A DNA stretch of 42,537 nt. It comes from Acidobacteriota bacterium. GTDB taxonomy: Bacteria; Acidobacteriota; Terriglobia; Acidiferrales; UBA7541. Shown piece after piece: positions 1 to 42,537 of this stretch. The notes under the pieces were generated by a model. It was not told where the DNA came from. It made no database searches and saw only the letters and a program-made list of their open reading frames with translations. Position numbers and translations under genes: made by a program. The first letter of the stretch is position 1. Every line of letters starts with the position of its first letter. Location of the stretch: the NCBI GenBank assembly GCA_003224525.1, contig QHZB01000231.1, forward strand, positions 1 to 42,537, given 5' to 3'.

Positions 1-405
1 CTTATTACATTCATGCTCCTCGGTCTGCTCGGCTGGGCAGCGTCTGCACGAGTGGTCTGCGCGGGGGCACGGAGTCTACGCAGTTCTGACTTCGTCTTGC
101 AGGCAAGGGCCTGTGGTTCTACACCGTTGCGAGTCCTTCTGCGCCACGTGCTGCCAAACCTTCGCCCCATCCTCTTCGCACAGTTTCTGACTTCCGTTCC
201 CGTTTTCATTCTGACGGAGGCAAACCTGGGCGTGCTGGGCCTCGGTGTCTCGGAACCCCTGCCTTCCTGGGGCAGCCTGCTGCGCGGGATCGAGAACTGG
301 AGCACTGTCCAAGCGAATCCTTGGAGGCTCGCCCCGCTAGTCTTATTGCTGCTCGCGGTGAGCAGCTTTCAACTCATCTTGCCCCGGGAGGGCTTTGTGG
401 AATGA
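1..405 (+). CDS. ABC transporter permease, DppC/OppC-like (5' end outside window)
   Basis: The frame is open from base 1, so the start lies upstream and only the last 134 residues are visible. They hold the end of a binding-protein-dependent permease: an amphipathic stretch, then hydrophobic segments, with LGVLGLGVSEPLPSWGSLL typical of the DppC/OppC family, and a final membrane helix. Family members are usually near 280-300 residues. They form half of the inner-membrane channel of peptide or nickel importers. The stop overlaps the ATG of the substrate-binding protein by 4 bp, and an ATPase gene follows, so this is one transport operon. The substrate cannot be read from the sequence. Confidence 0.88.
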   Translation, partial: LITFMLLGLLGWAASARVVCAGARSLRSSDFVLQARACGSTPLRVLLRHVLPNLRPILFAQFLTSVPVFILTEANLGVLGLGVSEPLPSWGSLLRGIENWSTVQANPWRLAPLVLLLLAVSSFQLILPREGFVE

Positions 406-2030
406 GGCGCATCAACTTCGCTTTCCTTGCTATAGCCGTTTTGGGCGCGAGTCTCCCTGCGAGATCCCAGTCTGGCGGAGAGTTGCGCTTCGTCTTGCGC
501 TCGGAACCAAAAACTTTCAACCCCATGCTGGTCGATGATGAATCCTCGGAGACGATCCGCTACCTCACCGGGGGCGTGTTGATTCGGCTCAACCGGAAAA
601 CGCAGGCGCTGGAGCCCGAATTAGCGGTGTCGTGGAAAGTATCCGAAGCCGGGAAAAAGATCAAGTTCCGCTTGCGCGACGGCCTGTCCTTCTCCGACGG
701 GACTCCCTTCAACGCCGAAGATGTGGCCTTCACAATGCGGGCGTTGATGGATCCCAACCTTCACTCACCGACCGGCGATTCCTTCCGTTCGTCAGAGGGG
801 TCCATCCATGTGGACGTCCTGGGCGCTCGCGACGTAAGCATCGAATTTCCAGCGTCTGTTGCAGCACTCGACCGGCTGTTTGATCAAGTGGCCATCGTTT
901 CTTCGCACTCGCCGAAGAAAGAGGCGGCCGTTTTAGGGCCATTTATTGTCGGCGACTATAAATCCGGCTCATACGTTTTGCTGAAGCGGAATCCCTATTA
1001 TTGGAAGAAGGACGCGCAGGGCCGAAGTCTTCCTTATCTGGATTCGATCCGACTGGACATCCAGCAGAATCGAGATCTCGAACTGTTGCGCTTCAGGCGC
1101 GGCGAAATTCAACTGATCAACAGTCTAGACGCTTCGTACTTTGAGAGTCTCGCCAAGGAAGCGCCCGCGGCCGTGCGGGACAGCGGTCCTTCGCTCGACT
1201 CTGAACAGATGTGGTTCAATCAGGTTCCGGCCGCGCCGGGCCCCGACTACAAGAAAAAATGGTTCGGTTCTGCGAACTTTCGTTTGGCGATTTCTGTGGC
1301 AGTTAGTCGAGAAGACCTCTGCCGGGTCGTGTTCAGTGGCCATGCCCGCCCTGCCGTAGGGCCGGTGTCTCCCGCGAACGTTTTCTGGTTCAACGCCTCT
1401 CTCCAGCCGCATCCGCACAGTCCGCAAGGAGCGCTGCGCCGGCTGCAACAAGATGGATTCCGTCTTGATGGCCGCGTGTTGCGCGATGCTGGTGGCCATC
1501 CCGTCGAGTTCTCACTGATTACAAATTCCGGAAACAAATCTCGCGAACAAATGGCTGCGATGATCCAGCAGGATCTGGAACAGATCGGCATTCGCCTCAA
1601 CGTCGTCACATTGGACTTTCCTTCACTGATCGAGCGAATCTCCCACACCTTCGACTACGAGCTGTGCTTGCTCGGCCTCGTCAATGTGGACTTGGATCCC
1701 AACGCGCAGATGAGCGTTTGGCTGACGTCATCCAGCAATCATCAGTGGAACCCGGAGCAGAAAGCGCCAGCGACTCCCTGGGAAGCAGAAATTGACCGTC
1801 TGATGAAATCGCAAGCCTCCACGACGGACCAAAACCAGCGCAAGGTCTATTTTGATCAGGTCCAGAAGATCGTCTGGGAACAACAGCCCTTCATCTACCT
1901 GGTCAACAAGAATGCGCTCTCCGCTGTTTCCCCTTCCCTTAAGAACGCTGTTCCCGTGGTCATTCGACCGCAAACATATTGGAACGCGGAGGACCTGTAT
2001 CTCGCTCCGGAGAGGCCAGGCGGCCACTAG
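402..2030 (+). CDS. ABC transporter substrate-binding protein, family 5 (DppA/OppA-like)
   Basis: This 542-residue periplasmic protein starts at the ATG that overlaps the upstream permease stop (ATGA). That start gives a clean signal peptide (MRRINFAFLAIAVLGASLPARS); an in-frame start at 321 would bury it. The mature part has the SBP_bac_5 pattern: GGELRFVLRSEPKTFNPM at the N-terminus, LRDGLSFSDGTPFNAEDVAFT, GPFIVGDYKSG followed by KRNPYYW, and a C-terminal region with QDLEQIGIRLNV. The family captures peptides, nickel or other solutes for an ABC importer. The ATPase start overlaps its stop, so the three genes are translationally coupled. Ligand unknown. Confidence 0.92.
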   Translation: MRRINFAFLAIAVLGASLPARSQSGGELRFVLRSEPKTFNPMLVDDESSETIRYLTGGVLIRLNRKTQALEPELAVSWKVSEAGKKIKFRLRDGLSFSDGTPFNAEDVAFTMRALMDPNLHSPTGDSFRSSEGSIHVDVLGARDVSIEFPASVAALDRLFDQVAIVSSHSPKKEAAVLGPFIVGDYKSGSYVLLKRNPYYWKKDAQGRSLPYLDSIRLDIQQNRDLELLRFRRGEIQLINSLDASYFESLAKEAPAAVRDSGPSLDSEQMWFNQVPAAPGPDYKKKWFGSANFRLAISVAVSREDLCRVVFSGHARPAVGPVSPANVFWFNASLQPHPHSPQGALRRLQQDGFRLDGRVLRDAGGHPVEFSLITNSGNKSREQMAAMIQQDLEQIGIRLNVVTLDFPSLIERISHTFDYELCLLGLVNVDLDPNAQMSVWLTSSSNHQWNPEQKAPATPWEAEIDRLMKSQASTTDQNQRKVYFDQVQKIVWEQQPFIYLVNKNALSAVSPSLKNAVPVVIRPQTYWNAEDLYLAPERPGGH

Positions 2031-2869
2031 TGACTCATTTGAATCCCTTGCTCTCTCTAAAACTCTCTGTGGATTACCCGAACAAGCCCGGAGTTCTCCG
2101 TGACCTGGCACTGGAAATCGATCGCGGGGAGATTATCGGCTTGGTAGGGCAGAGCGGGTGCGGAAAAAGCACTTTGGCACTGGCCATTCTGAGGCTGCTT
2201 CGAACGAAGGGGGCAGTCGCGACAGGTGATCTTCGTTTTGAAGGTCAGAATCTAATGTGGCTTTCGGAGCGCCAGATGCGTGAGTTGCGCGGCTCGCGGA
2301 TCGGGCTCGTCTTGCAAAGCCCGCTTTCTGCCTTGAACCCCGCCTTGAGGATTGGCACCCAACTGAAGGAGGCATGGAGAGCACACTCCCACGGGCAGGA
2401 CGACGATTGCACTCAGTCGATTTTTTCGGCGCTCCGTAGCGTGAGCTTGGAAGATGGAGAAACCTTGCTGCGCCGTTATCCCTCTCAGTTAAGCGTTGGC
2501 CAGGCCCAGCGCGTGCTGATAGCGATCGCGATCCTGCACCGGCCCGCTCTCTTGATTGCGGATGAGCCCACGAGCGCCCTTGACTCCATCACCCAATCGG
2601 AAATCATGCAATTATTCGGTCGGTTGAATCGAGAGTTGGGCACCGCGATCCTTTACATCTCCCACGACTTGCTCTCGGTCGCTTCGCTTTGTCACCGCGT
2701 CGTCATCCTTCACGAAGGTGGCATCGTCGAGTCAGGAAAAATCGCGCAAATCTTCACAAATCCGACCCACGCTTACACGCGCCAACTCATCGGAGCTCTT
2801 CCGCACCGCTTTAAACTCCCGGTCACCACAGAGCCGCTCGTACATTCATTATCGTCTCGGTCAATATAG
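2030..2869 (+). CDS. ABC transporter ATP-binding protein, DppD/OppD-like
   Basis: A GTG at 2030 shares a base with the TAG stop of the binding-protein gene. It is preferred to an ATG at 1979, which would add 17 residues inside the upstream gene. The 279-residue product shows Walker A GQSGCGKST, a Q-loop at LVLQSPLSALNP, the signature LSVGQAQR (a Gly-to-Val variant of LSGGQ), Walker B LLIADEPTSALD and the switch-His ISHD. The short tail after HAYTRQLIGALP matches the oligopeptide/dipeptide ATPase subfamily. It would power import through the upstream permease. A second ATPase, common in such systems, is not encoded downstream. A terminator-like hairpin follows. Confidence 0.92.
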   Translation: MTHLNPLLSLKLSVDYPNKPGVLRDLALEIDRGEIIGLVGQSGCGKSTLALAILRLLRTKGAVATGDLRFEGQNLMWLSERQMRELRGSRIGLVLQSPLSALNPALRIGTQLKEAWRAHSHGQDDDCTQSIFSALRSVSLEDGETLLRRYPSQLSVGQAQRVLIAIAILHRPALLIADEPTSALDSITQSEIMQLFGRLNRELGTAILYISHDLLSVASLCHRVVILHEGGIVESGKIAQIFTNPTHAYTRQLIGALPHRFKLPVTTEPLVHSLSSRSI

Positions 2870-2882
2870 AATAATTAAAATG

Positions 2883-2908
2883 ACCTCTCTTTGTTGTGGA
2901 GGTTTTTT
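2883..2908 (+). terminator. Possible rho-independent terminator after the ABC operon
   Basis: A five-base stem (ACCTC at 2883-2887 with GAGGT at 2899-2903) and an 11-nt loop run into six T residues at 2903-2908. It lies 14 nt past the ATPase stop. The stem is short, so this is only a moderate call. Confidence 0.45.
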
Positions 2909-3075
2909 CGGGCCGCTGGCAGTTAAACGCCATGCTCGACGCCAAAACCTGTAGCTGCAGGCCCGTAAGTCGCTCACTGTGGAGTCAGATATTCACCTAG
3001 CGCGTGACATTTAGCCCTGGGGCTGTTGAGTCAGCTATTCCGCCGCGAGTTAGTTGTCGTACTGATGGCGTTCCC

Positions 3076-3588
3076 ATGTATCCTGCTGAGGTCAAGCTCC
3101 AGAATCCAAGCTATCGCTCAAGGAGATGCCCGAGGTGTGGCCAGATTTTGACGAGCGAAGTTGAATCAACCCATCACGCTGAAGCTACTCGGGCCACCGG
3201 TTGGTCGGGACGAATTATGCTGCAAAGAGCAAGTATCCCTTCAAGACGCCTCAATCCCCGCATAAGTACAAATCCGCATCAACTGGTCTGGATCCACTGG
3301 CAATGCAACGGACGCGACGACCTTTCACGCGTTCGCGATCTCGGCGTCGCCGGCCTCTTCCTGGAAACCTTGCACGGGAGCACGCTGGGCTTGACAGTTA
3401 AACTTGATTTTCTCGTCCAAGAAGGTCAAATTCGCGCTGAAGGCACTGTCCGCCACATCGTCCCTGGCGACGGCATTGGCCTCAAGCTGACCGCGGTCAC
3501 TGACCAGGATCGTCCACATCTAGCAGCCTTAATGAAGCGTCTGCGTACCGTCGCCCCTAACCGGACCGATCTTCACACTGTTCCCTAA
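3076..3588 (+). CDS. PilZ-like domain protein
   Basis: Translation from the ATG at 3076 gives 170 residues; a GTG at 3004 in the same frame would add 24. Neither has a convincing ribosome-binding site. The N-terminus has a CPRCG pair without a clear partner pair. The C-terminal 100 residues resemble the PilZ beta-barrel: an Arg-rich SRRLNPR segment, then RDLGVAGLFLET in place of the usual D/N-x-S-x-x-G motif (Ser is Gly here), and RAEGTVRHIVPGDGIGLKL. PilZ domains bind cyclic di-GMP, but the altered motif means binding cannot be assumed. It stands alone between the ABC operon and a PAS protein. Confidence 0.6.
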   Translation: MYPAEVKLQNPSYRSRRCPRCGQILTSEVESTHHAEATRATGWSGRIMLQRASIPSRRLNPRISTNPHQLVWIHWQCNGRDDLSRVRDLGVAGLFLETLHGSTLGLTVKLDFLVQEGQIRAEGTVRHIVPGDGIGLKLTAVTDQDRPHLAALMKRLRTVAPNRTDLHTVP

Positions 3589-3705
3589 CTTCCACCGATA
3601 AGATCACAGAGGTCATCGATCATTTGATCCCACATTTCCTTTTTGAAGTCCGTGTATGTAGCAGTATGATCGAGCCCAATGCCGGTATTCAACTAAGGGG
3701 AATTT

Positions 3706-4407
3706 GTGGGTCTCTTCCGCCGACTCGCTGCTTACGTCGCCAGCAAGCACCCCGATTGGGTGCGGCCCGACGTTGGTGACCTGCTGGATTCGGCGCCGGA
3801 TGGGATGGTGATCGTCAACGCCGACGGAAAGATCGTTGTCGTCAATGCGCAAACTGAAATCCTGTTCGGCTACAGCCGGCAGGAGTTAATCGGGCGGCCT
3901 GTCGAGATCCTCATCCCAGCACGCCTTGACCACATACACGTACGACATCGCGCATCGTTTCTGGCGGAGCCGCACGTTCGTCCGATGGGTGCCGGGCAGG
4001 AGCTTCTCGGCAAGCGTAAGAATGGGACGGAGTTTCCCGTTGAAATCAGTCTCAGCCCGTTGCGGACCCCCCAAGGACTTTTCGTCACCAGCGCCGTCCG
4101 CGACATCACTGAGCGCAAGCACGCCGAGGAGCAGATCAAGAAACTCAATGCGGAGCTCGGGGAAGCGCTGCGCCGGGCCGAACGCCTGGGAGCGACTGGC
4201 GAACTGGCGACAAATATGGCTCGCGAGATCGAAGACGTGCTGGACACGTTGGTAAGGTTGCTCTCGCAGCTTGAGCGACACCCCGCGGCCGCCCCCGACA
4301 TAAGGGAATTGGTTGGCAAGACGCAGGAGGAAGTCAACCGCATTGCCCACATCACGGGCAACGCGCTCGCTCTGCAACGGCAACACGACACGTGGAAGAA
4401 AGGATGA
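3706..4407 (+). CDS. PAS-domain protein with histidine-less HisKA-like helix
   Basis: The start is a GTG at 3706, with an AAGGGG ribosome-binding site about 6 nt upstream. The 233-residue product has a PAS domain at about 22-130 ([38 protein letters not shown], then [17 protein letters not shown] and the PAC end [14 protein letters not shown]). A coiled coil and a helix resembling a HisKA dimerization region ([18 protein letters not shown]) follow. In histidine kinases that helix has AHE with the phosphorylated His; here it is ARE. No HATPase domain follows. It cannot be a conventional kinase; a signal-responsive adaptor or a truncated kinase are the alternatives. It converges on the OsmC gene 11 bp away. 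Confidence 0.8.
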
Positions 4408-4418
4408 TTGCGCTGCGG

Positions 4419-4964
4419 CTACAACTGGCTAGCCGATGATCCAGGCTGAAATGCAGCGCCGACTTGGACTGCATTCCGATGCCCGCCTTGGAGACGCTGG
4501 GTATGTTCAGTTGAAATTCTTGCTGGCACAGTCAATTCCTCCTCGATCTTCACAGCGGGGAAGAGGACAACTTTGAACTGAAGGGACCGTGCGATGAGGC
4601 ACGATTTTTCGGCCTTCTCAAGAAGGCGGATGGCCCGGTCAAGATCTTCTTCTTTCAGGACAGTGACGACCGGTCGCAGTTTGATTTCCGTAAAACGCCA
4701 GAAACCATCCTCGTTGTCGAGCATGCCTTCCGCGTCCAGGTTGAAAGAGGCAAATTCCAGGCGGGCCCTCTCCGCGATGCCGGAAAAAGTGCTAACAAAA
4801 CAGCTTGCCACTGCGGCGCGCTCCGGCGTCCAGCGCCCCGGCTCCCCCAAGAACTCCGGTGGGGCGCTGAAGGATATACAAGGCAGGACCCCTTCCGCGT
4901 GGACGACGCCGTTGCGTCCGCCCGCGCCGAATGCGTTGACCCGATATTCATGGTGAACTTGCAT
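4419..4964 (-). CDS. OsmC/Ohr family peroxiredoxin-like protein
   Basis: A strong GAGGAGAAGGA site sits just before the ATG at 4964. The 181-residue product has the OsmC fold signatures: SFSAPPEFLG, PERAAVASCFVSTF with Cys55, and a helix ending EKAEKSCLIARSL with Cys122. These are the two redox cysteines used by the family to reduce organic hydroperoxides at the expense of dithiols. The C-terminus runs about 40 residues past the usual OsmC end with no recognisable motif. It is divergent from the universal stress gene, so the tandem Crp-like boxes at 5055-5092 could also act on this promoter, although they lie further from this start (about 98 nt). Confidence 0.85.
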   Translation of the reverse strand: MQVHHEYRVNAFGAGGRNGVVHAEGVLPCISFSAPPEFLGEPGRWTPERAAVASCFVSTFSGIAERARLEFASFNLDAEGMLDNEDGFWRFTEIKLRPVVTVLKEEDLDRAIRLLEKAEKSCLIARSLQFKVVLFPAVKIEEELTVPARISTEHTQRLQGGHRNAVQVGAAFQPGSSASQL

Positions 4965-5054
4965 TTCCTTCTCCTCTCATCTTCACTGCGGGAGCAGCAT
5001 CCGATTCTGGCCCTCGTCAGGAATTCAACCCTAACAAGAGAGCCCATACGACGA

Positions 5055-5092
5055 TGTGGCTTGAGTCACGCTCGAAAGTGATGGCGGTCACA
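5055..5092. promoter_or_regulatory. Tandem Crp-like operator pair upstream of universal stress gene
   Basis: Box 1 at 5055-5070 reads TGTGG-N6-TCACG and box 2 at 5077-5092 reads AGTGA-N6-TCACA. The starts are 22 bp apart, two helical turns. Box 2 is centred 57 nt before the stress-protein ATG. A TGTATT element at 5113-5118 could be its -10, placing box 2 near -41.5, the classical class II activator position. Identical pair spacing occurs at 13577-13614 and 14506-14543. Confidence 0.7.
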
Positions 5093-5141
5093 GCCAGACG
5101 GCCTTCTCTCGCTGTATTCATGGGACGCAGGGAGGTGGCCC

Positions 5142-6026
5142 ATGAAAGCAGTTCAAGCAAGAACGGGAATTGCACTGAAGAACATTTTGTTTGCAACGGA
5201 CTTTTCAGCGGCATCAGACGCGGCTGCACCGATTGCGATCCAGATCGCGCGGCATTATGGCGCAAAGGTGTATGGAGTACATGTGAACAGATTCGACGAC
5301 TACACGGCTGCTGCACCCAATGCCTGGGCAGCGATGGCTGAGGCAGCGGAGAAAGAGACCAAGGAAGATGCTGGACGCCTGAATGAACAGTTCCAAGGCA
5401 TCGAACACGAAGCGGTGATCGGCGAAGGCAACATTTGGGAAGTGGTGTCCAACCTGATCAAAGAGAAGGAAATTGATCTGGTCGTGCTGGGGACCCGCGG
5501 GCGCACGGGACTTGGAAGGGCGCTACTCGGTTCGGTTGCCGAACAGATTCTCAGGCAAGCGCCGTGCCCGGTGCTGACGGTTAGCCCACACGTGAACCTT
5601 TGGTCCGACGAATACGCAAAGATGCGTGAAATCCTGTACACCACGGATCTGGTGGCGGACTTCCCAATAGCGGCTCCCTATGCCGTATCGCTGGCGCAGG
5701 AGAACCAGGCGCATCTGGTGTTGCTGCACGTGATCGAAGACGCTAAGGCAGGGGACCTGGTGGACAGCCCAGAGGTCGTGGATGTCAAGGAGCGAAAGCT
5801 GCAGCAATTGGTTTCCCAGCAAGCCGGATTGTGGTGCGACCCCACCTACATCGTCGAGCAAGGACCAGCGGCAGAGAAAATCCTTGACGTTGCGAAACGG
5901 CGGCACACTGATCTGATCGTGCTGGGAGCCCGGCCGGCAAAAGGGCTTGCAACGCATCTGAACATGGGCACAGTCCACAAGGTTGTGTCACAGGCGACGT
6001 GCCCGGTCCTGACGGTTCGTGGCTGA
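5142..6026 (+). CDS. Universal stress protein, tandem UspA domains
   Basis: The ATG at 5142 follows a GGGAGG site. The 294-residue product carries two UspA domains. Domain 1 (about 8-148) starts KNILFATDFSAASDAAAP and ends with the nucleotide-binding pattern GTRGRTGLGRALLGSVAE plus APCPVLTV. Domain 2 (about 163-294) starts REILYTTDLVADFP and ends GARPAKGLATHLNMGTVHKV plus ATCPVLTV; its glycine motif is looser, so ATP binding may be confined to domain 1. Such proteins accumulate in energy-limited or hypoxic cells. The tandem Crp-like boxes in front suggest control by the Crp/Fnr protein encoded at 13742. It lies beside fermentative enzymes, in keeping with a low-oxygen survival cluster. Confidence 0.93.
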   Translation: MKAVQARTGIALKNILFATDFSAASDAAAPIAIQIARHYGAKVYGVHVNRFDDYTAAAPNAWAAMAEAAEKETKEDAGRLNEQFQGIEHEAVIGEGNIWEVVSNLIKEKEIDLVVLGTRGRTGLGRALLGSVAEQILRQAPCPVLTVSPHVNLWSDEYAKMREILYTTDLVADFPIAAPYAVSLAQENQAHLVLLHVIEDAKAGDLVDSPEVVDVKERKLQQLVSQQAGLWCDPTYIVEQGPAAEKILDVAKRRHTDLIVLGARPAKGLATHLNMGTVHKVVSQATCPVLTVRG

Positions 6027-6253
6027 GCATGGCTGAACATCGACAGGCCCAGTGATGCCTCCATTCAACAGGTTGCCCGCAACGGGATTGGGGCTCGACA
6101 ACTAAGGCCTTCTAACAATCATGAGCTCCAACCCAAGGGCCGGTCGACGAGAGAACTACCACCATATGCGGTGCTGTTCCGAGGCGGAGTCACCGTCCTC
6201 GTACCTTTCCGCGAATTCCAGAATAAGAAACGGTGTCTAAAAGGGAGTTAGCC

Positions 6254-7354
6254 ATGGCTACGATTTTTCAGGAAAGAATTCAGCAAAAACAAATGACAGC
6301 AACTTCAACGATGAGGGCGCTCGTTTTTCGCGGCCCCAATCAGATCGGGATCGAGCACGTTCCGATCCCAAAGGCCGGACCGGGTGAAGCGGTCATTCGC
6401 GTCACGTTGACGACGATCTGCGGCACAGACCTACACATCCTCAGAGGGGAATATCCGGTGAAGACGGGGCTGATCATCGGCCACGAGCCGGTGGGGATCA
6501 TCCACGAGCTCGGTGTAGGGCTAAGCGGATACAAGGTTGGCGATCGCGTGCTGGTGGGAGCGATTACGCCGTGCGGCCAGTGCAATTACTGCTTGAGCGG
6601 CGACTGGTCGCAATGTGGCGGACCCATCGGCGGATGGAAATTCGGAAACACGATCAACGGCGCGCAGGCGGAGTATCTCTTGGTGCCGAATGCGCAGGCG
6701 AATCTGGCCAAAATTCCTGACGATTTGCGCGATGAGCAGGTGATTTTGCTGGCGGACATCGCTTCAACGGGAATCTCGGCGGCCGAGAGCGCCGATTTGC
6801 AGATCGGCGATAGCGTTGCAATCTTTGCGCAAGGGCCAATCGGACTTTGCGCCACGGCTGGAGTCAAACTAAAAGGAGCGAGTCTGATCATCGCTGTGGA
6901 ATCGGACGCGGTCCGCGCTCAAATGGCTAAGCGAATGGGTGCCGACGTCGTTCTCAATTTCAAGGAGATAGACGTGATTGCGGAGGTGAAGCGGCTTACG
7001 GATGGAAAAGGCGTAGACGTGGCGATTGAGGCGCTTGGGACCCAGGGCACGTTCGAGAATGCGCTGCGCGCGCTGCGCGCCGGAGGAACGCTGTCCAGCT
7101 TGGGTGTGTATTCCGGCAAACTTTCTGTGCCGCTAGAGCCATTTGCGGCTGGTCTTGGCGACCACAAGATCATCACGACGCTGTGCCCAGGCGGAAAGGA
7201 GCGCATGCGTCGGCTGATGGAGCTAGTCCGCCACGGACGTCTCGACCTAACTCTGCTTCTAACGCATACGTTCCCTCTGGACCGGATCACTGAAGCGTAC
7301 AAGCTGTTTGGCGAGCGGCGAGAGGGTGTGATCAAGGTGGCGATCAAGCCGTAA
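6254..7354 (+). CDS. Zinc-dependent alcohol dehydrogenase (MDR family)
   Basis: The ATG at 6254 is preceded by AGGGAG at a good distance; the in-frame GTG at 6233 has no such site. The 366-residue protein is a medium-chain dehydrogenase. Visible motifs are the catalytic zinc Cys in TTICGTDLH, the GHEPVG His-Glu pair, and the structural-zinc cysteines in CGQCNYCLSGDWSQC. The Rossmann region is GDSVAIFAQGPIGLCA, with an acidic VESD at the end of the second strand that points to NAD rather than NADP. It oxidises or reduces small alcohols and carbonyls; the substrate cannot be fixed. No Crp-like pair was seen in the 227 bp upstream. Confidence 0.9.
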   Translation: MATIFQERIQQKQMTATSTMRALVFRGPNQIGIEHVPIPKAGPGEAVIRVTLTTICGTDLHILRGEYPVKTGLIIGHEPVGIIHELGVGLSGYKVGDRVLVGAITPCGQCNYCLSGDWSQCGGPIGGWKFGNTINGAQAEYLLVPNAQANLAKIPDDLRDEQVILLADIASTGISAAESADLQIGDSVAIFAQGPIGLCATAGVKLKGASLIIAVESDAVRAQMAKRMGADVVLNFKEIDVIAEVKRLTDGKGVDVAIEALGTQGTFENALRALRAGGTLSSLGVYSGKLSVPLEPFAAGLGDHKIITTLCPGGKERMRRLMELVRHGRLDLTLLLTHTFPLDRITEAYKLFGERREGVIKVAIKP

Positions 7355-7413
7355 CGTGCTGCAAGGGAAATTCAGCTCGCGCGGGACTTCGCACTGGGAG
7401 GGGGCGAACCGGA

Positions 7414-7803
7414 ATGCAAATTCTGAAAGCCGGCGTGCTCTATTTCGCGGTCGTTTTCGGAGCGGGTCTCGTGTTGGGACCCATTCGCATTCTGTGGGTC
7501 GTCTCGTTCCTCGGCGCGAGAATGGCGGAACTCTTGGAAGCTCCTATCATGCTCGTGATTACAATTGTGGCAGCGCGGTGGATCGTTGGTAGACTTGCTG
7601 TGCCTCCCACACCGTCGAGTCGGCTCGGTATGGGTGGCATCGCCCTTAGCTTGCTGCTAATCGCGGAATTTGCTCTTGTGCTCTGGCTTCGAGGAATCTC
7701 GATCGGAGAGTACCTTGCAGCCCGAGACCCTGTAGCGGGAACAGTCTACTATTTAATGCTTGGGGCCTTTGCCGTCATGCCGCTTCTAGTGGCGCGAAGA
7801 TGA
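7414..7803 (+). CDS. Small four-helix membrane protein of unknown function
   Basis: This 129-residue protein starts at an ATG behind a GGGAGGGGG site and lies 59 bp after the alcohol dehydrogenase, so co-transcription is likely. Four hydrophobic segments are visible: about 5-24, 41-58, 73-92 and 107-126. They are separated by short charged loops (GPIRILW, ARWIVGR, LRGISIGEYLAARDP). No catalytic or metal-binding motif is seen. It faces the acetate kinase gene across a 36-bp gap. I do not recognise a named family. Confidence 0.75.
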   Translation: MQILKAGVLYFAVVFGAGLVLGPIRILWVVSFLGARMAELLEAPIMLVITIVAARWIVGRLAVPPTPSSRLGMGGIALSLLLIAEFALVLWLRGISIGEYLAARDPVAGTVYYLMLGAFAVMPLLVARR

Positions 7804-7839
7804 CGTGGCTCGCAGGAATGTGGCTACACAGCATTTTGA

Positions 7840-9075
7840 TTAGTTCTCGCTTGCCCGGCCACGAATACCTGCGGACTTGAGCCGCCAACAGTCTCGGGCG
7901 ATAGCCCAATCTTCTTGGGCACGTACGATTAAGACGTGAACGGTTGAATCGGATAGGGAAACATCCTGGTCCACAGAAGACTGCGTATTCTTTGTGCGGT
8001 CCAGTTTCAGGCCAAGAAATCCGAAGTTGGCACAAGCTGCGGCTCGCACTTCCGGTGAATTTTCTCCGATCCCTGCGGTAAACACCAAAGCATCTATTCC
8101 TCCCAACACTGCCATCATCGCGCCGATACCAGCCTGAAGGCGATGCACGAAGATCTCAAAAGCCAGCTTGGCCCGCGGATGGCCGTCTTTCATCGCGGCC
8201 ACGATCTGCCTCATGTCGCCCGAGACCCCAGAGATTCCCAGCAGGCCTGATTTCGTGTTTAGCAGGTCGTCGAGCTGCTGCCCTGTGAGCTGACCTTCTC
8301 GCATTAAATAAGTGAGGATTCCGGGGTCCACAGAGCCTGATCGCGTTCCCATCATCAGGCCTTCTAGTGGTGTGAATCCCATGGTTGTATCAATGCTTCG
8401 CTCCTCGCGAATCGCCGCCAGAGAGCAACCGTTCCCCAAATGGCAGGTCACGAGTTTCAGTGACCGCAAATCCTTTGCCATGAGCTGTGCGGTGCGCTCG
8501 GCGCAATACCGATGATTGATTCCGTGAAATCCGTAACGGCGAATCCCCTGTGCGAGCCATTCATAAGGACCGGGATATACAGCAGCTGGTTCCGGCAATC
8601 GGCTGTGAAAGCCGGTGTCGAACACAGCCACCTGGAGAACCTCGCCAATGCGTTTCTCGATGATCTCAATCCCGTCGAGCTCGGCGCGGTTATGGAGTGG
8701 GGCAAAGGCGGACATCCGCGCTATTGCAGATTTCACTTCCGGTGTGATGGCTGTTGCTTTGTCGAAGTCTTTGCCACCGTGCACGATACGATGACCTACT
8801 ACGTCGATTTCGGAAGGCGCCGAAACGACGCGCACCTTTCCGCTCCATAACGTATCCAGCAGTTGGTCGATCGCATGAGAGCGCGACGCGACCTGGACTC
8901 GATCTTTCAGCTGCGCTCCCTGTGAATTCTGCGCCCGGGTGTCGGCGTGATTGCCGTCCCATTCAATCTTGCCTTCCCAGGCTGGTGCAGGCGGATGTTC
9001 CGGAAGGGTTTTTCCGATGTCGTAAAGGCAGCTTTTCTGGCTGCTGGAACCCGAATTGAGTACAAGGATTTTCAT
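7840..9075 (-). CDS. ackA: Acetate kinase
   Basis: This 411-residue cytoplasmic kinase converts acetyl phosphate and ADP to acetate and ATP. Motifs in order are LNSGSSSQK at the N-terminus (phosphate binding), GHRIVHGG, VFDTGFH, RRYGFHGINHRY, the adenosine motif HLGNGCSLAAI, GTRSGSVDPG and FTAGIGENSPEVR. The ATG is only 3 bp after the phosphoketolase stop. The two genes therefore form a tightly coupled unit that takes sugar phosphates to acetate plus ATP. Length is normal for the family and no key residue appears missing. Confidence 0.95.
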   Translation of the reverse strand: MKILVLNSGSSSQKSCLYDIGKTLPEHPPAPAWEGKIEWDGNHADTRAQNSQGAQLKDRVQVASRSHAIDQLLDTLWSGKVRVVSAPSEIDVVGHRIVHGGKDFDKATAITPEVKSAIARMSAFAPLHNRAELDGIEIIEKRIGEVLQVAVFDTGFHSRLPEPAAVYPGPYEWLAQGIRRYGFHGINHRYCAERTAQLMAKDLRSLKLVTCHLGNGCSLAAIREERSIDTTMGFTPLEGLMMGTRSGSVDPGILTYLMREGQLTGQQLDDLLNTKSGLLGISGVSGDMRQIVAAMKDGHPRAKLAFEIFVHRLQAGIGAMMAVLGGIDALVFTAGIGENSPEVRAAACANFGFLGLKLDRTKNTQSSVDQDVSLSDSTVHVLIVRAQEDWAIARDCWRLKSAGIRGRASEN

Positions 9076-9078
9076 GGC

Positions 9079-11481
9079 CTAATAGGGCCACTTCCAATCC
9101 CGGACTTCCGGCAAGTCGTCTCCATGTTCGCGGATGAATTGTTTATGATCGACAAGCTTGTTGCGCAGGAACTGTTTGAAATGCGCGCCGACGCGTTGCA
9201 AGCGAGGGACGCGGTCGACCACATCGCCTGCGAGGTGAAATCGATCCAAATCGTTTAGGACCGTCATATCGAAGGGAGTCGTCGTTGTTCCTTCCTCTTT
9301 GTATCCGCGGACGTGGAGGTTGTCATGATTGGTACGCCGATAAGTCAGGCGGTGAATCAGCCACGGATAGCCGTGGTAGGCAAAGATGACCGGCTTGTCT
9401 ATTGTAAAGATCGAGTCGAACTCACGGTCGGAAAGTCCGTGAGGATGTTCGGTTAAGGGCTGAATGGTCATCAAGTCAACCACATTGACGACGCGGATCT
9501 TGATGTCCGGAAAATGCTGGCGCAGAAGGTCGACGGCCGCGAGGGTCTCCAGTGTCGGGATATCTCCCGCACAGGCCATCACCACATCCGGCTCGCTTCC
9601 GTTGTCGGTGGAGGCCCACTGCCAGATTCCAATTCCATTCGTGCAATGTTCGATGGCAGATTCCATGTCGAGCCACTGCAGCGCCGGCTGCTTTCCAGCC
9701 ACGATGACGTTGACGTAGTTTCGGCTGCGGAGGCAGTGATCAGCCACGGAAAGCAGCGTATTAGCATCCGGGGGCAGGTAAACGCGAACGATGTCAGCCT
9801 TCTTGTTCACGACGTGGTCAATGAAGCCAGGATCTTGGTGTGTGAAGCCGTTATGGTCTTGGCGCCAAACGTGAGAAGTTAAGAGGTAGTTCAAGGAAGC
9901 GATCGGCCGTCGCCACGGAATATTTCTCGTCACCTTGAGCCACTTGGCGTGCTGATTGAACATGGAATCTACGATGTGAATGAAGGCCTCGTAGCAGGAG
10001 AAAAACCCGTGGCGGCCAGTGAGCAGATAACCTTCGAGCCAGCCCTGGCACATGTGCTCACTGAGCACCTCCATCACCCGGCCATCTTTTGAAAGGTGCT
10101 CGTCGGTAGGAAGCATTGGCTGCATGAAAACTTTGTCAGTGACTTCGTATAGCGCATCGAGCCGGTTCGAGGCCGTTTCATCAGGACCGAATACCCGAAA
10201 GTTCTTCGAGTCCGCGTTCCGTTTCATGACATCGCGCAGAAGATTTCCTAAGACTCGAGTTGCTTCCGCCGTCTCAGTGCCCGGCTTCGTCACTTTCACC
10301 GCGTATTCGCGGAAGTCTGGCATCACAAGGTCCTTAAGTAGCAGGCCTCCATTCGCGTGCGGGTTGGCGCCCATCCTACGCATGCCACTCGGCACTAGTT
10401 CCGCCAGTTCGGGAATCAACTTGCCACTCCCATCGAATAGTTCCTCAGGCCCATAGCTCTTCAGCCATTCTTCCAGTATCTTTACGTGGTCTGGGTGCGA
10501 GATGAAACTCGTAACGGGCACTTGGTGTGCGCGCCAGGTGTCTTCGACCGGTTTTCCCTCCACTACCTTTGGTCCGGTCCATCCCTTTGGCGTTCGTAGG
10601 ATGATCATTGGCCACGCCGGACATCCGGTGGATCGTCCCGTCCGGGCTTTATTCTGAATCGTGCCTATTTCCGCGACGATCATGTCGAGCGTGTGCGCCA
10701 TGAGTTGGTGCGTGGTCTCCGGCTGATGGCCTTCCACAAAATACGGTTTGTAACCATACCCGGTGAAAAGCTGAGTCAACTCCGCATCACTCAGACGGCT
10801 GAGTATGGTCGGATTCGCGATCTTGTATCCGTTCAAATGCAGGATGGGAAGAACAGCGCCGTCGCGAGCGGGATTCAGAAACTTGTTCGAGTGCCAACTG
10901 GCCGCGAGCGGACCCGTCTCGGCTTCGCCATCACCAACCACGCAACAAACCAGCAGGTCTGGGTTGTCAAAGGCAGCTCCGTAAGCATGTGCAATCGAGT
11001 ATCCCAGTTCACCGCCTTCATGAATTGAGCCTGGCGTCTCTGGGGCGACGTGGCTGGGAATACCTCCCGGGAATGAGAACTGTTTGAAAAGCCTCTTCAG
11101 GCCCTCTTCAGTCTGTGAGATGTTGGAATAGAGCTCGCTGTAACTGCCTTCCAGATAGGTGTTGGCAACCAAACCGGGTCCTCCATGACCTGGACCCGTT
11201 ACGTAGATGACGTTCAGATCGTGCTTCTTGATCAGGCGATTGAAATGAACGTAGATGAAATTTAACCCTGGTGTCGTGCCCCAATGACCCAGCAAGCGGG
11301 GCTTGATGTGCTCGATTTTCAGCGGCTCATGCAGCAGTGGATTAGCATAGAGGTAAATTTGCCCCACGGAAAGATAGTTCGCCGCGCGCCAGTAAGCATG
11401 CATCTTCCGTAGCTCTTCTTCGGACAGAGGCCGTCTGGATTCGTAAGGCTTTGATGAACCTGTGGGTGCCACTGAAGCCAT
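9079..11481 (-). CDS. xfp: Xylulose-5-phosphate/fructose-6-phosphate phosphoketolase
   Basis: The ATG at 11481 is preceded by a GGGAGGG site. The 800-residue thiamine-diphosphate enzyme has the family hallmarks: [36 protein letters not shown], the [20 protein letters not shown] active-site segment, and the TPP/Mg motif [20 protein letters not shown]. It splits xylulose 5-phosphate or fructose 6-phosphate into acetyl phosphate plus a shorter sugar phosphate. Acetate kinase immediately downstream turns the acetyl phosphate into ATP. Substrate preference cannot be read. The 296 bp upstream contain no Crp-like pair, though an inverted repeat (GCTCA-N11-TGAGC) lies at 11618-11638. Confidence 0.96.
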
Positions 11482-11777
11482 ATCGGTGCCCTCCCTGTGT
11501 GGAATCGAAGTCGCTCATTAACTGGACGGACCGGGGAAAGAGCTGTCCTCGTCGGGGCCACGATCCAATCTTATGCCCGCAATTTTGAAAAGACTATTAC
11601 AAGTAGTTGACGACTCAGCTCATACGCTCTGACTGAGCATAAGAATCCGCCAAGATCAGCAGAAAGATAAGAACGAAGCCCGTTTTGTTGCGCGGTGAGC
11701 AGAATGCACGGGATGAGGGCAACGACCGGAGTGCCGCGTTCACACGAGCACCAGCCGGTCGAAAAGCAGCAGACACG
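11482..11777. other. Intergenic region upstream of phosphoketolase
   Basis: This stretch between the Cys/His-rich protein gene and the phosphoketolase start has no convincing gene. The one visible structure is the inverted repeat GCTCA-N11-TGAGC at 11618-11638, which could be an operator or chance. The promoter for the phosphoketolase/acetate kinase unit should lie here. Confidence 0.5.
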
Positions 11778-12497
11778 CTAAGCCGTTGAGAACTCCTTGT
11801 GACCTTCCGCGACGGAAAGTTCCGGCCAGAGCACCTTGAGCGTTACACCGTATGCTTCCTCGTACACCAGAGTGAAAACATGTGAGCAACGCTCGCAGAG
11901 CCAATAATGCCTTACGTCGTGGATTCCGTGTGGGGAATTAGCTGTTGCATCACTCCCACTTGCCGGAACTGGATCAGGCCGAAATCTGAAAAACTTGCCG
12001 CCACCGGTCCAATGAAAGGCTGTCGGACACGCCGGGTTTGCACACTTGGGATGCTCCTTGTGATAGAGAGGGGTTACACTCAACGTTCCGCCGGTTGGGG
12101 TTGGCTGATTGCTGTGAGCCCTTTGTGCGGCCACGCGCTCTTCTTCCAGGTGCTGAATAGTGGTCCGCAGCCAGCTTCCAACTGTTTCTTCGATCTCGTT
12201 TTGATCACTGCAGTGGTAAAGGGAATCCAGCGTTTCACCGGATCCGGATACGTTGAACGGAATGTGGCGGCAGGGGATCTTTTCGGAGCGGCGTTCGGGC
12301 GGCACCAGTTGCATCAGAACACAATCACTGCACGGACCGGGATTCTCTTTGGAATCGTAGTTCATGCAAGTAAGGGAGTCTTCGAAGATATACTGAGGTC
12401 TCCAGGGCGCCCTAGGCCAATGCCCATAGCGTCCGTCTTCGAGGAATTTGAGTTCAAATTTTAGAACTTCCAAGAGATCGCGCTCATCTTTCTGCAT
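11778..12497 (-). CDS. Unknown Cys/His-rich protein (MQKDERDLLEVL family)
   Basis: This 239-residue protein has no export signal. It is rich in paired Cys/His: CSDCVLMQL, CRHIPF, CANPACPTAFH and CERCSHVF, so it probably binds zinc or another metal. The C-terminal half reads like two knuckles of one zinc ribbon (CANPAC and CERC about 50 residues apart). The start is an ATG behind a GGGAGG site. The first 13 codons and the ribosome-binding site are repeated, 42 of 45 bases identical, ahead of the neighbouring cupredoxin gene, implying a lost paralogue. It lies on the same strand as that gene. I do not recognise a characterised homologue; a redox or regulatory role is only suggested by the neighbours. 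Confidence 0.75.
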   Translation of the reverse strand: MQKDERDLLEVLKFELKFLEDGRYGHWPRAPWRPQYIFEDSLTCMNYDSKENPGPCSDCVLMQLVPPERRSEKIPCRHIPFNVSGSGETLDSLYHCSDQNEIEETVGSWLRTTIQHLEEERVAAQRAHSNQPTPTGGTLSVTPLYHKEHPKCANPACPTAFHWTGGGKFFRFRPDPVPASGSDATANSPHGIHDVRHYWLCERCSHVFTLVYEEAYGVTLKVLWPELSVAEGHKEFSTA

Positions 12498-12509
12498 TTT
12501 GCACCTCCC
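12465..12509 (-). repeat. Copy 1 of 45-bp duplicated gene start
   Basis: This spans the ribosome-binding site and first codons (MQKDERDLLEVLK) of the 239-residue protein gene. It matches 13494-13538 with three mismatches. Similarity stops abruptly at both ends. Confidence 0.8.
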
Positions 12510-12623
12510 GTTCTGTTTCCAGAATCAGTCATCAGCTCAACGTAGCGCTTGTTCATCTGCCTGAGCAGGCATTCGGTGTCTCTCTTTCAATCCTTATGTC
12601 GGCTCACTTAACCAGGCGAACAG

Positions 12624-13436
12624 CTATGTACCGTTTGCTCGATAGGTGAAGCCTGTCTCTGTACTCTTGGCCGGTTCGACGGTGATTTCCTCATCGAGTT
12701 CGCCCAAGCTTTCCTGCCAGACCTTCAGGTGGTAATGACCTGCAGGGACACCCTCAATGCGGAACTTGCCTCCCGCTGCTGAAATCACGTAGTAGGGATT
12801 CTTTGCAACGACAACATATGAGCTCATCCACTTGTGCACGTCGCAGCGAACCGTTACTCGGTCCGCGCGCGCCAGCGTTATTTCCTGGGTGGCCGCACCG
12901 GGCGGGATGGCCTTGTTCACTTCCCGATTAGCGTAGGAAGTAACATGGATGTTGTGCAAGCAAAGGTCGGTGTTTCCCAGCTTGAGGCCTCCCCCCTTCA
13001 TCAGGAGGATATGCGGGACAAACGAGCATTTTTTTTGATCGATTAGAGGGCTCGAGAAATTAAAAGCCTTGCCGCTGGTGATGTCATCGATCCACACGAC
13101 TGCGTCGGCGATTCCTCCCTCTTCGATCCTTACGGGATAAACCTCTTTTGTAGTTCCACAGGCCGACGTGTCACTGGTTACTGTGAAGCGCTTCGGCAGC
13201 ACTGACTTTCCCTTATACAGGATCCGGCCAGAAATCGCTCCGGTGGCGGATTCCTCGATCGTCCGGACCACATAGCTGGAGAACGCGGCCGACTGTGACT
13301 CGCTTGCCGACGCAGCTTGCGGTTCAGGGGCGCCGGGACGGGGCGTCGATCGACTCCAGGCGACAGTGCTTCCCAGAAGGGCCAAGGCGACCAGTGCGCC
13401 CCAGAGGCTCAGTTTCCGAAACTCATTATTCCTCAT
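12624..13436 (-). CDS. Exported cupredoxin-like protein (methylamine-utilization-like)
   Basis: The ATG at 13436 gives a signal peptide (about residues 1-28) and has GAAGGA upstream. Earlier in-frame starts at 13526 and 13661 would bury the signal. The 270-residue product has a beta-sandwich section (GAISGRILYKGK, ADAVVWIDDI) followed by a cupredoxin-like region. Candidate copper ligands are LHNIH (161-164) and C198-x2-H201-x2-M204 in RCDVHKWM, then a carboxypeptidase-regulatory-like end (GKFRIEGVPAGHYHLKVW). It resembles the cupredoxin at 16160 in the C-x2-H-x2-M loop and following segment, so the two are probably distant paralogues. A likely role is a periplasmic electron carrier or copper protein. 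The tandem Crp-like boxes at 13577-13614 fit its promoter, with a TATATT -10 at 13550-13555. Confidence 0.82.
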   Translation of the reverse strand: MRNNEFRKLSLWGALVALALLGSTVAWSRSTPRPGAPEPQAASASESQSAAFSSYVVRTIEESATGAISGRILYKGKSVLPKRFTVTSDTSACGTTKEVYPVRIEEGGIADAVVWIDDITSGKAFNFSSPLIDQKKCSFVPHILLMKGGGLKLGNTDLCLHNIHVTSYANREVNKAIPPGAATQEITLARADRVTVRCDVHKWMSSYVVVAKNPYYVISAAGGKFRIEGVPAGHYHLKVWQESLGELDEEITVEPAKSTETGFTYRANGT

Positions 13437-13493
13437 GATTTGAGTCCTTCTCGCGTTGGATTTCGCGCCGCGACTGGCCGGGGCGCTCTTCAA

Positions 13494-13538
13494 AACTTCC
13501 AAAAGATCGCGCTCGTCTTTCTGCATTTTGGACCTCCC
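13494..13538 (-). pseudogene. Copy 2: start fragment of a lost MQKDERDLLEVL paralogue
   Basis: The fragment holds a GGGAGG site and an ATG at 13526 encoding the same 13 residues as the 239-residue protein gene, then loses all similarity. The frame stays open into the cupredoxin gene, so a 300-residue fusion with an internal signal peptide is possible on paper. The simplest reading is that a paralogue was deleted, leaving its promoter and first codons in front of the cupredoxin gene. Confidence 0.65.
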
Positions 13539-13576
13539 ACTCAAGTCAAAATATAAACTCAACCAAAGAGGAGTGC

Positions 13577-13614
13577 TGTGACCCTCGTCACGTGGCAGTG
13601 TGACGGCCATCACA
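13577..13614. promoter_or_regulatory. Tandem Crp-like operator pair between cupredoxin and Crp/Fnr genes
   Basis: Box 1 at 13577-13592 is TGTGA-N6-TCACG. Box 2 at 13599-13614 is TGTGA-N6-TCACA, a perfect match to the E. coli CRP consensus arms. Starts are 22 bp apart. Read leftward, box 1 is centred about 29 nt before a TATATT element (13555-13550), a class II layout for the cupredoxin promoter. Read rightward, box 2 lies ahead of TAGAAA (13637-13642) and could serve autoregulation of the Crp/Fnr gene. Confidence 0.75.
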
Positions 13615-13741
13615 GACAGGAAACCTTGGATTCCAGTAGAAACAAGGGAATTGGTTGTCATCTACCGGAAGGCTGCGTATGCCAAGCGGGTTTCGTTTTG
13701 TGTCGCGCAGGGAGGGAGGTATACTCCGAGGCGGTGAACTC

Positions 13742-14458
13742 ATGCGCGCCCCTTACGGCTTAGAAATCATTGAGAGCTGCCTGTCCTGCCCCCACCGCGA
13801 GGACCGGCTCTTTTGCAATCTTCCTCCTCCTGCGGTGCAGAGGCTGGCCGCCATCACCTCGGCAGCGGCCTATCCGAAGGGGGCAACTCTCTTCGTGGAA
13901 GGGCAGTCACCGCGTGGGGTCTTCATTTTATGCAGTGGCAAGGTCAAACTGTCGACCTCGTCTGCCGACGGGAGAAGCCTCATTCTTAGGATCTCGCAAG
14001 CGGGAGAAGTTCTGGGCCTGCCCGCGACGGTCACGGGGAAACCTTATGAGCTCACGGCCGATGTAATCGAACCCACGCAAGCGAATTTCATCTCTCGGAC
14101 GGATTTCTTGCTTTTCTTGCGCGAGCACGGCGAGGCAGCACTACGCGTGGCGCAGCAGCTCGGTGAAACGTATCATTCCGCGATCGCGGAAATGCGAACG
14201 ATTGGTCTGTCTCATTCCGCAGGTGAGAAATTGGCTCGCTTCCTGCTCGATCTCTCCGCAGACCATGACGAAGCAAAGGGCGAGGTGAGGCTTACGCTTA
14301 CCCTCACCCACGAAGAAATCGCCCAGATGATCGGGGCCTCCCGAGAGACGGTGACGCGATTGTTCGCCGATTTCAAGAAAAAGCAACTCCTGCAAGTCAA
14401 AGGTTCGACAGTTATCATCAAAAATATGGCAGGGCTCGAAAGAGTTGTGAGCACTTAG
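13742..14458 (+). CDS. Crp/Fnr family transcriptional regulator with N-terminal Cys cluster
   Basis: The 238-residue protein starts at the ATG at 13742 (GAGG upstream); in-frame ATGs at 13655 and 13679 would add residues with no family similarity. The N-terminus has C13-x2-C16-x8-C25, and a fourth cysteine, C64, lies in the beta-roll (GVFILCSGKVKL). This recalls Fnr sensors, although the spacing differs from E. coli Fnr. The effector domain (about 30-140) is followed by a dimer helix and a winged helix: LTHEEIAQMIGASRETVTRLF. The recognition helix RETVTR (201-206) has the Arg, Glu and Arg with which CRP reads TGTGA. Matching boxes lie ahead of this gene and two others in the window, so it is probably their regulator, perhaps responding to oxygen, redox or NO. 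Confidence 0.9.
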   Translation: MRAPYGLEIIESCLSCPHREDRLFCNLPPPAVQRLAAITSAAAYPKGATLFVEGQSPRGVFILCSGKVKLSTSSADGRSLILRISQAGEVLGLPATVTGKPYELTADVIEPTQANFISRTDFLLFLREHGEAALRVAQQLGETYHSAIAEMRTIGLSHSAGEKLARFLLDLSADHDEAKGEVRLTLTLTHEEIAQMIGASRETVTRLFADFKKKQLLQVKGSTVIIKNMAGLERVVST

Positions 14459-14505
14459 GTCCCTATTTCCCCTTCCCGGAAATTCTCCCCCTTCAAAGTC
14501 TGGCT

Positions 14506-14543
14506 TGTGGTGTCCGTCACATCAATCGGTGACGTGCGTCACG
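14506..14543 (+). promoter_or_regulatory. Tandem Crp-like operator pair upstream of the respiratory operon
   Basis: Box 1 at 14506-14521 is TGTGG-N6-TCACA and box 2 at 14528-14543 is GGTGA-N6-TCACG. The starts are again 22 bp apart. Box 2 is centred 112 nt before the ATG of the haem-porin fusion, and a long untranslated leader would follow. The -10 is not clear (TACAAG at 14559-14564 and AACAAT at 14566-14571 are candidates). Confidence 0.7.
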
Positions 14544-14647
14544 GCAGTTCATCTGAACTACAAGCAACAATGCAGACCGTTGAAGCCTGGCGGTGAGTTC
14601 AGGAACTTGGCCCGCAGTTCTTCGGGCGAGATTTGGAGGATAAGGGA

Positions 14648-16105
14648 ATGAAGGGTCGCGTACTGAATACCAGCATTATGGCGAGTCTGACTGCGGTCGT
14701 GGTCGTTTTGTGGGGAATGCTTGCGTCTGTGCCTAAGACCTCCGCGATCCCCGCGTTTTCACGGAAGTACCAGACGTCGTGCACCACCTGCCATAACAAC
14801 TATCCGGAACTGAACGACTTCGGAGAAGCATTCAAGAAGAACGGGTTCAAGTTTCCGAAAGACGACGAGGTCTTTGTAAAAGAACCGCCTGTCCTGTTGG
14901 GTTCAAAAGCGCAGAAAGAGGCCTTTCCTGGTGCCGTCTATCCCGGCGAGATTCCCGGATACCTGCCGATCGCGTTCCGGTACGAAGGGAATTTCACTCT
15001 GAATCGCAAGCAGCCCACAGGCGGCGTCGTGCAGAACGGATTCACACCGCGGACGGACATTTTTGCTCCAAACACCTTCACGATCCTCGCTGTGGGGACC
15101 TTCGGGCAAAACCTCTCGTTTTGGATCGATGATGACATCTCAGTCGGAGCGGCCAATGCCAATGGCGGCATGGGAGACGGCTGGCTCAAATATAGCGATC
15201 TGGGCCACGGCATCGGGTTGCCGAAGAACGCGCTGAACGTCCGGTTCGGTCAGTTTGAATTGGATCTGCCCTTTACACAGGCAAAGAGTATCTATCTCTC
15301 TCCTTTTGACATTTACGGCGAAGGGAATGTAGCGGGCACTCTGGGTACCGCAAACAATTCGACGATTTTTGGGGCGCCACAGCGAGGCATCGAGTTCGGC
15401 GGCACGCCGAACAATGGAAACTTCGATTGGTCGGTAGCCGTCACCAACGGAAGCAATGTCGGAACTGCGACGCGGAGTTCGAAAGACGTTTACGTTCGTC
15501 TCTCCCAAAAATTCAACCTGGAGCGCGATCCGGAAAGCCGCAATGCCATCCAAGCTGCGGGCCCAACTGGCCCTCGGGATCACACGTCAATCCGGCTCGG
15601 GTTCCTCTACTACTACGGCAAGAACCAACAGAACCAGGACGGCGTACCCTTTCCGGGTTTGGCGACCATCGAGGAACCGTTCTTTCGCGTGGGCGGCGAT
15701 ATGCGGTTCAAATACCGGAAGCTGGAGCTATTCGGACTCGGAATGTTCGGCCATGACGACAATCACTTGTTCACTGCCGGACCACCCGCGACCACCGGCG
15801 TTGCTCCTGCCGTGAAATTCTCCGGCGGGTTTGCCGGCGCCAACTACTGGTTCTATCCATGGCTGATCGGGACCTTCCATTACGACGCTGTGAATTCCCA
15901 TGCGGACTTCGTGAACGGCGCGCCGGCATCGCAGTACCGCACGCGGAACCGCTTCAGCCCGGGCTTCCAGGTGCTCGTACGCGCCAACATCAAAGTCGTT
16001 GGCGAATATCAGTACACCTTTGGGCGGCCTTACACAGACCTAGCAGGAAACACACTCTTCTTCCGTCCAAACACGTTCCAGACAGGCATCGACTACGTCT
16101 TTTGA
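14648..16105 (+). CDS. Monohaem cytochrome-porin fusion, Cyc2-like architecture
   Basis: The ATG at 14648 follows a GGAGG site. The 485-residue product has a signal peptide (1-33), then one haem c motif C45-T-T-C48-H49 followed by NNYPELNDFGEAFKKNGF, then about 400 residues of alternating polar/aromatic strands ending in FQTGIDYVF, the aromatic terminus of an outer-membrane barrel. One haem at the mouth of a barrel is the plan of Cyc2 iron oxidases, whose haem motif is likewise followed by a P-x-L-N-x-F-G segment. That is shared architecture and a short motif, not proof of iron oxidation. It heads a collinear run with a cupredoxin and a Rieske/cytochrome b complex, so it may pass electrons across the outer membrane in either direction. 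Tandem Crp-like boxes lie upstream. Confidence 0.82.
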   Translation: MKGRVLNTSIMASLTAVVVVLWGMLASVPKTSAIPAFSRKYQTSCTTCHNNYPELNDFGEAFKKNGFKFPKDDEVFVKEPPVLLGSKAQKEAFPGAVYPGEIPGYLPIAFRYEGNFTLNRKQPTGGVVQNGFTPRTDIFAPNTFTILAVGTFGQNLSFWIDDDISVGAANANGGMGDGWLKYSDLGHGIGLPKNALNVRFGQFELDLPFTQAKSIYLSPFDIYGEGNVAGTLGTANNSTIFGAPQRGIEFGGTPNNGNFDWSVAVTNGSNVGTATRSSKDVYVRLSQKFNLERDPESRNAIQAAGPTGPRDHTSIRLGFLYYYGKNQQNQDGVPFPGLATIEEPFFRVGGDMRFKYRKLELFGLGMFGHDDNHLFTAGPPATTGVAPAVKFSGGFAGANYWFYPWLIGTFHYDAVNSHADFVNGAPASQYRTRNRFSPGFQVLVRANIKVVGEYQYTFGRPYTDLAGNTLFFRPNTFQTGIDYVF

Positions 16106-16159
16106 GAATATCGAACTCGGAACTTGAATCGCCCGCACATCAAATACGAGAGGAACGTC

Positions 16160-16771
16160 ATGAATCCATCGAGAATCGCAGCAAAGGCAGCAGTCGCAGC
16201 AAGTCTCATCGTGGTGATGGCCGGCGCAAGCCAGGCGAATGAAATCAAAGGAAAGGTGAGCGTGCAAGGGATCAAGTCCGTAGAAAGCATCGCCGTATAT
16301 GTGGATGCGATTCCAGACAAGAAGTTCGATGCGCCGAAAGACCATGTCGTGATTGACCAGCGGAAAATGGCGTTCATTCCCCATGTCGTGGCCGTGCAGC
16401 AGGGAACTCCGGTCGAATTTCTGAACAGCGATCCCGTTGGCCACAACGTTTATTGGCCTTCGATCAGTGGGAACAAAAAGCTCTCTCACAATCTCGGCAC
16501 CTGGCCGAAGGGAGAGAAGAAGCCATTCCAATTTAATGATCTCGGCGTCGCTTCTTTACTCTGCAACGTCCATCCGGAAATGTCCGGCTATGTCGTCGTT
16601 GTTCCCACGCCGTATTTTGCGGTGACGGACAAGGACGGAAATTTTGAAATCAAGAATGTACCTGCTGGGAAATATACGCTGAAGACGTGGAGCGAAGACG
16701 GCAAACCCACAACGCAGGCTGTGGACGTTGCCGCTGGAACCGTCACGGTTGACCTGACGGTAAAGAAGTAA
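16160..16771 (+). CDS. Periplasmic cupredoxin (type 1 copper protein)
   Basis: An ATG at 16160, with GAGAGGA six bases before it, gives a 203-residue protein with a signal peptide (1-26). Type 1 copper ligands are all visible: H95 in DPVGHNVYW and C135-x2-H138-x2-M141 in LLCNVHPEMSGY. The last 50 residues (GNFEIKNVPAGKYTLKTWSE) form a carboxypeptidase-regulatory-like tail, as in the paralogue at 12624. Lying 54 bp after the haem-porin gene and 30 bp before the Fe-S flavoprotein gene, it is a natural shuttle between the outer-membrane cytochrome and the inner-membrane complex. The direction of electron flow is not shown by sequence. Confidence 0.88.
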   Translation: MNPSRIAAKAAVAASLIVVMAGASQANEIKGKVSVQGIKSVESIAVYVDAIPDKKFDAPKDHVVIDQRKMAFIPHVVAVQQGTPVEFLNSDPVGHNVYWPSISGNKKLSHNLGTWPKGEKKPFQFNDLGVASLLCNVHPEMSGYVVVVPTPYFAVTDKDGNFEIKNVPAGKYTLKTWSEDGKPTTQAVDVAAGTVTVDLTVKK

Positions 16772-16801
16772 CAGATTGGGAACCCGGAGACAGCCAATCA
16801 A

Positions 16802-18751
16802 GTGAGCACGCGCACCAAACTCGTTGATCTTGAGTGGCTTGAGTCGAACTTCCCCTGTATGCAGGCGTGTCCTGTCCATACGCAAGCCGGACGCTACGTT
16901 GCGCTGATCGCCGAGGGAAGGTACGAGGAAGCGTACCGCTACGCCCGAGTCCCCAACCCTTTCGCTTCCATCTGTGGCCGCGTCTGCGGGCATCCCTGCG
17001 AGCCAGCCTGCCGCCGCGGGCAATTTGACAAGCCCATTTCCATCCGCGCCCTGAAGCGCTTCGTCACCGAGCGCCATGGACCGGAATCGCGCAATTCCAT
17101 CGATGTTTTTGCTGGAACGCCCCGGCCCGTCCGGCCGGAAAAAATTGCCATTATCGGCTCTGGCCCGGCCGGGATGTCGGCGGCGCACGATCTGGCGCTC
17201 CTCGGTTATCCCGTCACCGTTTTCGAAGCCGCGCCGGTGCCCGGTGGAATGATGCATCTCGGCATTCCCGAATATCGCCTGCCGCGCGATGTTTTGCAGG
17301 CCCAGATTCGAGAAATTCTGGACCTGGGGCCGGAACTCCGCCTGAACACGCGGCTCGGTCGTGACTTTTCTCTGGAAGACCTCCGTCGTCAGGGCTACAA
17401 AGCCGTGCTGCTCGCGTTTGGCCTGCACCGCAGCCGTGACCTCAATCTTCCGGGGCATGAGCTGGACGGGGTAGTGAAAGGGATCGATTTTCTTCTCAAC
17501 GTCAATCTTGGCTACCGCTTCTCCATCGGCAAGCAAGTCGTCGTCATCGGCGGAGGCAACGTTGCAATCGACGTGGCGCGCTCGGCTATGCGCGAACAAC
17601 AGAAACTCGCAGCGGACGCAGACACCGCGGGGCTTCCCAATGAACTGACTTCCAGCGAGATAGATGTCGCTATGAAAGAGTTCATGGACGTTTCCCGTCA
17701 GGCGCTACGCATGGGGGCTCGTGAAGTACACCTTGTGTGCCTCGAATCGCGCCAGGAAATGCCCGCTTCAGAAGAAGAGATTGAAGAGGGCTTGGTCGAG
17801 GGGATCAGGATTCATCCCTCGCTCGGCCCGAAGCAGTTCGTCGGTCAGAATGGCAAAGTAACTGGTCTCGAAGTGATCCGCTGCACCTCCGTACTCGACG
17901 CGCAGCGGCGGTTCAGCCCTACCTTTGCTACCGGCACGGAAACAATCATCCCATGCGACACAATCATTCTGGCCATCGGGCAAGCTTCCGACCTGTCCTT
18001 TCTCAAGCCCGCCGATGGCCTCGAAACCACGCGGCAAGGCACCTTGAAGATCGATCCCGCGACACTTATGACCACGGCGCCGGGAATTTTCGCAGCCGGG
18101 GACATCGCCTTTGGTCCGCGCCTGATCATCAATGCCGTTGCGGATGGCAAAAAAGCCGCGGAAGAAATCGACAAATTTATTCGGGGATCCGAGTGGAAGC
18201 CCAAGCCCCAGTATGTACAAATCACAGTTCTTGATCATCACAAAATGGCGGGGCGGTACGACGAATATTCCCGCCTGGCTGTGCCGGTCATCCCCCTCGA
18301 GCGCCGTACCGGCATAGCCGAAGTCGAAACCGGCTTTACGGAAGAACAGGCGAGGCGAGAAGCGTCGCGTTGTCTTCAGTGCTGGATCAACACCATTTTT
18401 GAAGGGACCGAGGCGAACGGCAGCGAGTGCATCCTCTGCGGCGGCTGTGTTGATGTTTGCCCGGAAAATTGCCTACAGCTCGTGCCACTAAGCCAATTCG
18501 AATTTTCCGATGACACGACACAACAGTTGTCCGTCACATCCGATTCGCGGGCTAACGAACTTCTCCACCTCTCGCCTGAAGAACTACGCACTGCCCCTGG
18601 TTCGGTGATGGTGAAAGACGAAACTATCTGCATCCGTTGTGGCCTTTGCGCGGAGCGCTGCCCCGTTCACACCATCACCATGGAAGCTTTTGAGGTTTTC
18701 GATCGCGACTCAAATTTAGTCCAAATTGAGGAGATAGTTCTCCACGCATGA
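16802..18751 (+). CDS. GltD-like FAD/NAD(P) oxidoreductase with extra Fe-S domains
   Basis: The start is a GTG at 16802. The 649-residue soluble protein begins with the Fe-S segment of the GltD/NADPH-dependent family (C19-x3-C23P; C58, C62, C66, C70), then FAD motif IIGSGPAGMSAAHD (118-131), a second Rossmann motif VVVIGGGNVAIDVA near 245-258 and the ATG-like FAD end GIFAAGDIAFGPRLI. Two [4Fe-4S] ferredoxin motifs follow: C543-x2-C546-x2-C549-x3-C553P and C610-x2-C613-x2-C616-x3-C620P. It would exchange electrons between NAD(P)H and Fe-S centres. Its stop overlaps the Rieske gene by 4 bp, so it is probably a peripheral module of that complex. A NAD(P) module within a Rieske/cytochrome b operon is not standard. 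Confidence 0.87.
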   Translation: MSTRTKLVDLEWLESNFPCMQACPVHTQAGRYVALIAEGRYEEAYRYARVPNPFASICGRVCGHPCEPACRRGQFDKPISIRALKRFVTERHGPESRNSIDVFAGTPRPVRPEKIAIIGSGPAGMSAAHDLALLGYPVTVFEAAPVPGGMMHLGIPEYRLPRDVLQAQIREILDLGPELRLNTRLGRDFSLEDLRRQGYKAVLLAFGLHRSRDLNLPGHELDGVVKGIDFLLNVNLGYRFSIGKQVVVIGGGNVAIDVARSAMREQQKLAADADTAGLPNELTSSEIDVAMKEFMDVSRQALRMGAREVHLVCLESRQEMPASEEEIEEGLVEGIRIHPSLGPKQFVGQNGKVTGLEVIRCTSVLDAQRRFSPTFATGTETIIPCDTIILAIGQASDLSFLKPADGLETTRQGTLKIDPATLMTTAPGIFAAGDIAFGPRLIINAVADGKKAAEEIDKFIRGSEWKPKPQYVQITVLDHHKMAGRYDEYSRLAVPVIPLERRTGIAEVETGFTEEQARREASRCLQCWINTIFEGTEANGSECILCGGCVDVCPENCLQLVPLSQFEFSDDTTQQLSVTSDSRANELLHLSPEELRTAPGSVMVKDETICIRCGLCAERCPVHTITMEAFEVFDRDSNLVQIEEIVLHA

Positions 18752-19257
18752 GTGAAACAAAACACCCTTCGTTCCCTGGAGTGCCCTTCTCCGGGGATGC
18801 CGTTAATGAGATCACCCGGCGCGATTTCTTGAACGAAATCACTCTAGGCGCCCTCGGCATTGCCGGTCTAGGCTCCGTTGCCGTGACCTATCAATTCTTT
18901 TCACCCAACGTTTTGTTTGAGCCCCCGACGACTTTTCGCGCCGGCAATCCCGATCTTTATCCCATCCATTCTGTAACGTTTCTTCAGGACCAGCAGGTGT
19001 ACATCGTGCGCATGCCCGAGGGCTTCTATGCAGTGTCCGCCGTCTGCACCCATCTTGGCTGCGTTACAGAATGGAAGCCCGATGCCGACATGATTGCGTG
19101 CCCGTGCCACGGCAGCAAGTTCAAAGCGGACGGCACAAAAATCGAAGGTCCCGCGCCGCGGCCACTCCCGCACTTCGCTATCTCGGTGACACCGGATGGC
19201 GAATTGCTCGTCGACAAGTTGCAAAACATCAAGCCCGCGCAGGTTCTGAAAGTCTAA
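18748..19257 (+). CDS. Rieske iron-sulfur protein
   Basis: This 169-residue protein starts within the overlapping ATGA of the upstream flavoprotein gene. It has a Tat-type anchor ([20 protein letters not shown]). The [2Fe-2S] ligands are C100 and H102 in CTHLGC, and C118 and H121 in CPCHGSKF; C105 and C120 supply the usual disulfide. It would take electrons from quinol at the Qo site and pass them to a cytochrome c partner. Only 8 bp separate it from the cytochrome b gene. Length and motifs are typical of b6f/bc-type Rieske subunits. Confidence 0.95.
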
Positions 19258-19265
19258 GGGAAACG

Positions 19266-20018
19266 ATGGCTTCAACTCTTCATTCCGCGCTGCAGAACCT
19301 TCGGGATAGGAAAGTCTGGAAGTCCATCTTTCGCCGCGGCCCTGCAAATACGAACCGCACGCGCAGCCTCGCCGTCTTCGGCAATCTCTTCCTCCATTGG
19401 TTGCCCGTCAAGGTTCGGGAGAAGTCCCTCCGCGTGCGTGCCTCGTACTATCTGGGCTCGGTCTCCTTCATCCTTTTTATCGTTCTGTTCGTCACCGGCA
19501 TTCTACTGATGTTCTACTACCACCCAGCCGCGCCCCATGCCTACCGGGACATGAAGGATCTTCAGTTCGTCGTTTCCAATGGCGTCTTTCTTCGTAATCT
19601 TCACCGGCTGGCCGCACATTTAATGGTTTTCGCCGTGTTCTGGCACATGTTTCACGTGTTCTACCGCGGGGGCTATAAACCGCCGCACGAGTTCAACTGG
19701 GTGGTCGGCGTCGTGCTCCTTCTTGTCACGCTGTTGCTCAGCTACACCGGCTATCTCCTGCCCTGGGACCAGCTCGCCTTCTGGGCCGTGACCGTTGGCA
19801 CCAACATCATTTCCGCCATGCCCTTCGTTGGCGACAAAATTCGGTTCCTGCTGCTTGGTGGGAACATCGTAGGAGAAAACGCGTTGCTGCGTTTCTACGT
19901 GCTGCACGTCGTGATCCTTCCTCTTGTCGCTTTCTTGCTCATCGGAATTCATTTCTGGCGTGTGCAAAAGGACGGCGGTCTGACCGTAAAGCCCAAGGAC
20001 GACGATGGAAAAGAATAA
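19266..20018 (+). CDS. Cytochrome b6-like subunit (diheme, N-terminal half of cytochrome b)
   Basis: The ATG at 19266 with AGGGA upstream gives 250 residues; the longer open frame from 19071 lies inside the Rieske gene. Helix B has a His-x13-His pair (LHRLAAH...FWHMFH) and helix D a His-x14-His pair (VLHVVILP...GIHFW), the spacings of cytochrome b6. The Qo-side [18 protein letters not shown] is well kept. The position of the b6 cysteine that carries the extra c-type haem in b6f complexes aligns with Tyr (ASYYLG), so that haem is unlikely. The last 14 bp overlap the subunit-IV gene, a split arrangement as in b6f complexes. Confidence 0.93.
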
Positions 20019-20661
20019 AATCGAGACCGGCTTTAGCTCGGACGCGAAGAAGGAGCCACGCCGCGTCGTTTTTGTCGCCAAGAAGACCTCTGCCAAGGTA
20101 GTAGGCGATCCCGGCCCTCAGTTGATGACTTACCCCCATCTCTTGATTCGCGAGGCGATCGCGTTTCAGTTGCTCGTGATTGTTATGGTGCTCGTCGCAC
20201 TTTTCTGGGACGCGCCGCTCGAGCAACTCGCGAATCCGCTGCTTACCCCGAATCCCGCCAAGGCCCCGTGGTATTTTCTCGGCCTCCAGGAACTGCTGCA
20301 CTTTTTCCCGCCATTCGTGGCCGGAATATTGATTCCGACATTGGTGGTGATCGCGCTCGTGGTCATTCCTTATTTCAATGTGAACGTCGAAGGCAAGGCA
20401 ATCTGGTCGCGGCCCGCACAAAATCTGAGAATAGTTCTCGTCACCGTATTCCTCCTGCTGGCGTTTCTTGCCGTGTTCTATGCATGGACGATTTTCCTGC
20501 CGACGGCGCTCGTTGCGGCTCTTCTGCTTTTCTCTTATACCGCGCGGGCTGGAGAAAAAGGCTCGTTTCAAGTGCTGGCCAGGAAGCCCGTCTCCTGGTG
20601 GGTCATGACCTGGTTTATTGCTGTTGCCCTTTGTTTGACTGTCGTGGGCACATTTTTCTGA
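20005..20661 (+). CDS. Cytochrome b subunit IV-like protein
   Basis: This 218-residue membrane protein overlaps the b6-like gene by 14 bp. A charged N-terminal 40 residues precede four hydrophobic segments. The Qo-site motif appears as [18 protein letters not shown], so the canonical PEWY or PDWY is APWY here, without the acidic residue proposed to accept a quinol proton. The last segments ([19 protein letters not shown] and [18 protein letters not shown]) exceed the three helices of plant subunit IV. It completes the quinol-oxidising cytochrome b core. Confidence 0.88.
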
Positions 20662-20665
20662 AGAA

Positions 20666-22789
20666 ATGGGCAAATTGACGAATCGCACGCGGCTGGTCCT
20701 CGCAGTTTCCAGCGTTATGTTCCTGGCCGTGCTGGCCATTTCACCCTTCAAGGATTTTCGTCGCGAGTGGAAGCAGTACAAGCACTCGTACTTGCGCTTT
20801 GCGCAAACTCGTCCGGACACAAAAAAACTAGTGGCGGACTACCGCCCCGACATTGATCAAATCTGGCTGCCGGGCATGAACGTCGTCGATCGCTGCACTA
20901 CTTGTCATTACGGAATCACGCAAGCGAGCCTCGCGGATCAGTCGGTCCCGCAACCCTTCCGTGCGCATCCACCGATTCCCCACAACGTTCGCGACTGGGG
21001 TTGTACCATCTGTCATCGCGGCCAAGGTCCAGCCACCGAAGTCGCCGAAGCCCACAAGTCCACACTCGCGTGGGAGCAACCGATCTTGCCAACCCGCTTC
21101 ATTCAAGCGTCATGCGGCACATGTCACTACGCCGACCTGCCCCAGACGCCCCAGCTGACCCGCGGCCGCGCGCTTCTCGCCGGACTGAATTGTCAGGGCT
21201 GCCACCGTCTGCCCGGAGTCGAACGTCCCGCGATGCTGGCTCCCGACCTCACAAACGTGGGCACCAAAGTCAGCCGCGAATGGATTTACAAGTGGCTGAA
21301 GGAACCGCGCACCATCGTCGACAAAGACGGCAACGTCACCGTGAACGGCTACGAGGCGGAAGATGAGCCGCGCATGCCGAAGTTCCGCCTGACCGAGACC
21401 GAACTCCGCGGGCTTTCTGCTTATCTCAGCGTGCAGAAAGCCAAAGCCTTTGTGTCCTACAAGCTCGATGCCCGCGTCGTTGCTGCCTGGACCAAAAATC
21501 CGGAACTGGCTTCGCAAGGCGAATTGCGCTTCCGCCAGATGTTCTGCTCGACGTGCCACTCCCTCGCCGTCACGCGCGCCGGCGAAACCAAGCTGATCGG
21601 CGGCGACATCGGCCCGGAGCTGACCAAAGTCGGCAGCAAGGTCAATCCCGATTGGCTCATCACCTGGCTCCGCGATCCACAGGGCTATCTCCCGCACACT
21701 CGCATGCCGCGCTACGGCTGGTCGGATGAAGATCTCTTCAAGGTCACACGATACATCGCCACCAAGCTGACCGATCCCGACCTCCTAACCGGCGTTCCGC
21801 AGCTTGGGCAGCCAAGAGAAGACGAAATTCAGCTCGGGCGTCGCCTATTTCTCGAAAAAGGCTGTGCCAGCTGCCATGTGATCGAAGGGTTGAACCCACA
21901 AAAAGATTTCGGGCCGGATCTGAGCGCTATCGGTGGAAAGAACACCTCCGAGCTGGAATTCGGCGCCTCAAAAATTCCGCACAACCTTGTCTCCTACATT
22001 CAGGCCAAGCTGCAGGACCCCGCCTCCGTCAATCCTGCCGCGCGCATGCCCCAATACAACTGGAACCAGCCCGACCTCGACGCCATTACGACAGCCCTCC
22101 TCAGCATGAAAGGCGCTCCGCCAACCAGCGCGCTGCAAAATCTGGTTGTGCCACGCAAGGAAGTTGATTTCCATCCCACGGGCGCGTTTGAGGAAGTCTA
22201 CGAACGCTACAAATGCTATTCCTGCCACAAATTCAACGGCTACGGCGGGGACTTGGCGCCTGACCTCACCTACGAAGGCAGCCGCGCCCAGCGGCAGTGG
22301 ATCGTGGACTTTCTGAAGAACCCGCAAACGCTCCGCCCCACGGTCGTCTTGCGCATGCCGCAATTCAATATGAGCGGCAGGGACGCCGCGACACTTGCTG
22401 ACTATATGACCATGGTGCTCCAGCATCCCGCAGCGAATCCCACGGCTGTCGACGCCAAGCAATTCACGCTTGCGATGGTTGCCCTCGGCAAGCAGCTCTA
22501 CGAAGTGAAGTATCAATGCCAGTCGTGCCACACGATCGGCGGTACCGGCGGATACGTCGGGCCCAACCTGAGCAATGCGGGCGACTGGTTGACACCCGCA
22601 TGGATCGAGGCCTGGTTGAGAAATCCTCAGGCACTCGTTCCGGATACCATCGAGCCGCGACGAAATTTTACTGCAGATGAGGTCAGGGCTTTGACGGCGT
22701 ACCTGACGACCTTGCGACAGAGCATCAAACCACAAAAAACCGCTAGTACCACTGCAAAGCACGCTGCAACTCAAGGGGCCGGCCGATGA
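20666..22789 (+). CDS. Octahaem c-type cytochrome of the Rieske/cytochrome b complex
   Basis: The 707-residue protein starts 5 bp after the subunit-IV stop. It has an N-terminal membrane anchor (about 10-28) and eight CxxCH haem motifs at C77, C113, C150, C176, C294, C400, C517 and C618. The first three are closely spaced in a non-repetitive domain. The last five each begin a class I-like cytochrome module of about 100 residues with the repeated pattern GPDL...G-K...W...L.P....P...MP, including likely Met ligands. It replaces the single-haem cytochrome f or c1 and could wire the Rieske protein to several partners. Its stop overlaps the next cytochrome gene by 4 bp. Confidence 0.92.
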   Translation: MGKLTNRTRLVLAVSSVMFLAVLAISPFKDFRREWKQYKHSYLRFAQTRPDTKKLVADYRPDIDQIWLPGMNVVDRCTTCHYGITQASLADQSVPQPFRAHPPIPHNVRDWGCTICHRGQGPATEVAEAHKSTLAWEQPILPTRFIQASCGTCHYADLPQTPQLTRGRALLAGLNCQGCHRLPGVERPAMLAPDLTNVGTKVSREWIYKWLKEPRTIVDKDGNVTVNGYEAEDEPRMPKFRLTETELRGLSAYLSVQKAKAFVSYKLDARVVAAWTKNPELASQGELRFRQMFCSTCHSLAVTRAGETKLIGGDIGPELTKVGSKVNPDWLITWLRDPQGYLPHTRMPRYGWSDEDLFKVTRYIATKLTDPDLLTGVPQLGQPREDEIQLGRRLFLEKGCASCHVIEGLNPQKDFGPDLSAIGGKNTSELEFGASKIPHNLVSYIQAKLQDPASVNPAARMPQYNWNQPDLDAITTALLSMKGAPPTSALQNLVVPRKEVDFHPTGAFEEVYERYKCYSCHKFNGYGGDLAPDLTYEGSRAQRQWIVDFLKNPQTLRPTVVLRMPQFNMSGRDAATLADYMTMVLQHPAANPTAVDAKQFTLAMVALGKQLYEVKYQCQSCHTIGGTGGYVGPNLSNAGDWLTPAWIEAWLRNPQALVPDTIEPRRNFTADEVRALTAYLTTLRQSIKPQKTASTTAKHAATQGAGR

Positions 22790-23277
22790 AATTCCATGTC
22801 TGGTTCGGCGCCCTCCTATTGATGACTCTCGCAGGCGCCGCAGCGTGCCGCAAAAATGCAGAATCTGCCAAAGCCGATCCGCTTCTATCGGCGTACGATA
22901 CCGAGGCCGACTGGAACGATGCGCAACACGTCGTTCCTCTGAGTTTTCAGCAAGCGCAAGGGAAGCGTATTTTTTACCAACAGTGTGTCTGGTGCCACGC
23001 AGACTCTACGCCTGCCGGCCCATCTAACCGTTCAAACCTGACGCCTGTTCCACCCTTGCTGAATGACCGTGCAACGTTGAACGCGGAAAGCGACGAGTAC
23101 ATGCAGAACATCGTTGCACTCGGTGGCACTGCGATGGGCAAATCGGCGATGATGCCGCCATACGGACGTATGCTTTCGGCGGAGGAGATCCGCTCCGTGG
23201 TTGCTTTCACGCGGGCCATCGCCCAGCCGCCCTATCAGCCCCCGGCACGAGCCGAATCGCAATATTCTGCCAAATAG
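22786..23277 (+). CDS. Monohaem c-type cytochrome lipoprotein
   Basis: The ATG overlaps the octahaem gene stop (ATGA). The 163-residue product has a signal with a lipobox-like LAGAAAC (Cys21), so membrane anchoring by lipid is likely. A single haem motif CVWCH lies near residue 67, and MMPPYGRMLSAEEI supplies candidate Met ligands, followed by the final helix IRSVVAFTRAIA of a class I cytochrome c. It is probably the electron carrier or exit subunit of the complex. The stop codon overlaps the ribosome-binding site of the next gene, keeping that gene in the same unit. Confidence 0.9.
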   Translation: MKFHVWFGALLLMTLAGAAACRKNAESAKADPLLSAYDTEADWNDAQHVVPLSFQQAQGKRIFYQQCVWCHADSTPAGPSNRSNLTPVPPLLNDRATLNAESDEYMQNIVALGGTAMGKSAMMPPYGRMLSAEEIRSVVAFTRAIAQPPYQPPARAESQYSAK

Positions 23278-23288
23278 GAGGTGCTCTT

Positions 23289-24659
23289 GTGCGAGCTATG
23301 AAACTCAGGCCTTCTTTCCGCTTCAGTCGCCGAACACTTTTCCTGGCGATTGGACTGGCGACGAGTTTTTCCGCGCCACCTGCGTCCGCACAGGTAAGCC
23401 CGTCTGAAATCCTGAATCCTGATCTCAGGGCACTCGAAGAGTCTTATTTCCAGCAGTTGAAGACTCTTAATCAGTCGATCGCTAGAACGAAATTCCCCTT
23501 TCCTTTCTATCTAAGCCGCTTCGTCGGCCTCGACCCTGCGCACCAAACAGAGGCCGATTCACGCGGCTTGGAGTTCGCCCGTTTTCACGATCGCGTGATT
23601 CTTAAAGCGACTGGAAATTACAACGTGGCCTATGACACCGGGCGCCTCACGCAGAACGAGCGTGCTGCCAGTACGTTCCGCACCGTAGTCCTTCCTATTC
23701 TGGAACAACTGACGGCTGCTGTGCCGGAAGACTTGGCTTGTGATGGCATCGGTTTCGAAATTTCTCATCACGTCCACACTCGGGAGCGCAGCTACGACTA
23801 CGAAGGAAAAGAAATCCTCGTCGTGGTGCTCGACCGCGATGATGCTTGGGCGCTGGCCCGCGCCTCCACGGATTCCGCGCGCCAGGAAATCCTGAATCGT
23901 TCGAAAGTGTATGTTAGCGGAACCGACTTTGGCCTTTCGCTCACGGAACGCGATCCCCTCAATGTTCAAGCACTGCCTCGCTCCATCCCTGCCAAACCGG
24001 ATGCAACCTCTACCGCGCGTTCTTCGACCTTTGTAGCCCGCTCTTCCTTGCTCAAATCAATTCATTCGCGGCCATCCGTCTCACCGGATGTTCCGTCCCC
24101 CGCGGGGGACCCCAATCCCGCAAGCGGCAATCCAGTTCTGCCTTCGCCTAGGGCTGTTGATCCTTCGCCCGCGAGTTCTCTGCCAGCGCCGGCTGACGCC
24201 GAGCGTCTGAACGAAAAGCATCAAGCACAGTTAGCTGCTCTGGCAAAGGAGGGCGCAACGAAGTTTCATTTCGCCGATTACGCCCCGCCCACCTTCATGG
24301 TCTTTCGCGATGAGATCGCCCTCCAGATGACCTTGCGAAATTCCATCCAGTTCGGGCGTGTGAAGGGATCCATTTACAAAAGAGCCGCGCAGAGTTTTGA
24401 CTTGTTCCTGGCCCCTCAGCTCAAGGATCTATCAGATAGGATTTCGCCGGATTTGCAATTTCAACTCTTCGACTTTTCCGTCCTGAATAGACTTTCTCCC
24501 GGCGTGAAAGGGAGTTCCGAGGCGATTGAATTCATTTGTCCGCGAACCGCTCTCAAACAATTCGTGAACGCGGAGATCACGAACCAGCAACTACTTGATC
24601 AGAGTGTGGTCTTGGTGAACGGCGTGCGCATCGCCCTGAACCTCCAACTCGTGGAATAG
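23289..24659 (+). CDS. Exported protein of unknown function closing the respiratory operon
   Basis: A GTG at 23289 lies 7 nt after a perfect AGGAGGTG; the ATG at 23298 is too far from it. The 456-residue product has a twin-Arg-containing signal (FSRRTLFLAIGLATSFSAPPASA). The N-terminal half (about 35-215) is acidic and helical, with HHVHTRERSYDYEGKEILVVVLDRDD. A Pro/Ser/Ala-rich linker runs from about 225 to 300, and a C-terminal domain of about 150 residues follows. No haem, Fe-S or catalytic motif is seen. Tight coupling to the cytochrome genes suggests an assembly or accessory role, but the family is not one I can name. Confidence 0.75.
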   Translation: MRAMKLRPSFRFSRRTLFLAIGLATSFSAPPASAQVSPSEILNPDLRALEESYFQQLKTLNQSIARTKFPFPFYLSRFVGLDPAHQTEADSRGLEFARFHDRVILKATGNYNVAYDTGRLTQNERAASTFRTVVLPILEQLTAAVPEDLACDGIGFEISHHVHTRERSYDYEGKEILVVVLDRDDAWALARASTDSARQEILNRSKVYVSGTDFGLSLTERDPLNVQALPRSIPAKPDATSTARSSTFVARSSLLKSIHSRPSVSPDVPSPAGDPNPASGNPVLPSPRAVDPSPASSLPAPADAERLNEKHQAQLAALAKEGATKFHFADYAPPTFMVFRDEIALQMTLRNSIQFGRVKGSIYKRAAQSFDLFLAPQLKDLSDRISPDLQFQLFDFSVLNRLSPGVKGSSEAIEFICPRTALKQFVNAEITNQQLLDQSVVLVNGVRIALNLQLVE

Positions 24660-25356
24660 AGGCATTTCATTGTGACAGCCCGGCCGCGAGCACGCCTTTC
24701 CGTGGTTGAGCACGACTGGCAAAGCCAGACCGTCCACGGGGTCGTCTGGGCCAGCCCTCCATTGCAATGATGAGCGTTGTCTCTGGCTCTCGCCAAAAGC
24801 CAAAATGCGTTTTAAATGAATAAGATGTGGAGAGGCCTGTAACTTTGCTGTGGGAACTGAATTTATGGCTTTGTGTGTTTTGGCGAACAAAACCGCGGAT
24901 GCAGTATTGGAAGCGTTTTGACGACCTTGGTAACCGTGGCAGCGTTCTAACCAACTGAACTACGTCCCCAACCGTGGAATCAACAACTTGCCGTAAAGCC
25001 CTAAGGATAAGGCGGTTGCAAGTTTCGCACATAGCGCACGGTTCGCCTGCGGTGCATACGGTAGCCGCTGTCCCTGCCAAAACCGCCAATAAACCGCTAA
25101 AGGCCCTGGCGCCCACGCAATCAGAACCGCCGTTCCTCGGGAGGCAGGTCGTGGTCATGTTGCTTTTCATTGTCCTTGGGGTTCTCGCTGCCAAGCGCTT
25201 CCCCGCGGAGGCCGTCCACGCAGTCTGAGCGCTCTCATCAGCTTTGCGGCATTATTTGTATCCTCCTCGCCAGACGGAGCATCAACTCATGCAATCCCGC
25301 GGGAAGCGGAAACAGCGAATCTCGATTCCAGGGAAGGTCTCACTCTCGGAGGGGAC
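24660..25356. other. Gene-poor region with tRNA-like fragment
   Basis: About 700 bp lie between the respiratory and efflux operons. Short frames on both strands lack family similarity, good starts or ribosome-binding sites. The one clear relic is the tRNA 5' half at 24938-24969. The efflux promoter should lie near the right end. Confidence 0.5.
24938..24969 (-). tRNA. tRNA 5'-half remnant (truncated)
   Basis: Read on the minus strand, this has a tRNA 5' acceptor strand (GGGGACG), the TA at positions 8-9, a complete D arm (GTTC-AGTTGGTTA-GAAC), position 26 and CTGCC as the 5' anticodon stem. The expected partner stem, T arm and 3' acceptor strand do not follow. The D arm is like that of tRNA-Asp, but identity cannot be set without an anticodon. 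Most likely a tRNA gene broken by deletion or by integration and loss of an element. Confidence 0.55.
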
Positions 25357-26562
25357 ATGAACGTGATTTCGAAATACAAACTCTGGATAGGCGGAGCGTT
25401 TTGCCTGGCCATCATCGGCGTGATTATTGGAGCGATACGCCCAAAGCACGTATCGGGAGCTCCGTCGGGCTTTTCGCTCGAAGTAGAAGTCGTCCCGGTT
25501 GGGCAGAAGGACGTTCCGATTTTTGGCGAGTGGATCGGGACGCTCGACGGATTTACGAATGCCGACGTTAGGGCACAAGTCACGGGCTACCTGCTGCGGC
25601 AGGGCTACCGGGAAGGCGCATTCGTCAAGAAGGGTCAGTTACTCTTCGAGATTGACGCGCGGCCCTTTCAGGCAGTCCTTGACCAAGCCAAAGGGCAGTT
25701 GTCGCAGGCCAAGGCCATGCTTGCCAACGCCCAAGCTGTGCAGGGCAGGACCGAGCTAGACGTAGACCGCTACACGCCGTTGGCCAAAGAACAAGCCGCT
25801 AGCCAGCAAGATCTGGACAACGCCGTCCAGAACAACATGGCGGCAAAGGCAACGGTGGCCACGGCCGAAGCTCAAATTAAGACGGCCGAGGCTGCCGTGG
25901 AAACGGCCAAGATCAACCTCGATTTTACCCGCCTCATTGCACCCATCGACGGCATCGCTGGGCAGGCTCAACTTCAAGTGGGTGCCTTGGTCAATCCGAA
26001 CGGCGGGCCTGTGACCTCCGTGTCCACCGTCAACCCTATCAAGGTTTATTTTACCGTGAGCGAAAGCGAGTATCTCGATTGGAACAAACGATTCCCGACG
26101 GAGACGACTCGGCTAGCGGCTGACAAGAGTCTGCGCCTCGAACTGATTTTGGCCGACGGCTCCCCCTATCCACGTGAGGGTACGTTCTACTTTGCGGATC
26201 GCCAGGTGAATCAGAGCACGGGCGCGATTCGCATTGCTGCGCTGTTTCCGAATCCTGGAAATATTCTGCGCCCCGGCGGCTACGGCAGAGTTCGCACGGC
26301 TGTCCGCGTCCAGAAAGATGCGCTACTTGTCCCTCAGCGTTCGGTTACGGAGTTGCAAGGCGGCTATCAAGTAGCGGTTGTGGACGGCGAGAACAAAGTG
26401 AGCATCCGCACTGTGAGAGTCGGCGACCGTGTCGGCACCCAGTGGATTATTGCGGAAGGACTAAAGCAGGGCGAACGCGTGGTCGTCGAGGGAGTGCAGA
26501 AGGTGCATCCGGGCATGCAAGTGAACCCCAAGCCGTTCACCGTGGAAAGTAAGGGAAGGTAA
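25357..26562 (+). CDS. RND efflux periplasmic adaptor (membrane fusion protein)
   Basis: The ATG at 25357 follows GGAGGGG. The 401-residue protein has an N-terminal membrane segment (about 10-27), a lipoyl half-motif ([32 protein letters not shown]), a long alpha hairpin rich in Ala/Gln, the second lipoyl half ([20 protein letters not shown]), then beta-barrel and membrane-proximal domains. This is the AcrA/MexA plan. It bridges the inner-membrane pump and outer-membrane channel encoded next. The pump gene begins 4 bp downstream. Substrates are not predictable. Confidence 0.94.
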
Positions 26563-26566
26563 CCCG

Positions 26567-29500
26567 ATGTCAAAGTTCTTTATCAACCGTCCCATCGTCG
26601 CCATGGTCATCTCCATCGTTATGGTGATTGTAGGCACCATCACGATCCTTAGTCTGCCGGTCGCGCAATTTCCCAACATTGCTCCCCCGGAAATTCAAGT
26701 ACTGGCCACCTACGTCGGTGCGGACGCGCAAACCCTCGAGCAGGCGGTCGCCACTCCCATTGAACAGCAGATGAGCGGCGTGGACAACATGAACTATATG
26801 TATTCGCTGAATGCCACGGGCAACTCGAACACGACACTGATCGTGAACTTCGATGTGAAAACCGATCCGAACACCGATTTGATTCTCACCCAGGCACGGG
26901 AGACGCAAGCTGCCTCGCAACTCCCCGCTGATGTCAACAACTACGGAATTACCGTCCGAAAGTCGGTAAGTGCTCCTCTCATGTTAGTTGCCTTGTACTC
27001 GCCGCATGGAACGTACGATGCCAAGTTTCTGGCGAATTACGCGTACATCAATATCACCGATCCGATCACGCGCGCGCCCGGCATCGGCAACGTTCAGGTA
27101 TTCGGAGCGGGCCAATACGCGATGCGGCTGTGGGTAAAACCCGACCAATTGGCAAAGCTGGGCATCACCGTTCCTGAAATCGTCAGTGCCATTCAGGCGC
27201 AGAATACCGTGAACCCAGCCGGAAAGGCGGGCGGCGAACCGGCACCGAAGGGCCAGGAATTTACTTACTCGGTTCTCGCGCAAGGCCGTCTCGTGTCGCC
27301 GGATGAATTCGGGCAGATCGTGGTGCGCGAAACGCCGGACGGCGGGATTGTGCGTGTCCGGGACGTCGCCAGGATCGAGCTGGGTTCCCAGGACTACAGC
27401 GTTCTTGGCCGCCTCAACGGACAACCGAGCGCGATTATCGCTACATATCAGTTGCCCGGTTCCAACGCCGTCGACGCAGCCGCAAACGTCAAGAAGCTAA
27501 TGGCCCAGATGAAGCAGCGCTTCCCGGAGGACATGGATTATGTCGTAGCGCTGGACCAGACTCGCGCGGTCACGGAAGGCATCAAGGAAATCGTTAAAAC
27601 GCTTTTGATCGCCCTCGCGCTGGTGATCCTCGTGGTCTACCTTTTCCTGCAGGGCTGGCGCGCCACGCTGATTCCGCTCCTTGCGGTGCCCGTCTCGCTG
27701 GTCGGCACGTTCGTGCTCTTCCCGGCGTTCGGTTTCTCCATCAATACGCTTTCTCTCTTTGGTCTCGTGCTGGCCATCGGCCTCGTGGTGGACGACGCCA
27801 TCGTCGTGGTCGAAGGTGTGGAACGGCACATCGAGGACGGCATGACACCGAAGAACGCGGCCTTGAAAGCCATGGAAGAACTGTCCGGCCCCGTTGTTGG
27901 CATCGCCCTGGTGCTTTCGGCCGTATTTGTGCCGACAGCCTTCATCCCCGGCATTACCGGTCGGCTCTACCAGCAGTTCGCCGTCACCGTGGCGATTTCG
28001 GTGCTTCTCTCGGCGTTTAACGCGCTTACGCTCAGTCCCGCGCTTGCCGCGCTGCTGCTCCGGCCACGGACACAGAGCCGGGGATTGCTGAGGCGGTTTT
28101 TCGAATGGTTCAACCGCTGGTTCGAGCGTGCAACCGAGGGCTACGTCCGTTGGAGCGCGGCACTCATCCGAAAGGCCGTCGTCGTAGTCGTGTTGCTCGT
28201 GGGATTTGGCTTGGCGGGCGGCTTTTTTGCCAACCGAGTGCCGTCGAGCTTCCTTCCGGACGAAGACCAGGGCTATGCCTTCGTCAATCTCCAGCTCCCG
28301 AACGGAGCCTCGTTGGAACGCACCACCGCGGCTGCGGCTGATGTGGAAAAAATCTTGGCCAATACCCCGGGTGTTCAATATACGACTAGCGTAGTCGGCT
28401 TCAGTTTGCTGAGCTACGTGCGCACCAGTTATAACGCGTTCTTTTTTGTCACGTTCAAGCCATGGGATGAGCGCACGACACGAGCCGAACAATTTCAAGC
28501 GATCAAGGCGCATCTGAATCGAGAATTGAGCCGGTTGCCTTCGAGCATTGCCTTCAGTTTTTCTCCTCCCGCTATTCCGGGCGTCGGTACTTCCGGTGGG
28601 TTCACTTTCGTCCTTGAGGATCGCGCCGGAAATGATGTGCAGTTCCTGGCCAAGAACCTGGCGACCTTCCTGGAAGCGGCTCGCAAGCGCCCCGAGATCG
28701 CAGGCTTGAGCACTACCTTCCTGCCCAGCGTGCCACAGGAGTTCGTCGAGGTGGACCGCGACAAAGTGCTGAAACAGGGTGTACCCCTCAATGATGTCTA
28801 CCGCACCATCCAAGCGTTCATGGGCGGATATTTCATCAACTACTTCAATCGGTTCGGCCGTCAATGGCAGGTCTATATCGAAGCGGAAGGTGAAGATCGC
28901 GCCAAGGCGGAAAACGTTGGGCAGTTTTACGTTCGTAACAGCAAAGGGGAGAACGTCCCACTATCCACGCTAACCAGCGTAAAGCCGCGGTTCGGGCCGG
29001 AGTTTACGATGCGTTTCAATGAGTATCGTTCCGCGCAAATCAACGGTGGCGCCGCGCCGGGCTACAGCGCGGACCAAGCCACGGCGGCCCTCGAAGACGT
29101 GTTCAAACAGACGATGCCGCGAGAGATGGGTTTCGACTACTCGGGCATGTCCTATCAGGAACAGAAAGCGCGGGAGGGAGTACCAGCGTCGGTGATCTTC
29201 GGACTGTCGCTGCTATTCGTATTCCTTATTCTGGCGGCGTTGTATGAGAGCTGGTCGCTGCCGTTCAGCGTGCTGCTGAGCACGCCCGTGGCGATCTTTG
29301 GAGCCTTTGGAATCCTGTGGTTGCGCCGCGTGCTGCTCGGCGTTTTCCTGCCGCCCTACATGGTCCAGATCGAGAACGATATCTACTCACAAATCGGGCT
29401 GGTCATGCTCATCGGCTTAGCCGCTAAGAACGCGATTTTGATCGTCGAGTTCGCCAAGGAGCAGTACGAAAACGGAAAGCCTCTGGCGGATGCCGCGCTT

Positions 29501-29770
29501 GAAGGAGCCAGGCTTCGCCTGCGGCCGATTTTGATGACGTCTTTCGCGTTCATTTTGGGCTGCGTGCCGCTGTGGACGGCGACCGGCGCCGGGTCGGTTG
29601 CCCGCCAAATCATGGGCACTACGGTTATCGGCGGGATGCTGGCCGCCAGCGTGATCGGAATCTTCTTCGTGCCGGCGATCTTCTACCTGGTGGAGAAATG
29701 GTCAGGTGCCGGGAAGGAGCACGTTTCGGGAGCGTTGCCGGCAACGCCAGCTCCGGCGGAGGGAGACTGA
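26567..29770 (+). CDS. RND efflux inner-membrane pump, HAE1/AcrB family
   Basis: The 1067-residue pump begins [20 protein letters not shown], as expected for AcrB relatives. Two repeats of six membrane helices flank large periplasmic domains. The proton-relay pair is visible in [39 protein letters not shown] and the N-terminal [21 protein letters not shown] match the pore domains of HAE1 pumps that export drugs, detergents or other amphiphiles. It is the middle gene of a complete tripartite operon with short gaps. Length is normal and no break was found. The 455-residue frame on the opposite strand is a shadow. Confidence 0.96.
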
Positions 29771-29818
29771 GATGGACCACCGCGAGAACGGCGCGAAGGA
29801 AGAAAGGCGGAGCAAGCT

Positions 29819-31231
29819 ATGAAGAATCTAGCGCCAATCATAGCCGCCATTATGGCTTCGGGTTTAGTCGCTGCATGCCGCGTCGGGCCGAACTACCATC
29901 GACCCGTCATTCAATCTCCTACGGCCTACCGTGATCTGAGCGAAAATCCACAGGTCCAGGCTGTGGCAGCGTCCTATGCTGATCTTCCTTGGTGGCAGGT
30001 CTTCCAGGACCCCCAATTACAAGAACTCATCCGCATAGCGCTAAAGCAAAACTACGACTTGCAACTTGCGACGGAGCGCATCAACGCCGGGCGTGCGCAG
30101 GTTGCCATCACGCGCTCCAATCTCTTTCCGCAGGTGCGAGGAAGCGGCGATTTCACCGGCGGAAAAGAACATACCTTCCAGACTAGGTCAAACTTTCTGA
30201 CACTTACATCCGACGCAGCGTTCCAGCTGGACTTCTTCGGTAAGCTGCGTCGCGCGACCGAGGCGTCACGCGCACAGCTCCTTGCCACAGAGGATGCGCG
30301 GCAGACGGTCATACTAACGCTCGTGAGCGACGTGGCGAGTGATTATTTCGCGCTCCTGCAACTTGACCTTCAACTACAAATCACGCGCGAGACTGTCAAG
30401 ACGCAGGAAGACTCCGTGAAGCTTACCAATCTTCGCGTCGAGCACGGTGTGGCCACAAAGCTCGACGTTTTGCAGGCTCAGCAAGTTCTCGATTCGGCGA
30501 ATGCTCAAATCCCTGACTTGGAGCGGCGGATCGCGCAGGAAGAAAATGCCATCAGCATCCTCCTTGGCAACTACCCGCAGGCCGTGCCGCGCGGGCAGCC
30601 GCTGGTGGAGCAGCCGCTTCCTCCCGAAGTGCCGCCAGGCCTGCCTTCATCGCTAATCGAGCGCCGGCCCGATATTCGCGAGGCCGAGCAAACTCTAGTC
30701 ACCGCGAATGCCGAAATCGGGGTTGCCAAAGCCCAGTTCTTTCCGCAAATCTCCCTCACGGGCTCCGGCGGCGGCTCCTTCGGACGCAGCAGCGCATTCT
30801 CTGGCCTAATGAGTTCGCAACTCGGAATCTGGTCCTACGGCGCCCGAGTGAGCCAGCCCATCTTCACGGGGGGAGCTCTTCGCGGAGATCTGCGGCTAGC
30901 CAAGTCGCAGAATCAACAGGCGCTGATCGCTTACCGGCAAGCGATTCAGCATGCCTTCGGGGACGTATCCGATGCGCTGATCGGCTATCAGAAATTCCAT
31001 CAGGTCCGGGTCCGCCAGGAAGACACCGTCAAGGACTTGCAGGAATCCGTTCGCCTGTCCGAAATGCGTTACAAGGGAGGCACCACCACTTATCTCGAAG
31101 TCCTGGATGGCCAACGGTCCCTCTTTTCCGCTGAGCTCACACTCGCGGAGGCGCGCGGCACTGAGTACCAGAGTCTTGTGCAACTCTACAGGGCACTCGG
31201 CGGAGGCTGGCAGCAACAACCGCAGAATTGA
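29819..31231 (+). CDS. Outer-membrane efflux lipoprotein, NodT/OprM family
   Basis: The 470-residue protein has a lipoprotein signal (AIMASGLVAAC, Cys20) followed by RVGPNYHRP, the usual NodT/OprM opening. Two similar halves of helical hairpins follow, with WWQVFQDPQLQELIRIAL, a LERRIAQEENAISILLGNYP segment, LIERRPDIREAEQTLVTANA and ITGGALRGDL-like GGALRGDLRLAK. It forms the TolC-like exit duct for the pump. A GCGGAG site precedes the ATG, 48 bp after the pump stop. A weak terminator-like hairpin follows the stop. Confidence 0.94.
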   Translation: MKNLAPIIAAIMASGLVAACRVGPNYHRPVIQSPTAYRDLSENPQVQAVAASYADLPWWQVFQDPQLQELIRIALKQNYDLQLATERINAGRAQVAITRSNLFPQVRGSGDFTGGKEHTFQTRSNFLTLTSDAAFQLDFFGKLRRATEASRAQLLATEDARQTVILTLVSDVASDYFALLQLDLQLQITRETVKTQEDSVKLTNLRVEHGVATKLDVLQAQQVLDSANAQIPDLERRIAQEENAISILLGNYPQAVPRGQPLVEQPLPPEVPPGLPSSLIERRPDIREAEQTLVTANAEIGVAKAQFFPQISLTGSGGGSFGRSSAFSGLMSSQLGIWSYGARVSQPIFTGGALRGDLRLAKSQNQQALIAYRQAIQHAFGDVSDALIGYQKFHQVRVRQEDTVKDLQESVRLSEMRYKGGTTTYLEVLDGQRSLFSAELTLAEARGTEYQSLVQLYRALGGGWQQQPQN

Positions 31232-31232
31232 C

Positions 31233-31266
31233 TTGCCGAATTGTCGTCCAAGACGGCAATCTTTTC
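31233..31266 (+). terminator. Possible terminator after efflux operon
   Basis: A six-base perfect stem (TTGCCG at 31233-31238 with CGGCAA at 31254-31259), 15-nt loop and a TCTTTT tail lie directly after the channel stop codon. The tail is short, so the call is tentative. Confidence 0.4.
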
Positions 31267-31374
31267 CGGATCTATCGTCACCACTTGCAAACTATCCGGA
31301 AACGGCGTTGGAGGGAACCCCTGGAGTGAGACGGTTTGATCATGCACACTTTGACGGCACGACCCCACGGGGCC

Positions 31375-31404
31375 TTGTACCCATTTTGGGAACAAATGTA
31401 TAAT
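31375..31404 (+). promoter_or_regulatory. higBA promoter with overlapping inverted repeat
   Basis: A consensus TATAAT lies at 31399-31404, about 27 nt before the toxin start. Between it and a weak -35 (TTGTAC, 31375-31380) sits an imperfect inverted repeat, TTGTACCC-N5-GGGAACAA at 31375-31395. HigA antitoxins repress their own operon at such sites, so this is the likely operator. Confidence 0.6.
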
Positions 31405-31430
31405 GAAGGCGTGTCTTTCGAGGCTTGGCC

Positions 31431-31727
31431 GTGAGAGTGATTGCGCGGAAAACTCTAAGGCAATTCGTGGACAGCCTCAAAGGCAGCAAGGATCAGAAGG
31501 CGGTTAGATCAGCGCTTGAGGCATGGTTTCATGAGGCCATTCGCGCTGACTGGAAAAGTCCGGCGGATGTTTTGAAGGCCTATGCGAATGCCAGCATCGC
31601 GGGACCGGGCAGAGTAGTCTTCAACATCAAAGCGAATGATTACCGGTTGGTGGTGGCCATCAACTATCGTCACCAGATCGTGTTCATCAAATGGGATCGG
31701 AACCCATGGGGATTACGACAAGATTGA
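31431..31727 (+). CDS. higB: HigB-like toxin, C-terminus frameshifted
   Basis: A GTG at 31431 (GAGG upstream) begins VRVIARKTLRQF, the usual HigB opening; a TTG two codons earlier is possible. The 98 residues match HigB mRNA interferases through NYRHQIVFIKW, then read DRNPWGLRQD. Dropping one G from the GGG at 31693-31695 restores WIGTHGDYDKIDV and a stop at 31732-31734, the normal HigB ending that contains the catalytic His. The toxin is therefore probably inactive, unless the extra G is a sequencing error. Antitoxin HigA follows. HigB enzymes normally cleave mRNA on the ribosome. Confidence 0.85.
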   Translation: MRVIARKTLRQFVDSLKGSKDQKAVRSALEAWFHEAIRADWKSPADVLKAYANASIAGPGRVVFNIKANDYRLVVAINYRHQIVFIKWDRNPWGLRQD

Positions 31728-31744
31728 CGTATAGACGGTGAAAT

Positions 31745-32173
31745 ATGGACATCAAGCCCATTAGAGAGGAAGCCGATTACGAGCGAGCACTGCGACGAGT
31801 GGAGGAGTTGTGGAATGCCTCCGAGAGTTCGACAGAAAGCGACGAGTTAGAGATTCTGGCCACCTTGATCGAGGCATATGAGCGTGAACACTATCCGGTA
31901 GAACTCCCCCATCCGATCGAAGCGATCAAGTTCCGATTGGAACAGAAAGGTAAAGACTCGCGCGCATTGATCGGGGTCATCGGTCAACGAACGCGTGTTT
32001 ATGAGGTCATGCAGGGGAAGAGGTCTCTGTCGTTAAACATGATTCGTAATTTGCACGAGAAACTCCACATTCCGGCGGAGGTTCTCATCCAGTCCGCGCG
32101 GAGAGGGCGCAAGGTTGATGTCCACGGGAGTTCAGCGAGAGTCAGACGAACCAGCATACGAAAATCGGCATAG
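31745..32173 (+). CDS. higA: HigA-like antitoxin, HTH domain
   Basis: The 142-residue protein starts at an ATG 10 bp beyond the restored toxin stop. The N-terminal half (YERALRRVEELWNA, ESDELEILATLIEAYEREHYP) is the family's helical dimerisation and toxin-binding section. HPIEAIKFRLEQKGK then leads to an XRE-type helix-turn-helix with GQRTRVYEVMQGKRSLSLNM as the recognition part and LHEKLHIPAEVLI at the end. It would neutralise HigB and repress the operon at the repeat at 31375. A basic tail of about 25 residues (SARVRRTSIRKSA) is unusual. The gene is intact although its toxin is frameshifted. Confidence 0.9.
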   Translation: MDIKPIREEADYERALRRVEELWNASESSTESDELEILATLIEAYEREHYPVELPHPIEAIKFRLEQKGKDSRALIGVIGQRTRVYEVMQGKRSLSLNMIRNLHEKLHIPAEVLIQSARRGRKVDVHGSSARVRRTSIRKSA

Positions 32174-32316
32174 TTGTTTCGTCCACCGTGGCTTGAGTCA
32201 GGCCAAGAGTCCACTTGTCCGTCATCAAAATGCAAAATGGTTTAGAATCTCGTGGGATGGCAGAGTTTCTGTGCGGGCTTTGCCCAATGCTCTGTCAAAA
32301 ACCTGTCCCGGGCTGA

Positions 32317-32535
32317 AAGTGGGGTTCTGCGTTTCGAAGTAAGAATGGGAATTTCGATACTCGCCAGCTCGCCGCTATCGCCGAGTTCCTGGCTCGCACG
32401 ACAGACCTTATCTACCGTCACGCGGCTCTGCGGCGCGCTGAAACAATTTCCGATCTGGGCCGGACTAGCGTGACGGGACGAGCACCCTCCTCAACAGTGC
32501 CAAATGAGGAATCAGAAATGAAAGTGCAGCGATGA
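32317..32535 (+). pseudogene. 3' remnant of a gene coupled to the membrane-protein pseudogene
   Basis: An open frame without a start, from after the TGA at 32314-32316, reads FDTRQLAAIAEFLARTTDLI and RHAALRRAETISDLGR, a plausible helical C-terminus. It ends in a TGA overlapping the next ATG (ATGA, 32532-32535), a typical operon junction. I suspect the tail of a small regulator, but the family is not identifiable. Confidence 0.4.
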
Positions 32536-33187
32536 CACCCGGCCTCCGCAAATTAACCATTACCGCGCACGTCACCTTCTCGGTCGGCTGGCTCGGCGCG
32601 GCCGCCGCCTTCCTGGTTCTCAGCATCGCCGGCCTGACCAGCCACGATGCTGACGTGGTGCGAGGCGCTTATCTCTCGATGGACTTGATCAGCTGGTTTG
32701 TCATCATCCCGATGTGTTTCGCTGCGCTGGCCACCGGACTTCTCCAGGCACTATTATAGGCACGCCGTGGGGGCTTGTTCCGCTACTACTGGATCGTGAT
32801 GAATTCGGCCTGCCATTTTTGCCACTATCGCCTTGCTGATACACCAATTTGGGGTGATGGCTGTGGCGGCGAAGCGCGTGTCAGGATCTGCGGCCGAAAC
32901 ATTGTTCAGCGGCGACTTCGGTCCTGTGAAGACCGAACTCGTGCGCGCTCCTAGCCTCGCCATACTGTTGCTGCTCGTGGCCACGTCACTTGGCGTGTAC
33001 AAACCATGGGGTCTGACCCGCTATGGGAAACGCAAACAACAGGAGCGGCGTAAAGTAGTGCTGGAACCTAACAACGAGACTCCCTTAGTTAGCAGTCAAG
33101 ATCTTCTACGCCGTGATATGTGTGCTTGTGTTGGTCGTGGTCGTGCTGCACCTCACTGGGCATGGTCTTGGTGGCCGCGGTCACTGA
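32532..33187 (+). pseudogene. Decayed membrane protein gene (DUF2269-like), several frameshifts
   Basis: The first 75 residues (MTPGLRKLTITAHVTFSVGW onward) are intact membrane-protein sequence, then a stop occurs at 32757-32759. The protein continues in pieces: GLFRYYWIVM in the first frame after that stop, then IHQFGVMAVAAKRVSGSAAE and LVATSLGVYKPWGLTRYGKR in another frame from about 32810, then IFYAVI and VLHLTGHGLGGRGH in a third to a TGA at 33185-33187. Small indels near 32750-32776, 32798-32810 and 33083-33100 explain this. Joined, it would be a protein of about 215 residues with at least four membrane helices. Genuine decay is likely; local assembly error is the alternative. Confidence 0.7.
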
Positions 33188-33236
33188 TTCGGACGGGCCG
33201 TAGCGCGGCAAGTACTCGCCGTCACCCGTAAGCCGA

Positions 33237-34424
33237 TCAGTAAATAATCGTGAAATTTCCCTTACGATCGGCGAACACGCTTGGCAGTCCCCAAACAGGG
33301 ACTCCCGGAGCATGACCTTCCGAGCCGGCGAGCTTCCCGGCATTATCGAAAAGCTGCCAAGCGACGGACCCGCCTTTCGCCCAGCTCGTCCCTTCCGTCC
33401 AGACCATCAGCACTTGCCCATTCACGTTCGCCGCGACGGCAGGATGCTTTCGATTGTTACTTTCGCCGGGCGCTACGATGGGTGCCGTAACCTTGAGCGA
33501 AACGGGTTCGACGGAATCGAAGTAAACCTGGGCAGCACTCTCCCAAGCGGCACGTACGCGCTCTCCGCCTTCGCTCAGATAGGCCGTGCTCATCGGACAC
33601 GCGTTCAGTTCCCAAGGACCCACGGTCGTATCGTGAAACGTGATTCCTTGGTCTGTGGATATGAGCAGGGTCATATCTCGATGGATGTTCTCCGCCGCAG
33701 CGCGGTAGAGAATAAAGAGCGTTCCGCGCTCGTCTGCGAACGCCCGCATACCGCAGCATCCGCACGCACCAAGGGCAGGCGGCGAAATCGGTACTTCGCG
33801 CGCAAAAGTCTTGCCGTCATCTGTAGAACGCGCCAGATAGACGCGCCGATGGCCTTCTCCGGGTTCTGCACCCATCGCATGCCACACCGCATAAACGGCA
33901 CCGTGTGCGTCAGCGGCTATGGATATTCCGCCGTCACCGCCTGTGGCATATTGCATCAAGTTGCGCTGCGGCTCGAACGCTTTTTCTGAATTGTTCATCC
34001 GCGAAAAGAACACTGGCATCGTGTCCGAGGGCTCGCCAGAGTGCGCTCGGGAGCCAAACCAGATCACGTAGACTCGTCCGTTGCGCCCGACCGCTATTTG
34101 CGGGCCTCGCACCGTGCCAATCGCCACGGCACTTTCGGGCTCGCTGTTTACGCGAATCGGTTGAGAGAAGTCCTTCCCGTCGGCCGCGCGGCGCACGTAT
34201 TCGATATCGCCCGCCGAGGCATCGCCCTTGAAATAGATCATGTGCAGCACGCCGTTGCGGTCCAGCACAGTTTGTGGCTGAATCCCTTCATGCGGCGTGC
34301 GAAGCAGAGTGATTTGAGCAATCCCACGGGCTCTCACGTGCCTGGAATGAACCGATAAACTCGTGACCGTCGCCAGAGTCATAGCCAAACTAATCGTAAT
34401 TGCTCTTCGTTTCATGCAGTTCAT
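33237..34424 (-). CDS. Exported sialidase/BNR-repeat-like protein
   Basis: The 395-residue protein has a signal peptide (about 1-33). Its body shows repeated beta-propeller blades with BNR/Asp-box-like features: ARSTDDGKTFAREVP and ISTDQGITFHDT, plus blade starts such as GPQIAVGRNGRVYVIWFG and HPAVAANVNGQVLMVWTEG. Such six-bladed folds are found in sialidases and related exported proteins. The catalytic Arg triad and Tyr of true sialidases could not be confirmed. A Cys cluster GACGCCGM lies near residue 225. A second in-frame ATG nine bases downstream is equally possible; neither has a clear ribosome-binding site. It stands alone. Confidence 0.75.
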   Translation of the reverse strand: MNCMKRRAITISLAMTLATVTSLSVHSRHVRARGIAQITLLRTPHEGIQPQTVLDRNGVLHMIYFKGDASAGDIEYVRRAADGKDFSQPIRVNSEPESAVAIGTVRGPQIAVGRNGRVYVIWFGSRAHSGEPSDTMPVFFSRMNNSEKAFEPQRNLMQYATGGDGGISIAADAHGAVYAVWHAMGAEPGEGHRRVYLARSTDDGKTFAREVPISPPALGACGCCGMRAFADERGTLFILYRAAAENIHRDMTLLISTDQGITFHDTTVGPWELNACPMSTAYLSEGGERVRAAWESAAQVYFDSVEPVSLKVTAPIVAPGESNNRKHPAVAANVNGQVLMVWTEGTSWAKGGSVAWQLFDNAGKLAGSEGHAPGVPVWGLPSVFADRKGNFTIIY

Positions 34425-34610
34425 TTTAACGTAGCCTGTGTGGGGACCGCTATCCTAGCCATCCAAAAGCAGGATGACATGGCCGTTGAAATACAACGAA
34501 TGGCGCCGCTGTTGCAAGTTTTCGACATGCCAGCGTCTATTGTTTTTATGAAGTCCCTAGAATTAATCCCAATTAATCCAATCAAACATTTCGATAAATT
34601 CCTGCCCACG

Positions 34611-35597
34611 TCAATCTGAGACTGCTCTTGCGAGCAGCTCCCAAGAATTGTCAGGGAATGACGCTATTCCGCAATTCTTGAGCATGTGTCGAGGAATCGG
34701 CTCCTGGCAATGCAGCCACTCCTTCGGTATGCCCGGCACTCCTGTGCGCATTACAACTACGCCGCTAACCATGGCGCAAGTGGTGTCGCGGTCACCCAGC
34801 CCACTTACTGTTGCCCACAACGCTTCCTCGTAGTCGTTCAGATGACAGGCGGCACTCCACAAGGCAAAGGGAACTGTGTCCTGCGCTGTGACCATGGAAC
34901 CGTTCCCCAAAGCCGAGGCCACAGTCTGCACCGCAGTGCCCTGCGGGAAATCGATGGCGTTCTCAATCCCTTGGCGAACCTCACTTGGCGGAGTTCTTTG
35001 AAGGATTTGCTGCAGAAATTCCTCGCTGCTGGACAATTGCGAGGAATTTCCATGCCGCCACGCCAGCGCCGCTGCCAGGGCCACGGCAATTGCTCCAGCG
35101 ACAGCCTCCCGGTGACAGTGCGTCGTTACGGCAGACCGTTCCGCCTGGTCAACAACCTTGTCCAGATCGTCTGCGAAATAAGCCCCCAGCGGAGCCACAC
35201 GCATCGCCGATCCGTTGCCAAAGGAACCCTGCCCGCCAAATAACATCTTCGCTTCGTGTCGCCAATAGCCTCCTTGCCTGATTCTTGCCAGCAGTTCATG
35301 CATCGCCGGACCATACCCTCGCGACGGATCATAATTTCTCGCAAAGCTCTTCGCTAGGTGATCCTGATCAATCTCTGCGTGCTCTTCCAATGTGGAAACT
35401 ACGGAGATTGCCATCATTGTATCGTCAGTGAAACCCCATGGTGCCCTAGGCACCGCTTTCTTCCTAATCAAGGAAAGGGCCAATTCCTCACGAACGAAGA
35501 ACCGCTCCCCAAACGCATCGCCACAATGCAAACCCTCGAGCGACTGATAAGCGCGGGCTAAACGGTCCCTGCGACTTTGCTCATGTGATTCGATCAT
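34611..35597 (-). CDS. ADP-ribosylglycohydrolase family protein
   Basis: The 328-residue cytoplasmic protein has the family's metal-binding signatures: GDAFG near residue 27, FTDDTMM near 56-62, and a C-terminal GLGDRDTTCAMVSGV matching the usual GGDTDT-x-AAM-x-G-A pattern, with Arg replacing the first Thr. FGGQGSFGNGSAMRVAPLG is the typical central segment. Members remove ADP-ribose from arginine or other acceptors, using two divalent ions. The Asp residues needed for metal binding are present, so it is probably active. It follows a zinc-ribbon protein gene on the same strand with a 57-bp gap. The target is not evident. Confidence 0.9.
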   Translation of the reverse strand: MIESHEQSRRDRLARAYQSLEGLHCGDAFGERFFVREELALSLIRKKAVPRAPWGFTDDTMMAISVVSTLEEHAEIDQDHLAKSFARNYDPSRGYGPAMHELLARIRQGGYWRHEAKMLFGGQGSFGNGSAMRVAPLGAYFADDLDKVVDQAERSAVTTHCHREAVAGAIAVALAAALAWRHGNSSQLSSSEEFLQQILQRTPPSEVRQGIENAIDFPQGTAVQTVASALGNGSMVTAQDTVPFALWSAACHLNDYEEALWATVSGLGDRDTTCAMVSGVVVMRTGVPGIPKEWLHCQEPIPRHMLKNCGIASFPDNSWELLARAVSD

Positions 35598-35654
35598 TCT
35601 CGCATCCTGGAGTCCCCACGAAACTCTATTACGATTGGCCGATCATTCTCGGGG

Positions 35655-36416
35655 CTACATCAGTCCCTTAAGCTGCAAGTCCTCCGGTCGAAAGGACCGG
35701 CCACACAATCTGCAAATGAAATAGGATTTAGCATCAGGACTTTTGTCGATGAACCGAATCTCCTTCGAGTGCTGGCCACAAGCTGGGCAAGTCAGTCCTG
35801 TGGCCCGTGAGGACCGCGCTAGTTCGTGACAGCGATCATTGTGCGTCCCGACCAATTCATTGCTTTTTTCTTCCAGCGTAGCCCGGTGTTCGGCCAGCTT
35901 CCCTTGTAGTTGTTTTATCAATTGCTTCCTGGTGTCCGACTGTAGAGACTTTGTCATCGATGACGCGTTGGCCCTGTTTAGAAGTCTCCTGGACAACTCT
36001 CCAAGTGCTTTCCAGACTCTTGGCGGCTCACACCACCAAGTAAATTGGACCTTATTAAAGCCGCGTTCGACCAGGAGTTCGTAGGTGGTCCCGTCTAACC
36101 CGGAGATGGCCTCTGGAACAGTGGATGGAACCTGGCTCTTTAGAGTATCTAGAATTTCCCTCGCTTCTACTGGAGGAATATCTTGCTGCCAGTCGATGCT
36201 CTTGGTGATTTCTTTGAGGCCGAGGTGATCTCCAAAAACGCCGCTGCGTACGCCCACGATCAAGGGCCATTCTTCCCGATCCAATGGCGGCTTCTTTTCG
36301 CAGACGAGGGAATAATTTGCGCGTCCCTCTGAGTCGTGCTCCTCCATCAGGCGTACGCTCAACTCACCTTCAAACGATGGAGTCTCCTTTAACGTCAACA
36401 AAAATTCACCAGCCAT
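35655..36416 (-). CDS. Unknown protein with C-terminal zinc ribbon
   Basis: The 253-residue protein starts at an ATG that overlaps the end of the upstream frameshifted gene by 11 bp. The N-terminal two thirds have no recognisable fold (acidic, with WPLIVGVRSGVFGDHLGLKE). A charged helix around 150-195 (KQLIKQLQGKLAEHRATLEE) may form a coiled coil. The end has a zinc ribbon: CPACG near 211 and CRLCG near 238. Such ribbons serve nucleic-acid or protein contacts. No function can be assigned. The coupling suggests it works with the upstream gene product, which also carries a Cys/His cluster. Confidence 0.7.
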   Translation of the reverse strand: MAGEFLLTLKETPSFEGELSVRLMEEHDSEGRANYSLVCEKKPPLDREEWPLIVGVRSGVFGDHLGLKEITKSIDWQQDIPPVEAREILDTLKSQVPSTVPEAISGLDGTTYELLVERGFNKVQFTWWCEPPRVWKALGELSRRLLNRANASSMTKSLQSDTRKQLIKQLQGKLAEHRATLEEKSNELVGTHNDRCHELARSSRATGLTCPACGQHSKEIRFIDKSPDAKSYFICRLCGRSFRPEDLQLKGLM

Positions 36417-36953
36417 TCATTGCCTCAAGTTTACTGACACCCGCTTCGGAAGCAAGCGCTTCGGTAAAAGGCAGCACATCGCCAGGGCTCCAGAGCTTGG
36501 CTTTGATTTTGAGTTTTCCCCCTTCAATTTTTGCCTCCGTCTCAACGATGTTGATTCCGGTATATCCACCATCATCCGGGCGCTCTCTGAGCCACCCCGT
36601 CCCGTCACACAAGAGGTGACATTTCGCAAAAACATGGCCTGTCCATTCCAATGTCCTTTGTGAATCAGACACATGCGCGTGCGGAGTGGTTCCTTGGCAT
36701 TCAGGCGGCCAAGCAGGTTTGATTTCCTGATGTCGATCCTCATGAATTTTAAAGACTCAAAGTATTTTTGGCCGTGATTTATGACCTCTTGAATGAGCGC
36801 CGGGTCAGTATCGTTCTTAACGATACAGTCCATCCAGAGTTTCATCGCATGGCAAAAGTTCCCAAGCGGGAGAACCGGCTCGCCGTAGAACTGTTCCAAC
36901 CGCCGGAGGAGTTCGTGAGCTTCTTCCTTGCTTCGGATGGGATCGTTCTTCAT
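36406..36953 (-). pseudogene. Unknown gene interrupted by one frameshift
   Basis: From the ATG at 36953 the frame reads a plausible protein (SKEEAHELLRRLEQFYGE, then LRTRMCLIHKGHWNGQ) to about 36635. There it turns into arginine/serine-rich noise, while the neighbouring frame takes up FAKCHLLCDGTGWLRERP and ends at 36406 with TEALASEAGVSKLEAMNGW. One extra base in the A5 run at 36628-36632 (T5 on the coding strand) would join the halves into a protein of about 182 residues with a Cys/His cluster across the junction. The restored end overlaps the next gene start by 11 bp, supporting the second frame. It may be a young pseudogene or a homopolymer sequencing error. Family unknown. Confidence 0.65.
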
Positions 36954-37566
36954 GGCTCTTTTATCCTAAACAGCGCCGTTAATCTTGTCGGCTTGCCGGA
37001 ATCTCGCATAGAAAGAAGAGCGGTCATCGGAAGTTGGCCAGCCATCTCATCGTTTTCTTCCAGCGCTGCTGTAACGTCGTTTTCGGCGTTCCCGCAATTC
37101 TCCTGAGCTCAAGATTTACGTCCAGGTTGTAGGTCTTGGGCAAGAACACAAGGAAAACCCCTTTGAAATCTACTGCCGCAAATCCACCTAGATCTTTGAT
37201 CCTTCATTAATTCAGCAAAACCGGGCTTCTCGGCCATGTCACGAGGCATGACACAGCACGCGCGCTTTAGGCTCTTTTTACACGCCGCCGGTAAAGTACG
37301 ACGTCCTTTTGGCCCGTAGGCAAAGCTTCGATGACGTCGCCAAAGGAGACGATCTTGTCGTACGCGTGCTTGTGTAGCCGCAGCCTCTGCTTCATGTCGT
37401 CGTATTGTTTCATGTTGTCGTTCTTGGTCTTGTCTTCTTTGGTTTTGCTGGCCTTCGCTCCAGAAGCTGAAATCTACTTTGAATGGAAATCACAGGGATT
37501 TGTGCACGAGGACTCGCAAGGTTTTGCGCCCCATTGATGGTATCGAGTTTCTGCCTGTACCCGTAG
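36954..37566. other. Gene-poor region
   Basis: About 610 bp between two minus-strand genes. Only the 48-codon frame at 37267-37413 looks protein-like. The remainder shows no motif, repeat or RNA structure that I can support. Confidence 0.45.
37267..37413 (-). CDS. Possible 48-residue basic protein or 3' gene remnant
   Basis: The frame starts at an ATG at 37413 and ends at a TAA. The product has an even composition (MKQYDDMKQRLRLHKHAYDK opening, then GDVIEALPTGQKDVVLYRRR) and looks more protein-like than chance frames nearby. The frame is open upstream for another 21 lysine-rich codons without a start. No ribosome-binding site is seen. It may be a real small basic protein or the tail of a lost gene. 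Confidence 0.3.
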   Translation of the reverse strand: MKQYDDMKQRLRLHKHAYDKIVSFGDVIEALPTGQKDVVLYRRRVKRA

Positions 37567-38616
37567 CTATTCGCGGGTCTTGAGCCATTCCATGTATTCC
37601 GTGTAAAGCCTCGTGGAGCCAGCGGACCCACAAAAGGCCGGGGAGCCAGGTTTATTCATGATGCCCTGGTATTGATAGACGAGGATTTTATCCACCCATG
37701 GCGATACGGCTTCGATTTGACGGAGAATGCGCTCAAATGGCGCAGGAAGTAATGCACTCTTGTAGACCACGTTTTCGAACTCGAATATTTCGAGGTCCGC
37801 CCAGAGAGCCCCTCTCCGAGCACGGTCGTGAGCTTTTCTCAGCCCCTCATAGAAAGCTGAGGTTTCCTCCACCCTCGATTTTCGGACGCCGACCTCATCT
37901 TGGTATGCAATGATGTCAACATCCAAGGATTCGAGTTGGCGGACATATTCGTCGTCGGGCACGGCCACACGTGTCCCGTACGGCGCGATCATAACGTGCG
38001 TCCGAGGTGTCAGCTGACGCGCGAGTCGTGAACAAGTGTTGACATAATCGATGAATTCGTTCGAAAAGTGCCGATCAATAAAGGCCTCATTCGGCCAGTA
38101 CCATCCGTAGAAGCTTTTGTGGTGGCCGTAGAGTCGAGTGATCTCGTCAATTGCCTGTAGCCGTTTCTTTGTCGCCACGGGATCAGCCACAATGCTAGGG
38201 CTATCCCACGCACCGTAGAAGCCTCCGCCGATAAAAAACTTGATGCCGTATTTGTCTGCCGCTGAAAGAACCGCTTCCATCGGGTCGTTGCACGCCAATC
38301 TCCACGCGGGAAAAATTTTCGTACGGTAAAAGGAGCGATAATAAAGGGCGGTTGCCATCAGCACCAGATATTCCATTCCCGTCTCGGCGATTTCTTTGAT
38401 TTTGAGACCCCACTGATCGGACGTGAAGTTGGCTAACGCTGGATTCCAATCAACCCCCTCGACCGTAGCATGATGCTGAAACTCGAACCAACTTCCTGAG
38501 ATCGGTTTCGCCAGTGGTGATGTGGGCGGCGGACTTCCGCTTCCCAGTAGAGTTCCAACCATCGCACCTCCGGCCCCCAATGCGCACAGAAAATCGCGCC
38601 GATTCAACTTAGTCAC
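37567..38616 (-). CDS. Tat-exported DUF4434-like glycosidase-fold protein
   Basis: A GTG at 38616 just after GGGAGGAAAT gives a Tat signal at once (VTKLNRRDFLCALGAGGAMV); the longer open frame to 38781 adds 55 residues without family features. The 349-residue product resembles DUF4434 TIM-barrel proteins: ISGSWFEFQH at the start, a strand with GMEYLVLMATALYYRS, SFYGWYWPNEAF with a candidate catalytic Glu, VDIIAYQDEVGV with another acidic pair, and ALWADLEIFEFE. This suggests a periplasmic glycoside hydrolase-like enzyme, activity unproven. It lies downstream of the ASPIC/UnbV gene on the same strand, separated by 359 bp. Confidence 0.75.
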   Translation of the reverse strand: MTKLNRRDFLCALGAGGAMVGTLLGSGSPPPTSPLAKPISGSWFEFQHHATVEGVDWNPALANFTSDQWGLKIKEIAETGMEYLVLMATALYYRSFYRTKIFPAWRLACNDPMEAVLSAADKYGIKFFIGGGFYGAWDSPSIVADPVATKKRLQAIDEITRLYGHHKSFYGWYWPNEAFIDRHFSNEFIDYVNTCSRLARQLTPRTHVMIAPYGTRVAVPDDEYVRQLESLDVDIIAYQDEVGVRKSRVEETSAFYEGLRKAHDRARRGALWADLEIFEFENVVYKSALLPAPFERILRQIEAVSPWVDKILVYQYQGIMNKPGSPAFCGSAGSTRLYTEYMEWLKTRE

Positions 38617-38975
38617 ATTTCCTCCCGTTAATTGAACAGCGCTGTGCCGTGGTTCGACTGACCAGCAGACGATTGAATCATTGACAGTCGACGCGGCAAC
38701 ATTCATTAGCCCGTCGCGACGACCGGCTCTGTCTAAGCTATGATGCGCACCGCTTTGCAAATAGCCTCTGGTCTTCCACACACAGAACCTCGTTAGGGGC
38801 GATAACCTGCCGCTCCAACACTGAAATTTCCTGCTGCCGAGCTTTCATCGCTGAAACTCGATACAGCTCAGCAAAACAAGAATAGCCTTGCTTGACAACT
38901 GTTGGAGAAGGTCTTTGTCCCCGTTGCGATGCACGAGGAACTACGAGGCCCGAGTAGGAGTTCTCTTACGGATGG
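38617..38975. other. Intergenic region upstream of the DUF4434-like gene
   Basis: About 360 bp between two minus-strand genes. Apart from the ribosome-binding site at the left edge, no gene, hairpin terminator or operator was recognised. Confidence 0.4.
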
Positions 38976-40694
38976 CTAAGAATTTCCCCCTCGGACTGAG
39001 TTCTTGCCTTCTTCCAGTACGTAGAACCGGTCAGCCTGAAGGTCGCGAAATTGCTGCTTCAGACCGCTGGGCCAGCTGACCTGGACAGCGTCAATGCGAG
39101 TGCTGCCGCCTAAGCCGAAGTGGGCGCGTAGATCGCTCTGCGAGAGATAGCTCCCTCCACCGGCGATTTCGCGAATCTGCGCAGTTCCGCCGGCTTGAAT
39201 CCGCAGGCGCGCGCCAATTGCATCGCGATTGCTCCGCGTGCCGATGAGCTTGAAGCTGACAAAGTGGTTGCTCCCGCCGCTGCTGTTTTTCAAAAGCAAC
39301 GGAGGGTCATCATTATTTCCGACCACAATATCGACATGCCCCTCGTTGAAAAAATCCGCGAAGGCGGCACCACGTCCTAGATGCCTAACGGAAAACGCAT
39401 TGCCGGACGCTGCCGCTGCCGCGGTGACATTGGAGAATCTGCCTTCGCGCTCATTGTGGATCAGCAGATTAATCTGTTTGTAATGGGAACCAGGATTGGT
39501 CTTCTCAACGTTGGGGTAGACGTGCCCATTGGCGATAAACAGATCGAGCCAGCCATCATTGTCGTAGTCGAAAAAGCCCCCTCCGAAGCTCAAGAACGGC
39601 CGCGTGGCATCAGTTAGTCCGCTTTGGTGGCTAACCTCGTTAAAAGATCCGTTTCCTTCGTTGTGCCACAGGTGGTCCCCAGCCTCTTGAAAGTCAGAAA
39701 TGTACAAATCAAGCAAGCCATCGTTATCGTAGTCGCCGAATGACAGGCACATGGCGGCCATTTCCGTGCCTTCTTCGGTGAGGGCCATTCCGCTGGTTAG
39801 GCCGACTTCCTTAAACGTGCCATCGTGTTCGTTGTGATAGAGGTAGGCGCGCATGGAGTCGTTGGCAACAAACAGGTCCTGCCAGCCGTCATTGTCGTAG
39901 TCGACTGCAGCCACCGAGAGATTCTTGCCGTCGGGCTGGAACATGCCGGCGGCCCGGGTCACATTTGTGAAAGTTCCATCGCGGTTATTGTGATAGAGGA
40001 CCGCGGGGCTGCCTGGGTAGGCGGTTGGTGGGCAACTTGACTCCTCACCTGAAGTGATGCAAGTTTGCTTGGAATTGGGACCAAATGTGACGTAGCCACC
40101 GGCGTATAGGTCGAGCCACCCATCGCGGTCGTAATCGAAAAACACGGCGCCGGTATGAAACACGGTTCCGAAATCTGTGCCGTCTACGTGCGCCTTGTCG
40201 GTAACATCCGTAAACGTCCCGTTCCCATTGTTATGATAGAGAAGATTCTTACCATACTGTGTGACATAAAGATCAGGCCTACCGTCATTATCGTAGTCGC
40301 CCCAGACGCAGCCAAGACCAAAGCCGGTTCCGAGGACTCCCGCGGCTTCAGTAACGTCCGTAAATGTTCCGTCCCCATTGTTGCGATAAAGAGCGTTACG
40401 AGCCGGATTGCTTCGGCCGTGGAGGTCTCCTCCACCGACGAAATAAATATCGGGCCAGCCGTCGCCATTGTAGTCAGCGATACACACGCCGGGTCCGGCC
40501 TCTTCTAGGATGGTTGCTACCCCCCGGTTGCCTTTCAAATGAGAAAACTGGATATGCGCTTCCCGCGTTATGTTCTTGAAGCGGGGAGCAGGGTCCTGGG
40601 CGACCGAGTCACTTGCGAATGCGACGGCCAAAAGAGCGACAATAAGGCAGCAGGCCCGAACTGATAGCACATGTTCTCGGACAAACTGCATCAT
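38976..40694 (-). CDS. Exported FG-GAP/VCBS repeat protein with ASPIC/UnbV domain (CRTAC1-like)
   Basis: The 572-residue protein has a signal peptide (about 1-32). It then has a series of FG-GAP/VCBS blades, each with a calcium-binding DYDNDG or DYNGDG loop: CIADYNGDGWPDIYFVGG, WGDYDNDGRPDLYVTQYG, FFDYDRDGWLDLYAGGYV and others, giving a seven-bladed propeller. The last 100 residues are the ASPIC/UnbV domain (IGARLRIQAGG, EIAGGGSYLSQSD, VQVSWPSG). Such proteins are abundant in Acidobacteriota beside Oar-type receptors and TPR proteins, as here, and are thought to act at the cell surface, perhaps with glycans. The ATG pair at 40694/40691 leaves the exact start open. Confidence 0.92.
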   Translation of the reverse strand: MMQFVREHVLSVRACCLIVALLAVAFASDSVAQDPAPRFKNITREAHIQFSHLKGNRGVATILEEAGPGVCIADYNGDGWPDIYFVGGGDLHGRSNPARNALYRNNGDGTFTDVTEAAGVLGTGFGLGCVWGDYDNDGRPDLYVTQYGKNLLYHNNGNGTFTDVTDKAHVDGTDFGTVFHTGAVFFDYDRDGWLDLYAGGYVTFGPNSKQTCITSGEESSCPPTAYPGSPAVLYHNNRDGTFTNVTRAAGMFQPDGKNLSVAAVDYDNDGWQDLFVANDSMRAYLYHNEHDGTFKEVGLTSGMALTEEGTEMAAMCLSFGDYDNDGLLDLYISDFQEAGDHLWHNEGNGSFNEVSHQSGLTDATRPFLSFGGGFFDYDNDGWLDLFIANGHVYPNVEKTNPGSHYKQINLLIHNEREGRFSNVTAAAAASGNAFSVRHLGRGAAFADFFNEGHVDIVVGNNDDPPLLLKNSSGGSNHFVSFKLIGTRSNRDAIGARLRIQAGGTAQIREIAGGGSYLSQSDLRAHFGLGGSTRIDAVQVSWPSGLKQQFRDLQADRFYVLEEGKNSVRGGNS

Positions 40695-40750
40695 CCTTGC
40701 ATCCCCTCAGCCGAAGGTGCCACCATCGGAACTTTGCCAGACGCCACAGT

Positions 40751-42115
40751 TCACTTCTCTCGAGCTGCAACTGGATCGGAGGCTATCTCCAAGGCGCGCA
40801 CAAAGCGTCTCTCCTCCTTGGCGGCACTGAACAACTCCAGTTCTTTTTTGGCCTCGGCGTCCTGGTTAAGACGCTGCAGGGTTATCGCCAGAGTGTAGTG
40901 CGCAACGGGATCCTGAGGATCCTCAGTTACCGCGCGTCGTAGAAATACTGCGGCCACGTCAAATTTGCCTTGTGCTTTGTAGAGTCTTCCCAGGCCACGA
41001 TTTATAGCGGCGTCGTTTGCATGCGATGACCGAAGCTCATTCAGCGTCTTCTCAGCTTCCGGGTAGCGCCCTTCGTGGATGAGAAGTTCCGCGTATTCAA
41101 CAGCTGTGTCAATCCCGGCACCCAGCTGAAGCGCCTTCTGAAACGACTTCTCAGCCTTCTCACTCTGCCCTTGATGTGCGTAGAGACTCCCCAGCAACCC
41201 CCAGACATCCGCGCGGGCCCCATCTTGCTCTATGGATTTCATGGCTGCAACTACCGCCTGCTCATAACTGCCCAAGTGTTCGTGGAATATCGCCTGGCCA
41301 TAAAGCAGCAGCGCTGAATTTGGGACGGCTTCTAAGCCAACGGCCAAAGTCTCTCTTGCTTCGTCGTCCCGGTTGCCCTGCAGAAAGGTAAGCGCGAGTC
41401 GAAAATAAGTATCCGGAACGTTGGGCGCGAGCCGCACCGCAAATTGAAACGTGCTCACCGCGGTGGGCAGGTCCGTTGAGAGCGCCTGGGAAGAGCCGAG
41501 TAACAAACAAGGCGCCACTTCGGAGCAGGCGGATGAGCTGTTGAGGACCTTCGCCGCTTCCGCGTACCTGCCTAGCTTGAACAGTGCCGTTCCTTCCCCG
41601 AGCGTGATAGCCTCGAAAGGCGCGGCAGGCTCGGGCACTTTTCGGGCAAGTTGGAACGCCTCGACCGCTTCATTGAAGCGCTTCAGGCGGAGAGCGATCA
41701 AAGCCAAGTTGTAGGCTGCTCGCCCGTTCTTCGGGTTAATTTTTAAGACCCTTCGAAGCAGTGGAACTGCATCTTCGAGCAGGCCCCGGCTGGCGAGACT
41801 CAAAGCCAGATTGTTCAGCGCAGGCTCGTATTGGGAATCAATCGCCAACGCCTTCTCGTACCAATGCGCCGCTTGTTGGTGACGAGAGTCAGAGTCGAGC
41901 GCAGCTCCGATGCTAGTAGCGAGTACCGCGTCCCGCGGGAACGATGCTCCAAGAACTTCTAGTTCTCGAACGCCAAGTTCGGACTTACCACCGCTTATGT
42001 GGTTGAGGGCGATTTGGTAAGAGGAGATCCACGAAGGCTGAGTCTGCGCGCGCATCCCGGCCGCCATCAGTGCAATAGCGGTGATGATGCGAAGCCCAGA
42101 CCAGCGTCCGCGCAA
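40751..42115 (-). CDS. Exported TPR-repeat protein
   Basis: A TTG at 42115 lies just after AGGAGG; no ATG fits the site better. The 454-residue protein has a signal sequence (GLRIITAIALMAAGMRAQ) followed by about ten tetratricopeptide repeats. Examples are AAHWYEKALAIDSQYEPALN, NGRAAYNLALIALRLKRFNE, KAEKSFQKALQLGAGI and PVAHYTLAITLQRLNQDAEA. TPR arrays bind peptides or assemble complexes. It begins 8 bp after the receptor stop and ends 56 bp before the ASPIC/UnbV gene, so the three probably form an operon for surface capture or handling of a polymer. Confidence 0.92.
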   Translation of the reverse strand: MRGRWSGLRIITAIALMAAGMRAQTQPSWISSYQIALNHISGGKSELGVRELEVLGASFPRDAVLATSIGAALDSDSRHQQAAHWYEKALAIDSQYEPALNNLALSLASRGLLEDAVPLLRRVLKINPKNGRAAYNLALIALRLKRFNEAVEAFQLARKVPEPAAPFEAITLGEGTALFKLGRYAEAAKVLNSSSACSEVAPCLLLGSSQALSTDLPTAVSTFQFAVRLAPNVPDTYFRLALTFLQGNRDDEARETLAVGLEAVPNSALLLYGQAIFHEHLGSYEQAVVAAMKSIEQDGARADVWGLLGSLYAHQGQSEKAEKSFQKALQLGAGIDTAVEYAELLIHEGRYPEAEKTLNELRSSHANDAAINRGLGRLYKAQGKFDVAAVFLRRAVTEDPQDPVAHYTLAITLQRLNQDAEAKKELELFSAAKEERRFVRALEIASDPVAAREK

Positions 42116-42123
42116 GAAACCTC

Positions 42124-42537
42124 CTAGAAGGTAAAAGCTAATGAAAGTTGCATAATCCGGGGTGACAAGGGGTCATGCAAAAAGCCAAAGTCAGGGTTGG
42201 GTGAGGTCGGTTTCCCCAAAGTGGTATCCACGGAGCTGTATGAAACGTGATTGAATACATTGAACGCCTGTGCCTTAAATTCCAGCCCCATGGATTCACG
42301 TATTGGGGTTCGCTTGCCCAAGCCAAAGTCGAAGTTGATGAATCCCGGCCCTCGCACCGCTCCGTTCGGCTCGTTCCCGAAGGTTCCAGGCGTCGGGTAC
42401 GCGAAGGCACTGGTGTTGAACCATTGGGTCCGGGTTTTCGGACCGCTGGCGCCTGCGATCTGGTTGGCCCGCTCCGGGCCGCAGCAAGGCACCCCTTCAT
42501 TGTCGGTCGCCAAGGTTACGGTGGCAGGGAAGCCTTT
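42124..42537 (-). CDS. Oar-like TonB-dependent receptor, C-terminal end (5' part outside window)
   Basis: The frame is open to the right edge, so only the last 137 residues are seen. They include QWFNTSAFAYPTPGTFGNEP, GPGFINFDFGLGKRTPI, LEFKAQAFNVFNHVSY and the final IMQLSLAFTF, with an aromatic terminal residue for outer-membrane insertion. These are hallmarks of the large Oar/carboxypeptidase-regulatory-domain TonB-dependent receptors that are numerous in Acidobacteriota. A CC pair in EGVPCCGPERA is uncommon. It would be the first gene of the receptor/TPR/ASPIC unit. Confidence 0.88.
   Translation of the reverse strand, partial: KGFPATVTLATDNEGVPCCGPERANQIAGASGPKTRTQWFNTSAFAYPTPGTFGNEPNGAVRGPGFINFDFGLGKRTPIRESMGLEFKAQAFNVFNHVSYSSVDTTLGKPTSPNPDFGFLHDPLSPRIMQLSLAFTF

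Follow-up and report, generated by a model that had tools for sequence, protein, structure and literature searches.

What does a GltD-like flavoprotein do when its gene runs directly into that of a Rieske protein? The question arises in the window studied here, the whole 42,537-nucleotide stretch of a contig (G000:C438) from the 98%-complete genome of a soil acidobacterium. A sequence-only reading of this DNA had claimed that the flavoprotein has four Fe-S segments, two of them C-terminal [4Fe-4S] motifs added to a GltD-like core, that its stop codon overlaps the Rieske start, and that it links an FAD/NAD(P) module to a quinol-oxidising cytochrome b core, possibly bifurcating electrons in the manner of NfnB.

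The flavoprotein operon and the genes upstream of it

The features identified in the window are collected in Table 1. The operon runs in the order flavoprotein, Rieske protein, b6-type cytochrome b, subunit IV, octahaem cytochrome c and monohaem cytochrome c, with overlaps or short gaps between the genes. The overlap between the first two was confirmed as claimed: the flavoprotein stop TGA (18749-18751) and the Rieske ATG at 18748 share the sequence ATGA. On the flavoprotein, Pfam recognized Fer4_20 (residues 17-91), Pyr_redox_2 (114-449) and Fer4/Fer4_7 (543-626). The Ser/Phe pair of the Rieske protein only suggests a high-potential center (> +300 mV), and its nearest solved relatives are Kuste4569 (9rk4, 95 bits) and Kustd1480 (9rk3, 81 bits), with b6f-type Rieske proteins just behind at 77 bits or less. 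Cytochrome b and subunit IV both score below the curated cut-offs of the NCBIfam models for the ExtP/ExtQ b-type cytochromes (NF040969/NF040970). Hydropathy analysis of subunit IV gave four segments, one of them 45 residues long, which corresponds to approximately five transmembrane helices. Its Qo motif (20260-20274) is KAPWY, not PEWY, so that the glutamate normally found at Qo is either absent or shifted; KAPWY was discarded as a discriminator, since complexes that lack the flavoprotein have it as well. The 456-residue protein at the operon end had no match in Pfam or NCBIfam.

Table 1. Coordinates of genes, domains and diagnostic residues in the window
Feature	Position	Strand	Basis and remarks
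Crp/Fnr-type regulator, upstream	13655..14458	+	Pfam
Cyc2-like cytochrome-porin	14633..16105	+	N-terminal c haem AIPAFSRKY..CTTCH..PEL; start codon uncertain
Periplasmic cupredoxin with CarboxypepD_reg domain	16124..16771	+	His/Cys/His/Met type-1 copper pattern; Pfam
GltD-like FAD/NAD(H) flavoprotein	16802..18751	+	ORF, Pfam, AlphaFold2, fold match, alignment; 649 aa, GTG start
N-terminal Fe-S domain, Fer4_20 (C19, C23, C58, C62, C66, C70)	16850..17074	+	Pfam
Lys85, aligned with StnC Lys170 (FAD-proximal cluster)	17054..17056	+	Alignment
FAD and NAD(P) double Rossmann domain (Pyr_redox_2)	17141..18148	+	Pfam; structure model
Insertion of about 30 residues, NAD subdomain	17594..17683	+	Alignment, model; low pLDDT
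Nucleotide motif CLES (E315), in place of NADPH-enzyme YRR	17738..17752	+	Alignment
C524-x2-C527 pair, GltD N-terminal CxxC moved to C-terminal side	18371..18382	+	Alignment
First C-terminal [4Fe-4S] motif CxxCxxCxxxC (C543/546/549/553, plus C557)	18428..18472	+	Pfam, alignment
Second C-terminal [4Fe-4S] motif CxRCxxCxxxC (C610/613/616/620)	18629..18661	+	Pfam, alignment
Rieske [2Fe-2S] protein	18748..19257	+	Pfam; ATG overlaps flavoprotein stop; Ser/Phe pair as Kustd1480
b6-type cytochrome b (ExtP-like)	19266..20018	+	Pfam Cytochrome_B, NCBIfam
His44 of cytochrome b	19395..19397	+	Possible equivalent of Kuste4571 His43 / Kustd1481 His62, judged from position only
Tyr62 at b6 haem-cN cysteine position	19449..19451	+	Alignment
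Subunit IV (ExtQ-like)	20005..20661	+	Pfam Cytochrom_B_C, NCBIfam, hydropathy; Qo motif KAPWY
Octahaem cytochrome c, N-terminal TM segment	20666..22789	+	Eight CxxCH; Pfam
Monohaem cytochrome c	22786..23277	+	Pfam, motif reading
Conserved 456-aa protein, operon end	23289..24659	+	Kept in most close relatives

Published criteria for Cyc2 are the motif AXPXFAR[Q/K][T/Y] before CXXCH, PXL after it, a 16-strand porin and a length of more than 365 residues (PMC8406198). The haem motif of the window porin is one substitution (A to S) away from the Cyc2 motif, which is found exactly in 13 of 25 aligned rows, and PEL follows the haem. Sixteen strands were predicted for the protein (pLDDT 65), with matches to the OprP and OmpF folds, OprP being the best. 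The porin is thus a possible outer-membrane electron conduit, and its presence raises an explanation based on uptake of extracellular electrons, from Fe(II) or a similar donor, in which they would pass from the porin through the cupredoxin to the cytochromes while the flavoprotein branch makes NADH. The near-match to the Cyc2 motif, the predicted strands and the OprP fold agree with this, as does the finding of cytochrome-porin and cupredoxin genes ahead of the flavoprotein in close relatives. However, more distant linked loci often lack both genes, no RuBisCO was found in the genome, and the function of Cyc2 homologs away from the characterized ones is uncertain (PMC8406198). Bifurcation, moreover, requires the oxidation of quinol, not of cytochrome c. 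We consider electron uptake improbable.

Further upstream, a minus-strand gene at 12624-13661 that diverges from the Crp/Fnr gene encodes a CarboxypepD_reg/fn3_3 protein, which resembles the C-terminal domain of the cupredoxin. Adjoining acetate kinase and phosphoketolase-like genes (7840-11481, minus strand), read from sequence only, lie upstream of the respiratory cluster.

Linkage of the flavoprotein with cytochrome b

The flavoprotein gene recurs at 72-93% identity in 26 acidobacterial loci. In nearly all of these with enough flanking DNA, it stands within the series porin, cupredoxin, flavoprotein, Rieske protein, cytochrome b, subunit IV, octahaem c, monohaem c and orphan protein. One exception was seen in L022, where a fragment of the flavoprotein abuts the orphan gene of the operon end and the Rieske and cytochrome b genes are missing; this looks like a deletion or a misassembly.

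A wider survey started from cytochrome b in 297 Acidobacteriota genomes, and about 120 loci were read. These loci were selected among the best cytochrome b matches, and the counts obtained from them are not a measure of prevalence. A flavoprotein gene was located near cytochrome b in 78 loci (74 from Acidobacteriota and 4 from Nitrospirota), including some with a fusion of cytochrome b and subunit IV. The flavoprotein was on the same strand in every one, upstream in 67 and downstream in 11. When cytochromes b were placed on a tree, the acidobacterial ones with a linked flavoprotein grouped in a single clade (SH-aLRT 94), and 75 of its 79 members are linked. Pairwise distances of flavoprotein and cytochrome b were correlated with an r of 0.90 (Mantel 0/1000), a value to which shared ancestry contributes. 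Because the genes share a strand in 78/78 loci, mostly with the flavoprotein just upstream, and diverge in parallel, their linkage, as judged from these genomic patterns, is not due to chance.

The same observations bear on the view that the protein is a stand-alone GltD-like oxidoreductase which merely shares an operon with a Rieske/cytochrome b complex. Other GltD-like proteins are soluble and have partners of their own, and contact of the window flavoprotein with the complex is a prediction from the genes. Set against this are the start-stop overlap, the common strand, the parallel divergence, an insertion and a nucleotide motif characteristic of the linked forms (see below), and the reported comigration of all Kuste4569-4574 subunits of the anammox bacterium Kuenenia stuttgartiensis (PMC12954380). 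A clear match to a stand-alone glutamate synthase or a dihydropyrimidine dehydrogenase, to which the sequence-only reading had drawn attention, was looked for and neither was found; every listed gltD/GOGAT NCBIfam model scored below its curated cut-off on the flavoprotein. We regard the stand-alone explanation as very unlikely.

A second class of Rieske/cytochrome b complexes in Acidobacteriota has no flavoprotein, and both classes are sometimes found in one genome.

Fold, iron-sulfur clusters and nucleotide specificity

The AlphaFold2 model of the flavoprotein (pLDDT 86, pTM 0.85) was compared with known structures using VIA-align. The best matches were 9bov_A, 9n5u_A, 8oh5_C and 9n5v_A, with Z scores of 36-38, and three of these four extended to model residue 631 or further, the best spanning residues 11-631. 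Scores were lower for NfnL/NfnB (29-30), GltD (26-30) and dihydropyrimidine dehydrogenase (about 27). The GltD-like domain of StnC in StnABC and of NfnABC (8oh5, 9bov, 9n5u) thus resembles the window protein in fold, and it also has the RCLxC segment on the C-terminal side and, at the proximal cluster, a lysine. It differs in being one part of a far longer chain whose bifurcating partners are soluble, and in having a YRR (NADPH) motif, whereas the window flavoprotein ends in a short ferredoxin tail and has a membrane complex as its putative partner; Pfam found neither a NuoG-like fusion nor StnAB partners in the 649-residue protein or its neighbors. Dihydropyrimidine dehydrogenase has in common with it the GltD-like core and an 8Fe ferredoxin tail, giving four clusters, but has a pyrimidine/FMN domain absent from the window protein, a glutamine ligand and no membrane partner.

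Cysteine conservation follows the domains. Those of the N-terminal Fer4_20 domain are kept in 76-81 of 83 flavoprotein rows, the remaining rows being mostly gaps, and the C-terminal ones in 69/69 rows that extend that far, which is far above chance; R612 of the second C-terminal motif is invariant. The two added C-terminal motifs noticed earlier are therefore borne out by Pfam and by conservation. The cysteines for four clusters are likewise present, though the count of four segments needed revision: the cofactors make more sense as a pair of GltD-type clusters together with a 2[4Fe-4S] ferredoxin tail. C524 and C527 belong to an EAxRCLQC segment, which NfnL carries N-terminally and the window protein on the C-terminal side. 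The longer pattern ER..EV..G...EA.RCLQC occupies residues 498-527 in the window flavoprotein, as in StnC, and is N-terminal in NfnL and 4ylf. One GltD-type cluster is thus better read as being completed by this C-terminal CxxC pair, with Lys85 at the position of the fourth ligand. Lys85 is a lysine in all 81 non-gap rows; at this position NfnB and GltS have glutamate and dihydropyrimidine dehydrogenase has glutamine. In StnC, Lys170 coordinates the FAD-proximal cluster in one state, where NfnB uses glutamate (PMC10482914).

These results also concern the route proposed by the sequence-only reading, flavin-based bifurcation within the flavoprotein itself, as in NfnB of the Nfn transhydrogenase. 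NfnB shares the GltD-like core, FAD and two GltD-type clusters, and Arg159, the counterpart of the NfnB arginine that binds N5, is invariant. NfnB nevertheless differs in its glutamate at the proximal cluster and its N-terminal RCLxC, has no ferredoxin tail and needs NfnS; no NfnS-like (FNR-like, [2Fe-2S]) partner was detected by Pfam among the operon genes. StnC, whose fold is nearer, has the same N5-type arginine yet does not bifurcate, its FAD having been reported as non-bifurcating (PMC10482914). On fold rank and Lys85 the NfnB analogy was rejected, and bifurcation at this flavin is very unlikely.

An insertion of about 30 residues in the NAD subdomain is found neither in NfnL/StnC nor in unlinked paralogs. 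For contrast we used GltD-like paralogs with YRR and no Rieske/cytochrome b genes nearby (L027, L028, L030). E315 is present in 79/81 linked flavoproteins, which have L-E at the YRR position, while the unlinked paralogs retain YRR. In NfnB, two arginines bind the extra phosphate of NADP, and these probably lie in the YRR stretch. Because the linked forms have L-E where NADPH enzymes and unlinked paralogs have YRR, NAD(H) is the likely substrate of the window flavoprotein.

Relation to anammox complexes and direction of electron flow

Two gene clusters of K. stuttgartiensis, Kuste4569-4574 and Kustd1480-1485, encode complexes in which a b6-type cytochrome b is combined with multihaem c, a subunit IV of five helices and a putative four-cluster NAD(P) oxidoreductase (PMC12954380). 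The comparison with the Kuenenia flavoprotein and cytochrome b relies on the text of that paper, and the comparison of Rieske proteins on two PDB chains. Like the anammox complexes, with their Rieske protein, hexa- or octahaem c and FAD-proximal lysine, the window has a flavoprotein encoded with Rieske/cytochrome b, a separate five-helix subunit IV, an octahaem c in place of cytochrome f, and a lysine near an FAD-proximal cluster that lacks a fourth cysteine. By analogy, the flavoprotein is the counterpart of the putative anammox NAD(P) oxidoreductase subunit. The window differs in coming from Acidobacteriota, in lacking the haem-cN cysteine (Tyr62) and an HAO-like octahaem subunit, in its NAD-type motif, and in the genes for a Cyc2-like porin and a cupredoxin upstream. 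On sequence grounds, the complex is a widespread acidobacterial variant of the anammox type. In both Kuenenia oxidoreductases the cluster nearest FAD has no fourth cysteine and is approached by a buried lysine (Hauser et al., PMC12954380); because of the StnC Lys170 result, this cluster may be a lysine-ligated [4Fe-4S] rather than a [3Fe-4S].

The earlier idea of an FAD/NAD module tied to a quinol-oxidising Rieske/cytochrome b core thus finds good support in comparative data, namely gene order, strand and parallel divergence in 78 loci and the published Kuenenia architecture, while the NfnB route does not. The idea is not new: for the Kuenenia complexes (Kartal et al. 2013, cited by Hauser et al. 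2025, PMC12954380), Q-cycle bifurcation making NAD(P)H has already been proposed.

We consider it moderately probable that the flavoprotein, as a subunit of a dimeric Rieske/cytochrome b complex, handles NADH on its cytoplasmic side, and that a Q-cycle in this complex splits the electrons of menaquinol to yield NADH. Menaquinol would be oxidised at the Qp site. One electron would pass to the high-potential Rieske center and, by way of first the octahaem and then the monohaem cytochrome c, reach terminal acceptors. The second would travel through hemes bP and bN, and perhaps also a haem at His44, to the four-cluster chain of the flavoprotein, and from its ferredoxin tail through the two GltD clusters and FAD to NAD+. 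Splitting would be quinone-based, with the flavin acting as an ordinary two-electron/one-electron switch; if electrons are split, the likely site is the quinol at Qp, not the flavin. From the quoted potentials of -70 mV for menaquinone and -320 mV for NAD+ (PMC12954380), it follows that the high branch must end above approximately +180 mV, with a further amount to pay for the membrane potential; a Rieske center at +300 mV could satisfy this requirement. The genome contains menaquinone (futalosine) genes, haem-copper oxidases and complex I (two NuoH genes). Against Q-cycle production of NADH, it is not obviously needed because complex I is present, and no RuBisCO was found. Kuste4571 His43 and Kustd1481 His62 are proposed ligands of an inter-monomer haem b (PMC12954380). 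His44 was rejected as a marker of the flavoprotein-linked complex, as it is conserved with and without the flavoprotein and so does not mark a gateway haem.

The same anatomy would fit a complex running in the oxidising direction, from NADH through FAD and the clusters to cytochrome b, as an NADH:menaquinone/cytochrome c oxidoreductase joining NADH to multihaem c; anatomy alone gives no direction. The NAD-type motif would be in keeping with a catabolic pool of NADH, and the upstream porin and cupredoxin could carry electrons outward. However, the two NuoH genes of complex I make a lossy oxidation of NADH less useful, Hauser et al. argue likewise for Kuenenia (PMC12954380), and the cN site associated with quinone reduction has been lost in the linked acidobacterial forms. 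We think the oxidising direction unlikely, although it deserves consideration.

Attachment of haem cN is common to all b6f complexes and is not diagnostic of the anammox-type family. The cysteine was present in 0/74 linked and 23/45 unlinked acidobacterial cytochromes b, some of the 45 having short flanks, and within Acidobacteriota it occurs in a clade without the flavoprotein. Its loss in linked forms fits a diversion of electrons from the Qn side, and is suggestive at most. As independent evidence, the anticorrelation of cysteine and flavoprotein was discarded, because the tree needs just 2 and 3 changes (sign test p = 1). Kuenenia models keep the haem-cN site (PMC12954380), as do three Nitrospirota loci.

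A broader proposal, which we put forward only tentatively, is that quinol bifurcation makes NADH at Rieske/cytochrome b complexes across Acidobacteriota and some Nitrospirota, the haem-cN branch having been given up so that low-potential electrons reach the flavoprotein, and that in some lineages the complex is joined to a Cyc2-like conduit. Open papers gave no relevant text match for this complex in Acidobacteria, and in those searched direct reduction of NAD+ by quinol at a bc-type complex is proposed only for anammox bacteria, where it is unproven. The same module and cluster chemistry across Acidobacteriota would shift testing to organisms that may grow more easily. The anammox authors name a problem, namely what prevents electrons from reaching menaquinone at the negative side (PMC12954380). 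Complexes that have the flavoprotein and complexes that lack it, at times present together in a single genome, offer a natural comparison for it.

Two further arrangements were seen. The window's genome has a second Rieske/cytochrome b/octahaem c complex, without a flavoprotein (L122, G000:C80:1-11000), with a haem-copper oxidase on the same contig (C80:557-1963). In the three Nitrospirota loci that keep the haem-cN cysteine (L149, L152 and L155), the flavoprotein lies about 4 kb from the Rieske/cytochrome b complex, which is accompanied by pentahaem cytochromes and in L149 also by an 11-haem cytochrome, another arrangement of the same parts.
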